DNA from: a bacterium
GTDB taxonomy: Bacteria > Armatimonadota > UBA5829
DNA length: 64,000 bases
Direction: 5' to 3'
NCBI GenBank assembly: GCA_021371935.1
Contig: JAJFVF010000013.1
Location: 186,001 to 250,000 of the forward strand
Shown: positions 1 to 64,000 of the stretch, in pieces
Layout: every line of letters begins with the position of its first letter
How positions within the stretch are numbered: position 1 is the stretch's first letter
Translations under genes and position numbers: made by a program
Notes under the pieces: model-generated
What the model was told of the DNA's origin: nothing
Databases searched by the model: none
The model's input: only the letters and a program-made list of their open reading frames with translations

Positions 1-497
1 AGGGAGCGACACCTGAAATGGTTGCTCAGCTTGATGATGCTCTGTGTAATTATGCACAAGTTTTATGCAAAGACTTGAACAAAGATGTGGCGCAAATGCC
101 TGGAGCAGGAGCTGCCGGCGGCATGGGAGCAGGTTTGGCTGCATTTTTGGATGCAGAACTGCGTTCTGGTATAGATATGGTGCTGGATGCAGCCGGATTT
201 GACGAAGCTCTGGACGGTGCTGATCTTGTAATTACGGGCGAAGGCAGGCTCGACGAGCAGACTGCCTATGGCAAGACCATAGGCGGCGTATTAAAGCGGG
301 CGTCAGCCAAAAGTGTGCCTGTTGTTGCGATTGCAGGTTCTGTGTCAGCAGATATACGTGCGCTGCTGAAATCTGGTCTCATTACATTCAGTATAGTATC
401 GGGACCTGTTTGCCTGGATTACTCGATGTCTCATGCAGCCGAGCTGATAGAGGCCGTATCTGCAAATTTAATCAGCTTAGCGGCAAGGATGCGCTGA
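1..497 (+). CDS. Glycerate kinase, C-terminal part (cut by window edge)
   Basis: The frame is open from the left edge (codons from base 3 read GATPEM before the first internal ATG at 18), so this is the 3' end of a longer gene. The visible ~165 residues match the C-terminal half of type I glycerate 2-kinases: a glycine-rich GAGAAGGMGAGL stretch, then an ADLVITGEGRLDEQT block followed by YGKT. The family phosphorylates D-glycerate with ATP in the cytoplasm, feeding glycolysis from glyoxylate or serine breakdown. It ends 120 bases before nadE, which has its own promoter. The family call is confident; whether the product is 2- or 3-phosphoglycerate cannot be read here. Confidence 0.9.
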   Translation, partial: GATPEMVAQLDDALCNYAQVLCKDLNKDVAQMPGAGAAGGMGAGLAAFLDAELRSGIDMVLDAAGFDEALDGADLVITGEGRLDEQTAYGKTIGGVLKRASAKSVPVVAIAGSVSADIRALLKSGLITFSIVSGPVCLDYSMSHAAELIEAVSANLISLAARMR

Positions 498-532
498 AAG
501 TCCACCTCTTCTGCACAATTTTCAACTAAGCC

Positions 533-561
533 TTAACTCCTGCGCTCGAATCTGGTAGAAT
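533..561 (+). promoter_or_regulatory. Sigma-70-type promoter for nadE
   Basis: TTAACT (533-538), a 17-base spacer and TAGAAT (556-561) match the housekeeping -35/-10 consensus at 4 and 5 of 6 positions. It is correctly placed about 50 bases upstream of the nadE start codon. Confidence 0.55.
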
Positions 562-567
562 ATAACC

Positions 568-604
568 AGCAAATAATCAATACAAAATACTAGATACTAA
601 ATCA
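568..604. repeat. AT-rich dispersed repeat, copy 1 (family C)
   Basis: The reverse complement of this stretch reads TGATTTAGTATCTAGTATTT followed by TGTATTGATTATTTG. The same core occurs near 12845, 36789, 44162 and 55180, always between genes. This copy sits between the nadE promoter and its ribosome-binding site, so it is part of the nadE leader. Confidence 0.65.
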
Positions 605-617
605 GTAGGGGGCTTTA

Positions 618-1358
618 ATGGCAGTGGATCTAGCTCGTCCGATGGCAGGGCAGATTAGTGTTTGGATGGGCAATAAGGTTCGTGAAGCAGGAGCCAAAGG
701 GCTTGTGTTCGGCATGAGCGGCGGCATTGATTCATCCGTGGTTGCGGTGCTCTCCAAAATGGCATGCGGTGATAATGTGCTGGGGATGATAATGCCCTGC
801 CATTCCAATCCTGCATCTGCAGAGGATGCTCGGCTGGTTGCGCGTAAATTCGGCATCAAGACCCATTTTGCCGATCTTACTGCCACGTATGATGTGCTTG
901 TGCCAAGGATTCCACATGTCGAGGGTTTCGAGCTTACCAACGTTAGGCCCCGCCTGAGAATGACCGCTCTCTATTGCGCTGCGCAGGCATTGGGCTATCT
1001 TGTGGCAGGCACAAGCAACAGGACTGAGATCGAGATAGGTTATTACACAAAGTGGGGCGACGGCGGCAGCGATATGTTGCCTTTGGGCAATTTTTATAAG
1101 CATCAGATATATCAAATTGCTCGTGAGCTGGACATGCCCAAGGAGATTATGGAGAAGGCTCCCACGGCTGACCTCTGGGAGGGTCAGACTGATGAAAACG
1201 AGATCGGCATGACATATGAGGAACTTGACTCAATACTTGCTGCTCTCAATTCCGGTGAGCTTTCAGGCTTCGATCCTGATTCGGTTGAAAGAGTGCGCAA
1301 GCTTATTGGCGATTCTGAGCATAAGCGGCTGGCCATTCCCAGGTTTATGCCGGTATAG
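618..1358 (+). CDS. nadE: NAD synthetase, ammonia-dependent type
   Basis: This enzyme amidates nicotinic acid adenine dinucleotide to NAD+ with ATP, the last step of NAD synthesis. The 246-residue protein has the adenylating PP-loop SGGIDSS at residues 34-40, GTSNRTE, and the conserved KAPTADLWEGQTDE block near residues 178-191. It has no N-terminal glutaminase (nitrilase) domain, so it should use free ammonia or an external glutamine amidotransferase. The start follows a GTAGGGGG ribosome-binding site. It appears monocistronic: the next gene lies 150 bases away and encodes an unrelated secreted protein. Confidence 0.95.
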   Translation: MAVDLARPMAGQISVWMGNKVREAGAKGLVFGMSGGIDSSVVAVLSKMACGDNVLGMIMPCHSNPASAEDARLVARKFGIKTHFADLTATYDVLVPRIPHVEGFELTNVRPRLRMTALYCAAQALGYLVAGTSNRTEIEIGYYTKWGDGGSDMLPLGNFYKHQIYQIARELDMPKEIMEKAPTADLWEGQTDENEIGMTYEELDSILAALNSGELSGFDPDSVERVRKLIGDSEHKRLAIPRFMPV

Positions 1359-1510
1359 GGAACTTCAAGCGTGCACATTCAGTCCCATAATAAGGAATAT
1401 CACGCATAGTGAACAATCGCTATCGTCTATTTCCTAATTCCTGTTTTTATTGACTTGCCTGCCTTGGTTGTAGTACCATTTTGGCGTTAAGCATCACTTG
1501 GAGTGTGAAG

Positions 1511-2833
1511 ATGTCTCGTAGCTATACAAGGTTGTTTCTGTGCGTTCTCTCGATATTTATGCTGATGGCGATGGTTGTTCCGTGCCAATCAATGTCGGTA
1601 TACTGGCCAAAACCTGACCAGATCGTTCGAGAGAATGTAAAGATATCAGTTCCCGGCTCATCAGTCCCCAAAGATTCCTTTATTTCCGTACTGGTAGGTG
1701 AGGTTGGCAAGGAAAATTTTGTCCTTGCAGTCGATTCGGAGAGTGTACGCGCCAAAAATGGCACAATTAACATTTTGTGGAACAGCAAGTCCCCGTATCG
1801 CACCGTGTCAAACCCCAAAGACGACCACTACTTCAAGGACGGCAAATACAATATAAAGATCGAGGTTCACAAGCAGAGCAAGACCTCTTCAAGTATAATG
1901 GATACTGCAAGCGTGCCGATTGTATTGAAGAACAAGATAGCACGACCAAATCCGGCTCCGGGCATAAATCTTGTAAACAGGCTGAGCTTTGGCCAGATGA
2001 ACACATATAAAATCAGGTCGGATGTGCAGGTATTCGAGGTGGTTTCAGGAATAGCTCTACCGATTGTTGGCGGATTAGGAATGTCGGGCGAGTTCAAAGT
2101 TGTTCAGAGTGTCGAAGATGTCCGCAATACGGGTGATTATCTGCTCAGATACCGCATTGATGGCACTCCTTATGTGACACAGTTCGGCCAGAGGATGAAA
2201 CTCTACGAATTCGATCAAATCAAACCCCAGCTATACAGAGTGATGGACAAATACGGCAATGTGATTGACCGCAACATGTTCAGCAAACAGGCTCAGTTCA
2301 AAATCACGGACATACTGCCTGTCCTGCCTAAACATGCCGTAAAGGAGGGAGACTCCTGGCCGGATAGCATGAGCATTAAGCTCGATGGTCTTACTGACGC
2401 AATTTATCTTAAGGGAACATGCTCGCTGGACTCGTTTGAATGGCAGAGTGGACGCGAGTGTGTGAAACTGATCTCGAAGATGTCCGGCAAATCGACAATC
2501 GCCCTGATTGACGGCAAGATACGCAGTTCGGATGATGTCGTAAATGCCGATGTTGTGACCTATTTTGACTATAAAAACGGCAAAACGATCAGACGGGACG
2601 TAACCCTTGAGTTTCGTGTGATTGTCGAGCCGGGCGCAGGAGATGTGAGCTTGAGCGGGGGAGTTCCTCAGGCATCTTCAACAGGTGGTTTCTACCATTC
2701 TGCTTCTCCCGTAAGTAATCAGGGGTTTGATCAACCCGGCCCACCTTCGATGAATGGCAATATATCAAACAGCACAGCCGGTTACAAAAAGGGCAAAGTG
2801 CAGATTACATCCAGTATAGTTTTGGCGAGCTAG
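1511..2833 (+). CDS. Secreted protein of unknown function
   Basis: I do not recognise this 440-residue protein. The chosen ATG at 1511 has GGAG seven bases upstream and gives a clean signal peptide (SRSYTR, a hydrophobic run, then cleavage near PCQS); an in-frame TTG at 1481 would put ten extra residues before it. The mature protein starts with an Ig- or fibronectin-like beta-rich segment beginning SVYWPKPDQIV, as in proteins with extracellular ligand-binding modules. A larger beta-rich domain follows, then a Gly/Ser/Pro-rich tail. It probably acts outside the cytoplasmic membrane. It ends 8 bases before the helicase gene and may be cotranscribed with it, although no functional link is evident. 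Confidence 0.75.
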   Translation: MSRSYTRLFLCVLSIFMLMAMVVPCQSMSVYWPKPDQIVRENVKISVPGSSVPKDSFISVLVGEVGKENFVLAVDSESVRAKNGTINILWNSKSPYRTVSNPKDDHYFKDGKYNIKIEVHKQSKTSSSIMDTASVPIVLKNKIARPNPAPGINLVNRLSFGQMNTYKIRSDVQVFEVVSGIALPIVGGLGMSGEFKVVQSVEDVRNTGDYLLRYRIDGTPYVTQFGQRMKLYEFDQIKPQLYRVMDKYGNVIDRNMFSKQAQFKITDILPVLPKHAVKEGDSWPDSMSIKLDGLTDAIYLKGTCSLDSFEWQSGRECVKLISKMSGKSTIALIDGKIRSSDDVVNADVVTYFDYKNGKTIRRDVTLEFRVIVEPGAGDVSLSGGVPQASSTGGFYHSASPVSNQGFDQPGPPSMNGNISNSTAGYKKGKVQITSSIVLAS

Positions 2834-2840
2834 CGGAATT

Positions 2841-5159
2841 GTGAACGCGAATGCTTTTCTGGATTCCATAAGAAGTTCCAAGGAGTATCGCGGTCAGATA
2901 GCTCATGTCGAGCACATTCCACCAAGAGCGGCTGCATGGCGGCCGGTTGAACCGCCTGTTGCCGGGCAGACATCAGATGCGCTTGATCGTTTGGGTATCA
3001 CGCGGCTCTATATTCATCAAGCTGATGCGATAGAGGCAGTGCGCGCCGGGCAAAGCATAGTCGTTGTGACTGCCACGGCAAGCGGCAAGACACTTTGCTA
3101 CAATGTGCCTGTTATGGAGGCGCTTGAAGCAAATCCCAAGTCACGCGCGCTCTATATATATCCAACAAAAGCGCTTGCTCAAGACCAACTCGGCAAGATC
3201 AGGCAGTTCGGCCTGGACTTTATCAAACCTGCCACATATGACGGCGATACACCTCGTCAGGAACGGCCATTCATCAAAACCACGGCCAATATAATCCTCA
3301 CCAATCCAGATATGCTCCATATCGGTGTGCTGCCGTATCATTCCACATGGTCGGAGCTTTTTCGCAACCTCAAGTTCGTCGTGATTGATGAGGTACACAC
3401 ATATCGAGGCGTGTTCGGCGCACATGTAGCCAATGTTATCAGGCGTCTGAGACGAATCGCAAAGTATTACGGGTCCGAGCCGCAGTTTATTTGTTCATCG
3501 GCCACCGTTGGCGAACCCGGCAGGCTGGTGCATGATCTCACCGGCGTAGATGCCCGCGTGATAGATGATGACGGATCACCATCGGGTCCGAAGTCATTCG
3601 TATTCTGGAACCCGCCGTTTATCTCCGGTAAAGATGAACGAAGAAGCGCAAATTCGGAGGCAGTGAAGCTATTCGTGAAGATGGTCGAGTCCGGGATACG
3701 CACGATTGTCTTCACTAAAGCTCGAAAAACAGCCGAGTTGATATACAGATATGCGCGGACGGAGCTTAAGGACGAAAAGTCGGCCATTGCAGACAGGATC
3801 ATGGCCTATCGCGCCGGCTATAAGCCGACTGAGAGGCGCGAGATCGAGCGAAGGCTTTTTACGGGTGATCTGATGGGCGTGACATCCACCACTGCGCTTG
3901 AAGTCGGAGTGGACATAGGTGGGTTGGACTGCGTGGTGATGACGGGCTATCCGGGCACGGTGGCCAGCACATGGCAGCAGGCGGGACGATCGGGCAGGGG
4001 ACTTGCCGAGTCAATGGCTGTCCTGATTGCACTGGATAACCCCATAGACCAGTATATGATGCGCAATCCAGGCTATTTTTTCACTTCGGCGAACGAGCGC
4101 GCGATAGTCGATTCGCAAAATCCATATATCTTGGCCGATCATCTGCTCTGCGCAGCATATGAGATGCCTCTTACCAATGAAGAAGTGACATCGCTTTTCG
4201 GTGTACGTGCATATGAGCTGCTGGGAATGCTCTCGGACCTTGGACAGATTGAATATAGGCACAGGTGGTATTGGGCAGGCTCGAATTATCCAGCCGCGGA
4301 TGTAAATATACGTTCGACCGGAGGGGGCAGCTATGATATTGTGTCCGTCGAAAACGGCGGCACGCTGCTTGGCACAGTTGACGCTTCGAGCGCATTCGAC
4401 ACAATCCACCCTGGCGCAGTTTATCTGCATGCGGGCGAGAGCTATGTTGTGACAAACCTTGATCTAGATGAAAAGGTTGCTTATGTCGAAAAGAGCGAGG
4501 TCAACTACTACACCACGCCTGCCGACCAGACAAAGATACTGGTCGAGCATGAGCAGGAATCGCGCATTCTATATCGATCTGTGAATGATACAGCCGACAC
4601 CCGACCGCCGAGTGCCGACGTCTTCTTCGGAGACGTGGTCGTATCCAATCAGGTGACTCATTACTGGCGCAAGCGTCTCTTCAGCGACGAGATAATAGAG
4701 AAGCGTCCGCTGGACCTGCCTGAGACCGAGCTTCACACCCAGGCTGTGTGGTTCGCCTTGCCTGACGAAGTCAAGAATAAGATAATCGGCAGAGGGTTTG
4801 ACCTTGCCGGAACGATCCATGCAATTGAGCATGCGGCAATTGGCCTGCTGCCACTGTTTGCGCTCTGTGACAGGCAGGACATTGGCGGCGTCTCACATCC
4901 AAACCATCCAGACACTGACGGCATGCCTGCGATTTTTATATATGATGGCTACGCGGGTGGGGTAGGACTTGCTCGGACTGCCTTTGAGCGCATCGAGGAA
5001 CTGCTTTCAGCCACGCTTACCACCATTCGTGATTGCCAATGCGACGACGGCTGCCCATCGTGCATTCAATCGCCTAAATGCGGCAATAATAATGAGCCTC
5101 TCGATAAAGCCGGGGCGGTTTTTGCGTTGAGCGAGATTATGACAAAAACCGATTGCTAG
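2841..5159 (+). CDS. mrfA: MrfA/Hrq1-type DExH helicase with C-terminal zinc (MZB/DUF1998) domain
   Basis: This is a superfamily 2 DNA helicase of the MrfA (YprA) / Hrq1 group, which acts in repair of mitomycin-type DNA lesions in Bacillus. The 772 residues show motif I TATASGKT (77-84), motif II DEVH (183-186), motif III SSAT, and a motif V-VI region ending QQAGRSGRG. The C-terminal domain ends in a four-cysteine cluster (CQCDDGCPSC...KCGN), the zinc site of the family. Start is GTG at 2841, 8 bases after the previous stop. Its stop overlaps the stop of the convergent nucleotidyltransferase gene by 4 bases. The partner exonuclease MrfB is not seen next to it. Confidence 0.9.
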   Translation: MNANAFLDSIRSSKEYRGQIAHVEHIPPRAAAWRPVEPPVAGQTSDALDRLGITRLYIHQADAIEAVRAGQSIVVVTATASGKTLCYNVPVMEALEANPKSRALYIYPTKALAQDQLGKIRQFGLDFIKPATYDGDTPRQERPFIKTTANIILTNPDMLHIGVLPYHSTWSELFRNLKFVVIDEVHTYRGVFGAHVANVIRRLRRIAKYYGSEPQFICSSATVGEPGRLVHDLTGVDARVIDDDGSPSGPKSFVFWNPPFISGKDERRSANSEAVKLFVKMVESGIRTIVFTKARKTAELIYRYARTELKDEKSAIADRIMAYRAGYKPTERREIERRLFTGDLMGVTSTTALEVGVDIGGLDCVVMTGYPGTVASTWQQAGRSGRGLAESMAVLIALDNPIDQYMMRNPGYFFTSANERAIVDSQNPYILADHLLCAAYEMPLTNEEVTSLFGVRAYELLGMLSDLGQIEYRHRWYWAGSNYPAADVNIRSTGGGSYDIVSVENGGTLLGTVDASSAFDTIHPGAVYLHAGESYVVTNLDLDEKVAYVEKSEVNYYTTPADQTKILVEHEQESRILYRSVNDTADTRPPSADVFFGDVVVSNQVTHYWRKRLFSDEIIEKRPLDLPETELHTQAVWFALPDEVKNKIIGRGFDLAGTIHAIEHAAIGLLPLFALCDRQDIGGVSHPNHPDTDGMPAIFIYDGYAGGVGLARTAFERIEELLSATLTTIRDCQCDDGCPSCIQSPKCGNNNEPLDKAGAVFALSEIMTKTDC

Positions 5160-5977
5160 ACGAAAAGATACCACTCGTCAAGCCAGGGTTGAGGCCCGTA
5201 GTGTCTATTGATGAAAGCTGCTATTTTGATCAGCAGTGCATATCCGTCTGAGAACTGCTTGTAGCTTTCCAGTTCCAGGTGCTTTTCGTTTCGATCAGCG
5301 ATACATGCCGCATAGTCTTCTATTTGCGATTTGTTCGATCTACCGAATCGTGTGGTGCCGATATATGGGAACAACCACTTGTCGTGCGGATAGCACTTTC
5401 CATCCATAAGATAGCATATCTGGCAAAGTTCCTGTATGACCTTGACTGTGTGAAGTATGACACCGACGTTATCGCCTCTCATAAGCGGATGGCGCAGCCA
5501 ATCGAGATTGAGATTAATGCTCAGATATTTGGCTTTGATAGCATCCAGAGGCTGTGCAAGCAAATCTTTCGACAAGGAAGATATCAGTGATGCATACATG
5601 CCGGCAGGGTCATGCATTATATGAACATTTTGATATTCCCATATTTCAGGATAATCAGGCTTGCTGAAATATCCGGCCAATTTATCGAAGCTTTCAAAAT
5701 TATAGTGTCCTTCCCAATCTCTAAGCGGCACAAATATGCCGTCGGACCTTTGAATCATCCCATGGTGACGATATCCTGATATTATTTTCCCGATAGTATC
5801 GGAGTCTGTGAAAAAGACAAAATCAATGTCGGAATACCTGTCGGCGTTTCCGCGAGCCGTGCTTCCTTTCAGGACAAGTGAGAGTTTGTCCCAATAAGAG
5901 CGCAGTACTATATGATCAGACAATTCTTTTGTGTATGCTTCAGCTTTGCTGAGTAGAGCTGCACTTTTTTTATTCAT
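5156..5977 (-). CDS. Nucleotidyltransferase-fold protein (DUF4037-like C-terminus)
   Basis: The N-terminal region carries the polymerase-beta-type nucleotidyltransferase signature: GSTARG at residues 38-43 and the metal-binding pair D50/D52 in SDIDF. Such enzymes transfer nucleotides to small molecules, RNA or proteins. The C-terminal half is helical, and its CYPHDKWL segment recalls DUF4037 proteins. The ATG at 5977 is chosen because the longer frame begins with TTG and adds 19 residues before the recognisable protein. No antitoxin-like HEPN or MNT partner is adjacent, so a toxin-antitoxin role is not supported. The substrate is unknown. Confidence 0.75.
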   Translation of the reverse strand: MNKKSAALLSKAEAYTKELSDHIVLRSYWDKLSLVLKGSTARGNADRYSDIDFVFFTDSDTIGKIISGYRHHGMIQRSDGIFVPLRDWEGHYNFESFDKLAGYFSKPDYPEIWEYQNVHIMHDPAGMYASLISSLSKDLLAQPLDAIKAKYLSINLNLDWLRHPLMRGDNVGVILHTVKVIQELCQICYLMDGKCYPHDKWLFPYIGTTRFGRSNKSQIEDYAACIADRNEKHLELESYKQFSDGYALLIKIAAFINRHYGPQPWLDEWYLFV

Positions 5978-6049
5978 GTGAATCACGCTTGTTCGAGATA
6001 CATAAATATAACCTGTTGATTTGGCACAAGTCAATAGTATGCGTACATA

Positions 6050-6078
6050 AAAAAAGCCGACCCATTCGATCGGCTTTT
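6050..6078 (-). terminator. Intrinsic terminator of the initiator tRNA gene
   Basis: A 9-bp stem AAAAGCCGA/TCGGCTTTT (6052-6060 and 6070-6078) with a 9-base loop is followed on the minus strand by a run of T. It lies directly downstream of the tRNA gene. Confidence 0.85.
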
Positions 6079-6085
6079 ATATTCA

Positions 6086-6162
<77 letters not shown>

Positions 6163-6173
6163 TCGACTTAAAT

Positions 6174-6202
6174 AGTATACCACTCTTGAGTGTTCCTGTA
6201 AA
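6174..6202 (-). promoter_or_regulatory. Promoter of the initiator tRNA gene
   Basis: Read on the minus strand: TTTACA, 17-base spacer, TATACT. Five of six bases match in each box. The -10 box lies 12 bases from the mature tRNA 5' end. The spacer contains a short palindrome, CACTCTTGAGTG. Confidence 0.8.
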
Positions 6203-6250
6203 GCATTTATGGGTCTAGTTTTGAATTTATGGCTGACTGCATAAAATCAA

Positions 6251-6280
6251 AGCGCGAAAGAGTAGGGGCTCCTCCGCGCT
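6251..6280 (-). terminator. Possible terminator after the Spy-like gene
   Basis: AGCGCG (6251-6256) pairs with CGCGCT (6275-6280), with an inner GAG/CTC pairing. On the minus strand it is followed by TTTGATTTT. It sits just downstream of the stop at 6286. The loop is long, so this is a moderate call. Confidence 0.45.
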
Positions 6281-6285
6281 GTTTA

Positions 6286-6921
6286 TTATATTGCGCTATT
6301 TTTTGTGCGCATCCTTGGGTTTTGAAACAGCTCATTGAACTTCTTCAACTGATCCAGCGTGAGCTGCTCCTTAACCCGACTAATACTGCTCTCGCGAATC
6401 TCTTTGCATCTTGCCTGCCTGGTTTCGGTAGTCAGAGTAGTGTCCTGCTTTATGGCTTTGATCTTTTCGGTGCTTTCTTTCATGATCGAGTCAATGGATG
6501 TTTTTTGCTTATCAGTAAGATTCAGTTTTGAAAGGATACCGAACAGTGGAGACGCAGGCCCGCGGGTAAGTAGTCTGCCTATGAGTTTCATCTTTTCAGC
6601 TTTTGCCCGCTGTTCGGCATTAAGCACGTTCATGATTTCTTCACTCGCGCTCTGTCTCAATGCTTTGATCTTTGATTGCTTTTCCTCTTTGACGGCACTG
6701 GATTCTTCTATTTCTCTGATGTCGGCATGGAATTTCTTGATAATGCTGTCGATACTCTTGATCTGATCCTGTGTTAGGTTGAGCTGCTTTGAAAGCCTGC
6801 CAATATTGGCCCTTTTGCCCGCAATTCCGCCACGACGCATTCCGTTTGTCCTCTGAGCAAAAGATGCGCACGATAGAATAAAGACTGCCAGCACTGTTAT
6901 GACTGCGATTTTCCTTTTCAT
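6286..6921 (-). CDS. Spy/CpxP-like periplasmic protein with LTxxQ repeats
   Basis: The 211-residue product starts with a signal peptide (MKRKIAVITVLAVFILS, cleavage near SFA) and is otherwise helical and highly charged. It contains two repeats of the LTxxQ kind typical of the Spy/CpxP family, LNLTQDQIKSID and LNLTDKQKTSID, and a third, LTLDQLKKF, near the end. Family members are ATP-independent periplasmic chaperones or stress sensors. The ATG at 6921 is preferred because AAGGAG lies just upstream and the signal peptide begins there; the longer frame adds 34 residues with no ribosome-binding site. It is divergent from the BON gene. The exact role is inferred from family only. Confidence 0.75.
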   Translation of the reverse strand: MKRKIAVITVLAVFILSCASFAQRTNGMRRGGIAGKRANIGRLSKQLNLTQDQIKSIDSIIKKFHADIREIEESSAVKEEKQSKIKALRQSASEEIMNVLNAEQRAKAEKMKLIGRLLTRGPASPLFGILSKLNLTDKQKTSIDSIMKESTEKIKAIKQDTTLTTETRQARCKEIRESSISRVKEQLTLDQLKKFNELFQNPRMRTKNSAI

Positions 6922-7181
6922 TTTAGTTACTCCTTTGCAGTAATGCGATTTCTGAAAGAACAGACGTATGCATTGATTTATGGTTACAAGGTGCTGAATA
7001 ATTTTTACGAAACTCCATTGCACAATTATGTATCTTGCGGTGACATGCAGGTTTGTTTTTGGTCATGAACGGGGATAATAAATATGGATGTGCTGTGCTT
7101 TTGGCATCATCAGCTTGTGCAATCACAAATATTTGTTTTGAATCATTTGCCGGCGCCTCTGTCGTAGAAAGGAGGCGCATT

Positions 7182-7418
7182 ATGAGAAGTATTAGAGATG
7201 AAGCACTCATACAGCTCGTGCAGTCACGTTTGAACCAGAACAGGCTCACCGGCGGTGAGACAATTTATGTAACACTCGAAAATGGTGACGTGATCCTGGT
7301 TGGCTGGTGTGACCGCGAAGAGCAAAAGCTCGCCGCCGAAAGGATAGTATCCGGCACATACGGCGTGACGCACATCGTGTCAAGAATAAGGATCCGCAAG
7401 ATAAGGCAATTAATCTGA
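7182..7418 (+). CDS. Small BON-domain protein
   Basis: This 78-residue protein is essentially one BON domain: helix (EALIQLVQSRL), strand ending in TIYVTLENGDVILVGWC, helix (EEQKLAAERIV) and a final VTHIVSRIRI strand. BON domains bind phospholipid or associate with envelope proteins, but this copy has no signal peptide when started at 7182. That ATG is favoured by an AGAAAGGAGG ribosome-binding site six bases upstream; the longer frame from 7053 has none. Its last 9 bases overlap the end of the convergent M48 protease gene. Confidence 0.75.
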   Translation: MRSIRDEALIQLVQSRLNQNRLTGGETIYVTLENGDVILVGWCDREEQKLAAERIVSGTYGVTHIVSRIRIRKIRQLI

Positions 7419-8603
7419 GGCGCCGGCAAGTTCTTGCACTGCAACACATTCATTACTCAGCCAGTCTGCCCATGCAGCGCGGTTGAGCGCGGATTTTGCC
7501 TGAGCAAGAAGTTCTTCATTGCTGTTTTTTTGTGCCTGTCGATCCTCAGGTTCCACCTTTAGTATCTCTATATTGCCTGCAACAAGTGCACTCTGGGCAG
7601 TATTTTCCGTAATCGTTCTTGCAGAAATGCCTGAGTCGAGCATATTATTGATTTTTTTCGCAATAACTTCAGCTCGATCCTTCGATGTGGTGCCGTCCGC
7701 CAGCGGCGCGGGTGTACACACCTCGCGATCACATATTATCACCTTAAATTGGCTGCTGCCTTCGCTGATCGGGACCGCTTGAGCATATGCCACACCGCGT
7801 ATTTTTCTCACATTCGGCGCAAGCCCTTCGGCAACCATGGCGTTCATCACAGCTCCGACTCTTCTATAGGGTGATGGATGGTCCTTATATATGCCCAGGG
7901 GCAGGGTTGGGTTTTCCGCTTGTTTTCTATCAAGTTTTTGCATGAATGCCAGCAGTCCGTCCGGTTTATATGATGACTTCACCATGTATGCGACCGCAGT
8001 CCTGTCGGCGTCACGCTCAGCTTCCATTGTATGGCTACTTGCGCTCCCTACTTTTAGCATCTGTGCGCCCAAAAGCAGGTTATTGAAATCGCTGCCTCTG
8101 ACCTTGCCGAAAATCCCCACAAGAGCAATCAGGGCCATATATTTGTCCAGTTTGGACTGTTCCTTAATGATCTTTGTGGTATGATGATGCGCAATATGAG
8201 CGATTTCATGTGCCAGAACACCCGCAAGTTCATCGTCCGACTCGACCATTTCCAGCAGACCTTTATTGACATATATGTAGCCGCCGGGGAGCGCAAATGC
8301 ATTGACATCAGGATCATCGACCACCTTAAAACGGTACTTGAACGGGGCAATTTTTGAATCGCCATATGAAGCGTGGACTTCATATTCACCGGCAATTTTG
8401 GCCAGTTTGTCGCCTATACGTTCCACTCTCTCGACAACGGTCTGGTCATCGACAATGTTCATTGTCTTTTCCATCCGTTCGGCATATTCGCGTCCCATCT
8501 TTTCCTCGTCTTGATATGAATCGGGATATGATGGGGAAATAACTGCCGTGAGCGAGGCAGCGAGGCACAGCATGAGCACATGAGATAGTCTTGCCCTTTT
8601 CAT
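7410..8603 (-). CDS. Secreted M48-family zinc metalloprotease
   Basis: A signal peptide (MKRARLSHVLMLCLAASL) leads into an M48 peptidase domain. The zinc motif is HEIAH at residues 132-136, preceded by DDELAGVLA. The third zinc ligand is likely E195 in the EAERDAD motif. The ALPGGYIYVNKGLLE segment is typical of BepA/LoiP-like periplasmic proteases, which degrade misassembled outer-membrane proteins. The product is 397 residues. The C-terminal ~130 residues have no recognisable TPR repeats. The start has GAGGTG upstream. A role in envelope quality control is inferred from family and export signal. Confidence 0.88.
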   Translation of the reverse strand: MKRARLSHVLMLCLAASLTAVISPSYPDSYQDEEKMGREYAERMEKTMNIVDDQTVVERVERIGDKLAKIAGEYEVHASYGDSKIAPFKYRFKVVDDPDVNAFALPGGYIYVNKGLLEMVESDDELAGVLAHEIAHIAHHHTTKIIKEQSKLDKYMALIALVGIFGKVRGSDFNNLLLGAQMLKVGSASSHTMEAERDADRTAVAYMVKSSYKPDGLLAFMQKLDRKQAENPTLPLGIYKDHPSPYRRVGAVMNAMVAEGLAPNVRKIRGVAYAQAVPISEGSSQFKVIICDREVCTPAPLADGTTSKDRAEVIAKKINNMLDSGISARTITENTAQSALVAGNIEILKVEPEDRQAQKNSNEELLAQAKSALNRAAWADWLSNECVAVQELAGASD

Positions 8604-8795
8604 GGTCGATTCACCTCGGACTCTGACCCATAGTCATTGATAATTAGGGTTACCCCTGGTGAAAGAAGTGCAAAACATATCTCGGTGAACGCATACTAAG
8701 CAATTACGGTCAGTAAATTGCACGTTTGTATGTGGTTTTACTGGTGTGAAAAACTATAGTGATATGCAAGCGACCAACCGTGATTTACTTAGAGC

Positions 8796-8822
8796 AAAAA
8801 AGCAGCGATTATTAGTCGCTGC
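8796..8822 (-). terminator. Intrinsic terminator after the STN-like gene
   Basis: GCAGCGA (8802-8808) and TCGCTGC (8816-8822) form a perfect 7-bp stem. On the minus strand it is followed by six T residues. It lies 30 bases past the stop at 8853. The rest of the 8604-8852 gap shows nothing else I can support. Confidence 0.9.
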
Positions 8823-8852
8823 CTGAATGTCGATCACAAAATGGAGGTGGGA

Positions 8853-10604
8853 TTATTTTATGGTATTGTCCGTGATGCCATATATGCCTGATGAGAGTTT
8901 GAATTCCACTATAGGCATATCGGGTCCCGGAATAAATTCGAATTTATAGTCTATGAGGTCGGTGCCGGTCTGAATAAGCTGAACGGCTTGCGTACCCTTG
9001 TCTGAAAAAGCATATTCCGCGTCTTTGGCGATCAGAGCCTTTTGAAGGAGCGCCCATTGATTGTCCGATAATGAGCTGACCGCCAGAGATTTCATGGCCA
9101 TATCCTTCTGTTGATCGTAGTTCAGCGAAGCATAAAAACGCAGTATGTCTCTGTTTCGCGCCACCTCGATCGTTCTCATCCCAGCGAGTTCTGTAGAATT
9201 AATAATTGTATGATCGATCTGGGAATCTCTGAGCTTGGCGATCTGCACCATGTCTTCCAGCAGCAGTCCATTATTGGCTTTGCCCCTATCAGCCCAATAC
9301 TCAATCCACACCCGCGGCACTTCCCATGATCGCTTGATGAACCACTCACTGTCACGAAGCCTCAGCGTATTGCCGGACTTCTCCCAGTTGGAACCGTAGT
9401 CTTTTCTTATTATCTCCAACTGCTCGCCCAGTGGCCTGCTGCCGCTTGCAATTACAGCAGCTTTGCAGGGCAAACAGTCCGATATTATGTTCAGTCCGCT
9501 TCTGAGTGCAAGAGATTTGAGCACGTCTGCAAGCGAAGCAGTTGTTTTTTTGTCATACAGGGCAACTGCTCTCTTGAGTGACGGATCCGAGGTAATGTCA
9601 CGCTCGGGCTGTCCCGATTCTGCCGTATTTGACTGCAATTCAGACTGCAGCAGCTTGCCGACTTCTTCTTTTGACAGTCCGCTCTGGAGCCTGACTATCG
9701 CGCGCCCAAGCGATTTGGCAACACTGCTTGACGGATCGAACACAGGCACAAAAATGGACTCGTCCGCCGTGCCGACTTCAATGCTGCCGAGAAGCCCCTT
9801 TGCCATTACCGCCGATGCGCTTGTCATGGCGTTCCTGTTTATCGTCACCTGGAGCTTGTCGAACTTTCTGAGCAAATCCGAATGATCATCAGAGGCACCG
9901 ATTCTCTGCTGCAGAGAATCGTATGATTCGGTCATGCTCTGCACAGTCGCCTGCAGTTCGGTCGAAAGCTGAGATACGGGAAAACTCGCCGATGTGCCCT
10001 GCAAGAATGCGTTTCGAGCCTCGGCAGATGAATTGAGGAACTCGGCAAGACTTCGCCCAAGCGGCTCACTTGCCAGCACATATTTCCACGGATCGGTATT
10101 GGCGAGAGTTGCGGCATCCTGTCTGCCCAGCGACCCGAGATTTGACATCTCAGCCAGAACATTTTCACGCTTGGTGCGGAGCTGCTTTGCCTGCGCATCC
10201 ACAGCCGAATCGCGCAGTGACTGTTCTTCCTTCGCCTGGTCCTCGGTCTGCAATATCGCATATTTCAGCTCAGTTCCACTGCCTATGGTTATCCAGTCGA
10301 AGTGGAGTATCGAGCTGATCTCTCGCATCAGGTTGCGAAGCGGCATAGCTTTGACATGGACAATTATCCGGCGGTCACGCACCATCCAATCGTTGTCATT
10401 TACGCCTGCAGCCATTGGCACGCCTGTATTTTGCGCGAGGCTGCCCAGCGCTTCCGAGACATGCAGACCATCTGCGTCGAAGTCGACTTTTTGATCCAAC
10501 CTGACGTCAGTGCTTTGGGAGAGAACATCGACACCGGCAGCCGCCGCCAAAGCACAGACCATCACAATGAGGACAGCAAACGAGAACGTGCGGTGAAGAT
10601 TCAT
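8853..10604 (-). CDS. Exported protein with STN-like (secretin/TonB N-terminal) domain
   Basis: This 583-residue protein has a signal peptide (MNLHRTFSFAVLIVMVCALAAAAG). It is followed by a segment resembling the short N-terminal domain of secretins and TonB receptors: VDFDADGLHVSEALGSLAQN, later IIVHVKAMPLRNLMREI. A second STN-like copy may lie near residues 340-400 (KKTTASLADVLKSLALRSGL, then RPLGEQLEIIRKDY). There is no secretin or receptor barrel domain, so it is not a channel itself. The middle is charged and helical. Terminator 8796-8822 closes the unit. The function is unknown; a periplasmic scaffold or adaptor is a guess. Confidence 0.7.
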   Translation of the reverse strand: MNLHRTFSFAVLIVMVCALAAAAGVDVLSQSTDVRLDQKVDFDADGLHVSEALGSLAQNTGVPMAAGVNDNDWMVRDRRIIVHVKAMPLRNLMREISSILHFDWITIGSGTELKYAILQTEDQAKEEQSLRDSAVDAQAKQLRTKRENVLAEMSNLGSLGRQDAATLANTDPWKYVLASEPLGRSLAEFLNSSAEARNAFLQGTSASFPVSQLSTELQATVQSMTESYDSLQQRIGASDDHSDLLRKFDKLQVTINRNAMTSASAVMAKGLLGSIEVGTADESIFVPVFDPSSSVAKSLGRAIVRLQSGLSKEEVGKLLQSELQSNTAESGQPERDITSDPSLKRAVALYDKKTTASLADVLKSLALRSGLNIISDCLPCKAAVIASGSRPLGEQLEIIRKDYGSNWEKSGNTLRLRDSEWFIKRSWEVPRVWIEYWADRGKANNGLLLEDMVQIAKLRDSQIDHTIINSTELAGMRTIEVARNRDILRFYASLNYDQQKDMAMKSLAVSSLSDNQWALLQKALIAKDAEYAFSDKGTQAVQLIQTGTDLIDYKFEFIPGPDMPIVEFKLSSGIYGITDNTIK

Positions 10605-10665
10605 ATGCGGACCCGTCCTAATGAATATGAGTTTATGCCACGGTTATCATACGATTTCAGGGATG

Positions 10666-11088
10666 CTATTGTTCCGGCAGTGACCTTGCTCTTGTAACTG
10701 CCAGCAGCAGCAATGCGCCAAAGACAACCCGTATTATACCGGCAATCCATAGTATTTGATACTGCATGGCCTCCGAACGGTTCGAGAATATCGTGCCCAT
10801 AAGTTCAGTCATCGCACCCGGATTTATCAGCATCACGATTCCGAATGCAAATGCGACTAAACCCAACGCTGCAACATATGGTATGAAAGCAACTGCTCTT
10901 TTTATCGCAGAGATTAGCAGTATCGCTCCAAAAAACACAGCCACAGCCCCAAATACTCTGATCTGTGATTCCGACTCGACAATTCCTCTCGACACTCGAA
11001 TCCAGAATTTCGGCAGCAGTGGTTGGCTGATTCCAACAATAATCAGAATGAGTCCCAGAATAAATACGACTCCGCGTAAAACACGCAT
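10666..11088 (-). CDS. Small integral membrane protein, unknown function
   Basis: This 140-residue protein has about four hydrophobic segments: residues ~4-22, 44-62, 68-88 and 110-132. It belongs to no family I recognise. It begins 12 bases after the stop of the DapA-family gene and the start is preceded by GGGGA, so the two are probably cotranscribed. That context alone does not assign a role. Confidence 0.7.
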   Translation of the reverse strand: MRVLRGVVFILGLILIIVGISQPLLPKFWIRVSRGIVESESQIRVFGAVAVFFGAILLISAIKRAVAFIPYVAALGLVAFAFGIVMLINPGAMTELMGTIFSNRSEAMQYQILWIAGIIRVVFGALLLLAVTRARSLPEQ

Positions 11089-11100
11089 CGATAGTTTCCC

Positions 11101-12150
11101 CTAGAGGGCAAGGCTATCCCATATTGAATCGTTCGCAAGCCTCGCTTCTACATCGACATCGTAAAACTCACCAACAGGCTGCAGGAATTCAGGTGCCTTC
11201 TCCCAAACGCTCTTGGCTGCTTGCCTTACAATTTCCACGCCTGCGCGTGACATTTTGCCGAGCGGCTTTCTATTTGGCCCCGCGGGCATTCCAAGGCCGT
11301 TCATTAGGACCTTGATCGCGGATGGGTTGCGATACCTGTCTGTGACGGTCACCTTTTTGCCCATGGGCAAAATACGCTCATTGTCTACCCTGACAGTAAC
11401 GATGCCAAACAACGGCGCAAGCCCTTCATATACCTCACGAGCAGCTTCCTGGTCGCCGGAAATGATAAGCGCCACCATTTTAGAGAGTGCGGCTGGAGCG
11501 ACATTGGAGACGACCGATATCACGCCGTTTGCCCTAACGTCAGCGATAGTCATCATGTCAAAAGTGAGGTCATCATCACCGCTCATGATCGAGAAACCAT
11601 CACCGAGCAGACTCCTCGTATGCGCCATTCTGTGGAGGTCACCGGTAGCTTCTTTGACTGTGTTTACATTCGGAAACTTGCCGTTTAGAATAGCCAGGTC
11701 TTCAGCGGCAAGTGCGGTCCCGGACCTGCCGGGTATGATGTAGGGGACTATGGTTGTGTTTGGAAACTCCGATGCGATTGCGCCATAATATTCATCTCGA
11801 AGTTCACTCGAAGATGGACCATTATAATAACAGTCCACAAGCAATACAGCCTCCGCGCCCGATTTCACGGCGTGCCTGGTGCTTGCAATCGCTTCGGATG
11901 TGCAGTTGCTGCCTGAGCCGGCAAGGATGCCGCATCTACCGTTACAGTGCGATATAACACTCTCGACCACCTTATCGTGCTCGTCCCAGTTGAGAGTGGG
12001 AGACTCACCTGTCGTGCCTGATGGCACCACGCCGGTAATCCCCTGAGATATCTGGAACTCGATGTTTTTCTTAAGCCCATCCCAGTCCACTTGGCAATCA
12101 TTGGTCATAGGGGTAACAGCGGCAGTCCAGGTGCCTTCCAGCATCTTCAT
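11101..12150 (-). CDS. DapA/NanA-family class I aldolase-like enzyme with C-terminal extension
   Basis: This belongs to the dihydrodipicolinate synthase superfamily of (beta/alpha)8 lyases, which form a Schiff base with a keto acid. Visible residues are the GTTGES loop (45-50), the catalytic tyrosine Y137 before IIPGRSG, and the Schiff-base lysine K166 in TVKEATGD. At 349 residues it is about 55 longer than typical DapA; the extra length is a C-terminal tail after residue ~290. It may be the lysine-pathway enzyme or a paralogue acting on another keto acid. The start follows GGAGG. Directly upstream is a terminator-like hairpin with an alternative pairing (12162-12232), suggesting attenuation. 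Confidence 0.85.
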   Translation of the reverse strand: MKMLEGTWTAAVTPMTNDCQVDWDGLKKNIEFQISQGITGVVPSGTTGESPTLNWDEHDKVVESVISHCNGRCGILAGSGSNCTSEAIASTRHAVKSGAEAVLLVDCYYNGPSSSELRDEYYGAIASEFPNTTIVPYIIPGRSGTALAAEDLAILNGKFPNVNTVKEATGDLHRMAHTRSLLGDGFSIMSGDDDLTFDMMTIADVRANGVISVVSNVAPAALSKMVALIISGDQEAAREVYEGLAPLFGIVTVRVDNERILPMGKKVTVTDRYRNPSAIKVLMNGLGMPAGPNRKPLGKMSRAGVEIVRQAAKSVWEKAPEFLQPVGEFYDVDVEARLANDSIWDSLAL

Positions 12151-12161
12151 TAGAATCCTCC

Positions 12162-12232
12162 AAAAAACAGACCGTGAAAATTCGCATCCTGAAGACCCTG
12201 CACTGCCAGTGCCTAGATGCGTTGTACGGTCT
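12162..12232 (-). promoter_or_regulatory. Attenuator-like structured leader of the DapA-family gene
   Basis: On the minus strand AGACCGT (12232-12226) pairs with ACGGTCT (12175-12169), CGCATC with GATGCG inside it, and GCACTGGCAGTGC forms the apex. The outer stem is followed by G and six T, then by the GGAGG ribosome-binding site of the gene. The 5' AAGACC can instead pair with an internal GGTCTT, which would break the outer stem. A mutually exclusive terminator/antiterminator fits. It could also be a plain terminator for the membrane-protein gene upstream, but then no room remains for a promoter. Confidence 0.6.
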
Positions 12233-12324
12233 TTATTGCCTTTTTATCAATAATAATTGTCTTGAAATTCAGTTCGGCCGGATTCTAACCCTCGCGGACC
12301 GTAAATGGCCAAACCGCGTTGTAA

Positions 12325-12723
12325 TCAGTCGCCGGCTGCATCGGCATCGGCTGGAACCGCATATAGTTTTTTTCTCAATACTGCTGCCATAATCCCATAT
12401 ACCAGTGCTGCAGTGATCAATAATCCAATTATCACCATGGCAACAGTATTTCCTGCAGCCCACTGTGCTGCTTCACGTGCATCAACAACATGTCCGGGTT
12501 CCGCGGACATAATCGCACTGCTGACTCGGCGCACTACAAAGCCCCATAGTAAGATGACATAGGCAGACCACTCAGCACAACCGAATGCCGTGAGCGCCGT
12601 GTTTTTCCATTTACGAAAATAGGATTGCTGCATGCCCTCTGCCGGATTTGTCTTCCTGACAATGTGAATACCTATCCTTGCAATAAGAAACAGAGCAACA
12701 CCGCACAACAATATAGCAAACAT
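12325..12723 (-). CDS. Small membrane protein, unknown function
   Basis: The 132-residue product has three likely membrane segments: residues ~1-18, ~46-62 and a long one near 93-115. The C-terminus is short and rich in Ala and Asp. The start at 12723 follows GGGAGGAA. I recognise no family. It lies between the phosphorylase gene and the DapA-family gene, all on the minus strand, with gaps of 160 and 175 bases. Confidence 0.65.
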   Translation of the reverse strand: MFAILLCGVALFLIARIGIHIVRKTNPAEGMQQSYFRKWKNTALTAFGCAEWSAYVILLWGFVVRRVSSAIMSAEPGHVVDAREAAQWAAGNTVAMVIIGLLITAALVYGIMAAVLRKKLYAVPADADAAGD

Positions 12724-12844
12724 TCTCTATTCCTCCCCGGAAAGTGGCCTGAAATTGTGATCAGCAGGCCATAGGCTTATTCTCTTACTTTGTACAAAAC
12801 AGCTAATCTATTTTAGAGTGGATTTGGATATTTGGCAATGCAGC

Positions 12845-12879
12845 TAATTTGGTATTGAGTATTTTGTATTGATTATTTG
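12845..12879. repeat. AT-rich dispersed repeat, copy 2 (family C)
   Basis: The stretch reads TGGTATTGAGTATTTTGTAT followed by TGATTATTTG, closely matching the copies at 568, 36789, 44162 and 55180. It lies just 3' of the phosphorylase stop codon. Confidence 0.65.
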
Positions 12880-12885
12880 TCTGTC

Positions 12886-13665
12886 CTAAAAGACGAGCGC
12901 TTTGTTCGATGCGCATGTGCAGGCTCGCTCGACCGGTATGTTCTCAAGGGCGATACGTAGAACATCTGCCAGTTTTTTCGATGCAGAGGTCATGGCTTCG
13001 CGGACTTCATCGTGCGAAAGTGGAGTGGGGGAGATACCGCTTGCCATGTTGGTGACAACGCCCATGGCGCCGTAACATAGTCCGGCTTCTTTAGCCAGGA
13101 TCACCTCAGGAATATTGGTCATGCCTATCACATGTGCGCCCCATGACGCATACAAACGTATTTCCGCAGGACTTTCATATCTGGGACCCTCGACTCCGGC
13201 ATAGACGGCACCCGAAACAAACTCGACTCCTGCCTGGCCGCACGCCATACTGAGTGCTTCGGACATTTCCGGGCAGTAAGGAAGCGTGAAGTCTGTATGC
13301 ACCACTGGACCCTCTGGATCATCAAAGAAAGTATCTACGCGCTTTCTGGTCAGGTCTATAAAGTCCCCAAGGATGGCAAATGATCCAGGCGGTAAATTTT
13401 TCTTGAGCGAGCCGACGGCACATATCCCGATCACACGTGTGACGCCGAGCTTTCTAATTGCAGCAATTTGCGCACGATAGTCTATCATACTGGGTGGAAC
13501 GCTATGGTCGCTGCCGTGGCGTGGCACAAACAATAAGTCTATGCCATTCAGCCGCCCGTATATAATCTGCGCCTGCCCGAAGCGAGTAGTAAGTGTAGAC
13601 ATTGAATTGACTTCCATTATCTCGTCAATACCTGTCCCGCCGATTACTGCAATGTCCACTCTCAT
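12886..13665 (-). CDS. mtnP: S-methyl-5'-thioadenosine / purine nucleoside phosphorylase
   Basis: This MTAP-type enzyme (259 residues) cleaves 5'-methylthioadenosine or a related 6-oxopurine nucleoside with phosphate, in methionine or purine salvage. Signatures are the N-terminal IGGTGID phosphate loop, VPRHGSDHSVPP, YAGVEGPRYESPAE, GMTNIPE, and a MASGISPTPLSH segment near the end. The classical family has TLMPE where this has TNIPE, and the substrate pocket may prefer inosine-type purines, so specificity is open. The start has GGAGGT immediately upstream. A repeat (12845-12879) lies downstream. Confidence 0.85.
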   Translation of the reverse strand: MRVDIAVIGGTGIDEIMEVNSMSTLTTRFGQAQIIYGRLNGIDLLFVPRHGSDHSVPPSMIDYRAQIAAIRKLGVTRVIGICAVGSLKKNLPPGSFAILGDFIDLTRKRVDTFFDDPEGPVVHTDFTLPYCPEMSEALSMACGQAGVEFVSGAVYAGVEGPRYESPAEIRLYASWGAHVIGMTNIPEVILAKEAGLCYGAMGVVTNMASGISPTPLSHDEVREAMTSASKKLADVLRIALENIPVERACTCASNKALVF

Positions 13666-13734
13666 ACCTCCAAATGCAAATTCAATTGTGATGAGTGATT
13701 ATCCTTCTCTCATATAATCAGAGTGAATAGAGAG

Positions 13735-13832
13735 AGTTCAGTTATTCGGGAATTTTTGGCTCAGCAAAAGCTTCGCCCCCCCAATAATGAGCGTGCCGGG
13801 AGGGCGAGGTTCCCACCGAGCCATATTTGCTC
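13735..13832. repeat. Palindromic dispersed repeat, copy 1 (family A)
   Basis: This begins AGTTCAGTTATTCGGG and contains GGCTCAGC...CTTCGCCCCCCC and GGGAGGGCGAGGTTCCCACC followed by GAGCC, which pair with each other. It matches the element at 62079-62191 in inverted orientation along nearly its full length; only the distal terminal repeat is missing. No coding frame crosses it. Confidence 0.8.
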
Positions 13833-13869
13833 CTATAATGCTGAGCTGTTTCGGTCAATGTTTGGGCTA

Positions 13870-13897
13870 TGGACTCGAAACGGAAATGTAGTATAAT
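13870..13897 (+). promoter_or_regulatory. Possible promoter for the STAS gene leader
   Basis: TGGACT (13870-13875), 16-base spacer, TATAAT (13892-13897). The -10 box is perfect and the -35 box matches at four of six positions. It would start a leader of roughly 230 bases before the STAS gene. Confidence 0.5.
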
Positions 13898-13919
13898 AGC
13901 TTTCGGTATGTTTATTTGA

Positions 13920-14065
13920 GGTGTTTGCTTCCCAAGGAAGGGAAAAGCGAGCACAGCGTTTAAGGATAAAATTATCCGCTGGACATGCCGGCAACTATTC
14001 AATTATTCATTTAGCACGACCCCGGACAAGTGCAAGTATGTACTGGGGGAGACCGAACCTTGGGA
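13920..14065 (+). other. Hairpin-rich untranslated leader upstream of the STAS gene
   Basis: This lies in the 470-base gap between mtnP and the STAS gene. Successive pairings are visible: GTGTTTGCTT with AAGCGAGCAC (with CCC/GGG inside), then GGATAA with TTATCC flanked by AGCG/CGCT, then the palindrome TGCCGGCA, then CCCC with GGGG around 14020-14050. No convincing reading frame occupies it. I do not recognise a known riboswitch class. Confidence 0.4.
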
Positions 14066-14135
14066 TGAGTTGGGTGGGTTTGGACTTCTGGGCTGTAGTT
14101 TGGGCCGTCGTAGTCGAGAAAGGAGTTCATCGGCA

Positions 14136-14498
14136 ATGGAAATGGATCTGCAAATAAACGTCCGTAAAAACGGCACCACCAGAATAATCGAACTGAACGG
14201 AGAAGTGGACGCATATACGTCCGCGCGTTTCAGAGAGATAATGCTTGAGATGATAGACGACGGTGGCATCGACCTTATCGTAAACATGTGCAAGGTCGAG
14301 TATATTGACAGCTCAGGGCTTGGCGCTCTTGTCGGCGGATTAAAGAGGGTAAGCGAGCGTGACGGCAAGATTATGATTGTCAGCGATGGACCTCAGATCA
14401 GGAAGGTCTTCGAGATTACGGGGCTGGAAAAAGTGTTTCCTATATATGACGCGGAGCACGCGGCAATTTCGGCATTAACTGGTAGCACAAACTCGTAA
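14136..14498 (+). CDS. STAS-domain anti-sigma factor antagonist-like protein
   Basis: This single-domain STAS protein of 120 residues is of the SpoIIAA/RsbV kind. The pattern IIELNGEVDAYTSARFREIM is followed by the phosphorylatable serine region YIDSSGLGALVG, then GKIMIVSDGPQIRKVFEITG. Unphosphorylated family members sequester an anti-sigma kinase. No kinase (RsbW/SpoIIAB) or sigma factor gene is adjacent; instead a glycosyltransferase follows 33 bases later. ATG at 14136 is chosen because GAAAGGAG lies 11 bases upstream. It has an unusually long, hairpin-rich leader. Confidence 0.9.
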   Translation: MEMDLQINVRKNGTTRIIELNGEVDAYTSARFREIMLEMIDDGGIDLIVNMCKVEYIDSSGLGALVGGLKRVSERDGKIMIVSDGPQIRKVFEITGLEKVFPIYDAEHAAISALTGSTNS

Positions 14499-14520
14499 CC
14501 TAGAAGAACAGAAGGAGGCC

Positions 14521-14543
14521 GACCTCGATTTATGATCGAGGTC
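14521..14543 (+). promoter_or_regulatory. Perfect hairpin enclosing a candidate start codon
   Basis: GACCTCGAT (14521-14529) and ATCGAGGTC (14535-14543) are perfect inverted repeats. The five-base loop TTATG holds the ATG at 14532, just after the AGAAGGAGG ribosome-binding site. It could be an RNA switch, or a weak terminator (TTGTTGTT follows) with the true start at 14553. Confidence 0.5.
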
Positions 14544-15854
14544 TTGTTGTTCATGACGAAAGCAGATGAAAAGACAGTCCAGCACGTGGACATTTCCGTC
14601 CCCGAAGAATTTGCACTCAGAGACGAAGTAAGATGGCTTAAAAGTGAGGACTTGAGCCTGTTCAGATATCTTCGGGAGACGATGAACAAGATCGAACCCG
14701 CATACATAGCGACCTATCCGCCCAGCGAGTGCGGAATCGCAACTTTTACCAAAGACCTCTCATCCTCAGTTGCAAAATATACTCCATTCTCGAAACCAAA
14801 TATCATTGCTGTCAAGCGTGAGCATGAGATCGAGCCGTATGAGCGAGTGGTGAGATTTCAAGTGCTCAAAGAAAACAAACAATCATATTTGGATGCAGCA
14901 AAATTTATAAATGATTCTACTATCGATATCGTCAGCGTCCAGCATGAATTCGGAATATATGGCGGAGCAGACGGTGAATACATACTCGATTTTCTTGAGG
15001 CGCTGGAGAAACCCGCTGTGGCAACGCTGCATACTGTTCTCCAGAGACCCAGCCCCAATCAGAAGCGAATTATGCAGGAAATTGGCAGGATGTGCGAGGT
15101 CATGGTCGTCATGGTCCGCACAGGTAGAAATATCCTGTTGGATGTATATGATGTGGACCCCAAGAAAGCCACAGTGATACCTCACGGTGTGCCGAATGTC
15201 CATAGAGTATCTGCATCCAGTGTAAAAAGAGCGCTGGGTATTACCGATAAGTCGATACTGTCCACGTTCGGGCTTATCAGCCGTGGAAAAGGGATCGAAT
15301 ATGTCATTCGCGCTATGCCGAAAATTTTGGAAAAGCACCCGAATGTCATCTATCTGGTGCTCGGAGAAACACATCCGGGCGTGAGGAAAAATGAGGGTGA
15401 ATCATATCGAAACATGCTCATCGAAACGGCAAATGAGCTTGGAATAGAAGAGAATGTGAGGTTCAATAACCGTTTTCTCTCACTCAACGAACTGGTGCGA
15501 TATCTGTGTGCCACCGATGTATACGTGACGCCGTATCTGAGCAAGGATCAGATCACGAGCGGAACACTGGCCTATGCCCTCGGCTGCGGAAAGGCCATAG
15601 CGAGCACGCCATATCTGTATGCAGAGGAAGTGTTGGCGGACGGGCGTGGTATGCTTGTAGACTTTGAGTCGCCGGAGAGTATCGCTGATACGGTCAATAA
15701 CATTCTCGACAATAAAGAGCTAAAAGAATCCATGGAAAACGCCGCATATGCATATGGCAGGCGTGCGGCATGGTTTAATGTAGCGGTCGACTATCTCGAT
15801 CTATTCCATAGGATATTGACTCGCGAGAGGGCAAAGATGGGTACTGCCGAATGA
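14532..15854 (+). CDS. GT4-family glycosyltransferase
   Basis: This 440-residue protein is a retaining glycosyltransferase of the GT-B fold. The N-terminal domain has PPSECGIATFTKDL and QHEFGIYGG; the C-terminal domain has IPHGVPN, TFGLISRGKGIEYVIRA and the nucleotide-sugar site PYLSKDQITSGTLAYALGCG followed by KAIASTPY. The donor and acceptor are unknown. It overlaps by 4 bases (ATGA) with the toroid-fold gene, so the pair is translationally coupled and probably functions together in glycan or mannoside metabolism. The start at 14532 lies in a hairpin loop; an ATG at 14553 is a reasonable alternative. Confidence 0.88.
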   Translation: MIEVLLFMTKADEKTVQHVDISVPEEFALRDEVRWLKSEDLSLFRYLRETMNKIEPAYIATYPPSECGIATFTKDLSSSVAKYTPFSKPNIIAVKREHEIEPYERVVRFQVLKENKQSYLDAAKFINDSTIDIVSVQHEFGIYGGADGEYILDFLEALEKPAVATLHTVLQRPSPNQKRIMQEIGRMCEVMVVMVRTGRNILLDVYDVDPKKATVIPHGVPNVHRVSASSVKRALGITDKSILSTFGLISRGKGIEYVIRAMPKILEKHPNVIYLVLGETHPGVRKNEGESYRNMLIETANELGIEENVRFNNRFLSLNELVRYLCATDVYVTPYLSKDQITSGTLAYALGCGKAIASTPYLYAEEVLADGRGMLVDFESPESIADTVNNILDNKELKESMENAAYAYGRRAAWFNVAVDYLDLFHRILTRERAKMGTAE

Positions 15855-16894
15855 CATATCCTCCAATTGTATTTGAGCATTTAGAGACGCTGACAGACTC
15901 GACAGGTGTCATCCAGCATGCCATATTTTCGATTCCGAACCGCAGGACCGGATATACGACGGACGACAATACCAGGGCGCTGATCGCGGCGATCATGGAG
16001 TTCGAGCGGACGGGTTCGCGTCAAATATTGCAACTTGTGAGCAAGTATCTGAGTTTCCTGCATTATGCGCAGACACCGTCGGGGCATTTTCACAATTTCA
16101 TGGCATACGATCAGGTATGGCTGGACGATCAGGCAAGTGATGATTGTTTTGGCCGTGTAATGTGGGCGTGTGGCTACGCGCTGTCTGCTGAATTGCACTC
16201 AAATGTCAAAAAAGTGGCCAGACAGCTTTTTGATGCAGGAAAACGATGGATAACTCCCAATCAGAGCCTGCGCTCACGGGCATATATGATAATGGGCTGC
16301 CATTATTACCTCAAGAACGTCCCAGACAGTGAAGATGCGCGTCAGGCACTAGAAGCTCTCGCGGATTCGCTGTGTGCTGCTTTTAATTGGAATGCGAAAC
16401 CGGACTGGACGTGGTTTGAGAACGTGCTTACGTATGCTAACGGGATGCTGCCGAGGGCACTATTCATGGCATATCAGACCTCCGGAAAAAAAGAGTATCT
16501 GGATGTTGCCGTCAAGGCTCTCGATTTTCTGACTTCCGTTTGTGTGTTGGATGGAATGTTGTATCCTATCGGGTGCAACGGCTGGTACGTGAATGGCTAT
16601 GAAAGAGCCTATTACGATCAGCAGCCGGTGGACCCATTGGATCACACACTTTCATACCTGGCTGCATACGATGCAACGGGTGATATGAAATATCTGGAAC
16701 TGGCAAAAGTCAGCTTCGACTGGTTCTTTGGTCACAACTCAGTCGGGGCTCCGCTTTACGATCCGGTAACGGGCGGATGCTATGACGCACTCGGCCCTGA
16801 TGGTTCCAACCTCAACCAGGGTTCGGAATCCACAATCTGCTGCCTGTTGGCGCAGTTGGCAATGCAGCCATACCTGGATAAGATCAACTTATAA
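15851..16894 (+). CDS. (alpha/alpha)6-toroid glycosidase-like partner of the glycosyltransferase
   Basis: This 347-residue soluble protein consists of repeated paired helices. It carries aromatic and acidic motifs typical of six-hairpin glycosidases: TGYTTDDNTRAL (residues 32-43), FHNFMAYDQVWLDD, ASDDCFGRVMWACG, and DWTWFENVLTYANGMLPRAL. Acidic residues in DDNTR, DD and WFEN would be candidates for catalysis or sugar binding. It follows the GT4 gene with a 4-base overlap. The function is not established; a hydrolase, phosphorylase or epimerase on the product of the transferase is the likeliest reading. Confidence 0.75.
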   Translation: MTYPPIVFEHLETLTDSTGVIQHAIFSIPNRRTGYTTDDNTRALIAAIMEFERTGSRQILQLVSKYLSFLHYAQTPSGHFHNFMAYDQVWLDDQASDDCFGRVMWACGYALSAELHSNVKKVARQLFDAGKRWITPNQSLRSRAYMIMGCHYYLKNVPDSEDARQALEALADSLCAAFNWNAKPDWTWFENVLTYANGMLPRALFMAYQTSGKKEYLDVAVKALDFLTSVCVLDGMLYPIGCNGWYVNGYERAYYDQQPVDPLDHTLSYLAAYDATGDMKYLELAKVSFDWFFGHNSVGAPLYDPVTGGCYDALGPDGSNLNQGSESTICCLLAQLAMQPYLDKINL

Positions 16895-16915
16895 ATCAGG
16901 GGTGTGTAACTGCAG

Positions 16916-18454
16916 ATGGATGCAATCAAAGGCAGAGAACGCTGGGCTTCTCGGTTCGGCTTGATCCTGGCTATGGCTGGAAATGCGATCGGGCTGGGTA
17001 ATTTCCTGCGCTTTCCTGTTCAGGCTGCCGCATATGGCGGCGGTGCATTCATGATCCCATACTTCGTGGCGCTGCTGCTGCTCGGTATCCCATTGATGTG
17101 GGTGGAATGGGCTATGGGGCGTCTCGGCGGGACGAAAGGGCATGGAACCGCGCCGGGCATGTTCGAGATGCTTTGGAAAAGCCGCGCCGCCAAGTATTTC
17201 GGTCTGCTTGGGATCGCACTGCCGCTTTGCGTTGTGATGTATTACACATGCGTGGAATCGTGGACTCTGGCCTACTGCTGCTTCTCCGCAGACGGAACAC
17301 TTTCAAATTTGAACGGCACTGGTTTCCGCGACTTCTTCAATGGCCTGCTTGGCGGCAATGGATATACTGCAGCTTACATATTTTTTGTCTTGACCGTAAT
17401 TGCAAACTTTGCAGTTATGTGGCGAGGCATATCAGGCGGTATCGAAAAAATGGCTCGTGTCGCAATGCCGATGTTGTTCATATTTGCGGCAACGCTTGTC
17501 ATTCGCACCCTGACACTTGGCTCACCAGTGCCTGAACACCCCGAACGAAACGTACTCAACGGACTTGCTTTCCTATGGAACCCGCAGCTCGACAGGCTCT
17601 CTGAGAGCAAAATATGGCTGGCTGCTGCAGGGCAGGTGTTTTTCACATTGTCGGTCGGCTTTGGAGTTATATCCTGCTATGCATCCTACCTGCGCAAGAA
17701 CGACGACATAGCGCTTTCGGGTCTATCGACAGTGACATTGAATGAGACAGCCGAGGTGGTCCTTGGCGGCTCACTCGCCATTCCTCTGGCATTTGCATTC
17801 TTAGGCGCCGGGGCTGTTACAGCAATTGCTAAAGAAGGGCCTTTTTCGCTCGCGTTTGTGACTATGCCTATGATCTTCAAGAGCATGCCTTTCGGCCAGG
17901 TCCTCTCGACCATATGGTTCATGCTGCTCTTTTTTGCGGGAATCACATCTTCTGTTGCGCTTGCTCAAGCGGCAGTTGCGTTCATGGAAGATGAGATTGG
18001 CTGGGCAAGAGAGAAGGCTGTTGCGGCGGTGTGGTTTGTGATATTTGCCTGCGGGAACCTGATAATATTCGGACCTGGAGTGATGGGTGAAGTCGACTTT
18101 TGGGCAGGGACAGTGGGTATAGTAATTTTTGCGTTGATCGAAGTGATACTTTTTGTATGGGTCTTCGGAGCCGACAAGGCCTGGGCCGAGATCAACCAAG
18201 GCGCGGATATACGGCTTCCGAAGATCGTCTATTACGTCTTGAAATACATTACTCCGGTCTATTTGGCTGTATTGGTTGTCGCGTGGATCGCACAAGACGG
18301 TAAATCAGCCGCATTAATGCGTTCGGTTCCCGCTCCAGAAGTGCCATGGCGCTGGGCTGCCAGGCTGCTGATGGTGTTAGTGATAGCTACATTGGCATTT
18401 TTGATACGTCGATCCAGGCACTTGAAGCAAGATGAGGCAGGTGGCAAAATATGA
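16916..18454 (+). CDS. Sodium-dependent NSS (SLC6-type) amino-acid transporter
   Basis: The 512-residue protein has about 12 hydrophobic segments and the family's N-terminal signature: WASRFGLILAMAGNAIGLGN followed by FLRFPV, where the unwound first helix binds sodium and substrate. NSS transporters import amino acids with sodium across the inner membrane. The start at 16916 follows GGGGTGT. The stop codon overlaps the ATG of a 51-residue membrane protein (18451-18606), as in two-component MetP/MetS-type importers, which favours a methionine/alanine-type substrate. It sits 21 bases after the toroid gene. Confidence 0.92.
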   Translation: MDAIKGRERWASRFGLILAMAGNAIGLGNFLRFPVQAAAYGGGAFMIPYFVALLLLGIPLMWVEWAMGRLGGTKGHGTAPGMFEMLWKSRAAKYFGLLGIALPLCVVMYYTCVESWTLAYCCFSADGTLSNLNGTGFRDFFNGLLGGNGYTAAYIFFVLTVIANFAVMWRGISGGIEKMARVAMPMLFIFAATLVIRTLTLGSPVPEHPERNVLNGLAFLWNPQLDRLSESKIWLAAAGQVFFTLSVGFGVISCYASYLRKNDDIALSGLSTVTLNETAEVVLGGSLAIPLAFAFLGAGAVTAIAKEGPFSLAFVTMPMIFKSMPFGQVLSTIWFMLLFFAGITSSVALAQAAVAFMEDEIGWAREKAVAAVWFVIFACGNLIIFGPGVMGEVDFWAGTVGIVIFALIEVILFVWVFGADKAWAEINQGADIRLPKIVYYVLKYITPVYLAVLVVAWIAQDGKSAALMRSVPAPEVPWRWAARLLMVLVIATLAFLIRRSRHLKQDEAGGKI

Positions 18455-18606
18455 ATGATTCTGCAATAAAGCTGACTACTGCGGGCTGGATATTCATGTT
18501 ATGCACATGGGCAGTTGTTCTGACGGGCGCCGGGCTTTGCATTCACAGGATTATGGCTGTAAAAGGCAAGCAGAAATCGTCTGATGTACAGACAAAAAGT
18601 GATTAG
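18451..18606 (+). CDS. Small membrane subunit of the NSS transporter (MetS-like)
   Basis: This 51-residue frame starts at an ATGA overlap with the transporter stop and ends TAG at 18604. It encodes one membrane helix (about residues 9-35, TTAGWIFMLCTWAVVLTGAG) and a basic C-terminus with KGKQK. In Corynebacterium and relatives a protein of this size and position, MetS, is needed with MetP for methionine and alanine uptake. Length, topology and coupling fit; sequence similarity cannot be tested here. The remaining gap to the next gene holds a promoter. Confidence 0.75.
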   Translation: MNDSAIKLTTAGWIFMLCTWAVVLTGAGLCIHRIMAVKGKQKSSDVQTKSD

Positions 18607-18673
18607 GGTGGGGGATCAATACTGCAGTTTCGACAATTTTTTGCCGAATACTACTTCTGGGACTCAGGATTAA

Positions 18674-18703
18674 TTGACCCCGGGATTATGCTCGTGATAT
18701 ACT
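18674..18703 (+). promoter_or_regulatory. Promoter of the response regulator gene
   Basis: TTGACC (18674-18679), 18-base spacer, TATACT (18698-18703); five of six bases match in each box. It is 32 bases before the GTG start of the regulator, so the mRNA leader is short. Confidence 0.75.
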
Positions 18704-18735
18704 TGAAGTCGATGGAATAATAAGGAGGTCCCAGC

Positions 18736-19149
18736 GTGGCGAGAAAGATTCTAGCCGTTGATGATGAGAAGCACATTGTTCGCTTAGTTCAGGTGAACCT
18801 TGAGCGGGCTGGGTATGAAGTTGTTACCGCTAATGACGGTAAAGAGGCGCTCGAAAAGGTCGAGTCAGAGAGACCCGATCTGATGGTCCTCGATGTCATG
18901 ATGCCCTATATGGACGGGTTTGAAGTGCTGCAAAATCTGCGCAGAAACCCTGCCACACGAGATATCCCGGTTATTATGTTAACCGCGAAGGCACAGGATG
19001 CGGACGTATTTAAGGGTTGGCAGTCTGGTGTCGACTGTTACCTGACCAAGCCGTTCAACCCAATGGAACTGCTCTCCTTTGTAAAGAGAATTTTCGACTC
19101 GATGGATGGCGGACCAAATGGTGATGTCCGATACGAGATCAAGCTCTAG
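18736..19149 (+). CDS. CheY-like single-domain response regulator
   Basis: This 137-residue receiver domain has the full set of active residues: D9 and D10 in LAVDDE, phosphoacceptor D53 in LDVMMP, T83 in MLTAKA, and K105 in LTKPFNP. There is no output domain, so it must act by protein contact, or as a phosphate relay or sink. The GTG start has TAAGGAGGT eight bases upstream. No histidine kinase is nearby. It has its own promoter. Confidence 0.92.
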   Translation: MARKILAVDDEKHIVRLVQVNLERAGYEVVTANDGKEALEKVESERPDLMVLDVMMPYMDGFEVLQNLRRNPATRDIPVIMLTAKAQDADVFKGWQSGVDCYLTKPFNPMELLSFVKRIFDSMDGGPNGDVRYEIKL

Positions 19150-19268
19150 TAATTGACTTCAGACTTAGGAATCGTGGCTTGAACACACTCTCGCGACTGC
19201 TCCGCAGCGCCGTTATGTTTCGCCACGAAGGGAACGAAAATGCCCTGCATTTTCGAGGAGAACGCGCT

Positions 19269-19466
19269 GTGAGTGACAAAAAAACAATTGCTATAGTTTT
19301 AGGCACAATTGTCGGTGTGGCTGCAGTGGCCACGGCTGTTGGTGTCTATGTCTCCAACCACAATGAGCCTGAGATGCGCAACATCAACGATGTATTTGAA
19401 AAAGCTAAGCAGACAGTGCGCAAACTTGATGAAGCCGTTGAGAACCTGCGTAAATCAGCAGCCTGA
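19269..19466 (+). CDS. Small single-helix membrane protein with coiled-coil tail
   Basis: The 65-residue product has one membrane segment (residues ~6-24, IAIVLGTIVGVAAVATAVGV). A charged helical stretch, NDVFEKAKQTVRKLDEAVEN, follows, reminiscent of YtxH-type proteins. The GTG at 19269 is preferred because GAGGAGA lies just upstream; the longer frame from 19179 adds 30 basic residues without a ribosome-binding site. The function is unknown. A terminator follows at 19493. Confidence 0.65.
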   Translation: MSDKKTIAIVLGTIVGVAAVATAVGVYVSNHNEPEMRNINDVFEKAKQTVRKLDEAVENLRKSAA

Positions 19467-19492
19467 CAGATTATATAGAGCAATAATTATGA

Positions 19493-19530
19493 AATAAGAG
19501 GCAGAGGGTATTAATCCTCCGCCTCTTATT
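19493..19530 (+). terminator. Bidirectional hairpin terminator
   Basis: AATAAGAGGCAGAGG (19493-19507) and CCTCCGCCTCTTATT (19516-19530) form a 15-bp stem with one mismatch. The A-rich left side and the TTATT right side allow use in either direction. It sits after the small membrane protein gene. Confidence 0.7.
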
Positions 19531-19666
19531 CATTTATACCGATTTACACCTTGGTTGTGATGAGCGCGACGCACCATAATATATGTTATGTTAACCAGCA
19601 TCTCTTATTACACCTATCCCTCGAAGCGTTTGTCTAATAATAGGCAAATGGGTGTGATATCACAAA

Positions 19667-20728
19667 CTACATTCGTATGTTAAGATCATCGTTGTCGGTA
19701 GTGCATCTACCGTCTTTTGTTACTCCCACAATCTGTGTGGAATAACCCGATCTTCGCACAGCCAGACTACCACACTTCGGGCAATATGTGTTCTCACCGG
19801 TCTCGGTGCGCATATTGCCGAGATAGATAAATTTCAGCCCTGCTTGTTTGCCTATTCTGACTGCAGCTTCCAAAGTCTCCGGTGGAGTCGGTGGAACGTC
19901 AGAAAGCTCACCATATGGGAAGAATCTGGTGACATGCCATGGCGTATTTGTGCCCAGATAATCGGCAATCCAGCGGGCAGTTTTAGTCAAATTGTCCGCG
20001 CTGTCATTCCAGCCTGGGATTATATTCGTCACACATTCGACATGCATCCCCCACTCTGTTCTTGCACGGACAGTCACATCAAGAATGCCTTGCACCGACG
20101 GCACTTTTATCAACTGCTTGTAGAAGTTATTGTCCATCGACTTAATATCCACTCGATACACATCAAGGTACGGTCCGATGAGATCAAGGGCTTCTGGCGT
20201 TGCGTAACCGTTGGTCACATATACCGTGTATAGATCATTTTCCTTACAGAGCTTTGCGCAATCAAGGGTGTAATTCAACCAGATTGACGGCTCATTATAC
20301 GTCCATGCTATGCCTTCGCATTGATTTTCTTTTGCCAATCGCACCAACATTTCAGGACTCACGCCGGTCTTGCAATAACCTGCAGACTCAACAGCATCTG
20401 CATATGCTATCTCCCAATTCTGGCAGAAAACACATCGGAAATTGCAGCCCAGTGTTCCTACTGAATAACAAAGACTGCCCGGCTTATAATGAAACACCGG
20501 CTTCTTCTCTATAGGATCTGCAGCGGAGGAGGATATGACTCCATATATTGTGTCATAAAGTTTGCCATCATAGTTGACTTTCGTACGACAGTATCCCACC
20601 CCGCCGTCCGATATTTGGCATCTGCGCTGACATATATTGCACCTTATTTGTCCGTAGTCCAAATTTTCAGCTAAAAGTGCTTCTTTCAGAGCGCCGGCTG
20701 ATCGCAGAATTTCAATTTGCGTTTTCAA
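19667..20728 (-). CDS. amrS: AmrS-type radical SAM enzyme (AmmeMemoRadiSam system)
   Basis: This 353-residue protein belongs to the AmrS family. Residues 31-47 have CNICQRRC...GVGYC, an N-terminal zinc/cysteine element. The radical-SAM cluster motif is CNFRCVFC, followed by QNWE. Near the C-terminus are YCPKC and a conserved basic patch. In the family it is usually encoded near Memo and AMMECR1 proteins, and the substrate is not settled. Neither partner is in this window. Start is TTG at 20728, with GAAGGTGATG upstream. Confidence 0.9.
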   Translation of the reverse strand: MKTQIEILRSAGALKEALLAENLDYGQIRCNICQRRCQISDGGVGYCRTKVNYDGKLYDTIYGVISSSAADPIEKKPVFHYKPGSLCYSVGTLGCNFRCVFCQNWEIAYADAVESAGYCKTGVSPEMLVRLAKENQCEGIAWTYNEPSIWLNYTLDCAKLCKENDLYTVYVTNGYATPEALDLIGPYLDVYRVDIKSMDNNFYKQLIKVPSVQGILDVTVRARTEWGMHVECVTNIIPGWNDSADNLTKTARWIADYLGTNTPWHVTRFFPYGELSDVPPTPPETLEAAVRIGKQAGLKFIYLGNMRTETGENTYCPKCGSLAVRRSGYSTQIVGVTKDGRCTTDNDDLNIRM

Positions 20729-20811
20729 CGCATCACCTTCTTAAGCTAACGGTCACACAACCGCCATATATTTGCACTAAAGACTTGCATTTTTATGCCG
20801 ATAATAATATC

Positions 20812-23121
20812 GTGGAAATACGTCGATTAGCCAAAACAATACAATTTATTGTTACTCAGAATGTCGCACTTATCCTTGTTACCATACTTATGCTTGGATT
20901 AACCTTGTACGCTGCCGCCTACCACAGCTTGCTTGAAACCACATTCATTGGTATGGTATGTGCTTGGTGCATATTCCTCACAGTGCGGGGACTTCGTAAT
21001 AATAACGATAAGGAGGCGAATGAATGCAATGACGAGGCTGCTTCGAATGCTCTGAGTAAGCTGCGTCAAGTGTTCGCCGTCATGTCCAATTCTGGTCCGC
21101 ATGCCCGCATGTGTGACGTAAAGACCGGCATCCTTTCTGCTGCAAAAGATGCGCTTGACACAGATCTTGTAGCGCTTTTTACAATAGACCCATGCCTTGG
21201 AGGCATCGAGTGCGTATGCACTGATGAAGTCAGCGGAACACTGCAAGCTGCATTTCTCAGCCTGGCCGGGAATTTGGTGACAGATAGAAATACCAGCGAC
21301 ACCCTCGTTATCGATAGCAAATCGGCTGGCCCGGACAATGAGGCCATGCATGACCTTATAGATAGTGGTGTCGGAATAGTCTTGGCTTGTCCAATCAGGT
21401 CTGAGGTTGGAGCAAGCGGCGCGATTGCAGCTTTTTATCCATCTGATCATAATGTCAAAAACCTCATCCATCTTATAGAAGCTGTGGCGGCACAGGCTTC
21501 TGCGATGATTTCATATGCCCTGGCTATCGAGCAGTCTTCCAGCTTACTTGATGACCTTGCCGGCGCAAATCAAGAGCTTTCAGTACAAGCCACGATCGAT
21601 GGGCTTACAGGACTTGCAAACCATCGAACATTTCAACAGACTCTGCATGAGATGTGTCGTCATACATCATCAACACGGGGCAACCGAAAGTTCTGTCTGG
21701 TCATGGCGGATGTCGATAATTTTAAAATTTACAACGACACTCATGGTCATCAGGCTGGTGATGGCGTTTTGAAGACAGTCGCCAGAGTGATGAATGCGAA
21801 AGTAAGGCAGGGAGACCTGGCAGCACGCTATGGCGGTGAAGAGTTCACTCTTCTTCTTAAGGGAGCAGATAAGGAAGAAGCACAAACAATTGCAGACAGG
21901 ATCAGGAGTTCTGTCGCAACACAATCATATGATCGCGGCACCATTACTATAAGCATGGGAATAGCAGAATATCCCACAGACTCCAGCGATGTCAGTGAAT
22001 TGATCGAAAAGGCTGACAGAGCGCTATATCATGCAAAAATCACTGGACGCAACCGTATAGTAGTATGGGGAAGCGCAAGCACAGTAGATGATGATAATGT
22101 ATGTGGAACAAATTCGACAAGCCGTGCACGTAAGAAGATCCTGGTCGTTGAAAATCCAAACGAACGGCATGCCGATGATATCTACAAGACACTCGTCACA
22201 CAATCATGCGATGTAAGAGCAGCCGCTTCTGCATCAGAGGCAATTGAGGTTCTGCGCACTCAAGTTTTCGACATATCATTTGTGAGCATAGAGGCTCTGC
22301 CGAACGGAAGTCTTAGAGCATTAAGCGATATAACATCTATTCATCCACAGATGCCGGTAGTCTTGGTAACTCAAAGTCACCTCTTGGAAGAGAGTCGAGA
22401 AGCACTTCAGCGCGGCGCATCAGACGTGCTTCTCAGGCCGTTCAATCCGGCTGAACTGCCTATACTGGTCGAGCGAAATGTGGAGAGATGCCGTCTTGAG
22501 CGCGAAAGAATGGCGCAAAAAGGCATCGGCCTAATGCTGCAATCCATAGATGCGCTTGTATCTGCAATCGATGCAAAAGATCACTATACAGCCGGACACA
22601 GTCAACGGGTAACCGGCTTGGCGCTCGCAATAGCCGATGAACTCAACATCCCCGCGCAGGAGCGCAGCGCATTGGAATTCGCATCTCGCCTGCACGATAT
22701 CGGAAAACTTGTGCTTCCTGACAGCGCTCTCAACAAGCAAACACAGCTCAACGAACAGGAGTGGGCAGCCATGCGGCAGCATCCTGTAATGGGTTGTAAG
22801 ATTGTCGGAGCTATTGATGAACTAGCTTATGTAAGCACCATCATAAGACATCATCATGAGCGGCTAAATGGAACAGGATACCCAGACGGCCTGCGAGGCG
22901 AGGCAATTCCCTACCCTTCTCGGATAATAGCAGTCGCAGATGCCTATGAAGCGATGACGTCAGAACGTTCATACAGAGCAAAAATATCGTCTCAGGAAGC
23001 ATTCGATGAGCTAACTCGCAACATCGGAACGTTTTACGCACCTGAGATCGTTAAGGCTCTTGGCAATGTGCTTATGTCATCTGGTGAACTCTGCCAGAAA
23101 CATCAGCGCAGAGCAGCATAG
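20812..23121 (+). CDS. Membrane GGDEF / pseudo-receiver / HD-GYP signalling protein
   Basis: In order: two membrane helices (~residues 15-60), a GAF-like sensor (~80-240), a GGDEF diguanylate cyclase domain with GGEEF near residue 340, a receiver-like domain (~440-560), and an HD-GYP phosphodiesterase domain with HDIGK near 628 and HHERLNGTGYPDGLRG. Both cyclase and hydrolase motifs look intact, so it may make and degrade c-di-GMP. The receiver has lost its acidic pair (EN), its phosphoacceptor (serine in FVSIEALP) and its lysine (LRPF). The GTG at 20812 is a tentative start; no strong ribosome-binding site is visible, and the longer frame overlaps amrS. Confidence 0.88.
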   Translation: MEIRRLAKTIQFIVTQNVALILVTILMLGLTLYAAAYHSLLETTFIGMVCAWCIFLTVRGLRNNNDKEANECNDEAASNALSKLRQVFAVMSNSGPHARMCDVKTGILSAAKDALDTDLVALFTIDPCLGGIECVCTDEVSGTLQAAFLSLAGNLVTDRNTSDTLVIDSKSAGPDNEAMHDLIDSGVGIVLACPIRSEVGASGAIAAFYPSDHNVKNLIHLIEAVAAQASAMISYALAIEQSSSLLDDLAGANQELSVQATIDGLTGLANHRTFQQTLHEMCRHTSSTRGNRKFCLVMADVDNFKIYNDTHGHQAGDGVLKTVARVMNAKVRQGDLAARYGGEEFTLLLKGADKEEAQTIADRIRSSVATQSYDRGTITISMGIAEYPTDSSDVSELIEKADRALYHAKITGRNRIVVWGSASTVDDDNVCGTNSTSRARKKILVVENPNERHADDIYKTLVTQSCDVRAAASASEAIEVLRTQVFDISFVSIEALPNGSLRALSDITSIHPQMPVVLVTQSHLLEESREALQRGASDVLLRPFNPAELPILVERNVERCRLERERMAQKGIGLMLQSIDALVSAIDAKDHYTAGHSQRVTGLALAIADELNIPAQERSALEFASRLHDIGKLVLPDSALNKQTQLNEQEWAAMRQHPVMGCKIVGAIDELAYVSTIIRHHHERLNGTGYPDGLRGEAIPYPSRIIAVADAYEAMTSERSYRAKISSQEAFDELTRNIGTFYAPEIVKALGNVLMSSGELCQKHQRRAA

Positions 23122-23204
23122 CTCTACTGTTTCTTGCCATAGAACGGTATTGTCTTTTATCAGTTGTTTATGCGCTAAGTCTATAAGCGACTCTGTGCAA
23201 ACGC

Positions 23205-23237
23205 AAAAAAGCCCGAAGGCAAATTGCCAACGGGCTT
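23205..23237 (-). terminator. Intrinsic terminator after the bifunctional nuclease gene
   Basis: AAGCCCG (23209-23215) pairs with CGGGCTT (23231-23237), with an inner GGCAA/TTGCC. On the minus strand it runs into six T. It lies 24 bases past the stop at 23261 and may also stop transcripts arriving from the other side. Confidence 0.9.
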
Positions 23238-23260
23238 AGGTTTGCGATATTTAATTTTTA

Positions 23261-23779
23261 TTATTCTTCGTGAACTGCCGCCTTTTCAATAACTCCCTCG
23301 AGCATAAAGATAGGAGCTTTGGCTCTTAGAGCAAGGGCAATCGCATCACTAGGGCGGCTGTCTACATCAACGACCTTGCTCTCGTGGGCAATTGTGACTT
23401 TCGCATAGTAGGTCTTGTTCCACAAATCATCTATCAAAACCCTCTCGACGCTGCCCCCCATGCGATTGATCACATTGTTGAGCAGGTCATGAGTGATTGG
23501 ACGATCAGCCGAGGCACCATCCAGCGCAAGTGATATCGCCATAGCCTCGAATTTACCGATCCAGATCAAGACTGAACGCCCTCTGGCATCTTTGAGCAGC
23601 ACAAAGTAGTTAGTCGGCTGAACACCTTCCTGTTCCTTGTGCTCATAGACACCCATAACCTTGACTTCTCTGGGCTCAAGGCTGCTTTCGTCTTCACCTG
23701 TGTTCCCTTCACCGCTCAAGGACTGCGGAAACAGTTCTTCCGGGTTTTCATCTTCCTCGAATCCAAAATTTTCAGCCAA
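23261..23779 (-). CDS. Bifunctional nuclease (BFN/DUF151) domain protein
   Basis: This 172-residue protein has an acidic N-terminus (~40 residues of Glu/Asp/Pro). A BFN domain follows: VLLKDARGRSVLIWIGKFEA, RPITHDLLNNVI, and a final SRPSDAIALALRAKAPIF block that is the family hallmark. Plant and archaeal members show DNase/RNase activity; bacterial roles are less clear. It lies downstream of rho in the same direction with a 54-base gap, and an intrinsic terminator follows. Confidence 0.9.
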   Translation of the reverse strand: MAENFGFEEDENPEELFPQSLSGEGNTGEDESSLEPREVKVMGVYEHKEQEGVQPTNYFVLLKDARGRSVLIWIGKFEAMAISLALDGASADRPITHDLLNNVINRMGGSVERVLIDDLWNKTYYAKVTIAHESKVVDVDSRPSDAIALALRAKAPIFMLEGVIEKAAVHEE

Positions 23780-23833
23780 TGATGCTACCCTTTCTAAAAT
23801 ACACTGGGTATCATTACCCCATCAGCATGTGTA

Positions 23834-25105
23834 CTAATCTATATCGTTGCTCTTAAGAGTTTTATCCACGATCTGTAGAAATTCCTTGTTGGATTTCGTA
23901 TGTTTTAGTCGATCGCGCAGCAGTTCGGTCGCCTCAGCGGTATCCAGAGCAGCCAGCAGCCTGTGCAACTGCCATACTCGTTTTAATGTATCATCATTGT
24001 AAAGCAGTTCATCATGGCGAGTACCGGACTTCTTCGTGTCGATTGCAGGGAATATTCTTCTCTCGGCAAGATTTCGATCCAGTACCAGTTCCATGTTACC
24101 CGTAGCCTTGAATTCTTCAAAGATCGCATCGTCCATGCGGCTTCCTGTCTCGACAAGAGCTGTCCCTATGACTGTAAGGCTCCCGCCTTCTTCGATATTT
24201 CTGGCAGCGCCGATGAAGCGCTTAGGTCTATATAGGGCGCTTGGGTCAAGACCACCGGATAGGGTCCTTCCACTTGGGTTTACAGTAAGGTTCGATGCTC
24301 TTGAAAGACGGGTAATGCTGTCGAGCAGCACCACTACGTCCTTGCCCGACTCGACCAGCCTCTTGCTCATTTCAAGGACCATATCGGCAACGCGCATATG
24401 GTTTTCGGGCAGCTCATCGAATGTGGAACTGACCACCATTCCGTTGACCGAGCGGCGTATATCCGTGACTTCCTCAGGCCGCTCATCGATCAGAAGAACA
24501 ATGAGCACAACATCCGGGAAGTTTGTGGTAATGCTGTTTGCCATGGTCTTCAGCAGAGTTGTCTTACCGGCCTTTGGCGGAGCTACGATCAAGCCTCTTT
24601 GTCCCTTGCCGATAGGCGAGATAAGATCTATAAAGCGTGCGGAATAATTGTCCTGTGTAGTTTCGAGAACAAGCTGCTCATTAGGATATATCGGTGTGAG
24701 GTCATCAAAGTTTTTGCGAGCCCTGGCCGCTTCGGGGTTCTGGTTGCTCACCGCCTGTACGCGCAGCAGACTGTAATATTTCTCAGTGTCTTTTGGCGGA
24801 CGCACCTGCCCCGATACAATGTCTCCAGTCTTAAGAGAAAACCGCTTTATTTGTGATTGGGAGACATAGACATCGGTCGAGGTGGGCGAGAAATTCGAGT
24901 GCCGCAGGAAACCCCAGCCGTCAGGCAGAATTTCCAGCACACCCTGATCGAAGATGAGTCCACTCTTCTCAGCAAACGCCTTGAGGATACTCATCACAAG
25001 ATCCTGGCGTTTCGAGAAGCCGTTTTCCACTCCAAGAGTGTCTGCTATCTCCTTTAATTCCTCAACTGATTTTTTTTCTAGTTCAGATAGTTCCAAGGGC
25101 TCCAA
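23834..25105 (-). CDS. rho: Transcription termination factor Rho
   Basis: Rho is the hexameric RNA-dependent ATPase that ends transcription at unstructured C-rich RNA. The protein shows the N-terminal helical domain (SVEELKEIADTLGV), the RNA-binding cold-shock domain with GVLEILPDGWGFLRH, the P-loop APPKAGKTT, Walker B LIDERPEEVTD, the Q-loop and the DPSALYRPKRF segment. I place the start at TTG 25105 because AAGAGGTGATT lies six bases upstream, giving 423 residues and the N-terminus MEPLELSELEKKS. An in-frame ATG at 25135 without a ribosome-binding site would add ten. A strong promoter lies at 25281-25309. Confidence 0.96.
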   Translation of the reverse strand: MEPLELSELEKKSVEELKEIADTLGVENGFSKRQDLVMSILKAFAEKSGLIFDQGVLEILPDGWGFLRHSNFSPTSTDVYVSQSQIKRFSLKTGDIVSGQVRPPKDTEKYYSLLRVQAVSNQNPEAARARKNFDDLTPIYPNEQLVLETTQDNYSARFIDLISPIGKGQRGLIVAPPKAGKTTLLKTMANSITTNFPDVVLIVLLIDERPEEVTDIRRSVNGMVVSSTFDELPENHMRVADMVLEMSKRLVESGKDVVVLLDSITRLSRASNLTVNPSGRTLSGGLDPSALYRPKRFIGAARNIEEGGSLTVIGTALVETGSRMDDAIFEEFKATGNMELVLDRNLAERRIFPAIDTKKSGTRHDELLYNDDTLKRVWQLHRLLAALDTAEATELLRDRLKHTKSNKEFLQIVDKTLKSNDID

Positions 25106-25280
25106 TTTGTAATCACCTCTTTGGGATAGCCTCATGTATGAGGTTTAACGCAATTATTGCCATGACAAATATATGCCGGGCAAGTACGCAATAGTGTTGG
25201 AATCAACATAATGAATGATGGAGGGTTTACACCCGGGAAAGTCCAGTAGACAACAATGAGGACTGTTATTAGACATCTAT

Positions 25281-25309
25281 ATTATAGGTTTAATACCGTG
25301 TTTTGTCCA
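25281..25309 (-). promoter_or_regulatory. Sigma-70-type promoter of rho
   Basis: On the minus strand TGGACA, 17-base spacer, TATAAT: five and six of six consensus matches. It implies a leader of ~170 bases before the TTG start, room for the autogenous control known for rho in several bacteria. Confidence 0.8.
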
Positions 25310-25332
25310 GTCCTTAAACACAAACTCGTGAA

Positions 25333-25875
25333 TTATTCTACTTTTATTACCCCTATATACGGCAGATTCCTATACCGTCCATTATAATCAAGGCCGTAGC
25401 CGACCACAAAGCGATCCTCAACCTCGAACCCGCAGTAATCGATTTTCACGTCGACCTGTCTGCGGTCGGGTTTATCCAGAAGGGTGCATAATCTGACGCT
25501 CGATGCTCCGCGCGCGATCAAATTCTCAACCAGATAGCTCATGCGCAGTGTCCAGCCCGTGTCGACTATATCCTCAACTATCAGCACATCGCGCCCCTCG
25601 ACACTGCAGCTTATATCCTTGAGAACCCGCACGACGCTCGAAGTGTGCCTATCGCCGCCATAGCTGGAAATTGCAACGAAGTCATAGTCAGCATCAAGTT
25701 CGATTTGCCGGATGAGATCGGCAAGAAAGATAGCCGCTCCCTTCAAAATACCTATAAGAAGCAGACTCCGGCCCGCATAATCATAGCTGATCTGCTTTCC
25801 AAGCTCGGCAACTCTTGCATGCAGCTTATCTTGTGGGATCAACACCTCGGCTGTGCTTTCGCCGGGATCGGTCAT
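25333..25875 (-). CDS. hpt: Hypoxanthine phosphoribosyltransferase
   Basis: The enzyme salvages hypoxanthine and guanine with PRPP to give IMP and GMP. The 180-residue protein has the ILKGAAIFLADL loop, the SSYG flexible-loop motif, the PRPP site VLIVEDIVDTGWT (about residues 97-109), and the CTLLDKPDRR and GYGLDYNGRYRNLPYIG segments. It starts 3 bases after the guaA stop and shares its promoter, forming a guanine-nucleotide operon. Confidence 0.95.
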   Translation of the reverse strand: MTDPGESTAEVLIPQDKLHARVAELGKQISYDYAGRSLLLIGILKGAAIFLADLIRQIELDADYDFVAISSYGGDRHTSSVVRVLKDISCSVEGRDVLIVEDIVDTGWTLRMSYLVENLIARGASSVRLCTLLDKPDRRQVDVKIDYCGFEVEDRFVVGYGLDYNGRYRNLPYIGVIKVE

Positions 25876-25878
25876 ACT

Positions 25879-27414
25879 TTACTCCCACTCAATAGTCGCA
25901 GGCGGCTTCGAGCTAATATCATACACAGTTCGATTCACGCCCGGCACTTCATTGATGATCCGGTTGCTGATCTTCTCAAGCACCTCATATGGAAGTTTAG
26001 CCCAGTCGGCGGTCATGGCGTCCTGGCTGGTCACCGCCCTCACCACTATCGTATCGTCGTATGTGCGCTGGTCGCCCATCACGCCCACACTTCTTATTGG
26101 CGCAAGTACCGCGAATCCCATCCAGAGCTGTCGATACAGACCTGCATGCTTGATCTCATCTACGACTATGTCGTCCGCATGTCGAAGCGTATCCAGCCGC
26201 GCTTTAGTGACCTCTCCGACAATGCGTATCGCCAGACCAGGACCCGGAAACGGCTGTCTCCAGACCATCTCTTCAGGCAGACCCAACTCCTCGGCGACTT
26301 CCCTTGCTTCATCCTTAAAGAGATATCGCAGCGGCTCTATTATCTTGAGGACCATGTCCTCGGGCAGTCCGCCCACATTGTGATGAGATTTGATGACGGC
26401 GGCATTCTTGGTGCCGCTTTCTATCACGTCGGGATACAGCGTGCCCTGACCGAGCCATTTTGCGTCAGTAATTTTTGAGGCATGCTCCTCAAAGACACGC
26501 ACGAACTCTTCACCGATAATCTTGCGCTTCTGCTCAGGATCAAGCACACCCGCAAGGCGTTTAAGGAACCTCTCTTGCGCATCGACATACACGAGCTTGA
26601 TCTTGAAATGGTCCTCAAATGTTCGGCGCACACTCTCGCCTTCATTCAGGCGCATCAGTCCGTGATCGACGAATATACATGTAAGCTGGTCGCCTATGGC
26701 CTTGTGCAGCAGAGCCGCTACACACGCCGAGTCGATGCCACCGCTTACTCCGCAGACGACCTTATCACTGCCGATCCGCGCTCTGATATCCTTAACGGCA
26801 GTCTCGATAAACGAGGCAGGTGTCCATGAGCCTTGCACACCGCATGCCTTGTACAGGAAATTGCGAAGAACTTCAGTCCCCCATGGTGTATGCACGACCT
26901 CTGGATGGAACTGCACGCCGTATAGTCCCCTCTCGGGGTTTTCCATCGCCGCGACGGGAGTACTCGCAGTTTGTGCAACCACCTTGAATCCCTCGGGAGC
27001 CTCTTCCACGAGATCGCCATGACTCATCCAGCAGACCAGGTTCTTATCAAGCCGCGAGAAGAGTGTTGAAGAATCAATCACTTCGAGTTCCGTGCGCCCG
27101 AACTCTTTCTGGACACCCGGCGTGACCTTCCCGCCCAGGTGATAGGCCATAAGCTGAGTGCCATAGCATATCCCGAGTATGGGCACACCTATATCATAGA
27201 TCGCTTTATCGCATCTTGGTGCGCCATCTTCGTATACGCTTGCCGGTCCACCGGAAAATATTATTCCTCTGGGCGCTTGTGCCACTATTTGAGAAACCGG
27301 GGTGTCGAAGGGTATGATCTCACAATATACCCTGCACTCACGTACACGGCGCGCAATAAGCTGCGTATACTGTGCGCCAAAATCGAGGATGAGAATCAGT
27401 TCTTCACTAGCCAT
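25879..27414 (-). CDS. guaA: GMP synthase, glutamine-hydrolysing
   Basis: It converts XMP to GMP with glutamine and ATP. The 511-residue protein has a class I glutaminase domain with nucleophile cysteine in [11 protein letters not shown] and the HPEVVHT histidine/glutamate pair. An ATP pyrophosphatase domain with [16 protein letters not shown] follows, then a C-terminal dimerisation domain ending [18 protein letters not shown]. The ATG at 27414 has GGAG upstream and matches the usual start before [17 protein letters not shown]; the longer frame adds 29 unlikely residues. hpt follows. Promoter and hairpin-rich leader lie at 27438-27535. Confidence 0.96.
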
Positions 27415-27437
27415 CGGGACTCCGTAATACAGCAATG

Positions 27438-27502
27438 CCCCAGAGCCATAGTTTTCATGGGGATTTTTGCTTGGACAACTTTCCTCGGGGGCCATGTCCA
27501 AG
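27438..27502 (-). other. Two hairpins in the guaA leader
   Basis: On the minus strand CTTGGACA (27502-27495) pairs with TGTCCAAG (27477-27470), and CCCCA (27462-27458) with TGGGG (27442-27438). Neither is followed by a T-run, so they are not terminators. They lie between the promoter and the start codon and could be a regulatory leader; no known purine riboswitch core is recognisable. Confidence 0.4.
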
Positions 27503-27505
27503 GGT

Positions 27506-27535
27506 ATTGTAGCAGAACGCTGGATTTATTGTCAA
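27506..27535 (-). promoter_or_regulatory. Sigma-70-type promoter of guaA-hpt
   Basis: On the minus strand TTGACA, 18-base spacer, TACAAT: perfect -35 and five of six in the -10. It is about 90 bases upstream of the guaA ATG. Confidence 0.85.
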
Positions 27536-27594
27536 TGTTTGGCAGGAGAATTTCGCGGGTAAATAAATGCAGAGCTTGATAAGGAGTATTAATC

Positions 27595-28962
27595 TTGGGC
27601 GACATAGTGCAAAACACCTGCAGCAAAGTGCAATCACACGTAACAAATGCCGGAATATGGAGCACCAAACATGGGCTGCGCTCACACCTGGTTTCGCCTG
27701 AACCTTTCACACTCAGTTCCGATCAAGTGAGCCAACTGGAAAGACTGGGCGAGGCGCTGGTCAGGTTTTATCATGGCGCAAACGAGCTTTATCTGCGTTC
27801 GGATCAGGAATGGGTAAGTGAATATCTCGATATAGGCAAACCCGATGATCTGGTCCGCCATGCACGCATGCACTATCACAAGCATTCGGTTCCAATAATC
27901 ATTCGGCCCGATATACTGATCACTAAAAATGGGTTTGTGATAACCGAGCTTGACAGCGTGCCGGGCGGGTTTGGACATCTGGACTGCCTGTCAGCAGCAT
28001 ATGCGGATGCAGGGTTCGATATTGTCGGCTCGGCAAGGGGTATTCGAGAAAACTTTGCTAAGGCTCTGCGTGGGGCGGCAAATGTCGATGACCCGGTGTG
28101 CGCAATAATCGTCTCGGATGAGTCGGTCGACTATCTGCCTGAGATGACCTATTTGGCAAACGAACTGCGGAAAATTGGGCTGCGCGCATATACACTTTGC
28201 CCGAACGAGGTCGAGTTTACTGAAAACGGGCTATTTGCCGGAGAAATGCGAATCGATCTGGTCTACAGGTTCTTTGAGCTCTTCGACCTGCTTAATATCC
28301 CCAAGTCTGAACTGGTCTCTTACGCCGCGCGAAAGAAAATGGCGGTAATTACTCCTCCGTACAAGCACTATCTGGAAGAAAAAATTCTGCTTGCGCTTTT
28401 GCATAACGAGTCACTGAACGATTACTGGGTCAAATCTCTTGGTGACGACAACTATAGGCTGCTTATCGATATGATATCGCCAACCTGGATAATGGACAAT
28501 CGTCCAGTACCGCCGCATGCGCATATCTCAGGCTTCATCTATCGCGGCAGACCTATAAGAGACTGGCGCGAGATAATGGAGGGAACTCAGAAGGACAGGC
28601 GTCTGGTCCTGAAACCATCGGGTTTCTCGGAGTTGGCGTGGGGTTCGCGCGGAGTCAGGATCGGCCACGACATGCCGGCTGCCGAATGGACGGAGACGGT
28701 GGATATGGCACTTTCCAGTTTCAACCACAGCCCATATGTGATCCAACCGTTTCATGACGGCGCACTCATTGGGGTAAAGTACTTGGGAAACGACCAAATT
28801 CGCGAGATGCAGGCGCGTGTCAGGCTCTGTCCATATTATTTTGTGGCAGATGAGAAAGCAAGTCTTGGCGGAGTGCTGGCGACGGCCTGTCCTAAAGACA
28901 AAAAATTGATTCATGGAATGGTCGATGCGGTGATGATGCCATGTCGGTCAGAAAGTCAATAA
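27595..28962 (+). CDS. ATP-grasp-like ligase paired with the aminomutase gene
   Basis: This 455-residue protein resembles circularly permuted ATP-grasp ligases (glutathionylspermidine-synthase-like). It has IIIRPDILITKNGFVITELD followed by SVPGGFGH near residues 100-125, a central segment ending ARKKMAVITPPYKHYLEEK, and a late nucleotide-binding-like stretch: RLVLKPSGFSELAWGSRGV (about 336-354), then PYVIQPFHDG. Such enzymes join a carboxylate to an amine via an acyl phosphate. Start is TTG 27595 with AAGGAG nine bases upstream. It lies 23 bases before the lysine 2,3-aminomutase-like gene in the same direction, suggesting that it uses the mutase product. The substrate is unknown. Confidence 0.65.
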   Translation: MGDIVQNTCSKVQSHVTNAGIWSTKHGLRSHLVSPEPFTLSSDQVSQLERLGEALVRFYHGANELYLRSDQEWVSEYLDIGKPDDLVRHARMHYHKHSVPIIIRPDILITKNGFVITELDSVPGGFGHLDCLSAAYADAGFDIVGSARGIRENFAKALRGAANVDDPVCAIIVSDESVDYLPEMTYLANELRKIGLRAYTLCPNEVEFTENGLFAGEMRIDLVYRFFELFDLLNIPKSELVSYAARKKMAVITPPYKHYLEEKILLALLHNESLNDYWVKSLGDDNYRLLIDMISPTWIMDNRPVPPHAHISGFIYRGRPIRDWREIMEGTQKDRRLVLKPSGFSELAWGSRGVRIGHDMPAAEWTETVDMALSSFNHSPYVIQPFHDGALIGVKYLGNDQIREMQARVRLCPYYFVADEKASLGGVLATACPKDKKLIHGMVDAVMMPCRSESQ

Positions 28963-28985
28963 GTCAAAAGTAATTGGCAGCAGCT

Positions 28986-29915
28986 ATGATTTCCAAGACA
29001 ACCGAACATGTCGAGCGTTTGATGCTCTATGAAGAAGCCATAAGAAAGCAGTTTGAGGTCAGCAATCTCGAAGTCAACGATCAACTGACTGAGGATGCCG
29101 ACCCTCTGCGCGAAAAAGAGCATGAAGTAGTGCCGGGCATGATCAATAAATATGGCAATCGTGTGCTTTGCCTTATGACGGCTGAGTGCGCTGCATACTG
29201 CCGATTTTGCACTCGCAGACGGCTGGTGTCGGATATAGAACGGGGCAAGATCGATAAATCGCACATCGATGCATGGATCGATTACCTGAAGGCGCACCAA
29301 GAAGTAAGAGAGGCAATATTATCCGGCGGAGACCCGTTTATTGTCGATGATGACTTGTTCGATTATACAGTCAAAACGATATCGTCGCTTGATACAATCA
29401 AGGTAATCAGGATTGGCACACGTATGCCGGTAAGTGACCCTGCACGTGTAAGTGAGGCCAAACTTGAAGTAATTAAGCGGGTAGAACAGCCTGTATATGT
29501 CGGCATACATTTCGAGCACCCGGCCGAGATCACGCACAAAACTCTGCTCTGCTGCAAGAGACTCATATCCTCCGGCGTAATACTGTATTCGCAGACCGTG
29601 TTTCTGAAGGGAATCAATGATGATTATCAGACACTCCATGACCTGTTCAATGAGCTTCTCGAGATGGGTGTCCGTCCATACTATATTTATCGCTGTGACC
29701 CGGTTCCCGGAGCAATGCACTTCCGGGTGGACCCGGCAAAGGAGCGGAACATTATGACGAGGTTAAGAAAAGAATTATCCGGCCTGGCATGTCCGACTTA
29801 CGTAATCGATGCGCCAAACGGCAGCGGCAAAATCCCAGTACCTCTCGAGTTTTGGGACATGGACACAACTACGTATACAGACTTTGAAAACAGAGAACAC
29901 AAAATTGTGGAATAA
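28986..29915 (+). CDS. KamA-family lysine 2,3-aminomutase-like radical SAM enzyme
   Basis: The family shifts an amino group from C2 to C3 of an amino acid, using SAM, a [4Fe-4S] cluster and PLP. The cluster motif is C68-x3-C72-x2-C75, followed by TRRRL; the PLP lysine is K282 in APNGSGKIPV. The two aspartates that bind the side-chain amino group of lysine in the clostridial enzyme appear conserved: D238 in RCDPVPG and D275 in VIDAPN. This points to lysine rather than glutamate. At 309 residues it lacks the N- and C-terminal extensions of the ~416-residue clostridial enzyme and is closer to EpmB in size. ATG 28986 is chosen over TTG 28974; neither has a strong ribosome-binding site. Confidence 0.88.
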   Translation: MISKTTEHVERLMLYEEAIRKQFEVSNLEVNDQLTEDADPLREKEHEVVPGMINKYGNRVLCLMTAECAAYCRFCTRRRLVSDIERGKIDKSHIDAWIDYLKAHQEVREAILSGGDPFIVDDDLFDYTVKTISSLDTIKVIRIGTRMPVSDPARVSEAKLEVIKRVEQPVYVGIHFEHPAEITHKTLLCCKRLISSGVILYSQTVFLKGINDDYQTLHDLFNELLEMGVRPYYIYRCDPVPGAMHFRVDPAKERNIMTRLRKELSGLACPTYVIDAPNGSGKIPVPLEFWDMDTTTYTDFENREHKIVE

Positions 29916-29919
29916 CAGG

Positions 29920-29996
29920 TTAGCCTGCATTATTTACGAGGAACGTGAATAATGCTCTCTGAGATCCGAATTATGCGCTTTCCGCATAATTCGGAT
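29920..29996. repeat. Double-hairpin dispersed repeat, copy 1 (family B)
   Basis: GCATTATTTACG (29927-29938) pairs with CGTGAATAATGC (29944-29955). Then ATCCGAATTATGCG (29964-29977) pairs perfectly over 14 bp with CGCATAATTCGGAT (29983-29996). The first ~65 bases match the reverse complement of 57520-57580. No T-run follows, so it is not a classical terminator, though it may protect the mRNA 3' end. Confidence 0.75.
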
Positions 29997-30046
29997 TGGT
30001 CGTATAAAAATCAATATAATACTGAAAAAGGAAGGAATTGTCGACA

Positions 30047-30391
30047 ATGCAATCAGACCAATTGCACTACAGACGGGGATTTACGCTGATCGAAGTGTTG
30101 CTGGCTGTAGCCATAATCGGCATACTGCTTACGATTGGCATTCCGAACTTCCTGAAGGCACGCACGAGTTCTCATACAAAAACATGCCTGACAAACTTGT
30201 GGCACATTTCCCATGCAAAGGAAGAATATGCTGCTGAAGAAAAACTCAGCAATGGTCAATCGGTTGAGTGGAACGATCTTGTCCCTGCTCTATTGAAATC
30301 AAAACCATCATGCCCTGCAAGCGGCGAATACACAATTGGAAAAGTTGGCGAAACTCCACAATGTAACATTGATGAGCATGTCTTGCCATAG
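30047..30391 (+). CDS. Type IV prepilin / pseudopilin-like protein
   Basis: The N-terminus has the prepilin cleavage and methylation signal RRG|FTLIEVLLAVAIIGILL, with the conserved Glu at +5, followed by GIPNFLKART. The mature part is short (about 100 residues) with a single C-terminal cysteine pair region (KPSCPASGEYTIG...PQCN), as in Armatimonadota and Planctomycetes minor pseudopilins. It would be inserted in the inner membrane and processed by a PilD peptidase not encoded here. ATG 30047 is preferred over TTG 30038 because GGAAGGA lies 11 bases upstream. A hairpin terminator follows. Confidence 0.85.
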   Translation: MQSDQLHYRRGFTLIEVLLAVAIIGILLTIGIPNFLKARTSSHTKTCLTNLWHISHAKEEYAAEEKLSNGQSVEWNDLVPALLKSKPSCPASGEYTIGKVGETPQCNIDEHVLP

Positions 30392-30416
30392 CCTACAGAT
30401 AGACTGTACAAACAAG

Positions 30417-30441
30417 GAGCCGGAGACAATTCATCCGGCTC
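30417..30441 (+). terminator. Probable terminator after the prepilin-like gene
   Basis: GAGCCGGA (30417-30424) and TCCGGCTC (30434-30441) form a perfect 8-bp stem, followed by the pyrimidine-rich ATCTTCTCTCCCTCTCTCC. The tail is T/C-rich rather than pure T. Confidence 0.65.
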
Positions 30442-30475
30442 ATCTTCTCTCCCTCTCTCCTTTAATGACTTGCAT

Positions 30476-31015
30476 TTAGCGTCTTTTCCGCAAAAACGCA
30501 AATCCGCCCAAAGCAGTCAGCAGTGCGATAATGCTGCTTGGTTCGGGAATTACCATCCCAAGAGTATCGCCGCTTGAAGGAAGCCCACCAGAAAGAGTGA
30601 CTTCAACTACTTTGTATGAATAGAATGAGTCATACCAGAATTTTACGGTGTTTCCAACACCAACATTACCATTCACCCACAACACAGAGTTACTGCTCAC
30701 TGCATTGCTAAAAACATGGTCGCTTCCCTGGTTTGTAAAAGCCAGGTTATCTCTATTGGCCACACTGAACTCTGTCAGCGCCTCACCACTCATATATGTC
30801 GACTGCTGAAAGTCCAACGTGTATTCATAATGGTATGAACCATCTATATTGGTTGTCACCTGTGCCGTTAGATTGTTTGAGTAATCGATAAACGAATCAC
30901 CCAAACTCAGACTCACTACACTCTGATACGGATTTTGAGGCTGAGCTATTCCGACAGCGCCTGAAACAATAACGAGAGCACATATTATTAAAGCGAATCT
31001 GATACTTCTCCTCAT
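30476..31015 (-). CDS. PEP-CTERM sorting-signal protein
   Basis: The 179-residue exported protein has an N-terminal signal peptide (RRSIRFALIICALVIVSGAVG). It ends in the tripartite PEP-CTERM tag: VIPEPSS, hydrophobic helix IIALLTALGGFAFL, basic RKRR. These tags are recognised by exosortase, linked to exopolysaccharide export. The middle is beta-rich and serine/asparagine-rich. The ATG at 31015 has GGAGGG eight bases upstream. It lies 66 bases downstream of a second PEP-CTERM gene in the same direction, with which it shares general layout. No exosortase gene is in the window. Confidence 0.85.
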   Translation of the reverse strand: MRRSIRFALIICALVIVSGAVGIAQPQNPYQSVVSLSLGDSFIDYSNNLTAQVTTNIDGSYHYEYTLDFQQSTYMSGEALTEFSVANRDNLAFTNQGSDHVFSNAVSSNSVLWVNGNVGVGNTVKFWYDSFYSYKVVEVTLSGGLPSSGDTLGMVIPEPSSIIALLTALGGFAFLRKRR

Positions 31016-31081
31016 GCTCAACCCTCCTTTATGAGGTTGCATCCTGCTGCACGTGGAAAACTTCATTCGCGCAACGATTGA

Positions 31082-31639
31082 TTATTTGCGGCGTCTGATA
31101 ATCAGTGACCCTGTCCCTACAATTCCAAATACAAGAGCCATCAAAGAACTCGGCTCAGGTATCATATCACCCATTCCAAGTGTTTTTCCTATTGCTGCAG
31201 ATCCGCCGTCTACTGCATAGCAATATACATCGATCTCCATTGGTGCATAGAATGACTGATAACTAAACGCCCGACTTTCACCTTCTATCAATTCGCCATT
31301 AAGCCATGCAACCCAACCACTGTTACCATCAGCTGGATTATCGAACTTGCTTGCGTCATAAGGTGTATTATCGGCATCGAAATATGCAGAATAGTTGGGG
31401 TTCTGTACCTTATAAATGTGGACAGCATCCGGTCCGAGGTCATAGGTCAATGTGTAGCTGTATGTGTAAACTCCAGCGTCAAGGCTGACAACAGCATCGC
31501 ATGTAAGTTGTTTTACATTACCCGAACCAGTTAGAGTGCTCGTTTTCTGGGCAACGATGCCGGCTGATGCACAAACACATAACGCCAGCAGCAAGACCAA
31601 GGCAAGAGCAGCCGTTTTCTTCAACGACTTCAACATCAT
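31082..31639 (-). CDS. PEP-CTERM sorting-signal protein
   Basis: The 185-residue exported protein starts with a signal peptide (LKSLKKTAALALVLLLALCV) and ends MIPEPSSLMALVFGIVGTGS followed by LIIRRRK, a complete PEP-CTERM tag. The body has a YTYSYTLTYDLGPD beta segment similar in style to the downstream gene's YHYEYTLDFQ, so the two are probably diverged tandem duplicates. The start follows AGGAGGAG. The promoter lies at 31780-31808, leaving a ~130-base leader. Confidence 0.88.
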   Translation of the reverse strand: MMLKSLKKTAALALVLLLALCVCASAGIVAQKTSTLTGSGNVKQLTCDAVVSLDAGVYTYSYTLTYDLGPDAVHIYKVQNPNYSAYFDADNTPYDASKFDNPADGNSGWVAWLNGELIEGESRAFSYQSFYAPMEIDVYCYAVDGGSAAIGKTLGMGDMIPEPSSLMALVFGIVGTGSLIIRRRK

Positions 31640-31779
31640 TTTCTCCTCCTAATGTGTGGGCTAGTTGGTGCTTTTGGTATCATTTGCGACACCACTATTT
31701 ACTGATATATTAGTGTCAATCCCATGCGTACAAGCTGCACCCCACTTACGCCTGGAGAGCGACCTTTTCAATCGATGTG

Positions 31780-31808
31780 ATTGTATCCTTTAATCGGTGC
31801 ATTGTCAA
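31780..31808 (-). promoter_or_regulatory. Promoter of the PEP-CTERM gene pair
   Basis: On the minus strand TTGACA, 17-base spacer, TACAAT: eleven of twelve consensus bases. The 130-base leader downstream shows no hairpin I can support. A second TTGACA occurs nearer the gene but has no -10 box. Confidence 0.85.
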
Positions 31809-31859
31809 GTGCAAAAACAAAAAATATTAAAAACCCAGCAATTGTACCAGACCATGGAG

Positions 31860-33893
31860 CTATTCGGCATTCACAAATATATCCGCTTGTTTGCGGAGTT
31901 TGATTATTGGAATAATTTTTGTGTTTAAGTGTTTGCAGCTACTTACTCCAGTAACACATACTTTCTGCCCGTATACAGGTTTTGAAAGGCTGCGTGAGAC
32001 GACTCTTATGCCGTCATAACCAGAGCCATCTTCAAGCCCGCTGCCATCATCAATATAGAAAAAGTCTTCTTGATAATCACCCACATATGTTACAGTGCCC
32101 CATGTCCTGATAAGAATGCCGATATTGCGCAGCCCACAGCCGTCTGTCACACCCAAAGTGTATTCATTAATATCAGACCCGCCGACACTTTTATTCGGCA
32201 TGCCGAATGGCTTTGCCTCTTTTGTCTGGCTCTCCAAAATTTCTACGCTGGTCGCTTCAATGCTCCTTTCGCCTGATATAGTCGCTAAATTGCCGACAAC
32301 CGTGACCACATCACCCTCCATAACATCAGTCGAAGAGACAATACGTATCCCACAGGTGCCGTTTTCTTCTTGTATATAAAATTCGGCACCCCCCATTTCG
32401 GCAGTTCCGGCGCTAACTACTTTTGCTGTTGCTCGCACACCTTGTCCATCCGGGCTGGGAAATGCATCGGAAATAACACTCAGGTTTGAAATCGGGTTTT
32501 CGATAGTCATTGTGGTCGATGTCCAGCCCTGCACGGCAACAGAACTTGCGTCTGTTGCTCTCACGTCAATCTCGTGTGGGCCAACAGTATATTGGGTTGA
32601 ATCGAATGTTATGGAATATGGAGGGGTTGAAGCTGTGCCCAGGTGTTTGTCATCCATATAGAAATCCACTCTGGATATCCCACTGGGGCTTGCAGCCATT
32701 GCCGATATAGTCGCGGATGTTCCTGTTATTGGCACTTCCGGCGAAAGCACTTCAACAGTCGGAGGAGTCGAGTATGGAGCCATAAGTGGGTCTCCTACTA
32801 TCACAGACCTCCAAAACAACTTTGGACATGCCATATAAAAGCTTTCGGCCATATTGTATCCTTTAGTATATCTGTCAAACAACACCTGAGGATACGTTGC
32901 GTAGGCAGTATAAGGCTCAGCCACAAATCCCGACACACCGCATGCGCCATTTGTAATCATGTCGGCAATGAGGGACTGTGAACTTGCCGGACATGAGTCC
33001 GGGTAGCCATCTTCCGGCAGGAATGTGCGGCCACTGCTCGACACATAAGAATCAGCAATCCCGCCCGGCGCAAAAGTGTTGCTGATGTATGCGGAATAAG
33101 TAAAGGAGCCGTCGTTGCTTCCCCAACTAAAATATCCCATCAGTCCCGTCTGGTCGTGAACAAACAGCGATGTGTCATCATAGACAGTGGGTATACCTCG
33201 CTCAGACAGGATAGTCTGCGCCTCCGTAAGCCAGCCATTGAGTAAAGTGGTCGAGCCGGATGGGTTTACTACGTACTTGCGATCAAGCACAATAGAGCCG
33301 GAATGCTCATGTGTGCTGCTGCGGTCTATCATATTTTTGATGTCATCAAATGTGTAACCATCAAGTCTTGTAACCAGGTACAGGTGGTAACCGTCGAGAT
33401 CGAGTGTATGTGAGAAAGCAGTTTCGACGGGCTCAATGACCATCGGACCATATGGATTGTCGAGATCGCCAGTCACACTTGTTTCGCCTGCACATGTCAA
33501 TATGCTGGTTATTGAAAGTGGGCTGCCGTAGCCATATTCTGTCCCGACCACCTTCAACGGCACACCTTTTGTCAGGACAATATAGTCTATACTGTCCTGA
33601 AAGTTTGTGTTTTGAAGAAATGAACGAATGGGCGCTAATATGTTGGTGTCGAACTCAGATTTGCTCACAAGCTCGTCAGTCGAGCATGCGATTCTGCAGA
33701 CGTTTTCAGGCGGGATATCGCGTGCGTTCACATAATAATTGGTTATGCTGGCCGAAATTGTGCTGCGCTGATTCTGCACAACCATGACGTTTAAACGCCC
33801 ACCGCCGGAGACGGCCTCAACGGCGGTCAGAAGGAGAATCAACAGGATTAACAATATGTCGACTGTTAGCGTACGGGCTACCGGTCGAACCAC
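31860..33893 (-). CDS. TIGR03790-family secreted protein with C-terminal Ig-like and OB-like domains
   Basis: The 677-residue protein has a signal peptide (ARTLTVDILLILLILLLTAV) followed by the TIGR03790 domain: LNVMVVQNQRSTISASITNY, then YYVNARDIPPENVCRI, DYIVLTKGVPLKV, and a late ASSQSLIADMITNGACGVSG segment with KLFWRSVIVGDPLMAPY. A bacterial Ig-like domain follows (PPTVEVLSPEVPITGT...), then a beta-rich OB-like region. The family occurs in bacteria with PEP-CTERM/exosortase-type surface systems; its activity is unknown. The GTG start has GGAGG nine bases upstream. It is transcribed toward the PEP-CTERM genes. Confidence 0.85.
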   Translation of the reverse strand: MVRPVARTLTVDILLILLILLLTAVEAVSGGGRLNVMVVQNQRSTISASITNYYVNARDIPPENVCRIACSTDELVSKSEFDTNILAPIRSFLQNTNFQDSIDYIVLTKGVPLKVVGTEYGYGSPLSITSILTCAGETSVTGDLDNPYGPMVIEPVETAFSHTLDLDGYHLYLVTRLDGYTFDDIKNMIDRSSTHEHSGSIVLDRKYVVNPSGSTTLLNGWLTEAQTILSERGIPTVYDDTSLFVHDQTGLMGYFSWGSNDGSFTYSAYISNTFAPGGIADSYVSSSGRTFLPEDGYPDSCPASSQSLIADMITNGACGVSGFVAEPYTAYATYPQVLFDRYTKGYNMAESFYMACPKLFWRSVIVGDPLMAPYSTPPTVEVLSPEVPITGTSATISAMAASPSGISRVDFYMDDKHLGTASTPPYSITFDSTQYTVGPHEIDVRATDASSVAVQGWTSTTMTIENPISNLSVISDAFPSPDGQGVRATAKVVSAGTAEMGGAEFYIQEENGTCGIRIVSSTDVMEGDVVTVVGNLATISGERSIEATSVEILESQTKEAKPFGMPNKSVGGSDINEYTLGVTDGCGLRNIGILIRTWGTVTYVGDYQEDFFYIDDGSGLEDGSGYDGIRVVSRSLSKPVYGQKVCVTGVSSCKHLNTKIIPIIKLRKQADIFVNAE

Positions 33894-34023
33894 TTTTCCG
33901 GCCTCCTTCCCACTGTGTTACGCATAACAATCAGATGAGGTCTTGTAATACTCCTTCGAGGGTCCTGCCAGTATGAGGAGCGTACATAGACATTTTCGCC
34001 AGAAATTACATGTCCACCACTTG

Positions 34024-34053
34024 GTTATACACACCATTTCTGCCAAATGTCAA
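34024..34053 (-). promoter_or_regulatory. Promoter of the TIGR03790-family gene
   Basis: On the minus strand TTGACA, 18-base spacer, TATAAC: perfect -35, five of six -10. It predicts a leader of about 125 bases before the GTG start. Confidence 0.75.
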
Positions 34054-34142
34054 GTTGTAATCACAAAAACAGGTAGTTATACGGATATGTAAATGACGCC
34101 AATCCAAAGACAGACAAACTGGTTATGCGTCACTATATTTAT

Positions 34143-36779
34143 CTACATTCCAACCTTGAAAACCGCTATCTTTTTCAGACCAACTTCGGAGGATATTACC
34201 CCACTATTTAGGTCTGCTGCGCCTATGGAGTTCTCGGGTAAGTCTGTTTTCTCAGCTTTATGGGCACATTCAACACCCAAATTCACGCTCATTTTCTCTG
34301 TCGATGTGTTGTAACCTCTGATTATCAGAGAATCGTCCGACTCAGCTTTCTTTATCGCGCTCAGCACAAACCTGTCATCGCTGTTGTCGACAAAACTCTT
34401 CTCCATCGGCAGATCACCATTATGTACGCCGGTCTGGCCGATAATTAGCGGAGTATTGAACTCGTGTGCCTGTATCCAGCTCTTTGCCTCTTGCCAGTCG
34501 CCCGCATGCGGATAGATAGCATATTCAAATGTATGCTCGCCGACCATCTGGCCATCTGTTTGCAGTTCGGCTCCCCCTACTCCACTGCCGACTGCTCTGA
34601 GCAGTGTGAGCGCCATGGTCCTGGCCTCATCATCCTTGACCTCATACTCCGGCAGCCCTTTGTTGATGAGTGTGAACCCTACTCCTGCGCCGCTTATGTC
34701 CACAAACGACTTCTGCGGGTGTGTCGTCGGCAGAGGTTCTTTCCAATCCGTGCAGACCGGTACACTGATGTTTCTTTCGACCACATCGAACGCCTGCTCC
34801 GCATGTGATACTGTTGCAGGAATGCCCGTTGGGAAGAGGACACGCAGTCTATGGTCTTTTGCCTTGTTATCGAATATGGTCTTCATGTCGACTCTCTTGG
34901 AGCCTGCAGCAAGCGTTACGAACGTCCGCAGTTTGCATGTGACATCCTCGTCAGACCTGCCTTCACGGGTGGAATCGATACATGTGGGAAGTTCCAGGTC
35001 TGTCTCTATCTCAAAGACAACCCGCACTGCATTGTTTTCGGCTATCGATACTCTACACTTTGCGCCAAGGCTGGTTATGACCTTGTCATTCTTGGGCTTT
35101 ACATAATTGTATCCGTCTCCTACATCGGCACCATCCTCAAAGATGAGGCAGGTGGTGTATGCCGCATCCGTCTGCTTGTCGAGCATATACAGCGTGCCGT
35201 CGCTCGATACAGTCACTGACAGATATTCATTTTCAGCCGTATCGGGACCCAGGAGCATGGTCGCAGCCTGCCTGTTGGGCGTATCCGTCACCTCAATCTT
35301 ATAAGCCTTATAGCCGACCGAGGGCACATCATTCACGACAAATGCCACTTTACACTTGCGTAGAGAAGGTCCGTCGGGTATGTCGTGACGTGTCTGTTCG
35401 ATCAACCATGGCGTCGAAGTCTTCAGGAGCGCGCTCGGAGTCTCTTTGCCGTCCGAGTCCGTAATCTTCAGGCCGCCCAAAAACCATTCTGTCGGGATAT
35501 AGACATCCGCCTCCACGACTTCACTGCGTTTGTGCCCGAGTGTGTTGAACACAACCGCCACAAACGTGCGGTCGGAGTTACCGGCAGTCGAGCCGATCTT
35601 GTCAGTTATATAGCTCATTGACTTCTTGACCAGCGGCTCGCCGATCTGCGTCGCCTGCTCATAGCGGTGCACCATTTCTTTGTGAACCTGGTCTATACTG
35701 CAGCCGCAGATAGAGTCATGCGGACTGTTCTGAAGCAGATATTTCCACGCAAGGTCTATGTAGCTCTTAGGATACTCCGCACCCAGGGTCCACGCCCATG
35801 AGCACAACGGCTCCACATACTTCTCCAAGAGCGCTTCGCATGCATGATTGGCTTGCTTCAAGTGCACACGACTGGACATCACGTGCGTCAGTACGCTCTG
35901 CAGCCTCCATTTCCGGTTGGACCACCTGAGCTCGCCCGCATATGTTTTCAGCTCGGGCTTCTGACTCTTAACTGCCTCGACAAACGCAGGCAGAGTGCTG
36001 TGAACAAGTTCGAGGTCATCCATCTTATAATTCGCCAGCTTGATGATATCCGGTGTCTTATATTGCGGGAAGATGTGGTCTACTCCGTCCATAAAGAGGA
36101 GTTGATCTGTCGTAGGTCTCTCGTCTATGCAGTCCTGAAGCAGAGCCTTGAGTTCGCCCAGGGTCTGCTTCTCGTCTATGGGTTTGTCATCATGCTTGAG
36201 AGTCTCGATCAACCGGTATAGGAAATTGCTGTATGAATTATTGTCCGGCAGCTTGACAGCAAGCACCTCTGAGCCGTCAGCACCCTGCCAGTTGAACTCG
36301 GCATCCACCTGGTCTGTGGTTATTCCCCTCAGCAGCACCGCGCTGTCTATTCCGAAACCTCTCAATATCTGCGGAAGCTGTGATATATGCCCGAAGGCGT
36401 CCGGTACATGCCCGACTGCCATGTAATTGCCGTATTCATCGCACAATTGCTTGCCCCGTAGCAGGTTTCGTATCATGCACTCGCCGCTCACCAAGAACTC
36501 GTCCGGCTGGTTATACCATGGTCCGATAAGAATTCTGCCCCGCTCTATCAGTGCTCGCAGCCGCTTCTCATTTTCCGGCCTTATCTCCAGATAGTCTTCC
36601 AGCACTATCGTCTGGCCGTCAAAGACAAAGTATTTATAGTCCGGGTTTGACTCCATCAAATCTATAAGGTAATCGGTCATTTCAACCAGCCGCATTCTAA
36701 ACTGCTGAAAAGTGCGATACCATTCTCTGTCCCAATGGGTATGTGAAACTACATGAGCGGTGTATTTCTTATCGGACAT
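34143..36779 (-). CDS. Alpha-mannosidase, glycoside hydrolase family 38
   Basis: GH38 enzymes hydrolyse alpha-mannosidic bonds with retention and a zinc ion. The 878-residue protein has the zinc-ligand motif HTHWDREW (residues 13-20), GPWYNQPDEFLVSGE, and the nucleophile aspartate D127 in HVPDAFGHISQLPQ. The middle helical domain contains SPHDSICGCSIDQVHKEM, and a large beta-sandwich C-terminus follows. There is no signal peptide, so it acts in the cytoplasm, as with mannosylglycerate- or mannan-oligosaccharide-degrading enzymes. The start follows GGAGATATT. It could work with the GT4/toroid pair elsewhere in the window, but this is speculation. Confidence 0.93.
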   Translation of the reverse strand: MSDKKYTAHVVSHTHWDREWYRTFQQFRMRLVEMTDYLIDLMESNPDYKYFVFDGQTIVLEDYLEIRPENEKRLRALIERGRILIGPWYNQPDEFLVSGECMIRNLLRGKQLCDEYGNYMAVGHVPDAFGHISQLPQILRGFGIDSAVLLRGITTDQVDAEFNWQGADGSEVLAVKLPDNNSYSNFLYRLIETLKHDDKPIDEKQTLGELKALLQDCIDERPTTDQLLFMDGVDHIFPQYKTPDIIKLANYKMDDLELVHSTLPAFVEAVKSQKPELKTYAGELRWSNRKWRLQSVLTHVMSSRVHLKQANHACEALLEKYVEPLCSWAWTLGAEYPKSYIDLAWKYLLQNSPHDSICGCSIDQVHKEMVHRYEQATQIGEPLVKKSMSYITDKIGSTAGNSDRTFVAVVFNTLGHKRSEVVEADVYIPTEWFLGGLKITDSDGKETPSALLKTSTPWLIEQTRHDIPDGPSLRKCKVAFVVNDVPSVGYKAYKIEVTDTPNRQAATMLLGPDTAENEYLSVTVSSDGTLYMLDKQTDAAYTTCLIFEDGADVGDGYNYVKPKNDKVITSLGAKCRVSIAENNAVRVVFEIETDLELPTCIDSTREGRSDEDVTCKLRTFVTLAAGSKRVDMKTIFDNKAKDHRLRVLFPTGIPATVSHAEQAFDVVERNISVPVCTDWKEPLPTTHPQKSFVDISGAGVGFTLINKGLPEYEVKDDEARTMALTLLRAVGSGVGGAELQTDGQMVGEHTFEYAIYPHAGDWQEAKSWIQAHEFNTPLIIGQTGVHNGDLPMEKSFVDNSDDRFVLSAIKKAESDDSLIIRGYNTSTEKMSVNLGVECAHKAEKTDLPENSIGAADLNSGVISSEVGLKKIAVFKVGM

Positions 36780-36788
36780 AATATCTCC

Positions 36789-36825
36789 TGATTTGATATT
36801 TAGTATTTTGTATTGATTATTTGCC
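36789..36825. repeat. AT-rich dispersed repeat, copy 3 (family C)
   Basis: TGATTTGATATTTAGTATTT followed by TGTATTGATTATTTGCC. This is the copy closest to the apparent consensus. It fills most of the 75-base gap between the DUF3866 gene and the mannosidase ribosome-binding site. Confidence 0.7.
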
Positions 36826-36854
36826 TATGTGTGATAGAACGGACGCGATATCCG

Positions 36855-37943
36855 CTATCCGGCAGTCCTGAGCATTTCAGCCGCAAGCGCACCTGCAGCA
36901 GATGCGGACAGGAAGAACTCCTCGTCCTGCTCAAAGCTGCGCCCCATGCTCGACATCTTGATTCCCTTTTCCTGAAGCTCTATTATACCCGGCCTGCCGT
37001 CAAGAATTCTAGTGGTATGGCGATACGATATTGCCGAGTGAGCAATCTGCTCCTGGATCGCAAGCAGCCTCATCTGGTCTATCATGGGCAGGGCAAGTGT
37101 ACATTTGGTGAGCGCAACTTGGCTGAGTGATGTGATCGTGTGGTGACTGAGACCCTGGTGGCGCGGCCTTGGGTCGGCAAAACTTATCCTGGCAACCGCT
37201 ATTGCCGAACCGCCGAGAATATTCACTGCGTTGACGATCTCGCCCTGCTCGATGGACGAATAGCCAAATGTTGTGCCCGTCCCTACATTTCCCGGTCCCG
37301 GACAGACCATTACAGCATCCGCTTTCACAATCTCTTTCGCAGCAATCAGGCCGGTGTATATGTTTACTGCCTCGTAGTCACCACCGAACGCCTGGCCGAT
37401 GGTAATAGTGGCGTCAAGCAGACTCCTTGAGCGCAGTTCGTGCACAGAGCGGCTGAAAGAAAGAGGCAGCGCGGCTGAATCTGTCATTATATACGCCACT
37501 CTTGCTCGATTATGACTCGACCTCTTGATGGCCGCGACAGCAGGGGCAAGCTGGCTGTGGAGCTGGCCTATCACGACAGGCATAGAACCCAGGGTTTGAA
37601 AGCCCTCGATGTCTTTCCGATATGGTGAGTCTTCTTCCTCGACTGAAAGCACTGTATGCTGAACGGGTGTATAACGCGCCTTGACAATATGACCCACACT
37701 ATCGGCATCGCCCGGATCGATCCGGCTGAGGTTGGCCATGACAAAGTGTACGCCGCCGGTGCCCAGCTTCTTGGTCACGGCTGTCGTGTTGAGCAGGACC
37801 TCATCGCCGACTCTGATATCGCCGACAAGGTCGGTATATGCAATCGCTCTGGACTTTTTGCCGTCTATGTCGACGCTGATTTCAAGGGTCTCGCCCCGCA
37901 CACTCTCGATTGCGATGACCCTGCCGCGCGCCCGCGTGAGCAT
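36855..37943 (-). CDS. DUF3866 family protein
   Basis: This 362-residue cytoplasmic protein is recognisable as DUF3866 by its layout. It has an N-terminal barrel (RVIAIESVRGETLEISVDID), IRVGDEVLLNTTAVTKKLGTGG, then VARISFADPRPRHQGLSHHT and an extended Rossmann-like core with MVCPGPGNVGTGTTFGYS. No activity is known for the family. Its ATG lies 4 bases after the stop of the M20 peptidase gene, so the two are an operon. The glycine-rich core suggests nucleotide or phosphate binding, but that is conjecture. Confidence 0.8.
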   Translation of the reverse strand: MLTRARGRVIAIESVRGETLEISVDIDGKKSRAIAYTDLVGDIRVGDEVLLNTTAVTKKLGTGGVHFVMANLSRIDPGDADSVGHIVKARYTPVQHTVLSVEEEDSPYRKDIEGFQTLGSMPVVIGQLHSQLAPAVAAIKRSSHNRARVAYIMTDSAALPLSFSRSVHELRSRSLLDATITIGQAFGGDYEAVNIYTGLIAAKEIVKADAVMVCPGPGNVGTGTTFGYSSIEQGEIVNAVNILGGSAIAVARISFADPRPRHQGLSHHTITSLSQVALTKCTLALPMIDQMRLLAIQEQIAHSAISYRHTTRILDGRPGIIELQEKGIKMSSMGRSFEQDEEFFLSASAAGALAAEMLRTAG

Positions 37944-37947
37944 ATAA

Positions 37948-39069
37948 TCAGCCCTCCGCCGCAGTCTCGATCAGAGCTCTGGCATAATCCGCGGCTATAG
38001 CGAGGTCGCTCATAAGTATCTTTTCAGATGCGCTGTGAGCGCCATCATATCCAGTCCCGAGCACAACGCATGGTATGCCTAAACTGTTATATATGTTCGC
38101 GTCACTGCCGCCGCCGCCGTCCGACATTACAGGCTGTATCCCTATTCGTCTACAGGCCTTTGAAGCCAGCTTGATGATATCATCGTCCTCCGACCAGCGA
38201 TATGCGTTATACTCATGATCTAGCGTGACTATTGCCTTCGCGCCAATGGCTTCGGCCTCGTTCTCGAAGATAGTCTTCATGTGCTCTACCTGGGCTGCCA
38301 GTTTGGTTTCATCGCGACTTCTGGCCTCCGCCTTGACATTGACCAGGTCAGGCACGATATTTCTGGCCTTGCCGCCCTCGATGACACCCACATTGGCCGT
38401 GGTCTCAAAGTCTATGCGCCCGAGCTTCATCTTGGATATTGCGTTGCTTGCGGCGATAATCGCGCTGACCCCATTTTCAGGAGCCATACCGGCATGGGAG
38501 GCCACACCGCGTATCTCGACAAACACATTCTCATGCGACGGAGCGCTGACCGTAATCCCAGCAGCCGGACGATCCATATCGAATATGTAGCCATATTTCG
38601 CCTTGATCTTGGACCGGTCCATCGCCCTGGAACCGCACAGCCCGATCTCCTCCGCCACGTTGAATATCACCTGGACATCACCATGAGCCGTTCCGCTTTC
38701 AATCACGGACTCCAGCGCCTCGATTATAGCGGCTATTCCCGCCTTATCGTCCGCACCGAGGATTGTGGTCCCGTCTGAGCGGATTTCATCACCGTCGATC
38801 ACGATGTTGAGTTTGTCCGTCGGCTCGACTGTGTCTATGTGTCCGCCAAGAAAAATGGCCGTGGCGCCGGGCTTATTACCCTTGAGGCAGGCGATTATAT
38901 TGCCCGCACTGCCGCCGATCTTGCTGCCCGCGTCATCCTCCTCCACATCCAGACCGAGAGACTCGAGCCTGGTCCTTATAAAATCCGCCATCGGACGCTC
39001 GTTCTTTGACGGAGTGTTGATCTTAAGTAGTTCAAGAAAAAGTTGTTTTAGGCGATCGTTGTTGGCCAT
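37948..39069 (-). CDS. M20-family metallopeptidase (PepT-like)
   Basis: This 373-residue protein is a two-zinc aminopeptidase or deacylase. The zinc ligands lie in GGHIDTVEPT, GADDKAGIAAI and NVAEEIGLCGS (catalytic Glu pair). A lid domain with HAGMAPENGVSAIIAASNAI, the DGGGGSDANIYNSLG segment and a terminal HSASEKI histidine follow. The layout matches PepT-like tripeptidases. The start at ATG 39069 has GAAGGAC four bases upstream; the longer frame lacks support. Promoter 39170-39198 lies upstream, and DUF3866 follows in the same operon. Confidence 0.9.
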   Translation of the reverse strand: MANNDRLKQLFLELLKINTPSKNERPMADFIRTRLESLGLDVEEDDAGSKIGGSAGNIIACLKGNKPGATAIFLGGHIDTVEPTDKLNIVIDGDEIRSDGTTILGADDKAGIAAIIEALESVIESGTAHGDVQVIFNVAEEIGLCGSRAMDRSKIKAKYGYIFDMDRPAAGITVSAPSHENVFVEIRGVASHAGMAPENGVSAIIAASNAISKMKLGRIDFETTANVGVIEGGKARNIVPDLVNVKAEARSRDETKLAAQVEHMKTIFENEAEAIGAKAIVTLDHEYNAYRWSEDDDIIKLASKACRRIGIQPVMSDGGGGSDANIYNSLGIPCVVLGTGYDGAHSASEKILMSDLAIAADYARALIETAAEG

Positions 39070-39169
39070 TTGTCCTTCCTTCGGAATTGCTGAGAGTGGA
39101 AAGCGGAGAGTGGAGAGTCCAGACCTGCTGTTCAACAGTCAGCGCATTATCAAGGCACTTTGTTAACCC

Positions 39170-39198
39170 ATTCTAATACAACCGGGCAGACAAGGCAA
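39170..39198 (-). promoter_or_regulatory. Possible promoter of the M20/DUF3866 operon
   Basis: On the minus strand TTGCCT, 17-base spacer, TAGAAT. Four and five of six bases match. It would give a leader of ~90 bases. Confidence 0.5.
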
Positions 39199-39204
39199 CT
39201 TAAT

Positions 39205-39371
39205 GTAACTGCTCACTTTTTATGAGTACAACCTATCGTGACCCGTCATTCCGAGGAGGAACGACGAGAAATCTGAATTGCAGCTACATCTTTACAAATA
39301 AAATTCTGCAATTCGGATTACAAGCTCGGAATGACATGTGCGGTATGTACTCATGATTTCTGAGCAGTTAC
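39205..39371. repeat. Nested 167-bp palindrome with terminal inverted repeats
   Basis: Four arm pairs are nested in order: GTAACTGCTCA (39205) with TGAGCAGTTAC (39361), ATGAGTAC (39222) with GTACTCAT (39347), GTCATTCCGAG (39245) with CTCGGAATGAC (39325), and GAATTGCAG (39275) with CTGCAATTC (39306). It resembles a miniature inverted-repeat element with no coding capacity. It occupies a third of the 498-base gap between the M20 gene and hemA. Confidence 0.8.
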
Positions 39372-39412
39372 AACTTAATATAGAATGGTTTACTCATGCG
39401 GAAAGTTGGCCT

Positions 39413-39452
39413 AGTTTTGGCTCAGCAGGAGCTTCGCCCTCCCACGATGAGA
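39413..39452. repeat. Partial copy of palindromic repeat family A
   Basis: AGTTTTGGCTCAGCAGGAGC followed by TTCGCCCTCCCACGATGAG matches one arm of the elements at 13735 and 62079; the second arm is missing. The remaining gap to hemA (39453-39567) holds short imperfect hairpins (GGGGTTTCCGAACCCC near 39510), nothing more I can name. Confidence 0.65.
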
Positions 39453-39567
39453 TTGACGGAGAATTCCGATAGGTGGCGATCTCCGAATCGCAGCCTCATA
39501 ACCAAACTGGGGTTTCCGAACCCCGGAAGCTTTGCTGGATATGCCGGGTTCACATAATTATCGCCGA

Positions 39568-40836
39568 TCAGCTCTTATCCGGCGGTATGTCAAAAAGTTC
39601 GCGAGCAATCTCCAGTTTCTGGCTGCCGCCGTTTGCCGCGTAGTCTTTCATGCGGATAATGGGGTCATGGGTAAGTTTCGTGACTGTCGATTTGAGAGCG
39701 CGCCTCACGTACTCCCGATCCTCTTCAGACAAATGCGCCAGTTTTGAAGAGCATCGCTCCCACTGCAGTTCATATACTGACTCGAACTTTGCCTGCACCT
39801 GCCTGATGAGCGGCACGGCCTCCAGAGTGCGCAAATACTCCATGAACTCCGCTGTCTGCGCATCGACAATTTCGTTGACCTTGTCTATTTCAGACCTGCG
39901 CTCATCCTCTGATCGCTCGATCAAAAACTGAAGATCGTCTATGTCATATAAGAACACGCCGTCATGATCCGACACTGCAGGGTCTATATCACGAGGCACA
40001 GCTATGTCTATCAAGAAGAGTGGCGCATGGCATCTTGAGGCCATAACGCGCTCGATAAGTTCCTTTGTAATTACCGGCTCGCGTGAGGATGTCGAGCTTA
40101 TCACCACATCCGACTTGCTCAGCGCATCTTCCAGATGATCCAGTTCGACAACCTCTCCTCCCAGTTCCTCTACCAGTTTTTCGACCCTGGGCAGGGTCCG
40201 GCTGCATACAAATACCCTACTGATGCCGTTGGACTTGAGATGGGTGGTCGCCAGTTTGCTCATCTTGCCCGCGCCTATAAGCAGGGCTGTGCGTCCTTCG
40301 AGCGATCCGAAGACGAACCGCGCCAGTTCGACAGCCGCTGCGCCGATCGAAAATGCTCCGCGCGAGATGCCTGTCTGGGTGCGCGCGCGCTTGCCGACGG
40401 CTATTGCCTGTTGAAACAGATTGTTCAGGATCACGCCGGTATAATTTCCGTCGCATGCAGCGCCATAGGCGTCCCTGATCTGCCCAAGTATCTGGGTCTC
40501 ACCGAGAGACATGGAATCCAAGGAGCATGCAACCTCGAAGAGATGCTTTGCCGCGTGATGGCCTGAGTGACGATACAGATATCCGTCAAGCTCAGTTCGG
40601 TCGATTCGTGAGTATGAGGCCATGTAGCTGGTTAGAGCATCCTGATCGCTGCGGGAAGATGTGACGGCGTATATCTCAGTGCGGTTGCAGGTAGAGAGAA
40701 CACAGACCTCCGATACTCCCTTGATCGACTTTAGAGACCGCAGCGCATCGGGCAGAACGTCTTGCCCTATGGCGAGTTTTTCGCGAATTTCCACCGGTGC
40801 TGAATTGTGATTTACGCCGATTGCGACTAGATACAA
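39568..40836 (-). CDS. hemA: Glutamyl-tRNA reductase
   Basis: This is the first committed step of C5-pathway tetrapyrrole synthesis, reducing Glu-tRNA to glutamate-1-semialdehyde with NADPH. The 422-residue protein has the catalytic cysteine in VLSTCNRTEIY (residue 50), the SLGETQILGQ motif, an NADPH-binding GAGKMSKLATTHL, and a C-terminal dimerisation helix. Start is TTG at 40836, inside the 3' end of the siroheme-type gene (10-base overlap), with GGGAGAT upstream, so translation is coupled. It ends a heme/cytochrome block with the ccm genes. Confidence 0.95.
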   Translation of the reverse strand: MYLVAIGVNHNSAPVEIREKLAIGQDVLPDALRSLKSIKGVSEVCVLSTCNRTEIYAVTSSRSDQDALTSYMASYSRIDRTELDGYLYRHSGHHAAKHLFEVACSLDSMSLGETQILGQIRDAYGAACDGNYTGVILNNLFQQAIAVGKRARTQTGISRGAFSIGAAAVELARFVFGSLEGRTALLIGAGKMSKLATTHLKSNGISRVFVCSRTLPRVEKLVEELGGEVVELDHLEDALSKSDVVISSTSSREPVITKELIERVMASRCHAPLFLIDIAVPRDIDPAVSDHDGVFLYDIDDLQFLIERSEDERRSEIDKVNEIVDAQTAEFMEYLRTLEAVPLIRQVQAKFESVYELQWERCSSKLAHLSEEDREYVRRALKSTVTKLTHDPIIRMKDYAANGGSQKLEIARELFDIPPDKS

Positions 40837-41441
40837 CGCTGAGCCATCTCCCTTGCCTGCTCGTCTTTACCGTCCCTGAGCAACTCAAGTATACCACTTG
40901 AGATGAGTCTGTTAAACGCAGCTTCACGTTCAGCCCGGCAGCTATATTGGCTTTTTATCACTTCACGCACCTCACCCAACAGATTCACGAACGGCTCATA
41001 CTCAGGGCCGTATGCCTGTTCCAACTGCTCGCGAATATGTTTGCTCAACGCGGGGCTTTTGCCGGAGGTAGTCACGGATATCAACAAGTCTCCTCTGCGG
41101 CATGTCGCCGGGACTATGAAACTGCACAGTTCAGGGTCGTCCACCACATTTGCCAATATTCCATGCTCTGCCGCATCATGCGAAACTGCTGCGTTGACGG
41201 ATGGATCGTCTGTGGCTGCAAATACAAGAGTGCAGCCATCGATATCTCCCGGCTCATAGGCTCGCCTATGTAATACTACGCCATCCAGACATTCGAGTTC
41301 CGCGCATATCCCGGGCGAGACGACAGTCGCCATCGCGCCCGCCTCCAACAGAGACTGAGCTTTGCGCAGCGCCACCAGTCCGCCGCCCACTATAAGGCAT
41401 TTCTTTCCCGCCAGATCAAGTATTATCGGGTAATATCCCAT
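40827..41441 (-). CDS. Precorrin-2 dehydrogenase / sirohydrochlorin ferrochelatase (siroheme synthase N-terminal type)
   Basis: This 204-residue Met8p/SirC-like protein oxidises precorrin-2 to sirohydrochlorin with NAD+ and may insert iron. Near the start, residues 4-10 read YPIILDL, followed by the dinucleotide-binding CLIVGGGLVALRKA; VFAATDDPSVN, NVVDDPELCSFIVPA and SVTTSGKSPALSKHIREQLE complete the pattern. The ATG at 41441 has GAGGAA six bases upstream; the longer frame adds 15 residues. Being coupled to hemA it probably feeds siroheme or the alternative (siroheme-dependent) heme route. Confidence 0.9.
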   Translation of the reverse strand: MGYYPIILDLAGKKCLIVGGGLVALRKAQSLLEAGAMATVVSPGICAELECLDGVVLHRRAYEPGDIDGCTLVFAATDDPSVNAAVSHDAAEHGILANVVDDPELCSFIVPATCRRGDLLISVTTSGKSPALSKHIREQLEQAYGPEYEPFVNLLGEVREVIKSQYSCRAEREAAFNRLISSGILELLRDGKDEQAREMAQRCI

Positions 41442-41496
41442 GCTTTTCCTCAAGAAGCTGATTAGCTGCTCTTTAGCTTTAGGCACCTATACTGGC

Positions 41497-42138
41497 TCAT
41501 AATATCTTCTGAGCAACTAATTTATTCACAGCATGCCGATGCTTGACGCTGCCAGGATGTTCATCATCAAACTGGTAGCTAGTCTGCAGGTGGATCGTCC
41601 AACCATCGTAGAGTGTGAACAATTCACCTTCGTGAAATAACCCCCGAGTGCATGCGATCATGTCGCTCGGCAGCGGCAGTGTATCGGTAAATACAGTGGC
41701 ATCGTTGTATCCGCCGGGGGCGGTGGCCTCTTTTAGGCGATCTACAAGCGGTGACCAATATTCTCGTTCAACCAAGTGTAAACAGCCTTCAGCGATGATG
41801 AAGTCGAAAAGCGTATTTGGCATGTAGGAGCGCATGTCCAGCACTTCTGTAGTTAACATCACATCGCGCGCTTGCGCGAAGCGCTGGACGGCATCGGTTG
41901 CAGCTTCAGAGATATCTACTGCAGTTACGGCGAAACCTTGTTCCGCAAGGTAGAGCGCGTTGCGTCCATCACCGCAGCCAATATCCAGAATCGTTGCGCC
42001 CGGCTGCAGCTTTGCAGCAACTTCTACAATCTGGGCACTGGGAACCCCGCCACTGAATGTATCGGGCTGAGTAGCTTTGGCATATGCTGCATCCCAGAAA
42101 GGAGCAAATGAAGAATTTGGTGACGTTGTATTTCTCAT
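41497..42138 (-). CDS. Class I SAM-dependent methyltransferase
   Basis: This 213-residue protein has the SAM-binding motif I ILDIGCGDGRNALYLAEQG (residues ~50-68), an acidic residue in VTAVDIS, motif IV FDFIIAEGCLHLV and the following post-motif. It resembles TehB/UbiE-like small-molecule methyltransferases. No domain tells the substrate. It lies 38 bases after ccmF and 55 before the siroheme-type gene, so a role in tetrapyrrole or cytochrome maturation is conceivable but unsupported. The ATG at 42138 is preferred over a 42-residue longer frame overlapping ccmF. Confidence 0.8.
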   Translation of the reverse strand: MRNTTSPNSSFAPFWDAAYAKATQPDTFSGGVPSAQIVEVAAKLQPGATILDIGCGDGRNALYLAEQGFAVTAVDISEAATDAVQRFAQARDVMLTTEVLDMRSYMPNTLFDFIIAEGCLHLVEREYWSPLVDRLKEATAPGGYNDATVFTDTLPLPSDMIACTRGLFHEGELFTLYDGWTIHLQTSYQFDDEHPGSVKHRHAVNKLVAQKIL

Positions 42139-42176
42139 GTTGATATATTTCTCTGGCCTCACGATTATATCCTTGC

Positions 42177-44171
42177 TTAGTACTTGGTATATTGATTCAT
42201 AGAACGCACAACAGCCAGCGACCCACCGACGAGTATCAACACAGCGCCTGCCCAAAGCAGCCATATAAACGGCTTCTCGGCCGCTTGGATCACGACCTTC
42301 TCGGTCATGCCGTTCCCGCTCATCGCAAGCTGCGCACCAGCGGTCATAGTGCGCATATCACGCCCGCCGCTGCTTACAAATCGCTGGAAATCGAACGTGT
42401 ACCCATCAACCTTAGCAGGCTTGCCTGGGCTGAGAGTAATCTCTACCGGCTTGCCATGCTCCGGGCGATATTCAAGGCGCACCATGTGAGACTCTACCTG
42501 CATACCGACAAGCGTGACTGTAGACTTAGTGCCTGGTATCGTGAAGGGCAACGCCTCCCAGCCCCTTTCGGTCATTGATGCGACGGGAGTGATCGTATTT
42601 GCCAGGATATCGCCGGGCGAAATATACATATCGCCGGTCAATGAGGATCTAATGAATGGTGACCTGACCGATCCTCGCTGCGAATACTCGACACCAAGCG
42701 GTGCAATGGATTCTTTGCCCTTGCCCGACATTTTTATATTGATTACTTCTTTCGTATCGTCGATTTTTTTTGTGCCGACATATGCAAACTCATATCCCAA
42801 TGCACGTTTGGCCGAGCCGTTTTTGACGAGCGTCATATCGGCTGACCTGCCCGACAGCGAGAAGACTATCCCGGCTATCATCACAATCATGCCCGCATGA
42901 GCCATATATGCCGCACGGGACGATCTCGACTTTATGCCTTTTCCGCTCCATGGAAGTATTGGCGCCAGGACTATGAGGAGTATTATTACGCCTGCAATCG
43001 GCACGGACATACGGGTATAAAAGCTCGGCTGCAATATGGATTTGGTGAACAGCGGATATGACGTTCCGACTGCCACAACAACTGCGAAGACCACCATTAC
43101 GATGATCCCCAGCGATAGCATAAAATCTTTTGACGCGAGTGTAATATGCGGCTTGTGGGTCGATATAGAGTTCCATCTGCTTATGACAAGGACAATCGAA
43201 AAGAGCGCATAGGCCAGAACAAAAGCCAGCAGATAGCTATATGCGCCCAAGTCTGCAAAAGAATGCACTGAAATCTTAGACAACACGCCGCTGCGCGTGA
43301 GGAATGCAGCATACAATACCAGTAGGAATGTGACGATCGCGAGTATGACATTGCCGCGAATGTTTCTGCCCTTATATTTCTGCAAGATTAGGCCATGGAC
43401 TAGAGCAGTCGAAGTAAGCCATGGCACGAGTGATGCATTTTCGACCGGGTCCCAACTCCAGTATCCTCCCCAGCCGAGAACCTCATATGACCAGATCATC
43501 CCGAGTATGATGCCAGCACTCAATGACACCCATCCGAACAGCGCCCATGGTATGCACTGTCTGACCCAGCTTTTCGGGTCGCCCTTGACCAATGCGGCCA
43601 CTGCCAGTGCAGCCGGGACTATCAGCGCGGCATAACCGAGGAATATGACCGGAGGATGCACGGACATCCATGGGTTCTTGAGCAGAGGGTTGAGCCCCAT
43701 TCCCTGTGCACCAGGACTGTAATCTGCAAGCATGCGAAACGGGTCTGATTTTATCAGCAGGACTAGAAAAAACGACTGTACCGATGCCCAAAAGGCCATA
43801 ACTGTCGAGCTTTGTTTGCGCGATATGACCAAACCCATTATTCCGGCCAGCAGCGCCCAAAGCAGCAGGGAGCCTTCCTGGCCGGCCCACAGGCTCGATA
43901 TTTTGTAGAGCAGTGAATCTGTGGGACTACTGTAGTCGTGGATATAGGCAACGTCATATCTTGCGCTGGAGAGTATTTGCTGCAGAAGATATAAGGCAGC
44001 GTATGCAATGCCAATTACTGAAATGGCATATAATCTCTTTGCCCAAAGATGCCAAAGCTTACTTTGTGAAATGGCGGCAGCAAACCAGCATGCAAACGAT
44101 ATTAGCGCGCATGCAAATGCCAGATATATGGAAAAGTTGTCTGCAGATATTCTCACTTGAGCAATACTCAA
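42177..44171 (-). CDS. ccmF: Cytochrome c heme lyase CcmF
   Basis: CcmF takes heme from CcmE and joins it to apocytochrome c at the outer face of the inner membrane. The 664-residue protein has ~14 membrane helices, the SLWAGQEGSLLLW motif (~93-105), the tryptophan-rich WWD domain WGGYWSWDPVENASLVPW (234-251), and conserved histidines (HPPVIFLGY and VHGLI). The start is tentatively TTG 44171; that codon lies inside an AT-rich repeat, and GTG 44156 is a possible alternative. Neither has a good ribosome-binding site. No CcmH/CcmI partner is encoded nearby. Confidence 0.93.
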   Translation of the reverse strand: MSIAQVRISADNFSIYLAFACALISFACWFAAAISQSKLWHLWAKRLYAISVIGIAYAALYLLQQILSSARYDVAYIHDYSSPTDSLLYKISSLWAGQEGSLLLWALLAGIMGLVISRKQSSTVMAFWASVQSFFLVLLIKSDPFRMLADYSPGAQGMGLNPLLKNPWMSVHPPVIFLGYAALIVPAALAVAALVKGDPKSWVRQCIPWALFGWVSLSAGIILGMIWSYEVLGWGGYWSWDPVENASLVPWLTSTALVHGLILQKYKGRNIRGNVILAIVTFLLVLYAAFLTRSGVLSKISVHSFADLGAYSYLLAFVLAYALFSIVLVISRWNSISTHKPHITLASKDFMLSLGIIVMVVFAVVVAVGTSYPLFTKSILQPSFYTRMSVPIAGVIILLIVLAPILPWSGKGIKSRSSRAAYMAHAGMIVMIAGIVFSLSGRSADMTLVKNGSAKRALGYEFAYVGTKKIDDTKEVINIKMSGKGKESIAPLGVEYSQRGSVRSPFIRSSLTGDMYISPGDILANTITPVASMTERGWEALPFTIPGTKSTVTLVGMQVESHMVRLEYRPEHGKPVEITLSPGKPAKVDGYTFDFQRFVSSGGRDMRTMTAGAQLAMSGNGMTEKVVIQAAEKPFIWLLWAGAVLILVGGSLAVVRSMNQYTKY

Positions 44172-44195
44172 TATAAAATCTAAAATACTAAATCA
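44162..44195. repeat. AT-rich dispersed repeat, copy 4 (family C)
   Basis: The reverse complement reads TGATTTAGTATTTTAGATTT followed by TATATTGAGTATTG. It contains the ccmE stop codon (TGA) at one end and the tentative TTG start of ccmF at the other, so the repeat spans the ccmE-ccmF junction. Confidence 0.6.
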
Positions 44196-44558
44196 TCTGT
44201 ATTTGGACGGGCACTTGAGCAGGATCTGGTCAGCTATAAACTCGCCACCTGTGTATTTTCCTCGCACAAGAGCCTTCTCCGACGTATCAAAATTAGCCGG
44301 TTTCACGCCTTTATAATTCACTTTGAGCATAACACCCCTGTCGTCAGCAAGTACGAAGATCAGCTTGCTGGCGGAGTCGAAATAGTAGACTGTGTCAGGC
44401 ACTATTTTGCCTATGAACTGCACAGGTCCGCCGTCTGATTTGCGCACTTCGGACACACGGGTCAAATAAGGAGCGCGGGCAGCAGTCATTTCCCTTACTC
44501 CGAGACATCCGAACCCCAATATCACGACCGCGCCGATTATATATGGAAGCCTGCTCAC
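44193..44558 (-). CDS. ccmE: Heme chaperone CcmE, CxxxY variant
   Basis: CcmE carries heme covalently to CcmF. The 121-residue protein has an N-terminal anchor (SRLPYIIGAVVILGFGCLGV) and an OB-fold with QFIGKIVPDTVYY, KLIFVLADDRGVMLKVNYKG and VRGKYTGGEFIADQILLKC. The heme-binding site, HxxxY in most bacteria, reads C116-PSK-Y120 here. The CxxxY form is known from Desulfovibrio and archaea, where it goes with the absence of CcmH. GTG 44558 overlaps the ccmC stop (GTGA) and has GAGGC upstream, so it is preferred over a 20-residue longer frame. It ends one residue after the motif. Confidence 0.9.
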   Translation of the reverse strand: MSRLPYIIGAVVILGFGCLGVREMTAARAPYLTRVSEVRKSDGGPVQFIGKIVPDTVYYFDSASKLIFVLADDRGVMLKVNYKGVKPANFDTSEKALVRGKYTGGEFIADQILLKCPSKYR

Positions 44559-45202
44559 TTTTTGCCTCGTGTGATCAACTTTGCGACCTGTGATCTGAAG
44601 ACCAATACATACAGCCACAGCGCGCTCAGCGCTGCAGCCGATATCGCTATCCGATATTCAGGTGACAGACCGCCGCTTGTAAGTGTGTCTGTAGGATGCA
44701 GCCCGCCGAGCAGCCTTGGAAGCACGAATACCAGATACGGCATTACCACACACGCAAGGATGTTATATACCGCCCCCACCCTGGCACGTGCCTGTCTGCC
44801 TGGGATCGCACTTCTGAGAGTGAAATATGCTGCGTATACAATCAAGAGCATGAGTATGGTGGTCTCACGAGGGTCCCAGTTCCATGCGGCTCCCCACTCC
44901 AGTTTTGCAAATACCATTCCGCTCAATGTCGCCAACACAGTAAATGCGAACCCAAGCCCTGCCGATACTGACGACTTGATATCCAGGTCCACCCTGCCCT
45001 TTGCAAGGTGTGCTATGGCATAAATGGTGGATACCACATAAGCAGCCACTGCGAGTATTGCGCACGGCACATGAATTATGACAATCCGCGCCGCGCCAGG
45101 GTTAGCGAAACCAATTGCAGGCGGCACACAGACTATCACGCCCGCCACAACAGCCAGCGTCCACACTGCCCAAGCAATAAATGTTTTTCCTAGTCTTCCC
45201 AT
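44555..45202 (-). CDS. ccmC: Heme exporter CcmC
   Basis: CcmC presents heme to CcmE outside the inner membrane. The 215-residue protein has about six membrane helices and the WWD motif WGAAWNWDPRETTILMLLI. The first helix follows GKTFIAWAVWTLAVV. It is similar to CcsA-type proteins. The ATG at 45202 overlaps the ccmB end by 13 bases, with AGGTTT upstream; the longer frame adds 104 shadow residues. It overlaps ccmE by 4 bases at its end. Confidence 0.92.
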   Translation of the reverse strand: MGRLGKTFIAWAVWTLAVVAGVIVCVPPAIGFANPGAARIVIIHVPCAILAVAAYVVSTIYAIAHLAKGRVDLDIKSSVSAGLGFAFTVLATLSGMVFAKLEWGAAWNWDPRETTILMLLIVYAAYFTLRSAIPGRQARARVGAVYNILACVVMPYLVFVLPRLLGGLHPTDTLTSGGLSPEYRIAISAAALSALWLYVLVFRSQVAKLITRGKK

Positions 45203-45879
45203 ATAAACCTGAACAACATTAGACTCGCTGTGATGAGTGTGATTGTGTAATATATCAACAGCCTCAGATCGCTTATTGCACTTTGGCCGCCTATTGCCAG
45301 ACTGGATCCGTGGATCGCCAGAGCCAGTGCCGGAATAAGCAGCGGAAAACTGATTACGGCAAACAGTGCCCCTTTCACAGATGCGCGCGCAACCATGGCA
45401 GCAGAGATCGTAGCTCCCGCGCTCAGTGCAAGCCCGCCGAATATCAACAGCGCGATCAGCATGCCCCAGTCCGAGACACAGCAGTTCATGAAGACAGCAA
45501 AGAGCGGCACGCATACAATTTCCATCGCGATCAATATCGACCAGTTGAAGATCAGCTTGCCAAGATAGACCGCATTCGGCCGTGCTGCGAGTTTGAGCGT
45601 GCCTGATGTAAATGATTCGTCCTCATGCACAAACGACCTGCTCAGTCCCGACATGGCCGAAAAGTATATTATCAGCCATAACAGCGTCGATGTGACCGAT
45701 GCCTCACCGCCCCAGATATTCGACGTGAACGACACGGCGATTGTGCTGGTAATCGCAAACAGTAGCACAGCGCCTATTGCATGGCGAGCGCGCAGTTCGC
45801 AGGTCATATCTTTGCGCAATATAGCCCATGCAGAGTGCACATAGTGAACCAGACCTGCCTGCCTGCCGACAGATTTCAT
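45190..45879 (-). CDS. ccmB: Heme exporter membrane subunit CcmB
   Basis: The 229-residue protein has six hydrophobic segments and the CcmB-specific loop around LSRSFVHEDESFTSGTLKL; AARPNAVYLGKLIFN follows. With CcmA it forms the ABC transporter that releases holo-CcmE. The start is ATG 45879, which overlaps the ccmA stop by 4 bases (ATGA). The C-terminus overlaps ccmC. Confidence 0.92.
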   Translation of the reverse strand: MKSVGRQAGLVHYVHSAWAILRKDMTCELRARHAIGAVLLFAITSTIAVSFTSNIWGGEASVTSTLLWLIIYFSAMSGLSRSFVHEDESFTSGTLKLAARPNAVYLGKLIFNWSILIAMEIVCVPLFAVFMNCCVSDWGMLIALLIFGGLALSAGATISAAMVARASVKGALFAVISFPLLIPALALAIHGSSLAIGGQSAISDLRLLIYYTITLITASLMLFRFIWED

Positions 45880-46499
45880 CGTGCGACCTCGCTCAGGTCG
45901 ACATAAGACTCGCACATGGCGGCCTCATCGGCATCGTTTGTGGCCAGCACAACAATACCCCGTTTAGCCCGGCGGTCAACCATATCCCGCACCATTTCGA
46001 TGCCTTTTTTGTCGAGATTGGTTGACGGTTCGTCCAACAGCAGCACTGTCGGATCATGAATCAGCGCAGCAGCATAACATGCGCGCCTCTGTAAACCCGA
46101 AGAGAGGTTTTTTACCATGTCGTCCGCACGATCGGTGATATTGACCTCATCAAGAACCGCATTTATTTTGGTCGACCCGAGTCCTCTGGCAGACGCAATA
46201 AATTTAAGGTTTTCGCGAACTGTAAGCTCGCCATATAGCCGGATATCAGGCGCAACCAGCCCAACAATATCCCGCACGCACTCTCGTGACACATGGACAC
46301 CGTCAATCTCCAGGCTGACTTGACCCACAGTCGGGGTGAGCAGACCGGCGATGATCCTGGTGAGTGTTGACTTGCCGGAACCGTTCGGACCGGTGATTGC
46401 CATACGAGCGCCGTCGAATGTGAAGTTGATATCGTGCAGCACTTCACGATCGTCATACTCGTGGCTCAGGTTTGATATCTGCAGTTTGACCATTAGCAC
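45876..46499 (-). CDS. ccmA: Cytochrome c biogenesis ABC-transporter ATPase CcmA
   Basis: This 207-residue ATP-binding subunit has Walker A GPNGSGKST (~37-45), signature NLSSGLQRRACYAAAL, Walker B VLLLDEPSTNLD, and a histidine-loop-region variant: VVLATNDADE, with asparagine where histidine is usual. Energy from this subunit releases heme-loaded CcmE in the proteobacterial system. GTG 46499 has GAGGTGGGA eight bases upstream; an ATG two codons later is possible. It is the first gene of a tightly overlapping ccmA-B-C-E-F run. Confidence 0.9.
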   Translation of the reverse strand: MLMVKLQISNLSHEYDDREVLHDINFTFDGARMAITGPNGSGKSTLTRIIAGLLTPTVGQVSLEIDGVHVSRECVRDIVGLVAPDIRLYGELTVRENLKFIASARGLGSTKINAVLDEVNITDRADDMVKNLSSGLQRRACYAAALIHDPTVLLLDEPSTNLDKKGIEMVRDMVDRRAKRGIVVLATNDADEAAMCESYVDLSEVAR

Positions 46500-46567
46500 A
46501 TCAATTATCCCACCTCAACTGCACCTGGTCAAGCTGAGCGATAGCCAATAAAAATGAAGAGCAGTGC

Positions 46568-46597
46568 TTGCACGTACCGCCATAAAAGTGGTATATT
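46568..46597 (+). promoter_or_regulatory. Promoter of the CAU tRNA gene
   Basis: TTGCAC (46568-46573), 18-base spacer, TATATT (46592-46597). The -10 box ends 16 bases before the tRNA 5' end. It is divergent from the ccm operon. Confidence 0.75.
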
Positions 46598-46613
46598 ATA
46601 TTGCAATTGGCGT

Positions 46614-46688
46614 GGGCCCATAGCTCAGCGGTAGAGCGGGCGGCTCATAACCGCTTGGTCCTTGGTTCGAATCCGAGTGGGCCCACCA
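46614..46688 (+). tRNA. tRNA with CAU anticodon (elongator Met or Ile2)
   Basis: This is a 75-base cloverleaf with perfect acceptor stem GGGCCCA/TGGGCCC, D-arm GCTC...GAGC, anticodon stem GGCGG/CCGCT around CTCATAA, T-arm CTTGG/CCGAG and encoded CCA. The anticodon CAU is shared by elongator Met and lysidine-modified Ile2. The GCTTGGTC variable region resembles Ile2 genes, but identity cannot be fixed by eye. It lacks the initiator mismatch, unlike the tRNA at 6086. Confidence 0.95.
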
Positions 46689-46985
46689 TCATCTTGTGGA
46701 CGCGGCAAAGAACGTCTTGTATTCGCCAGTAGCAGGTGACCACACAGCGTGGACGTTTTCTATATAGCTCATCCTCGGACCGTTCTTGAGGGCAACCAAC
46801 ATAGCTTCAAGCGGTCCTTCTTCACCTTCGGCGATAACCTCGACATCTCCATTGCGTAAATTCCGCACCAGACCGACCAGATGCAGCATGCGAGCCTGTT
46901 CGATAACGAAATACCTAAAGCCCACACCCTGCACTCGCCCCTGCACCACTGCCCTGAGCCGCTTTGTGCTGCCCTCATATTCCAT
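46689..46985 (-). CDS. acyP: Acylphosphatase
   Basis: This 98-residue protein hydrolyses acyl phosphates. The active-site arginine R24 is in QGRVQGVGFRYFV and the catalytic asparagine N42 in VRNLRNGDVEV, the standard spacing of the family. The start ATG overlaps the stop of the oxidoreductase gene by one base (TGATG); a GTG one codon earlier is possible. Its stop directly abuts the 3' end of the convergent tRNA gene, leaving no intergenic space. Confidence 0.93.
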   Translation of the reverse strand: MEYEGSTKRLRAVVQGRVQGVGFRYFVIEQARMLHLVGLVRNLRNGDVEVIAEGEEGPLEAMLVALKNGPRMSYIENVHAVWSPATGEYKTFFAASTR

Positions 46986-47947
46986 CACAGGCTCTTTACA
47001 CCAACTGGCATGCCGGTTTCGGCGGACTCGTTGCAGGCTAGAGTGACAGCCAGAGTCTTCATCGCGTCGCTATATGTGGAGCGTATATTGTCAGTGTTGC
47101 CCAGCCTTATAGCATCAATGAATGCACGGTTTTCGGCAAGCATGGAATTCGCACCGCTTGTGAATACTTCGGTATGACCCGGCTCGATCACCTTAAGGTC
47201 GCCGTGGATTTCCAGCACCAGGTCCTTGGCTATAATATCCAGCCCAACGGTATATGGCAGACTGAGCATACATGTGTTGGATATGCAGCCAACAGCACCG
47301 CTCTTGAACTTGAGCGATGCAGTACCCACATCATATATGTCGGAGCGATCATCCAGGTCACGGCGCGAATAGAGCGCAAATACTTCGTCGATCTCACCGC
47401 ACAAGTATCGCGCCAGGTCGAATATATGAGTAGTCTGATCGACCATCTGCCCGCCTGACTCATTCATATTTCGCCACCATGACACACACGGCATCCCGCC
47501 CATCCAGTAGCCCTGGACCATACCGATTGTCCTACCCGACAGAATCTGCATAGCGCGGTCGGTAGTGGTCAGATAGCGCCAATGGTAGCCGACTGCGGAG
47601 ATTATCTTGTTTTTTTCTATCGCGTCTCTAATCCTGCCGGCTGTTTCCAGACTCCGCGCCACAGGCTTCTCGACGAACAGATGAATACCCTTTTCTATTG
47701 CCGTCAATTCCTGGCATTCATGCGCGAAAGGCGGCACGCAAATATAGAGCGCATCCATATGCTCTGATGAGATCATCTCGCGATAATCGGCATATGGTTT
47801 CGCCAAATATTTTGCTGCAGTCGATTCAGCGCGATCACGGTCGACATCAGTGACCGCGACTATCTGCACATCTTCTATAGCCTGAAGCATATTCATATGC
47901 GCATTAGCTATTCCGCCCGCGCCAATAAATCCGACTCTAACTGACAT
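46985..47947 (-). CDS. Gfo/Idh/MocA-family NAD(P)-dependent oxidoreductase
   Basis: The 320-residue sugar-type dehydrogenase has the N-terminal Rossmann motif VGFIGAGGIANAH and the EKPVARSLE motif that provides a catalytic lysine. The C-terminal beta-sheet has GYHWRYL and a DQTTHIFDLARYLCGE segment with the conserved histidine. Substrates of the family include inositols and sugar nucleotides. The start follows GAGGATAT. It sits 6 bases after the HEAT gene in the kds operon, so a sugar-precursor role is plausible. Confidence 0.85.
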   Translation of the reverse strand: MSVRVGFIGAGGIANAHMNMLQAIEDVQIVAVTDVDRDRAESTAAKYLAKPYADYREMISSEHMDALYICVPPFAHECQELTAIEKGIHLFVEKPVARSLETAGRIRDAIEKNKIISAVGYHWRYLTTTDRAMQILSGRTIGMVQGYWMGGMPCVSWWRNMNESGGQMVDQTTHIFDLARYLCGEIDEVFALYSRRDLDDRSDIYDVGTASLKFKSGAVGCISNTCMLSLPYTVGLDIIAKDLVLEIHGDLKVIEPGHTEVFTSGANSMLAENRAFIDAIRLGNTDNIRSTYSDAMKTLAVTLACNESAETGMPVGVKSL

Positions 47948-47953
47948 ATATCC

Positions 47954-48427
47954 TCACTTGTGAAATTCGTCAACGGCACTTTCAGCCTCTTGTCTAACAA
48001 TTTTGTTATTATCTTGCATATGGCGTCTTAACGCCGGCAGTGAACGTGTGTCCTTTATACGCCTAAGAGACGTAACAGCAACACGGCGCACATATGGGTC
48101 TTCATGATCCGTCAAGGCAATGAGTGTGGGCACTGCAAGAGAATCACCTATCACACCCAAAGCTGATGCCGATTCCATTACCAAGCCATCAGGATTATGT
48201 GGATTTTTCTCCCAAGCTCTATCTATCTCACTGCAAATAGCAGGGACAGCTGACTTGCCCAATCGCGCTATTGCTCTTGAATCCGGTTGTTGATGAAATC
48301 CACCCAATGGTGCATGGATCACATGTATGCGATAGGCAACAACGCCATATTGAAACAAGTAAGCAATAAAAACACCTAACACAAAAAACACAGTATACAT
48401 TGCACGCTGTTGGTTCATCATCGACAC
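47954..48427 (-). CDS. Membrane-anchored HEAT-repeat protein
   Basis: This 157-residue protein has one N-terminal membrane helix (YTVFFVLGVFIAYLFQYGVV). HEAT-like helical pairs follow: SALGVIGDSLAVPTLIALTD, then HEDPYVRRVAVTSLRRIKD and TRSLPALRRHM with QEAESAVDEF. This is the layout of PBS-lyase/HEAT-type proteins, usually protein-interaction scaffolds. It lies 5 bases after kdsA and 6 before the oxidoreductase. The GTG start at 48427 is uncertain; ATGs at 48421 and 48418 are alternatives. Confidence 0.8.
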   Translation of the reverse strand: MSMMNQQRAMYTVFFVLGVFIAYLFQYGVVAYRIHVIHAPLGGFHQQPDSRAIARLGKSAVPAICSEIDRAWEKNPHNPDGLVMESASALGVIGDSLAVPTLIALTDHEDPYVRRVAVTSLRRIKDTRSLPALRRHMQDNNKIVRQEAESAVDEFHK

Positions 48428-48432
48428 ATTCT

Positions 48433-49251
48433 TTATCCCACAAGAGCATTTTCAATCGCTTTTGCATCAGACAAAACCTTAGGCAGATCGGCGAGTGCAA
48501 GCATGCTTGCGGCATCGCACAATCCATGCGGCGGATCAGGGTGAACCTCCATAAATAGCGCATCCACACCCACTGCAACCGCACCCCTCACCAGATGCGG
48601 GACAAACTCCCTTGCCCCACCCGATGCATTGCCCAGTCCACCCGGCCTCTGCACTGCATGAGTGGCATCGAAAACCACCGGGCAGCCGAGAGAGCGCATC
48701 ACAGGCAGACTTGTCATATCCACAACCAGAGTGTTGTAACCGAACGATACGCCGCGCTCAGTCAGACTGATATTCTCATTACCGGTGCTTTTGGCCTTGC
48801 CGACACTGTTTTTCATATCCCACGGAGCTAGGAACTGACCCTTCTTGATGTTCACACACTTGCCGGTCTCAGCAGCGGCGACTATCAGGTCAGTCTGCCT
48901 GCACAAGAATGCAGGAATCTGTAGAATATCAACGACCTCGGCGGCCGGCTTTGCCTGATAGCTTTCATGGATGTCGGTCAACACCGGCACACCCAGCTTC
49001 GACTTCACCGACGCCAGAATTTCCAGACCCTTATCGATGCCGGGTCCTCTGAACGACTCGACGGACGTTCTGTTCGCCTTATCGAATGAAGCCTTGAATA
49101 TATATGGTATTCCGAGGCCATCGCAGATACGCTTGGCCTCGCGCCCTACCTCAAGGCAGATGTCCTCTGACTCAATCACGCATGGACCAGCAATCAGCAC
49201 AAGCCCCTTTCCGTCACCAAACTCAACACTGCCTGCCTTGGCAATTATCAT
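48433..49251 (-). CDS. kdsA: KDO-8-phosphate synthase (metal-dependent class)
   Basis: It condenses phosphoenolpyruvate with arabinose-5-phosphate to KDO-8-phosphate, for lipopolysaccharide core. The 272-residue protein has the metal-ligand cysteine C24 in [12 protein letters not shown], typical of the metal-dependent Aquifex-type class; E. coli has asparagine. Also visible: [37 protein letters not shown] and [16 protein letters not shown]. It is part of the minus-strand kdsB-kdsA run. Presence implies an LPS-type outer membrane. Confidence 0.95.
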
Positions 49252-49279
49252 AGTATTATCTCCTTAGTTCCAATCGCAT

Positions 49280-49363
49280 GTCATTTCCGCGAAAGCGGAA
49301 ATCCAGACACCTATATTTCGTCGATACTTCGATCACTGGATTCCCAGTCAAGCTGGGAATGAC
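49280..49363. repeat. 84-bp palindromic repeat between kdsB and kdsA
   Basis: Ends pair as GTCATT (49280) with AATGAC (49358). Inner hairpins are TTTCCGC-GAAA-GCGGAAA (49284-49301) and TTCCCAG-TCAAG-CTGGGAA (49341-49359); ATCCAG pairs with CTGGAT between them. It has the same GTCATTCC-type ends as the 39205 element. It may form part of the kds polycistronic mRNA. Confidence 0.75.
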
Positions 49364-49373
49364 AATATGAGTA

Positions 49374-50096
49374 TCAGAACATGAGTGCGGCGCATACACG
49401 TTCAAGATCCTCCTGAGTATCCACACCCATCGGTCTGTCCGCAATCTCGACCATCTTTATTTTATATCCGTGCTCCAAAACTCGGAGTTGTTCCAGCGAT
49501 TCGGCCATCTCAAGCGGCGTTGGCTCCATCGCGGCAAACTTCAATAAAAACTGCCTCGTGTATGCATACAGCCCCACATGACCGTATACACTCCTGCCGA
49601 CCAGCGGTTTTCTCTCATATGGAATGGGACTGCGCGAGAAATACATCGCGTAGTTATCGGCAGTGACCACGACCTTCACCAGGTTCGGGTCCTTCGCCGA
49701 TTCAGAGTCAATTGGGACCATAAGGCTGGACATATTCAGGTCAGGCTCTTTGTCAAACGGCTCAATCGCCAAATCAATCGACTTGGGATCAATCAGCGGC
49801 TCGTCACCTTGGACATTGACTATAAGCTGAGAATCGATGTTCTCTGCCACCTCGGCGAGCCTGTCAGTGCCCGAGCGATGCTTATCCGAGGTCATTACTA
49901 CCTCGCCGCCGAACGCCTCCACGGCGTCAATGATCTCTTTGTCACAGGTCGCCACAATCACTCTATCGACAGACTCAGCCTGAGATGCACGCTGGTATAC
50001 CCAGGCGATCATAGGCTTACCGCAGATATCGACCAGTGGTTTACCGGGGAACCTTGTCGCGGCCATACGCGCAGGGATAATTACTGTAGCTTTCAT
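49374..50096 (-). CDS. kdsB: CMP-KDO synthetase
   Basis: It activates KDO with CTP before transfer to lipid A. The 240-residue protein has the N-terminal nucleotide motif IIPARMAATRFPGKPL, then HRSGTDRLAE, NVQGDEPLID (metal site), YFSRSPIPYER and GHVGLYAYTRQFL. A palindromic repeat separates it from kdsA. It starts 40 bases after the dprA stop. Confidence 0.95.
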   Translation of the reverse strand: MKATVIIPARMAATRFPGKPLVDICGKPMIAWVYQRASQAESVDRVIVATCDKEIIDAVEAFGGEVVMTSDKHRSGTDRLAEVAENIDSQLIVNVQGDEPLIDPKSIDLAIEPFDKEPDLNMSSLMVPIDSESAKDPNLVKVVVTADNYAMYFSRSPIPYERKPLVGRSVYGHVGLYAYTRQFLLKFAAMEPTPLEMAESLEQLRVLEHGYKIKMVEIADRPMGVDTQEDLERVCAALMF

Positions 50097-50136
50097 AGTG
50101 GGATTTTAGCACAAAGGTATGGCTCATTGGAAGAGG

Positions 50137-51237
50137 CTAAAGCGCGCGTATGTATGCGTTTCCCGGCACGCGCCTTATGAGGTTTTTCATTTCAAGGACG
50201 GTCAGCGTGCCCGAGACCATAGGCGCGCTCAGAGATGATTTCTCTATTATCTCGTCCACCTGCATAGGGTCGAGCGAGAGCAGAGAAATAATATCGCGTT
50301 CCTGGTCACTCAGCGATTCTATCGGAAGCGCTAACTGGTTCTGAACATCCGTATCATTTGTTTCCAGGCCAAGTTCTTCGAGTATATCCTCCGCGCTTTC
50401 AACCAGCTTTGCTCCATCTTTTATGAGCTGATGACAGCCGGAATTGCGCTCATCATCCACGTTGCCGGGAACTGCATAAATATCCTTTCCCTGCTGCAGA
50501 GCAAAGTCCGCCGTCAGCAGAGCTCCAGACTTTATGGGACATTGACACACAAGTAATCCCATACTCATTCCGCTGATCAGACGGTTTCGCGATGGAAATC
50601 TCCATGACTCGGGTGCAGAACCTATTGGGAACTCTGTGACCACTGCGCCACTGTCGGCAATCAAATCGAACAAACCGGCATTTTCAGCCGGATAGACTAC
50701 ATCTATTCCACAGCCCAGAAGAGCTATTGTCCTTCCTTTAGCTTCGAGTGCGCCCTTGTGAGCCGCAGTATCGATGCCGCGTGCGCCGCCGCTTACAATG
50801 GTCAGACCGCGTTTTGCGAGGACCGTGCCTATATTCTCGGCGATGGACTTGCCATAAACATTTGCTTTTCTTGAACCGACAACACCCACAGCCAGCTTAT
50901 CAGACTCGATGATTTCTCCTCGGACGTATAGCATGACAGGTGGATCATAAATTTTTCTGAGGTTAGGCGGATACTTTTCCGATGTGATGGGGATTATTGC
51001 TATTTTTCTGGCATCGATTACTCGCAGATCACGCTCAATCGCGGCAGGAGCATTTTCAAGTATTTTTACTCTGCCCTTTTCAGTAAGCTGTTCCAATTCC
51101 TGAAGTTCGGCTTCCGATGCCTCAAATACAGCCTCGGGGCTGCCGAACCGCTCTATTAGAGCAGCGGCAGCCCTTGGTGTCAACTCCAACCGACTCAGCC
51201 TGAGCCAAGCCCTGAGTTCTTGTTCGCTCATTTTCAT
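50137..51237 (-). CDS. dprA: DNA processing protein DprA
   Basis: DprA loads RecA on incoming single-stranded DNA during natural transformation. The 366-residue protein has an N-terminal helical (SAM-like) region, the Rossmann-like core with GVVGSRKANVYG, SGGARGIDTAAHKGALEAKG and FPSRNRLISGMS, GALLTADFALQQGKDIYAVP, and a C-terminal winged-helix segment (MQVDEIIEKSSLSAPMVSGT). The ATG at 51237 is used because the longer frame begins with ~92 shadow residues on the antisense of the neighbouring gene. With the prepilin-like protein it hints at transformation ability. Confidence 0.93.
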   Translation of the reverse strand: MKMSEQELRAWLRLSRLELTPRAAAALIERFGSPEAVFEASEAELQELEQLTEKGRVKILENAPAAIERDLRVIDARKIAIIPITSEKYPPNLRKIYDPPVMLYVRGEIIESDKLAVGVVGSRKANVYGKSIAENIGTVLAKRGLTIVSGGARGIDTAAHKGALEAKGRTIALLGCGIDVVYPAENAGLFDLIADSGAVVTEFPIGSAPESWRFPSRNRLISGMSMGLLVCQCPIKSGALLTADFALQQGKDIYAVPGNVDDERNSGCHQLIKDGAKLVESAEDILEELGLETNDTDVQNQLALPIESLSDQERDIISLLSLDPMQVDEIIEKSSLSAPMVSGTLTVLEMKNLIRRVPGNAYIRAL

Positions 51238-51265
51238 ATGCGTGACTTTTTCACGCTCATAGTCA

Positions 51266-52987
51266 TTATTCGTCCGGTGTGGGCGCTTCACCACCGCCCG
51301 TATCTGTATCTGTGGGAGTGTTCGGAACACCAGGCATTGGTGGAGGCGGAGGCGGCGAATTTTGATCGCCACCGGGATTTGATCCTCCCCATGTCCTGCG
51401 ATTGTTGGTAGTGTTAGGTGTTGTCTTTTGGTTTTTCTTCGTTGTCTCTTTGGTTTTCTTTCCAGTCTGCTCTGAAACAGCCCTCTTGGGCGCAGGCAGA
51501 GTGTTGTCTGCAAAGAAGAACCATTCTTTGTTTAGTGTATTGCCGAAGTAATCCTTTGCAGTAATTTTTATCGTGTGAATTCCATCCGGCAACTTGGTAA
51601 CCGGCTTACCGTCTTCGGCCAACTCGGTGATATAGGTAACCGTGGAGGTTTCAAGGTCGGTCTTGTATGCCACTGCATTGCCGTCCAGTGTCATTGCAAC
51701 ACTGTTAAAGTCAACCCCACTGCCGATATCATATATGATAGCCGACATCTTAATAGGGGGAACACCAGACATTGCTATGGCATTTGGAGGCGATAGCTTA
51801 TACTCCGTGGGTGATTCATTATCAGAAGCCTGCGGAGAGAAGCAATGGAGCACTCCATCGTCAGTCATTACAATCAGTGATTGGTCTGCCACGGTCGGCG
51901 AACTTGCGGCATCAACATAATTCGAGCCCGGCATGGTGATAAGCGATGGAGAAGCAATATAGCGCCACTTCAAAGTGCCGTCTTCTACTGAATATGCAGC
52001 AACGACTCCCTTGCTTGTAGTGACGAACAGTGTGTCTTTTGCAATAATCGGACTCGACATTGGAGAAGCTCCAATGTCGATAGGTGCTGTCCATTTCAGC
52101 TTGGGCTGCCTGCCGTTGAGCGTATAGGCATATATTTTTTTGTCGCGGCATGGAACATAAATTTCCTGTCCAACAGCGGCAGGGCTTGCAGATGCATCTG
52201 AGGGCAAAGTAATCATCCATTTAGTCTGGCCGCTTCTGATCGGAAGCCCATATACGGTGTTGGATATTGCCATAATTACCAGGTTATTGGCAATAACCGG
52301 CGATGTTCTGACCGGGGCGCCCGGCAATCTAAATATCCACTTACATGTCCCGCTGCTCTTGTTTATGCCGTACAGAAGCCCATCCATACATGCCGCCACC
52401 ACAATCCCCGAGTTGACTGCCACACTCTGAGCAAAATCATCTCGTGTTGTAAATGGAGACGACCATATCGCTTCACCAGTTTCGGCATCCACGGCGTATA
52501 TTGAGTTGTCATCCGCCCCAAAATAGATCACTCCGTCATCGATTACGGGTGAACTCCTTATAGCTCCACGAGTCTGATATGCCCATTGAAAGACACCTGT
52601 CTCGGCATCAACGCAATACATATTTCCATCAACAGAAGTGAAGTATATGTTCCCGCCGTAATATGCAGGAGTGGTCTTCACAGAGCCGGCAAGTGGTCTG
52701 TCTGAGGGGTACTGCCATTTTTTTACACCCGTCGCCATATCGAGCGCATATATATTTGATCCACTCGCAAAATAACACACTCCATCTACAACAAGCGGCG
52801 ATGACGGGTTATTATCAAACTTCAGCGAAGTGAATTCCCAATTCAAAGCAAGGGGTAGCTCAATTTTTTCAGATGTATAGCCATCTTGATTGGGATCGTA
52901 GTGTCCCATAGTGCAGTCTGCAGAAAAAGCAGATGAAGAGGCTGTCAACAAAATAGCTGCCAGAAGACCGGCACGCCTGATAAACAT
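51266..52987 (-). CDS. Secreted PQQ-like beta-propeller protein (BamB-like)
   Basis: The 573-residue protein has a signal peptide (FIRRAGLLAAILLTASSSAF). Roughly seven WD-like PQQ repeats follow, such as IYALDMATGVKKWQY, MYCVDAETGVFQWAY and IYAVDAETGEAIWSS, forming a propeller of the BamB/quinoprotein type. A beta-sandwich with TIKITAKDYFGNTLNKEWF and a Pro/Gly/Asp-rich tail end the chain. It lacks clear PQQ or metal ligands, so it is more likely a structural or assembly protein. GGAGGAA precedes the start. Its end lies 28 bases before dprA. Confidence 0.85.
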   Translation of the reverse strand: MFIRRAGLLAAILLTASSSAFSADCTMGHYDPNQDGYTSEKIELPLALNWEFTSLKFDNNPSSPLVVDGVCYFASGSNIYALDMATGVKKWQYPSDRPLAGSVKTTPAYYGGNIYFTSVDGNMYCVDAETGVFQWAYQTRGAIRSSPVIDDGVIYFGADDNSIYAVDAETGEAIWSSPFTTRDDFAQSVAVNSGIVVAACMDGLLYGINKSSGTCKWIFRLPGAPVRTSPVIANNLVIMAISNTVYGLPIRSGQTKWMITLPSDASASPAAVGQEIYVPCRDKKIYAYTLNGRQPKLKWTAPIDIGASPMSSPIIAKDTLFVTTSKGVVAAYSVEDGTLKWRYIASPSLITMPGSNYVDAASSPTVADQSLIVMTDDGVLHCFSPQASDNESPTEYKLSPPNAIAMSGVPPIKMSAIIYDIGSGVDFNSVAMTLDGNAVAYKTDLETSTVTYITELAEDGKPVTKLPDGIHTIKITAKDYFGNTLNKEWFFFADNTLPAPKRAVSEQTGKKTKETTKKNQKTTPNTTNNRRTWGGSNPGGDQNSPPPPPPMPGVPNTPTDTDTGGGEAPTPDE

Positions 52988-53103
52988 CGATATTCCTCCA
53001 GGATTGTAGCCCTACAGGCACAATTATACCGCCGCACGGCGGGAGCGTCAAATGGCATGTAGAATCACTGGTTAGACGCTGATTATTATCTTCGGGTTCC
53101 TCG

Positions 53104-53814
53104 TCAGAAAAACTTGAAGGTTACATTGACGCCGCCGACATTGATCGTCGCCTGGCCGTCCGATGGGTTTACCTGCGCATTCGATACACTCTCAGTGCTG
53201 GTCTGATCTGCGACTTTACCGGTGCGTTTGACATCCCCATTTGCATAGACGAGAATTTTTCCTGAGTCGCCGCGAATATCCAAGCTGCCATTGAACTCAT
53301 ATAAAGCCAGCGGTGTATCCACCCGTTTGCTTGCTCCCATAGACCCATTCACTTCAAATGAGCCGCCTATCTCAAAGTCTACAGGAACGCTTAGGCTTCC
53401 CAGAGACACCCTTCCCGAACCGCTTATTGCGCCTCCTCTGGCCACATTCATCGAGGCATCAGCAATCGGCTTTGGTGATGATTTGACCGTGCCCCTGCCC
53501 GAAAGACCGTTTTCATCAAGAGTGAGTTTGGCTTGAATATCAGCACCTGCCGAGTCTGTATTCAGAGATATGGAACCCGTTACCTCTTCATTTGATGATC
53601 TGCTGAGAGATATGCTCTGGTCACCAAGCAAACCAAGGGACACAGTTCCCTTTGCGCTGCCGGAGCCGTCAGGTCGAGTGGTACCGCTTATGTCGGTGAT
53701 GTTGAATCCGGCTATTGTCAGCTTTTCCGGCCACTGCCAGCCCTGCTCATCGGCTGTGCATGAAGCCGCTATGCATATCATCAGTATTATAAATATAATC
53801 GCGTTGCGCAGCAT
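53104..53814 (-). CDS. Exported beta-rich protein, possible lipoprotein
   Basis: The 236-residue protein begins MLRNAIIFIILMICIAASC, and the cysteine at residue 19 after IAAS is a possible lipobox. The rest is Gly/Ser/Asn-rich with repeated alternating patterns (TGSISLN, SGRGTVKS, SGSGRVSLGS, NGSLDIRG) that suggest a beta-helix or beta-sheet repeat. I do not recognise a family. The start follows GGGGGATG. It is separated from the propeller gene by 116 bases. The 53815-54062 gap upstream shows nothing else supported. Confidence 0.7.
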   Translation of the reverse strand: MLRNAIIFIILMICIAASCTADEQGWQWPEKLTIAGFNITDISGTTRPDGSGSAKGTVSLGLLGDQSISLSRSSNEEVTGSISLNTDSAGADIQAKLTLDENGLSGRGTVKSSPKPIADASMNVARGGAISGSGRVSLGSLSVPVDFEIGGSFEVNGSMGASKRVDTPLALYEFNGSLDIRGDSGKILVYANGDVKRTGKVADQTSTESVSNAQVNPSDGQATINVGGVNVTFKFF

Positions 53815-54062
53815 CTACTGCATCCCCCAATATTTTGATATGTATATTATAGACGATACAAAACGCGGCAATTACCCTAAATCCTGAAGGAGTCCTCGGT
53901 TTGAAGTACAAGTATAGCACTGTCGGACAAAAAGCACATCCGCAAGATATGGTCGAGTTTCGTGACAGAAACTGCGAAACGTCTTAATATTGCGCTGACT
54001 GTTGGAAAGCGGGTCTGGACTCACCACTTTCCACTCTCAGCTATTTTCGAGGTAGAATCACA

Positions 54063-55175
54063 ATGAGCGAAAATTACAGGGCAAAATATTTCAGCCGCAC
54101 AGAAAGTGGCTTTCCCGATGAGGTCGAGATTCTAGGGACAACATATGTGAAGGTCGAGGACCTCAGATATGGCACAAACCCACATCAGGGAGCAAGTTTC
54201 TATAGACCAAAAGGCTCATCAGGCCTGCCTTTTGGCGATATGATCCAGCTAAAGAGCGGCAAATCCGGTCTATCCGAGACCAACTATGGTGACCTCAACC
54301 ATGGCTCGAACATAGTGAAATACTTCGACAGACCTGCATGCGCCGTGATGAAACACTTGAACCCAAGCGGAGCCGCAGTCCGGGTCGGCGACCAGGACAC
54401 TCGCACTGTATATCTTCGCGCACGCGATGCTGATGCCATAGCAGCATTCGGCAGCACAGTAGTCTTCAACACAAAAGTAGACGCCGATACTGCAAAAGAG
54501 ATCATGACCACCGTGGTCGAGGTTGTTGCCGCGCCCGATTTCGACGATGATGCCCTGCAGATCCTAAACGATCATGATACATATAAGATGAACAAAGAGA
54601 TCAGGGTCATCAAGATGCCCAATATCTCAAGTCTTCCGAAATGGGTCGGTGACCATGCTGCTCCTACCATAAAGACTCTTGCAGATGGCACTGTCGTTGT
54701 GGCAGAACCGTTGCTGACAAACATCAAAAGTGCCGCGGACCTTGCACCCGCTACCACGGAGCACGCAAAACATGGCAAATTCGTTATTGAAAAGCAGCCG
54801 ACAGCCGCTCAGCTCGATGACCTGCTCTTCAGTTGGTATGTGAACCTCAACGTCCGCTCCAACGGCGTCGTGATCGCGAAAAACGGCGTAACGATTGCGG
54901 TCGGCACAGGCCAGCAGGACCGCGTCACTGCTGTCCGCCAGGCAATCCAGAAAGCCAAAGAGAAATTCAAAGGCAGTGAGGGACTCGAAGGAGCTGTGAT
55001 GAGTTCGGACGCATTTTTCCCTTTCCGCGATAGCGTAGATGCAGCAGCCGAGGCAGGAATCACGGCGATTGTCCAACCAGGAGGCTCAGTCCGCGATTGG
55101 GAGTCCATCAAGGCATGCAATGAGCATGGCATTACTATGGTCTTTACCGGCGAAAGGTGCTTCTCACACCACTAA
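54063..55175 (+). CDS. purH: Stand-alone AICAR formyltransferase (PurH C-terminal type)
   Basis: The 370-residue protein matches only the transformylase part of PurH, which formylates AICAR with 10-formyl-THF. The catalytic pair K97-H98 is in VMKHLNPSGAA. Other family blocks are DLRYGTNPHQGA, DRVTAVRQAI, SSDAFFPFRDSVDAAAEAGI followed by TAIVQPGGSVRD, and the C-terminal GERCFSHH. The N-terminal IMP cyclohydrolase (MGS-like) domain of ordinary PurH is absent, so cyclisation must be done elsewhere. The start follows CGAGGT. A repeat and a strong hairpin lie downstream. Confidence 0.88.
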   Translation: MSENYRAKYFSRTESGFPDEVEILGTTYVKVEDLRYGTNPHQGASFYRPKGSSGLPFGDMIQLKSGKSGLSETNYGDLNHGSNIVKYFDRPACAVMKHLNPSGAAVRVGDQDTRTVYLRARDADAIAAFGSTVVFNTKVDADTAKEIMTTVVEVVAAPDFDDDALQILNDHDTYKMNKEIRVIKMPNISSLPKWVGDHAAPTIKTLADGTVVVAEPLLTNIKSAADLAPATTEHAKHGKFVIEKQPTAAQLDDLLFSWYVNLNVRSNGVVIAKNGVTIAVGTGQQDRVTAVRQAIQKAKEKFKGSEGLEGAVMSSDAFFPFRDSVDAAAEAGITAIVQPGGSVRDWESIKACNEHGITMVFTGERCFSHH

Positions 55176-55179
55176 CTTC

Positions 55180-55214
55180 TGATTTAGTATTTAGTATTTG
55201 GGATTGAGTATTTG
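55180..55214. repeat. AT-rich dispersed repeat, copy 5 (family C)
   Basis: TGATTTAGTATTTAGTATTT followed by GGGATTGAGTATTTG. It begins 4 bases after the purH-type stop codon. Confidence 0.65.
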
Positions 55215-55229
55215 TACTTCACTTATTGC

Positions 55230-55269
55230 ACATAGTGTGTCGGAATGGCGGTATTCTGACACACTATGT
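55230..55269. other. 17-bp stem hairpin downstream of the purH-type gene
   Basis: ACATAGTGTGTC (55230-55241) pairs with GACACACTATGT (55258-55269). It is extended by GGAAT with ATTCT (one G-T pair); the loop is GGCGGT. No T-run follows, so it is not a standard intrinsic terminator. It could be a Rho-dependent or bidirectional structure or a protein-binding palindrome. Confidence 0.7.
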
Positions 55270-55343
55270 CTTGCAGCACCAGCCTTTGTCATGAATTCAC
55301 ACCGGTATTATTGCCTGTTTTTTCCATAAGTGTGCCATAATAT

Positions 55344-55372
55344 TTGACTGTGCCGTTATTTTGAGGTATATT
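55344..55372 (+). promoter_or_regulatory. Promoter of the PEP-CTERM-like gene
   Basis: TTGACT (55344-55349), 17-base spacer, TATATT (55367-55372): ten of twelve consensus bases in all. It lies 61 bases before the start codon. Confidence 0.75.
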
Positions 55373-55433
55373 CGTACCATAGGATCAAACCCTGTAAATT
55401 GGCACGGATAGCAATACTAGAGGTGATTGACAT

Positions 55434-56072
55434 ATGCTGAATATACTACGCAGGTCTTGGTTGGTCTTTGCTGTTGCGCTGATCACAATCAGCACATCGG
55501 CATATGCCGAATCCTGGAGCTCATTCAAAGATGCATCATTCACCAATGTCAGCATTACGCCTTCATTTGCCACTGATACCATGACATATACCGTATCACT
55601 CGCCTCATCTCCAATGATCACAATCGCGGGCATAACATATAACATCTCATGGATACAGGGATTTTATGCCCTTTCGAGCGATGGGATCAGCACGTTCTAT
55701 GCAGGCGGCAGCAACATTGTGGACCCGACTAATAGTAAAAATATCCTCTGGAAGTGGGATACGACACCAAATGCAAGCTCGCCGGACGATTATATCGTGG
55801 CAGGCTGGAGCGCTCAGGGCACCGAAGACCGCATATTGCCCGGCAACGATAAGTCATTCACATACACTGATTTTCAGATACCGATGGATACTTCGGTAAT
55901 TCTCGGCCTGCATGTAGGTTATGTGAACAACGGCCAGCAGACAGTCGTGACGGCATTTTTCAAGGAAACCGAAAACACATCGGTTCCCGAAGCACCTGCA
56001 TCACTACTGGTTGCATTGGGTGGACCAATGATCGGGGTGGCATCGCTGCTTCGAAAGCGCTTTAGCCGATAA
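55434..56072 (+). CDS. Exported protein with PEP-CTERM-like tail
   Basis: This 212-residue protein has a signal peptide (LNILRRSWLVFAVALITIST) and a beta-rich body. The tail is VPEAPASLLVALGGPMIGVA, then SLLRKRFSR. That is the PEP-CTERM layout with PEA instead of PEP, so recognition by exosortase is likely but less certain than for the two genes near 31 kb. The start follows a perfect AGAGGTGAT ribosome-binding site. Its last codon lies 3 bases before the end of the convergent UDG-like gene. Confidence 0.78.
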   Translation: MLNILRRSWLVFAVALITISTSAYAESWSSFKDASFTNVSITPSFATDTMTYTVSLASSPMITIAGITYNISWIQGFYALSSDGISTFYAGGSNIVDPTNSKNILWKWDTTPNASSPDDYIVAGWSAQGTEDRILPGNDKSFTYTDFQIPMDTSVILGLHVGYVNNGQQTVVTAFFKETENTSVPEAPASLLVALGGPMIGVASLLRKRFSR

Positions 56073-56075
56073 ATA

Positions 56076-56678
56076 TCATATATTATGTTTCATCAATTCC
56101 GCAGCGACAATCAGTAAGTCGCGGCGGAATTTTTTTATTACCTCCCCATCGTTCATCCCACCAAACCGTGCAACGTAACCTGGATGAAATGTGGCCATCA
56201 CACGTGATCCGAAAGGTCCACCGAACCAGATGCCTTCATTCTCCGTCATCGCGAATGGCCTGTGGATCAGCACTCCCGCCGACACACTCCCCAAGCACAA
56301 TATCAACGCCGGACCCACAATCTCCACCTCGCGCAAAAGCACACCCGACCATACCTCGATTTCCCTTGCAGAAGGTGTACGGTTTATGCGTCTGGTTCCC
56401 TTCATTCTGAATGACCAGCATTTGGCAGTGTTTGTAATATATACACAGCGGCGTTCGATACCCGCCATATCGAGTTCACGATCAAGAAAACAACCTACTT
56501 TGCCGACAAATGGCCTGCCTATGCGGTCCTCATCGATGCCTGGAGCTTCACCCACAATCATCAGAGCTGAATCAAGACTCCCCTCCCCCCACACAAGGTT
56601 TGTCGAGAGGTCACAAAATTCTTTTTTCAGTGTCAGCGCATCAATTTTCAGGCGATCCATTCGCTTGTTCTTGTCCAT
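56076..56678 (-). CDS. Uracil-DNA glycosylase-superfamily protein with reduced Fe-S cysteines
   Basis: The 200-residue protein has the family 4/5 layout: GEAPGIDEDRIGRPFVGKVG (residues 44-63), ITNTAKCWSF, LCLGSVSAGVL, ATFHPGYVARFG. Family 4 enzymes hold a [4Fe-4S] cluster with four cysteines. Here only C22 and C87 lie in plausible positions; the CxxC near the N-terminus is absent, and tryptophan W110 stands where the fourth cysteine is usual. The active-site motifs seem intact. It could be a cluster-less glycosylase, a member with different ligands, or an inactive relative. The start has GAGGAA upstream. Confidence 0.82.
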   Translation of the reverse strand: MDKNKRMDRLKIDALTLKKEFCDLSTNLVWGEGSLDSALMIVGEAPGIDEDRIGRPFVGKVGCFLDRELDMAGIERRCVYITNTAKCWSFRMKGTRRINRTPSAREIEVWSGVLLREVEIVGPALILCLGSVSAGVLIHRPFAMTENEGIWFGGPFGSRVMATFHPGYVARFGGMNDGEVIKKFRRDLLIVAAELMKHNI

Positions 56679-56744
56679 TCGGGTTCCTCAAATGGCATGC
56701 TATGGGTATCAACCTTGATGAATGTATACCCTCGGAGGAATCAT

Positions 56745-57497
56745 TTGACCGGCCTTGGGACAAAAGGCAAGCTGGGAATAGTCTTTGCACTGCATGAGGA
56801 AGCAGCAGGGCTTGCGCGCGTACTGGCCGAGTCCAGGTCAGCCGTCCGCATGCGAAATGGTGACATTGCGTGCCTCATAGGTCAACTGGAAGTGTATGCA
56901 GTCATAGGCGGGGTTGGGCAAGCCGGATGTCGGAAAGCGGTTAATACACTAATCGACTCCGGCGCCGGATGGATAATATCCTCTGGTTTTGCTGCCGGGC
57001 TTGACCCTGCCGCGAAAGTCGGAGATGTTGTTATCGCGGATCGAATAATCACGACTCAGCCCGGCCAAGCCACATATCAAAGTGACCCCGGACTCCTGGC
57101 AGCCCTGCCTCCTCGGGACACAAACAGAGAATTTTCCGTGTATACTTGTGATATGGTCTCTGTTGATAACGTCATAGGCAGCCCGGAAGAAAAGAAAAAT
57201 ATCTATTTGTCAACCGGAGCAGGGGCGCTAGACATGGAGTCATACGCGGCGGCCGCCGCATGCTGCAGGCGAGGGGTCCCATTTGCAGCCATACGGAGTA
57301 TAAGCGACACCGCATCCGACTCTATCCCCGAGCACATAATCACACTTATCTCAATCGAGAGCACCTGGAGACAATTGTTATATATAGCAAGCAGACCTCA
57401 TATATGGCAAAACGTCAGACAAATGCGTAAAAACGCCGGCAGCGCCGCAAACAACCTGGCCGATGTCCTGGGATTTATGTTGTTAAGGATGATATAA
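56745..57497 (+). CDS. Nucleoside phosphorylase-superfamily protein (MTA/SAH nucleosidase-like)
   Basis: The 250-residue protein has the family core: GIVFALHEEAAGL, VIGGVGQAGCRKAVNTLI, IISSGFAAGLDPAAKVGDVV, and ALDMESYAAAAACCRRGVPF followed by AAIRSISDTASD. These belong to nucleosidases such as MtnN and to hopanoid-associated HpnG-type proteins. The active-site Asp and Glu in DMESY and SDTASD are kept. TTG 56745 is chosen because GGAGGAA lies five bases upstream; longer frames lack a site. Substrate is not determined. It runs divergently from the UDG-like gene. Confidence 0.82.
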   Translation: MTGLGTKGKLGIVFALHEEAAGLARVLAESRSAVRMRNGDIACLIGQLEVYAVIGGVGQAGCRKAVNTLIDSGAGWIISSGFAAGLDPAAKVGDVVIADRIITTQPGQATYQSDPGLLAALPPRDTNREFSVYTCDMVSVDNVIGSPEEKKNIYLSTGAGALDMESYAAAAACCRRGVPFAAIRSISDTASDSIPEHIITLISIESTWRQLLYIASRPHIWQNVRQMRKNAGSAANNLADVLGFMLLRMI

Positions 57498-57519
57498 CTA
57501 AGCAATTTACGCTAAGTAA

Positions 57520-57580
57520 AGTGCATAATCCGGGTCTCCGAGAGTATTATTCACGTTTCTCGTGAATAATGCGGGCTAGC
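57520..57580. repeat. Double-hairpin dispersed repeat, copy 2 (family B)
   Basis: Its reverse complement begins GCGCTAGCCCGCATTATTCA, continuing CGAGAAACGTGAATAATACT, and matches 29920-29985 closely. The hairpin TATTATTCACG-TTTCT-CGTGAATAAT is intact; the second hairpin of copy 1 is only partial. It lies between the nucleosidase-like gene and hisA. Confidence 0.72.
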
Positions 57581-57638
57581 GCAATTACCCCAACGTTTGA
57601 TATACTAATTTATTGCATAAATATTACTGTCGAGTGAC

Positions 57639-58376
57639 ATGCGGAGGCTGGCGATTACATTGGAACTGATTCCTGCAATAGATATGATGGACGGAAAGTG
57701 TGTCCGGCTGATGCAGGGTCGGTTCGATGATGTGACTATTTTCGCTGATGATCCGGCACAGATTGCGCGCCGGTGGGAAGATGAAGGCGCACAGCGTCTG
57801 CATCTTGTCGACCTCAACGGTTCACGCATGGGCGCACCGCAGGAGACCGAGTCTATCAAACGGATCGTTGCAGCCGTAAAGATTCCTGTCGAACTCGGCG
57901 GCGGCATCCGAAGCCTGCAAACGGCAAAGCAGATGCTGGATATAGGTGTTGGTCGAGTGATTATCGGCACATCAGCCGCTCTGGACAGCCATCTTGCCGA
58001 GACTATCTTCAAAGAACTCGGCGAGAGAGCGGTGTTGGGTGTGGATGCACGCGATGGATACGTGGCGATCAAGGGCTGGGAAGAGACCACGCGCGAAAAG
58101 GCAGTCGATTTCACGCTCAGAATGCAGTCTCTCGGCGCAAAGCGTGTGATATATACCGATATTTCGCGGGACGGCATGCTTGCAGGAACAAACATTGCTG
58201 CGATGAAGCATATGGCCCAATCTATCGATATTCCGGTCATTGCATCGGGCGGTATCAGCACAATCGAAGATATCAAACAGCTTAAATCGCTGGAAAATAT
58301 TGGAATAGAGGGAGCAATTCTCGGCAAGGCGCTCTATACAGGTGATCTTTCGCTTGCCGAGGCTCTGGCAATATAA
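57639..58376 (+). CDS. hisA: Phosphoribosylformimino-AICAR ribonucleotide isomerase HisA
   Basis: It isomerises ProFAR in histidine synthesis. The 245-residue (beta/alpha)8 protein keeps the catalytic aspartates: D15 in ELIPAIDMMDGKCVRLMQG, and D136 in GVDARDG. T173/D178 in YTDISRDGM are also kept. The two phosphate-binding loops are ELGGGIRSLQT and IIGTSAAL. The first eight residues may be extra: TTG 57660, immediately before ELIPAID, has a GGAGG 14 bases upstream. No other histidine genes are in the window except the paralogue 15 bases downstream. Confidence 0.93.
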   Translation: MRRLAITLELIPAIDMMDGKCVRLMQGRFDDVTIFADDPAQIARRWEDEGAQRLHLVDLNGSRMGAPQETESIKRIVAAVKIPVELGGGIRSLQTAKQMLDIGVGRVIIGTSAALDSHLAETIFKELGERAVLGVDARDGYVAIKGWEETTREKAVDFTLRMQSLGAKRVIYTDISRDGMLAGTNIAAMKHMAQSIDIPVIASGGISTIEDIKQLKSLENIGIEGAILGKALYTGDLSLAEALAI

Positions 58377-58391
58377 TTCTCTGGAGGAAAG

Positions 58392-59114
58392 ATGGAAGTA
58401 ATCCCGGGTATAGACCTGCTCGATGACAAATGCGTGTGTCCTGTGCACATGTCTTTTGGACAGAACACACCGCATTCTCACGACCCCGGGCATGTCGCCA
58501 AGACCTGGGCAGACCAGGGAGCACGTCGGTTGTATTTAGCCGATCTCGAAGGCGCCCGCATGGGCGAGCCTCAAAACCTCAAAGCGGTGAAAATGATAAT
58601 CGAAACCGCAAAGATCCCAGTCGACCTCGGCGGTGGAATACGAAGTGTAGATACTGCAAAACGGGTCCTCGACCTGGGTGTGGGTAGGATCGTAGTAGGG
58701 ACAAGCGCTGCATTGGAGGATCAGTTCGCAAAGGAGCTTTTCAGCACGCTTGGTGACAGGACAATATTGAGCCTGGCGAGCCTCAACGGCTACGTGGCTG
58801 TCCGTGACTGGCAGGCAAGGACCGATGAACGCGCGGATGATTTTGCAAAGCGCATGTGTGATCTTGGAGCGCGCCGCATTGTCTTCACAGATGTATCCCG
58901 AAAAGGCATGCATGGCGGCGTAAATATAATCGCAGTCAAACGCATGGCTGAGAAACTCAATGTGCCGATTATCGCATCCGGCGGAGTCAGCAGCCTTATA
59001 GATATCCAAGAATTAAAAGCCCTCGAACCAATAGGTGTCGAGGGTGTTGTTTTAGTTACTGCAATTTATTCTGGTACAATAAATCTTGCCGATGCCATAG
59101 CCGCCGGTATTTAG
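58392..59114 (+). CDS. HisA paralogue with lost catalytic residues
   Basis: The 240-residue protein aligns with the upstream HisA over its whole length and keeps D8 (VIPGIDLLDDKC), both phosphate loops (DLGGGIRSVDT, VVGTSAALED) and the barrel. But the general acid aspartate is alanine here (A129 in SLASLNG, against GVDARDG). D178 of HisA is lysine (K171 in TDVSRKGM), and the KCVRLMQG segment that holds a phosphate contact reads KCVCPVHM. It cannot be an ordinary ProFAR isomerase. It may be a binding subunit, a regulator or an enzyme with a new substrate. Spacing to hisA is 15 bases, so they are cotranscribed. Confidence 0.88.
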   Translation: MEVIPGIDLLDDKCVCPVHMSFGQNTPHSHDPGHVAKTWADQGARRLYLADLEGARMGEPQNLKAVKMIIETAKIPVDLGGGIRSVDTAKRVLDLGVGRIVVGTSAALEDQFAKELFSTLGDRTILSLASLNGYVAVRDWQARTDERADDFAKRMCDLGARRIVFTDVSRKGMHGGVNIIAVKRMAEKLNVPIIASGGVSSLIDIQELKALEPIGVEGVVLVTAIYSGTINLADAIAAGI

Positions 59115-59234
59115 GACTTGACAAACAGCAAAAACCGTCTATATACTGTGGCGATATATATTGTGTGACTTATTGCATATTTACGGGTAGTTTGCGTTTT
59201 GGTAATCAATACGCCCGGAGGATTGTCCTACAAT

Positions 59235-59621
59235 ATGGCAATAGAAATTGGAAGCACGCAAAAAGGCCTCGTGCTCAAGGTTGCCGAATACGGCGCTATA
59301 GTGCGATTGCCTGAAGGCAGCACTGGACTCGTCCACATATCAGAAATAGCCAATACTTACGTGCGCGATATACGTGACTACATAAGTGAAGGCGACGATA
59401 TCAAGGTCAAGGTATTGCGTATCGGCCCCAAAGGGCGTTTCGAGTTGTCCATCAAACAATGCGACCCGAACGTTGTAAGTCCACAGAGTAAACCCACAAT
59501 ACCGGTTGCAGCAGGTGTCGGAGCATCATTTGAAGACAGGCTCTCTAAATTCTTGAAAGACAGCGAGGAGCGCATGCATGACATCAAACGCCGCAATGAG
59601 TCGAAACGCGGGCGCAAGTAA
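59235..59621 (+). CDS. S1 RNA-binding domain protein
   Basis: The 128-residue protein has a single S1 domain: GSTQKGLVLKVAEYGAIVRL, GSTGLVHISEIANTYVRDI, then GDDIKVKVLRIGPKGRFELS. A basic C-terminus (RRNESKRGRK) follows. It resembles general-stress S1 proteins of the YugI/GSP13 type, which bind ribosomes or RNA. ATG 59235 has GGAGG 13 bases upstream; a longer frame from 59199 adds twelve residues. The gene ends directly against the convergent isomerase-like gene. Confidence 0.88.
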   Translation: MAIEIGSTQKGLVLKVAEYGAIVRLPEGSTGLVHISEIANTYVRDIRDYISEGDDIKVKVLRIGPKGRFELSIKQCDPNVVSPQSKPTIPVAAGVGASFEDRLSKFLKDSEERMHDIKRRNESKRGRK

Positions 59622-60512
59622 CTAATATACTCTGCTGTTGGCGGCGCAGGCGTCTTTCATTATCTTCTCGAAGCGGCGGCCGTATTCCACATACGTATCG
59701 AACTTGATCTGTTCATCCGACCTGACTGACGCATCGTGGTATACCACAGCCATATGAGGCTCAATCGAGAACCCACCATCGTAACCACTCGCAATCAGAT
59801 CATTTACAATCTTCACTACGTCGCCTTCGCCTTCACCGGGATACGTGAACGTAGCTTTTTTGGCCTGCTCATCCCAGATGCCGTCCTTTATGTGGACATA
59901 AGCCACTTGCTCTTTCACATGCGAATAAAACTCCCACGATGACTGCATCGGGTATGGCTTGGGCTTTGTCTTGTCGAGATTGCAGACGGGGTTACCGGTG
60001 TCATAAACGAGCTTGAGGCCGGGCACATTCTCCAGAATTTTGAGAGTGTATGTCCATCCCATGCCGCCATAGTTCATGCAGTTCTCATGCACACACTGCA
60101 AGCCCGCATCTGCAAACATAGCCTGAATCAGCCGAAGCCGTTTGAAGCGTTCCTGCTCCATCTGGTCATCAGGCTCGTGATCCGCCAAAACAGCGAAACT
60201 CATGATGCGAATCAGCTTGCATCCAAGCTTCTGCATCCTGGGTATTGCTCGCTTAGCCTCGGCTATAGATGAGTCAACCGGCTCGTCAATTTTTTTTGCC
60301 CAGTTTCCGATTGCCGAGCCGAAACAGTTTATCTTTACACCGGCATCCTGCAGCTTGCCATAGACAATATCAAAATCGCTGTCAGTCAAGTCATGAATAT
60401 TTGTGTTGTTGATAGCCCGCGACTCGACATTGCACCATCCGAGTTCCTTTGTGGCCCTTATCTGACCATCTACATCAACAGCGGCTTCGTCGGCGAATCC
60501 GGTGAGAAACAT
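59622..60512 (-). CDS. Sugar phosphate isomerase/epimerase-like TIM-barrel protein
   Basis: This 296-residue AP-endonuclease-2-type barrel protein has likely metal ligands in GLQCVHENCMNYGG, KLVYDTGNP, AYVHIKDG and GFSIEPHM (Glu, Asp, His, Glu). Relatives act on inositols, hydroxypyruvate, xylulose or sugar acids. The substrate cannot be told from sequence. The start follows GAGGTTACAAG. Promoter 60541-60570 lies upstream. The gene before it is convergent, so it is monocistronic. Confidence 0.82.
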   Translation of the reverse strand: MFLTGFADEAAVDVDGQIRATKELGWCNVESRAINNTNIHDLTDSDFDIVYGKLQDAGVKINCFGSAIGNWAKKIDEPVDSSIAEAKRAIPRMQKLGCKLIRIMSFAVLADHEPDDQMEQERFKRLRLIQAMFADAGLQCVHENCMNYGGMGWTYTLKILENVPGLKLVYDTGNPVCNLDKTKPKPYPMQSSWEFYSHVKEQVAYVHIKDGIWDEQAKKATFTYPGEGEGDVVKIVNDLIASGYDGGFSIEPHMAVVYHDASVRSDEQIKFDTYVEYGRRFEKIMKDACAANSRVY

Positions 60513-60540
60513 TCTTGTAACCTCAATGTAAGTTTCTATC

Positions 60541-60570
60541 AGTATATCACCGGCATTCGAGCTATATCAA
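60541..60570 (-). promoter_or_regulatory. Promoter of the isomerase-like gene
   Basis: On the minus strand TTGATA, 18-base spacer, TATACT: five of six matches in each box. It lies 28 bases upstream of the ATG. Confidence 0.75.
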
Positions 60571-60705
60571 CAGCTTTCTATGGCAGTAATTGCTCAATTT
60601 ATGATCATTATCTCTCATTTTGTCTGACAGTTGGATAGTCTGATCGATGATCGTAATGTTGATCTCCCCAACATATCATTTCGAGCACAACGAGAAATCC
60701 GCTCT

Positions 60706-61986
60706 TTACAATGCTTCCGTTATGCCTTCCAGTATCTCAGCAGTCTCTGCCACAGCTTCACCGACCGCATCAATCGCGCGCTGCAGTTCGTCTTCGTCGA
60801 TAATGAGCGGCGGCTCCAGGCGGATCACCTTAGGGTTATTGAGGCTGTATGCAACAAGCACATCACGGCGTCCGCAACCCGCAATCACAAGAGCGGCAAA
60901 GTCCTCATGATCGAACTCGACACCTGCAAGCAGGCCCTTACCCCGAACATCCTTCACAACATTCGGATATAACTTCTGAACAGTCTTCAGGCCGTCAAGG
61001 AGCTTGTGACCGAGAACTTCCGAGCGCCTGACCACGCCCTCTTCAATCGTCGTTTTTATCGCTGCAATCACTGCTGCACAAGCCAGCGGGTTTCCGCCGA
61101 ATGTGGTCGAGTGAAGATACGGGTTTTTGCCGAACATGGAGTCCCATATGTCCGCGTCTGCCGAGAATGCACCCACAGGCATTACGCCGCCGCCGAGAGC
61201 CTTGGCCATGGTGACTATGTCGGGCTGAATGCCGTAGTGTTCGGCCGCAAACATCCTGCCCGTGCGGCCATATCCTGTGCGCACCTCATCGCATATCAAT
61301 AGAGCGCCGTTTGCATCGCAAATCTCACGAACTTTCGGGAAGTAATCATCCGGCGGGATATTAACGCCTGCCTCACCCTGCACAATTTCCAGGATCACAG
61401 CGGCTGTTTTGTCGCTGATTGCATTTTCAAGAGCATCCGCATCACCAAATGGAACCTGCTGCGCTATGGGAAGCAGAGGCTTGAACGGCTCCTTATAGAT
61501 ATCTCTGCCGGAAACCGACAGGCTCCCGAAACTTTTGCCATGAAATCCATTGACAGCGCCTATATACTCGCTGCGACCCGTGTGAATACGTGCAGCCTTC
61601 AGCGCACCCTCAACTGCTTCCGTGCCGGAGTTGCACAAAAATGAATAATTGATATCTCCGGGCAGAACAGATGCCATAGCCTCGCATGCATCAGCCAGTT
61701 CGGTGGACATGAAGAAATGGCTCTTCAGCGCTTCTTTTTCGAGCTGTTTTCTGACTGCCTCAACCACTTTCGGATGCCTGTGACCCAGGCTGAATGCGCC
61801 GTAGCCGCCCACACAGTCCAGAAACTTTCGCCCTGATATATCCCATATATAACAGCCCTCCGCCTTGTCTTCAGGCACATCGAAACCGCTGAACTTGAGT
61901 ATGTTAGCTTGTCCCGGGCTGACGTATTTTCTATATTTCTCCGCGGTCTGCTCGCTGATTCGCTCCACCGCCGATTCATCCATCAT
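60706..61986 (-). CDS. Class III (ornithine/putrescine-type) aminotransferase
   Basis: This 426-residue PLP enzyme is of the acetylornithine/ornithine/putrescine group. It has SGTEAVEGALKAAR (PLP phosphate), VNGFHGKSFGSLS, LICDEVRTGYGRTG (cofactor aspartate), and the Schiff-base lysine in TMAKALGGG; STTFGGNPLACAA follows. The exact donor is not readable, though putrescine or lysine-type substrates fit. The start is ATG 61986, eight bases after GGAGG; several ATGs upstream would lie in the leader hairpin. A terminator-like hairpin at 62003-62032 abuts the ribosome-binding site. Confidence 0.9.
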   Translation of the reverse strand: MMDESAVERISEQTAEKYRKYVSPGQANILKFSGFDVPEDKAEGCYIWDISGRKFLDCVGGYGAFSLGHRHPKVVEAVRKQLEKEALKSHFFMSTELADACEAMASVLPGDINYSFLCNSGTEAVEGALKAARIHTGRSEYIGAVNGFHGKSFGSLSVSGRDIYKEPFKPLLPIAQQVPFGDADALENAISDKTAAVILEIVQGEAGVNIPPDDYFPKVREICDANGALLICDEVRTGYGRTGRMFAAEHYGIQPDIVTMAKALGGGVMPVGAFSADADIWDSMFGKNPYLHSTTFGGNPLACAAVIAAIKTTIEEGVVRRSEVLGHKLLDGLKTVQKLYPNVVKDVRGKGLLAGVEFDHEDFAALVIAGCGRRDVLVAYSLNNPKVIRLEPPLIIDEDELQRAIDAVGEAVAETAEILEGITEAL

Positions 61987-62002
61987 AATCATTTCCTCCA
62001 TG

Positions 62003-62032
62003 AAAAATGCCGCCTGCAATAAGCAGACGGCA
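62003..62032 (-). promoter_or_regulatory. Terminator-like hairpin abutting the aminotransferase ribosome-binding site
   Basis: On the minus strand TGCCGTCTGC (62032-62023) and GCAGGCGGCA (62017-62008) form a 10-bp stem with one G-U pair. Five T (62007-62003) follow, then CATGGAGGAAATG. It is a good intrinsic terminator by structure, yet the gene's own ribosome-binding site begins within four bases of the T-run. It may be an attenuator or a 5' protective hairpin. Confidence 0.65.
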
Positions 62033-62034
62033 CT

Positions 62035-62064
62035 ATCATACATCGTTTCGGCCTGCACATTCAA
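62035..62064 (-). promoter_or_regulatory. Possible promoter upstream of the aminotransferase
   Basis: On the minus strand TTGAAT, 18-base spacer, TATGAT. Transcription would start within the hairpin at 62003-62032, which argues for the hairpin being 5' terminal rather than a terminator. The call is weak because both cannot act in the usual way together. Confidence 0.4.
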
Positions 62065-62078
62065 GTCAGGTACGAAGT

Positions 62079-62191
62079 AGTTCAGTTTTACGAGAGCAAA
62101 TATGGCTCGGTGGGAACCTCGCCCTCCCAGAAAGCTCATTATTGGGAGGGCGAAGCTCCTGCTGAGCCGAAAATCCCCGGATAACTGAACT
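62079..62191. repeat. Palindromic dispersed repeat with 9-bp terminal inverted repeats (family A, complete copy)
   Basis: The ends are AGTTCAGTT (62079-62087) and AACTGAACT (62183-62191). The core has GGCTCGGTGGGAACCTCGCC continuing CTCCC (62104-62128) against its imperfect complement GGGAGGGCGAAGCTCCTGCT continuing GAGCC (62144-62168). About 95 bases match 13735-13832 in opposite orientation, and one arm matches 39413-39452. It has no reading frame. Confidence 0.85.
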
Positions 62192-62199
62192 CTGCCAAG

Positions 62200-63738
62200 T
62201 CAGACCTTTGGTTTATCGTCAGCCTTTGCCTCAGGTGCGGCATCAGTGCTCGGCTTGGGTTCAGTCTTAGCTGCAGGCGCCGGTTTAGCCTTGCGTCCGC
62301 CAAAACCCTGCGGGATGCTCTTTAGCAATTCCTCAAGGTTCATGCCGGTCAGAGCCTGGATCATCGGAGGAAGCTGCGCAACCACATTCACCACATCCTG
62401 CGTCACTTTGGACGCACCTGCGCTGCCGTCGCCTCCGCCGCCTACGACCACGATCTTCTCAGTCTTCGAGAGCGGTTCGGATACAGCCTTAGCAAGCTGT
62501 GGCAGGTTCTCAATCACGACCTGCAGGATAGCCGCCTCGTTATATTGCTGCCATGCTTCGGCTTTCTTTGCCATCGCAAGAGCTTCAGCCTGGCCCTTCG
62601 CCTGAACTACTTCAGCATCAGCCAGACCCTTAGCCTTGGCCGCATCGGCTTCGGCAATACCTACCTGCCTGGTCGCTTCAGCCTGACCTGACGCGGTCGC
62701 CTGCAGTCTGTATTGCTCGGCTTCGGCAAGTTGCTGAATCTTGGAGCGTTCAGCCATGGCAGGCCGCTCGACTGTGGCAGCGAGTTCCTTCTCTCTGCGC
62801 AAAATTTCCTGCTCCTGGACCTCGATCTGCTTCTGCTTTTCGACCACCTGCACCTGCACCTCTTCCGACCTGACAAGTTGCTCGGTCTTGAACTTCTGCA
62901 GATCATATGCAAGGTCGGACGCCGCCTCTTTCTGCTTCACGGACGCATTGTATTCGGCCAACTTGGACTTATAGTCCCTGTCGGCTTCCGCCACTTTGGT
63001 GTCGGCCTCGAATTTGGCCGACTGAGCGAGTTGATTGGCCTGAGCAGACTTTATAGTTGAGTCTCTTTGAGCCTCGGCTTCGGCAATCGATGCATCTCTC
63101 TTGACCAGTGCGATCCTTGGTCGACCCCATGCTTCGAGGTAACCTTGAGTGTCGCGAATATCTTTGATAACGAACGAAACCACTTGCAGACCCATATTGG
63201 CCAGATCGCCCGCTGATACTTCCTGCACTCTCTGAGCAAATGAATCACGATTGGTGACCAGTTCCTCGACGTTCATCGTGCCGATAATAGCGCGCAAATG
63301 CCCTTCCAGCGTCTGATGCGCGATCTCGGCTATCTGCGCCTGGGTCTTATCCAGAAACTGCTCGGCGGCAGTCGCGATGGATGTGTCGTCACCTCGGACC
63401 TTGATCTGGGCAACGCCTTCCACCAGCACAGGCACGCCCTGGACGCTGTATACGGCGGGCGTTGTAATATCGATTGTCATCAGTTCCAGAGACAGATAGG
63501 AATATGTCTCGACAATCGGCAGCACAACGACGCCCCCACCCTTCACGATGCGGAAACCACGTGTCCCGCGTTCGCCGGACATTGCATCGCGATAGTGCCT
63601 TTTCTTACCGTAAACGACCAACACCTGGTTTGGTCCGGCCTTGCGATAGCGGCTTGCGGCGATCATGAAGATCAGCACGAAGAATATTACAACCGCAACT
63701 ACCGTAGTCACAACACCACTTGGATTCAGAATGTCCAT
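62200..63738 (-). CDS. floT: Flotillin-like SPFH membrane scaffold protein
   Basis: The 512-residue protein has an N-terminal membrane segment (VVTTVVAVVIFFVLIFMIAA), an SPFH/band-7 domain (GTRGFRIVKGGGVVVLPIV, then ELMTIDITTPAVYSVQGVPV), long heptad coiled coils rich in Ala/Glu/Lys (residues ~220-400), and an extended Ala/Pro/Lys-rich tail. The AQIAEIAHQTLEGHLRAIIG segment is characteristic of flotillins. They organise membrane microdomains. The neighbour upstream is an NfeD OB-fold protein, the typical partner, so the two form an nfeD-floT unit. Confidence 0.92.
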   Translation of the reverse strand: MDILNPSGVVTTVVAVVIFFVLIFMIAASRYRKAGPNQVLVVYGKKRHYRDAMSGERGTRGFRIVKGGGVVVLPIVETYSYLSLELMTIDITTPAVYSVQGVPVLVEGVAQIKVRGDDTSIATAAEQFLDKTQAQIAEIAHQTLEGHLRAIIGTMNVEELVTNRDSFAQRVQEVSAGDLANMGLQVVSFVIKDIRDTQGYLEAWGRPRIALVKRDASIAEAEAQRDSTIKSAQANQLAQSAKFEADTKVAEADRDYKSKLAEYNASVKQKEAASDLAYDLQKFKTEQLVRSEEVQVQVVEKQKQIEVQEQEILRREKELAATVERPAMAERSKIQQLAEAEQYRLQATASGQAEATRQVGIAEADAAKAKGLADAEVVQAKGQAEALAMAKKAEAWQQYNEAAILQVVIENLPQLAKAVSEPLSKTEKIVVVGGGGDGSAGASKVTQDVVNVVAQLPPMIQALTGMNLEELLKSIPQGFGGRKAKPAPAAKTEPKPSTDAAPEAKADDKPKV

Positions 63739-63790
63739 ACCTTCACTACTCCTCTCGAAACTAAGAGTGATTCGCGCTCACACAGTTTAG

Positions 63791-64000
63791 TCACACAGGT
63801 CTTACGACAAATGTGTTCGCTTTAATATTCACTATGCAGACCCTGGTTCCTTTAACTATTTCTTCTCCGTCACTGGAAGTGGCCGGCGCATTATATCGCG
63901 TGCCCTTGATGTTATAGGCAATCTCACCGACATGCCCATTTGGTATCGTGGTTATGACCTCTGCCTCACAGCCCAGGATATCGGACATCGTGGCTTCACT
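63791..64000 (-). CDS. NfeD-like protein, C-terminal OB-fold part (cut by window edge)
   Basis: The frame stays open to the right edge (SEAT before MSDILGC), so the N-terminal part is outside the window. The visible ~69 residues form an NfeD-type OB domain: GCEAEVITTIPNGHVGEIAY, NAPATSSDGEEIVKGTRVCI and VNIKANTFVVRPV. It is immediately upstream of the flotillin gene in the same direction, as in the usual nfeD-flotillin pair. An internal ATG at 63988 should not be read as the start. Confidence 0.85.
   Translation of the reverse strand, partial: SEATMSDILGCEAEVITTIPNGHVGEIAYNIKGTRYNAPATSSDGEEIVKGTRVCIVNIKANTFVVRPV

Follow-up and report, generated by a model that had tools for sequence, protein, structure and literature searches.

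The locus described here raises the question of why a gene for an ATP-grasp-like ligase is followed directly by one for a short KamA-family enzyme, and whether the second protein supplies beta-lysine to the first. The preliminary description of this DNA had proposed such a candidate beta-lysine ligation system. Throughout, the window means the whole stretch of 64,000 nucleotides that was analysed; the features of the two-gene locus within it are as follows.

27595..28962, plus strand: ligase ORF of 455 aa, with a TTG start at 27595 behind AAGGAG
28986..29915, plus strand: short KamA-family radical SAM ORF of 309 aa, counted from ATG 28986
28974, plus strand: alternative TTG start of the mutase, which would give 313 aa
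29964-29977 and 29983-29996: arms of a perfect 14-bp inverted repeat, 3' of the mutase gene

Judging by where its homologues begin, the mutase probably starts at ATG 28986. This start leaves an intergenic gap of 23 bases and numbers two aspartates of the enzyme D238 and D275; the coordinates agree with the earlier statement that the ligase and mutase genes lie 23 bases apart on the same strand. The inverted repeat behind the mutase gene suggests that the operon probably has two genes only, and 29964..29996, where no T-tract terminator was reported, is the likely operon end. Downstream, past this palindrome, a lone prepilin-like gene (TIGR02532; window positions 30038-30391, plus strand) runs in the same direction as the pair. 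The minus strand further on encodes, in two adjoining genes, small secreted proteins that carry PEP-CTERM sorting signals (TIGR02595; 30476-31066 and 31082-31639) and, beside them, a 677-aa TIGR03790-family protein (31860-33893, 159.3 bits).

The mutase scores above the curated cut-off of the KamA family (TIGR00238; 238.9 bits, cut-off 199.2) and misses every equivalog cut-off, namely those for AblA (TIGR03820; 265.7 versus 525.4 bits), EpmB (216.8 versus 369.3 bits) and AblA_like_2 (261.5 versus 396.25 bits). The partner KamAs of other phyla, at 436–500 bits, likewise stay under the 525.4 bits of TIGR03820. When aligned with AblA, the window mutase proves shorter at both ends: the N-terminal region is missing, as is most of the C-terminal domain. 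It matches the clostridial lysine 2,3-aminomutase 2a5h (phmmer, E 1.4e-62), and every one of the SAM-, PLP- and lysine-binding residues is retained, including the [4Fe-4S] cysteines (CxxxCxxC) and the equivalents of R134, D293, D330 and the PLP lysine K337. D238 and D275 align with D293 and D330 (2a5h numbering), which we take to be the aspartates that hold the lysine side chain. The radical SAM cysteines and the equivalents of R134, K337, D293 and D330 are invariant in 49 scorable KamA sequences of four phyla, a set composed of the paired KamAs of the window class, Nitrospina and Chloroflexota and of KamAs from Verrucomicrobiota, Candidatus Xiphinematobacter among them. The structure model of the KamA was poor (pLDDT 67) and was left out of the analysis. 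The preliminary description had named the two aspartates as kept and lysine as the likely substrate; the 2a5h alignment and the 49 sequences bear out the former, and the conserved residues back the latter. Judged by these residues, the KamA-family enzyme would convert L-lysine to beta-lysine.

Since the window KamA falls under every equivalog cut-off, its substrate could nevertheless differ from lysine. One alternative is therefore that the ligase makes no use of beta-lysine: ligase and mutase may serve the same pathway or neighbouring ones with a different substrate each, or the short KamA may convert something other than lysine. The missed cut-offs, the missing terminal regions and the genomes in which the ligase stands alone are consistent with this. 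However, the lysine-site aspartates are invariant in the KamAs, and in Verrucomicrobiota the presence of the ligase tracks that of a strong KamA almost perfectly (see below), so that we regard this alternative as unlikely.

For the 455-aa ligase, no Pfam or NCBIfam family scores above its cut-off; the only hint is GSP_synth (PF03738; E 0.0035), whose 17 bits lie below the gathering score of 29.3. The ligase family, named by neither collection, is undescribed. We found that an AlphaFold2 model of the protein, built from 11 homologues (pLDDT 82.6, pTM 0.87), has human glutathione synthetase as its top Foldseek match in the PDB (E 2.9e-16, TM about 0.68). VIA-align Z values of the model are 26.6 for homoglutathione synthetase 3kal (over 396 residues), 25.8 for YjfC, 25.6 for Cp1B and 24.8 for E. 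coli glutathionylspermidine synthetase. Across glutathione, homoglutathione and glutathionylspermidine synthetases they come to 23–27 over 355–400 residues, whereas generic ATP-grasp folds (RimK, Ddl) reach about 8–9, far below the glutathione-synthetase-class matches. By its modelled ATP-grasp fold the ligase belongs with the glutathione synthetases of the eukaryotic type, and this predicted fold substantiates the earlier reading of this protein as ATP-grasp-like.

A profile search revealed no sequence homology to solved ligases. In hhalign comparisons, neither of them significant, R104-x-D106...E118-x-D120 of the ligase falls on R-x-D...E-x-N of E. coli Gss, and its K340 and Q384 strands fall on YgiC. 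Homology to known ligases would thus be a matter of fold, not of sequence. R104, D106, E118, D120, K340, G343, R410 and H440 are invariant across 148 homologue rows, some of which come from overlapping loci. The predicted glutathione-synthetase-class fold together with these invariant motifs makes an active ATP-grasp amide ligase very likely.

The distribution of the two genes shows how tightly they belong together. Within the window phylum the ligase occurs in 18 of 291 genomes, all of one class. Of the 17 full ligase loci in that class, 16 have KamA as the next gene downstream (the exception is G221; the locus of G241, a contig-edge fragment, stands outside the 17). Among GTDB-species genomes the ligase is also present in Nitrospina, Chloroflexota, one Verrucomicrobiales bacterium and Akkermansiaceae. 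Ligase and KamA are linked in all Nitrospina loci (n = 6). A strong ligase is found in 30 of the 251 Chloroflexota genomes sampled, and KamA adjoins it in 14 of these 30 loci but not in the other 16. Verrucomicrobiota carry the ligase in 108 of 388 genomes, a count that leaves out a 109th match at E 2e-4, and none of 30 ligase loci inspected there has an adjacent KamA. Yet KamA at E <= 1e-90 is present in 106 of the 108 ligase-positive genomes versus 79 of 279–280 ligase-negative ones (Fisher tests of this co-occurrence ignore phylogeny and oxygen lifestyle). Such an association, through adjacent genes in three phyla and through shared presence in the genomes of a fourth, goes far beyond chance. 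Conservation beyond the window genome and the predicted ATP-grasp fold are thus both in line with the proposal of the preliminary description. The four phylum groups each come out as a single, highly supported clade of the ligase tree, which makes the ligase family old and speaks against a recent mobile pair. In one Chloroflexota lineage (L273-L278, L281-L282), the ligase lies near genes for a membrane-fusion protein and ABC-type export, with or without KamA.

Two known systems use beta-lysine, through AblB and through EpmA. The second KamA of the window genome is a canonical AblA (764.8 bits, cut-off 525.4), encoded elsewhere:

G000, contig C22, 96346-99670 (L002, L223): AblA, a sodium:solute-symporter-like protein and AblB, the canonical N-epsilon-acetyl-beta-lysine locus of the window genome
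Contig C22, 96346-97143: AblB, beside the canonical AblA

Given this separate AblA-transporter-AblB locus, the pair in the window is a separate system and not the only beta-lysine source of the genome. AblB adjoins the other KamA and is not the partner of the short one. The earlier remark that neither AblB nor EpmA is here therefore stands for EpmA, which is absent genome-wide, and for AblB it applies to the window but not to the genome.

EpmA scored over its cut-off in none of 31 genomes and in none of the window class, the best matches being of LysRS-like length. Among the 388 Verrucomicrobiota genomes, EpmA is found in 0 of 108 with the ligase versus 223 of 280 without it. This mutual exclusion first led us to suspect that the ligase takes the place of EpmA in the beta-lysylation of elongation factor P (EF-P), and the Lys at the tip of window-class EF-P, in genomes that lack EpmA above the cut-off, would agree with it. 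However, window-class genomes have this Lys loop with or without the ligase. In 18 of 20 sampled ligase-positive Verrucomicrobiota genomes the modified position of EF-P is R or N (loops TPPRMAS and TPGNLRA), and it is R in the Chloroflexota EF-P examined. EF-P therefore cannot be the common target; its beta-lysylation was rejected as a shared function, and replacement of EpmA by the ligase is highly improbable. In ligase-positive Verrucomicrobiota, EF-P (loci such as L137, L147 and L154-L160) mostly has an unusual tip loop without a modifiable lysine.

The preliminary description had held that no other gene explains the pairing, which overlooks a third partner that is conserved: a gene for a small glutaredoxin-like protein (CxYC, motif SGQ) recurs with ligase and KamA. 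It is part of the operon in 6/6 Nitrospina loci, in the order ligase-Grx-KamA, and in 13/18 loci of the window class, in the order ligase-KamA-Grx or, in G221, ligase-Grx. Three class genomes without a local glutaredoxin have a close relative elsewhere in the genome (E about 1e-34). In the window genome and one congener the only match is weaker (E about 1e-11), and no glutaredoxin match was found in two class genomes that lack the ligase. Glutaredoxin matches in Verrucomicrobiota, which are weak (E 1e-4 to 1e-14), occur in 27 of 30 ligase-positive versus 1 of 30 ligase-negative genomes; several of them share the SGQ motif and a LADFG-like end. Aerobic life could account for part of this correlation between glutaredoxin and ligase. 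In Nitrospina sp. LS_NOB (L022, 7410-8655), about 1 kb of unrelated frame breaks the Grx between ligase and KamA after KLYNLDGCGYCAM, and the remainder of the gene resumes at 8428; an insertion or a chimaeric assembly could explain the break.

With a ligase that resembles glutathione synthetase and a glutaredoxin to use its product, that product might be a low-molecular-weight thiol or peptide that contains beta-lysine. The top structural matches of the ligase are glutathione and homoglutathione synthetases, and homoglutathione synthetase uses a beta-amino acid. The glutaredoxin, moreover, is a conserved third partner whose place in the gene order varies and which accompanies the ligase in genomes of a fourth phylum. 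On the other hand, glutaredoxin presence may follow aerobic life. Around the module, the 18 neighbourhoods of the window class and 60 neighbourhoods of Verrucomicrobiota, Chloroflexota and Nitrospina yielded nothing beyond synteny of housekeeping genes (ruvA, prfB) and transporter genes local to particular lineages; neither set links a cysteine-handling gene to the module.

Candidatus Xiphinematobacter americani, a nematode endosymbiont with 817 proteins (PMC4607532), bears on this and on the other readings of the product. Its whole genome (G331; 915,884 bases, 47.7% G+C) has kept the ligase, a single KamA and a glutaredoxin that has diverged (CGWS). Phmmer searches of the whole genome gave no match to E. 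coli GshA, YbdK or GshB and none to the AblB of the window genome, and no EpmA rises above the background of other ligase-positive genomes. A glutaredoxin in a genome without a match to E. coli-type GshA/GCS2/GshB is consistent with a thiol of another kind, but the symbiont has been proposed to import glutathione (PMC4607532). Taking both sides together, we consider a beta-lysine-containing thiol doubtful. The wider claim, that bacteria of at least four phyla make a new glutathione-like beta-lysine redox metabolite by means of KamA and a GSS-fold ligase, for use by a dedicated glutaredoxin, is likewise improbable.

In Xiphinematobacter the KamA has neither AblB nor EpmA to feed, and the ligase is therefore the best candidate for the beta-lysine consumer there. 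That the ligase uses beta-lysine is something we infer, now with more strength through this 0.9-Mb endosymbiont. Retention of the pair among 817 proteins makes a housekeeping role more probable than that of a stress-only osmolyte. A compatible solute would have precedent: osmolytes derived from beta-lysine are known, and in some bacteria Na+ riboswitches control ablA (PMC9337991). Such a product could be a dipeptide or an amide of beta-lysine that parallels N-epsilon-acetyl-beta-lysine, and several ligase holders belong to marine-type lineages (e.g. Nitrospina and Akkermansiaceae). However, the window genome already has its separate AblA-transporter-AblB locus, an obligate intracellular endosymbiont retains the pair, and an osmolyte leaves the glutaredoxin unexplained. 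An osmolyte role looks unlikely in Xiphinematobacter, and we give a compatible solute little credence overall. The same retention suggests a core function, which might be the attachment of beta-lysine to a macromolecule other than EF-P (an RNA, an envelope component or another protein). Peptides can serve as substrates of GSS-fold ligases, as with YgiC, annotated as a peptide-spermidine ligase, but the neighbourhoods inspected show no target gene linked to the module in any of the lineages, and such a target seems to us improbable.

Overall, we suggest, with some reserve, that the pair is probably the core of a conserved and undescribed pathway that makes a beta-lysyl amide. The KamA-family enzyme, going by its conserved residues, would isomerise L-lysine to beta-lysine. 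The ligase would activate a carboxylate to an acyl phosphate with ATP/Mg and condense it with an amine, and in this way may join beta-lysine to a small acceptor. The glutaredoxin-like protein, encoded in the same operon or elsewhere, would work with the pathway in many lineages. The favoured product is a dedicated beta-lysyl amide, probably small and with a housekeeping role, not a stress-only osmolyte. Against this explanation stand the AblA-AblB of the window genome and the ligases that have no adjacent KamA (16/30 in Chloroflexota, G221 and the inspected Verrucomicrobiota). The preliminary proposal of a beta-lysine ligation system was thus right in outline, as to fold, conservation and KamA residues, and went astray over AblB and the third partner; the peptide, cell-wall and lipid products that it named are candidates which the data neither favour nor contradict.

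That ligase and KamA are kept together in bacteria of at least four phyla points to a conserved beta-lysine-containing molecule. Given the wide spread (108/388 Verrucomicrobiota, 30/251 Chloroflexota) and the retention in a minimal endosymbiont, this product is probably important. A literature search for an aminomutase paired with an ATP-grasp ligase found no such report under the terms used. If the proposal is right, the pair adds a third type to the beta-lysine-using systems AblAB and EpmAB, and with it a ligase family that has no name in Pfam or NCBIfam.

Both of these known systems resemble the pair in outline. In AblA/AblB a lysine 2,3-aminomutase is likewise joined with a beta-lysine-consuming enzyme; however, AblB is an acetyltransferase, and in the window genome it sits at a separate locus. 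In EpmA/EpmB a KamA-family mutase likewise supplies a dedicated carboxylate-activating enzyme, but EpmA is a LysRS-like adenylating enzyme that is absent here, and EF-P is not a consistent target. On the side of the ligase, the eukaryotic-type glutathione and homoglutathione synthetases (2hgs, 8fbz, 3kal) match the modelled fold over the whole length, whereas the ligase is bacterial and KamA-linked and shares 12–15% identity with them, without significant sequence similarity. Glutathionylspermidine synthetase, YgiC and YjfC (PF03738) have the same fold (VIA Z 24–26), and their R-x-D...E-x-N/D and K motifs align, though non-significantly; the ligase differs in scoring below the Pfam gathering score, in having no amidase domain and in having a KamA partner. 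Cp1B, the ATP-grasp enzyme of E-64 biosynthesis (9cjn), has the same GSS-like three-domain fold (VIA Z 25.6) and uses it to join non-standard carboxylates to amino acids (PMC12568646). Cp1B, however, is a fungal natural-product enzyme without a mutase partner.

Follow-up and report, generated by a model that had tools for sequence, protein, structure and literature searches.

A tandem HisA paralogue that has very likely lost isomerase activity: sequence, descent and possible role

Described relatives of HisA

HisA, together with HisF, TrpF and PriA, is the textbook example of enzyme evolution by duplication. AglZ/HisF2, WbuZ and hisAF_rel are further members of the HisA/HisF superfamily, with functions outside core histidine synthesis. 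In two reports (PMC9088769, PMC13055916) the catalytic acid is given as D176 in Salmonella HisA (SeHisA) and D175 in PriA, with D129 and D130 respectively in support, and Arg19 of loop 1 recruits this acid. The same papers describe R83 and S103 of SeHisA (T105 in MtPriA for the latter) as gripping the remote phosphate, and W145 as stacking on the imidazole ring of ProFAR. The PriA paralogues SubTrpF2 and AdeK of the Actinomycetota are reported to keep one isomerase activity (TrpF or HisA) and to conserve the catalytic Asp11 and Asp175 (PMC13055916). HisZ, the regulatory component of ATP phosphoribosyltransferase, is an aminoacyl-tRNA synthetase paralogue with no catalysis of its own; it is an activator of HisG, its catalytic partner, and harbours the site that senses histidine (PMC9734150).

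The protein considered here, HisA2, is encoded directly downstream of a canonical HisA (HisA1). It shares with HisA (TIGR00007; Salmonella 5A5W) the barrel fold, the GGGIR and GTSAA loops and residues D8, R84, T104 and W140, but lacks D129, the acid D171, the loop-1 R16 and the last-loop G222, and it scores below the family cut-off. With SubTrpF2 and AdeK it has in common a HisA-type barrel that was duplicated and kept beside a working isomerase; those proteins, however, retain the Asp175 equivalent, which HisA2 has lost. The resemblance to HisZ, a comparison of proposed role, would be that of a non-catalytic paralogue retained for histidine synthesis; HisZ has a different fold and serves a different step of the pathway. 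HisA2 also lies far below the cut-offs for AglZ/HisF2, WbuZ and hisAF_rel (88.8 of 310, 87.4 of 299.7 and 59.1 of 179.85 bits), and among the conserved neighbours of hisA2 there were no genes for sugar modification. PriA paralogues with shifted activity have already been published. For a non-catalytic HisA in tandem, devoid of the acid, our literature search, in which coverage of subscription journals was thin, listed no paper.

The hisA1-hisA2 pair and its distribution

The window is the whole 64,000-nucleotide stretch that was analysed, positions 186001 to 250000 of contig C13 in genome G000 (3.54 Mb, 98% complete); coordinates below are window positions and all features lie on the forward strand. 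The first-pass annotation had described an intact hisA with a HisA paralogue of 240 codons 15 bases downstream, and both open reading frames were confirmed. The first, hisA1 (57660..58376), is a canonical ProFAR isomerase gene. Its product has all the catalytic residues and scores 262 bits against TIGR00007 (cut-off 228.95) and 240.9 bits against NF010112, just under the cut-off of 243. The frame is open upstream to an ATG at 57639, and automatic gene calling would place the start there, upstream of the orthologue start position. The TTG at 57660 is the likelier start because the homologous N-terminus (LELIPAID) begins at this point: the 13 orthologues aligned over the N-terminus start at the same position with L, V or M. 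From TTG 57660 the product has 238 residues. The 15-base gap (58377..58391) contains GGAGGA (58383-58388), a ribosome-binding-type site, ahead of hisA2, which runs from ATG to stop at 58392..59114. No RNA element near the pair reached the gathering score.

HisA2 is a member of the His_biosynth superfamily (PF00977, 197.8 bits against a gathering score of 23.6). It falls below both bacterial HisA equivalog cut-offs (TIGR00007, 190.9 against 228.95 bits; NF010112, 204.9 against 243 bits), and the same two HisA models are matched by all 13 aligned HisA2 proteins. It likewise falls short of the hisA-trpF (PriA) equivalog TIGR01919 (112.5 bits, cut-off 306.45) and of the hisF equivalog TIGR00735 (74.3 bits, cut-off 294.55), and the PRAI profile (TrpF, PF00697) is absent from its Pfam matches at E 0.001. 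The AF2 model (pLDDT 92.4, pTM 0.90) has low confidence only in loop 1, residues 18-23. The closest solved folds are those of PriA (2y88 and 3zs4, Z 31.9; rmsd 2.0 over 230 residues for 2y88); Salmonella HisA 5a5w gives Z 30.0 and rmsd 2.0 over 229 residues. Foldseek concurs that PriA and HisA are the nearest solved folds.

A search with HisA2 located the tandem pair in 14 of the 15 genomes of the window's family. The remaining genome, G007, has no HisA. Gene order is hisD-hisB-hisA1-hisA2 in two relatives (G004 and G005), and in G007 hisD runs off the contig end with only its start present; an assembly gap is thus the likely cause. A true biological loss of the pair in G007 was rejected on the truncated hisD, on the absence of hisA1 as well, and on the presence of hisG and hisI. 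The sole broken hisA2 frame, in G011, is located at a run of two N in the assembly. In the rest of the order, all four genomes carry a single HisA and no tandem pair. Across the phylum, a threshold of E 1e-20 gave matches in 212 of 291 genomes. In the part outside the family, with only the best 9 candidates scored in large genomes, 195 genomes had one HisA match and three had two, and no tandem pair was seen elsewhere among the 291. The three two-match genomes do not qualify because the second match sits on another contig and is 27-38% identical. We note two such non-adjacent HisA-like matches, L093 (G161:C97) and L092 (G250:C95); in the L093 piece the acid motifs DARDG and ATDG are intact. 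Scanning genome contigs by pattern returned two loci outside the phylum, L042 and L043; the former is a HisA whose DAKDG and SRDG motifs are the usual ones.

Active site, selection and descent of HisA2

Residues were counted in an alignment of 13 HisA2, 14 HisA1 and 14 other HisA rows, and their correspondence to published numbering was reasoned from motif spacing and alignment to 4wd0. D8 (58413..58415), the catalytic base position, is kept in 13/13 HisA2 and 14/14 HisA1 proteins, as the first-pass annotation had it. R84 (58641..58643) and T104 (58701..58703) are present in all 13; they correspond to the SeHisA phosphate grippers R83 and S103, roles taken from PMC9088769 and, for T104, also from PMC13055916. 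W140 (58809..58811), the equivalent of the stacking SeHisA W145 (PMC9088769), is found in 12 of 13 proteins and is missing in G008. T166 is kept in ten; the three proteins of genus g6 have Asn. R138 occupies the place of PriA R143 in 10/13, a mapping reasoned from published numbering.

Around these residues the site is altered. The loop-1 Arg16, present in 14/14 HisA1 and 14/14 other rows, is Cys in 12 HisA2 proteins and Asn in one (C16, 58437..58439), so that KCVR reads KCVC; the reported change in this loop is therefore real. H48 has become Tyr (12) or Phe, and K223 is Thr or Ser. At the catalytic-site Asp129 there is Ala in nine proteins and Gly in four (A129, 58776..58778), and at Asp171 there is Lys in all 13 (K171, 58902..58904); both positions are Asp in 28/28 other rows. 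A129 had been read as the lost general acid and K171 as the counterpart of a D178. Both replacements stand, but the papers name D176/D175, position 171 here, as the acid and D129/D130 as supporting residues, and the proper equivalents of K171 are D171 of HisA1, D176 of SeHisA and D175 of MtPriA. Gly139 is replaced in 13/13 by Asp (D139, 58806..58808), a new invariant acidic residue adjoining W140, and Gly222 of the last, reactive-end phosphate loop is replaced in 13/13 by Val (V222, 59055..59057); the other rows have Gly at both positions (28/28). HisA2 has also fixed G6 (13/13). The phosphate-binding loops had been described as kept, which holds for GGGIR and GTSAA but not for the last loop, where GKALY has become VTAIY. 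A fourteenth HisA2, read in two pieces, also carries K171, D139 and the VTAIY loop.

The recurrence of the same changes in all 13 aligned proteins is, on these counts, far beyond chance. We defined a HisA2-specific change as one residue found in at least 12 of 13 HisA2 proteins, absent from HisA1 and present in at most one other HisA. Eleven such fixed changes were found, including G6, C16, Y48, S127, D139, K171, G175 and V222. Every one of them falls in a barrel strand or a catalytic-side loop: these regions hold 11 such changes in 49 conserved columns, the rest of the protein none in 25 (Fisher p 0.007), with the region borders set by hand from the secondary structure of the HisA2 model. By the same rule HisA1 has two specific changes only, S55 and E62. 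Invariant columns in HisA2 number 27 of 87 in the catalytic loops against 11 of 80 in the helices. As the alignment presents it, the active site is replaced by a fixed new residue set and not eroded; the earlier description of the paralogue as catalytically degraded was thus right about the loss of catalytic residues and misses the remodelling. Loss of isomerase activity is very likely on this evidence. As R84, T104 and W140 are kept while positions 16, 129, 171 and 222 are replaced, we infer that HisA2 can still contact ProFAR at its AICAR-ribotide half and has lost the contacts at the ribosylamine (reacting) half. From the reaction, the remote phosphate would be part of the AICAR half.

HisA2 forms one clade of its own (support 100/100) in two trees, of 43 and 40 rows. 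The 40-row tree omits the Nitrospirota row and the long rows G255p and G037p; G022p, a HisF, was left out of both. HisA1 is also one clade (99/91 in the 40-row tree). The sister family f2 has one HisA only, and in both trees this is placed with HisA2 (91/89 in the 43-row tree, 97/89 in the 40-row tree). This sister relation is not firm, because a tree with HisA1 and HisA2 as one clade was not rejected by the AU test (p 0.334). The f2 proteins (L044 in G016, L045 in G015) have a WQARTEER loop in common with HisA2, yet keep all catalytic residues, including D129 and D171. They may descend from the same duplicate as HisA2. From the two clades and the placement of f2, the duplication is at least as old as the family.

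Within the genus, NG86 dN/dS is 0.030-0.057 for HisA2 (obtained for four of six pairs) and 0.032-0.051 for HisA1 (three of six), at pairwise dS values that are high (0.79-3.13) and with five of the 12 pairs yielding no dS. When genus g6 is left out, the remaining 45 genome pairs have a mean protein identity of 70.5% in HisA2 and 69.5% in HisA1; the full set of 78 pairs gives 60.0% and 63.1%, HisA2 appearing the faster only when g6 is counted. HisA2 is, by these measures, under strong purifying selection and conserved as well as HisA1. The first-pass annotation had proposed a paralogue duplicated and kept for a different purpose. The separate clade, the codon-level constraint and the retention of the tandem pair in relatives all support this.

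Possible roles and the surrounding his genes

Our preferred reading, to which we assign a probability of roughly 0.4, is that HisA2 is a non-isomerising partner that binds a ligand of the ProFAR, PRFAR or AICAR type and assists HisA1 in the way that HisZ assists HisG. An old hisA duplicate would have kept the HisA barrel and lost ProFAR isomerisation. It would still hold the AICAR-ribotide half of such a ligand through R84, T104 and W140, its reactive end having been rebuilt and fixed (Y48, S127, D139, K171, V222). HisA1 and HisA2 would probably be made from one transcript by coupled translation, and HisA2 may then act on HisA1 as a ligand-sensing subunit, tuning flux or intermediate levels at step four of histidine synthesis.

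The main argument for a partner is that hisA1 and hisA2 stay together in the manner of hisH and hisF, whose products form a known complex. In G000 the located his genes are scattered (hisG on C6; separate places on C13 for hisI, hisD and the hisA pair; hisH-hisF on C21), and hisH-hisF is the only other close his pair located there; of the 12 genomes in which hisH is clear, 11 have it next to hisF. Further support comes from the tight spacing of the pair, the start of hisA2 falling between -10 and +25 bases relative to the end of hisA1 in 14/14 genomes (with overlap in G006, G009 and G010), while the flanks change between genera. G000, G014 and G011 have nucleosidase and S1 genes there, G004 and G005 have hisD-hisB, the three g6 genomes have a GlgC-like gene on the upstream side, and G002/G003, G006 and G013 have other genes; no conserved third gene was found beside the pair across the genera of the family. 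The argument from togetherness is nevertheless circumstantial and weak, because tandem duplicates start out adjacent. Several observations count against a partner: the HisA2-specific changes sit at the active site with none on the outer helices, HisA1 has just its two clade-specific changes, and HisA is active alone elsewhere. The missing W140 in G008 and the Asn166 of the g6 proteins also speak against the ligand-binding reading. HisA1 and HisA2 joined through the natural stop and folded together gave pTM 0.56 and no confident contact, from an alignment of only four rows.

A new enzyme is a serious if tentative contender. Here D8 would serve as base and K171 as acid or Schiff-base lysine, with D139 and Y48 helping, and the substrate would be a different one, of phosphoribosyl or AICAR type, from the neighbourhood of histidine and purine synthesis. 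The invariance of D8 and the fixation of K171, D139, V222 and G6 in 13/13 are in its favour, as is the concentration of both conservation and change on the catalytic side. PriA paralogues have moreover been recruited to new chemistry, AdeK being an example (PMC13055916). On the other hand, the sole linkage is to hisA1, no candidate pathway gene is conserved across the family, the known HisA catalytic ring is broken at three positions, and there is no substrate candidate. Of these readings we would favour the ligand-binding partner, by a small margin over a new reaction. A bolder and rather unlikely formulation makes HisA2 specifically an AICAR/ProFAR-binding regulatory subunit with a new lysine-aspartate pocket or, alternatively, the catalyst of a lysine-using reaction on AICAR ribotide. 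The fourth step of histidine synthesis, that of HisA, just precedes the point at which AICAR is fed back into purine synthesis, and we know of no control element at the HisA step. Such a subunit, if real, would be a control element at exactly this point, just before AICAR returns to the purines.

The tight spacing to hisA1 in all 14 genomes and the lost catalytic residues would suit a purely structural or chaperone-like partner of HisA1 that binds no ligand. Its pocket should then drift, yet the pocket is the most conserved part of HisA2, by the invariant-column counts given above, which makes this reading improbable. A second phosphoribosyl isomerase in a dosage or PriA-like role, its HisA or TrpF activity being weak or altered, would accord with a fold closest to PriA and with R138. 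We consider it hardly probable, given Lys at 171 in 13/13, the intact HisA1, the low score against the hisA-trpF model and a separate trpF in the same genome (PF00697, 151.2 bits). HisA2 as a replacement for TrpF was rejected on the presence of that gene. Recent decay or a neutral leftover of the duplication, which the lost catalytic residues and the broken frame in the deposited G011 sequence might suggest, is very improbable and refuted as far as sequence allows: dN/dS is 0.03-0.06, 14 of 15 genomes keep hisA2, frames in the relatives are open, and the G011 break falls at the 2-N junction, so that the first-pass annotation was correct that this is not a decaying pseudogene.

The pair amounts to a natural experiment, a HisA duplicate with half of its substrate site kept and the other half refixed, tightly coupled to its parent across a family. 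Standard complementation, binding and structural methods could be applied to hisA2, and the outcome would tell whether such a duplicate turns into a regulator or into an enzyme with a new reaction. The gene may meanwhile be labelled HisA in annotations, though its product is very likely not HisA.

With regard to the other his genes of the family, hisG and hisI are present in 15/15 genomes, hisD in 15/15 (a fragment at the contig end in G007) and hisH above its cut-off in 12/15. The idea that HisA2 fills a missing his step was rejected for the steps checked (hisG, hisI, hisD, hisH); hisB was seen by neighbourhood or Pfam only. G009 and G010 (L085 and L086; g6) have no clear hisH, and in G010 hisI directly follows hisF. 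In G008 hisH and hisF are on different contigs.

AICAR is also a by-product of HisF. Upstream of the pair in the window, a gene at 54063-55175 encodes only the AICAR transformylase portion of PurH (PF01808) and has no IMP cyclohydrolase domain at its N-terminus. Two MGS-domain matches in the same genome fall in open reading frames of 1059 and 1126 residues, which are probably CarB-type; for this reason no PurH-type IMP cyclohydrolase is recognised in this genome. Closer to hisA1, the gene at 56697-57497 encodes a nucleoside phosphorylase-type protein nearest to HpnG, below the cut-off of that model (105.2 of 187.1 bits).
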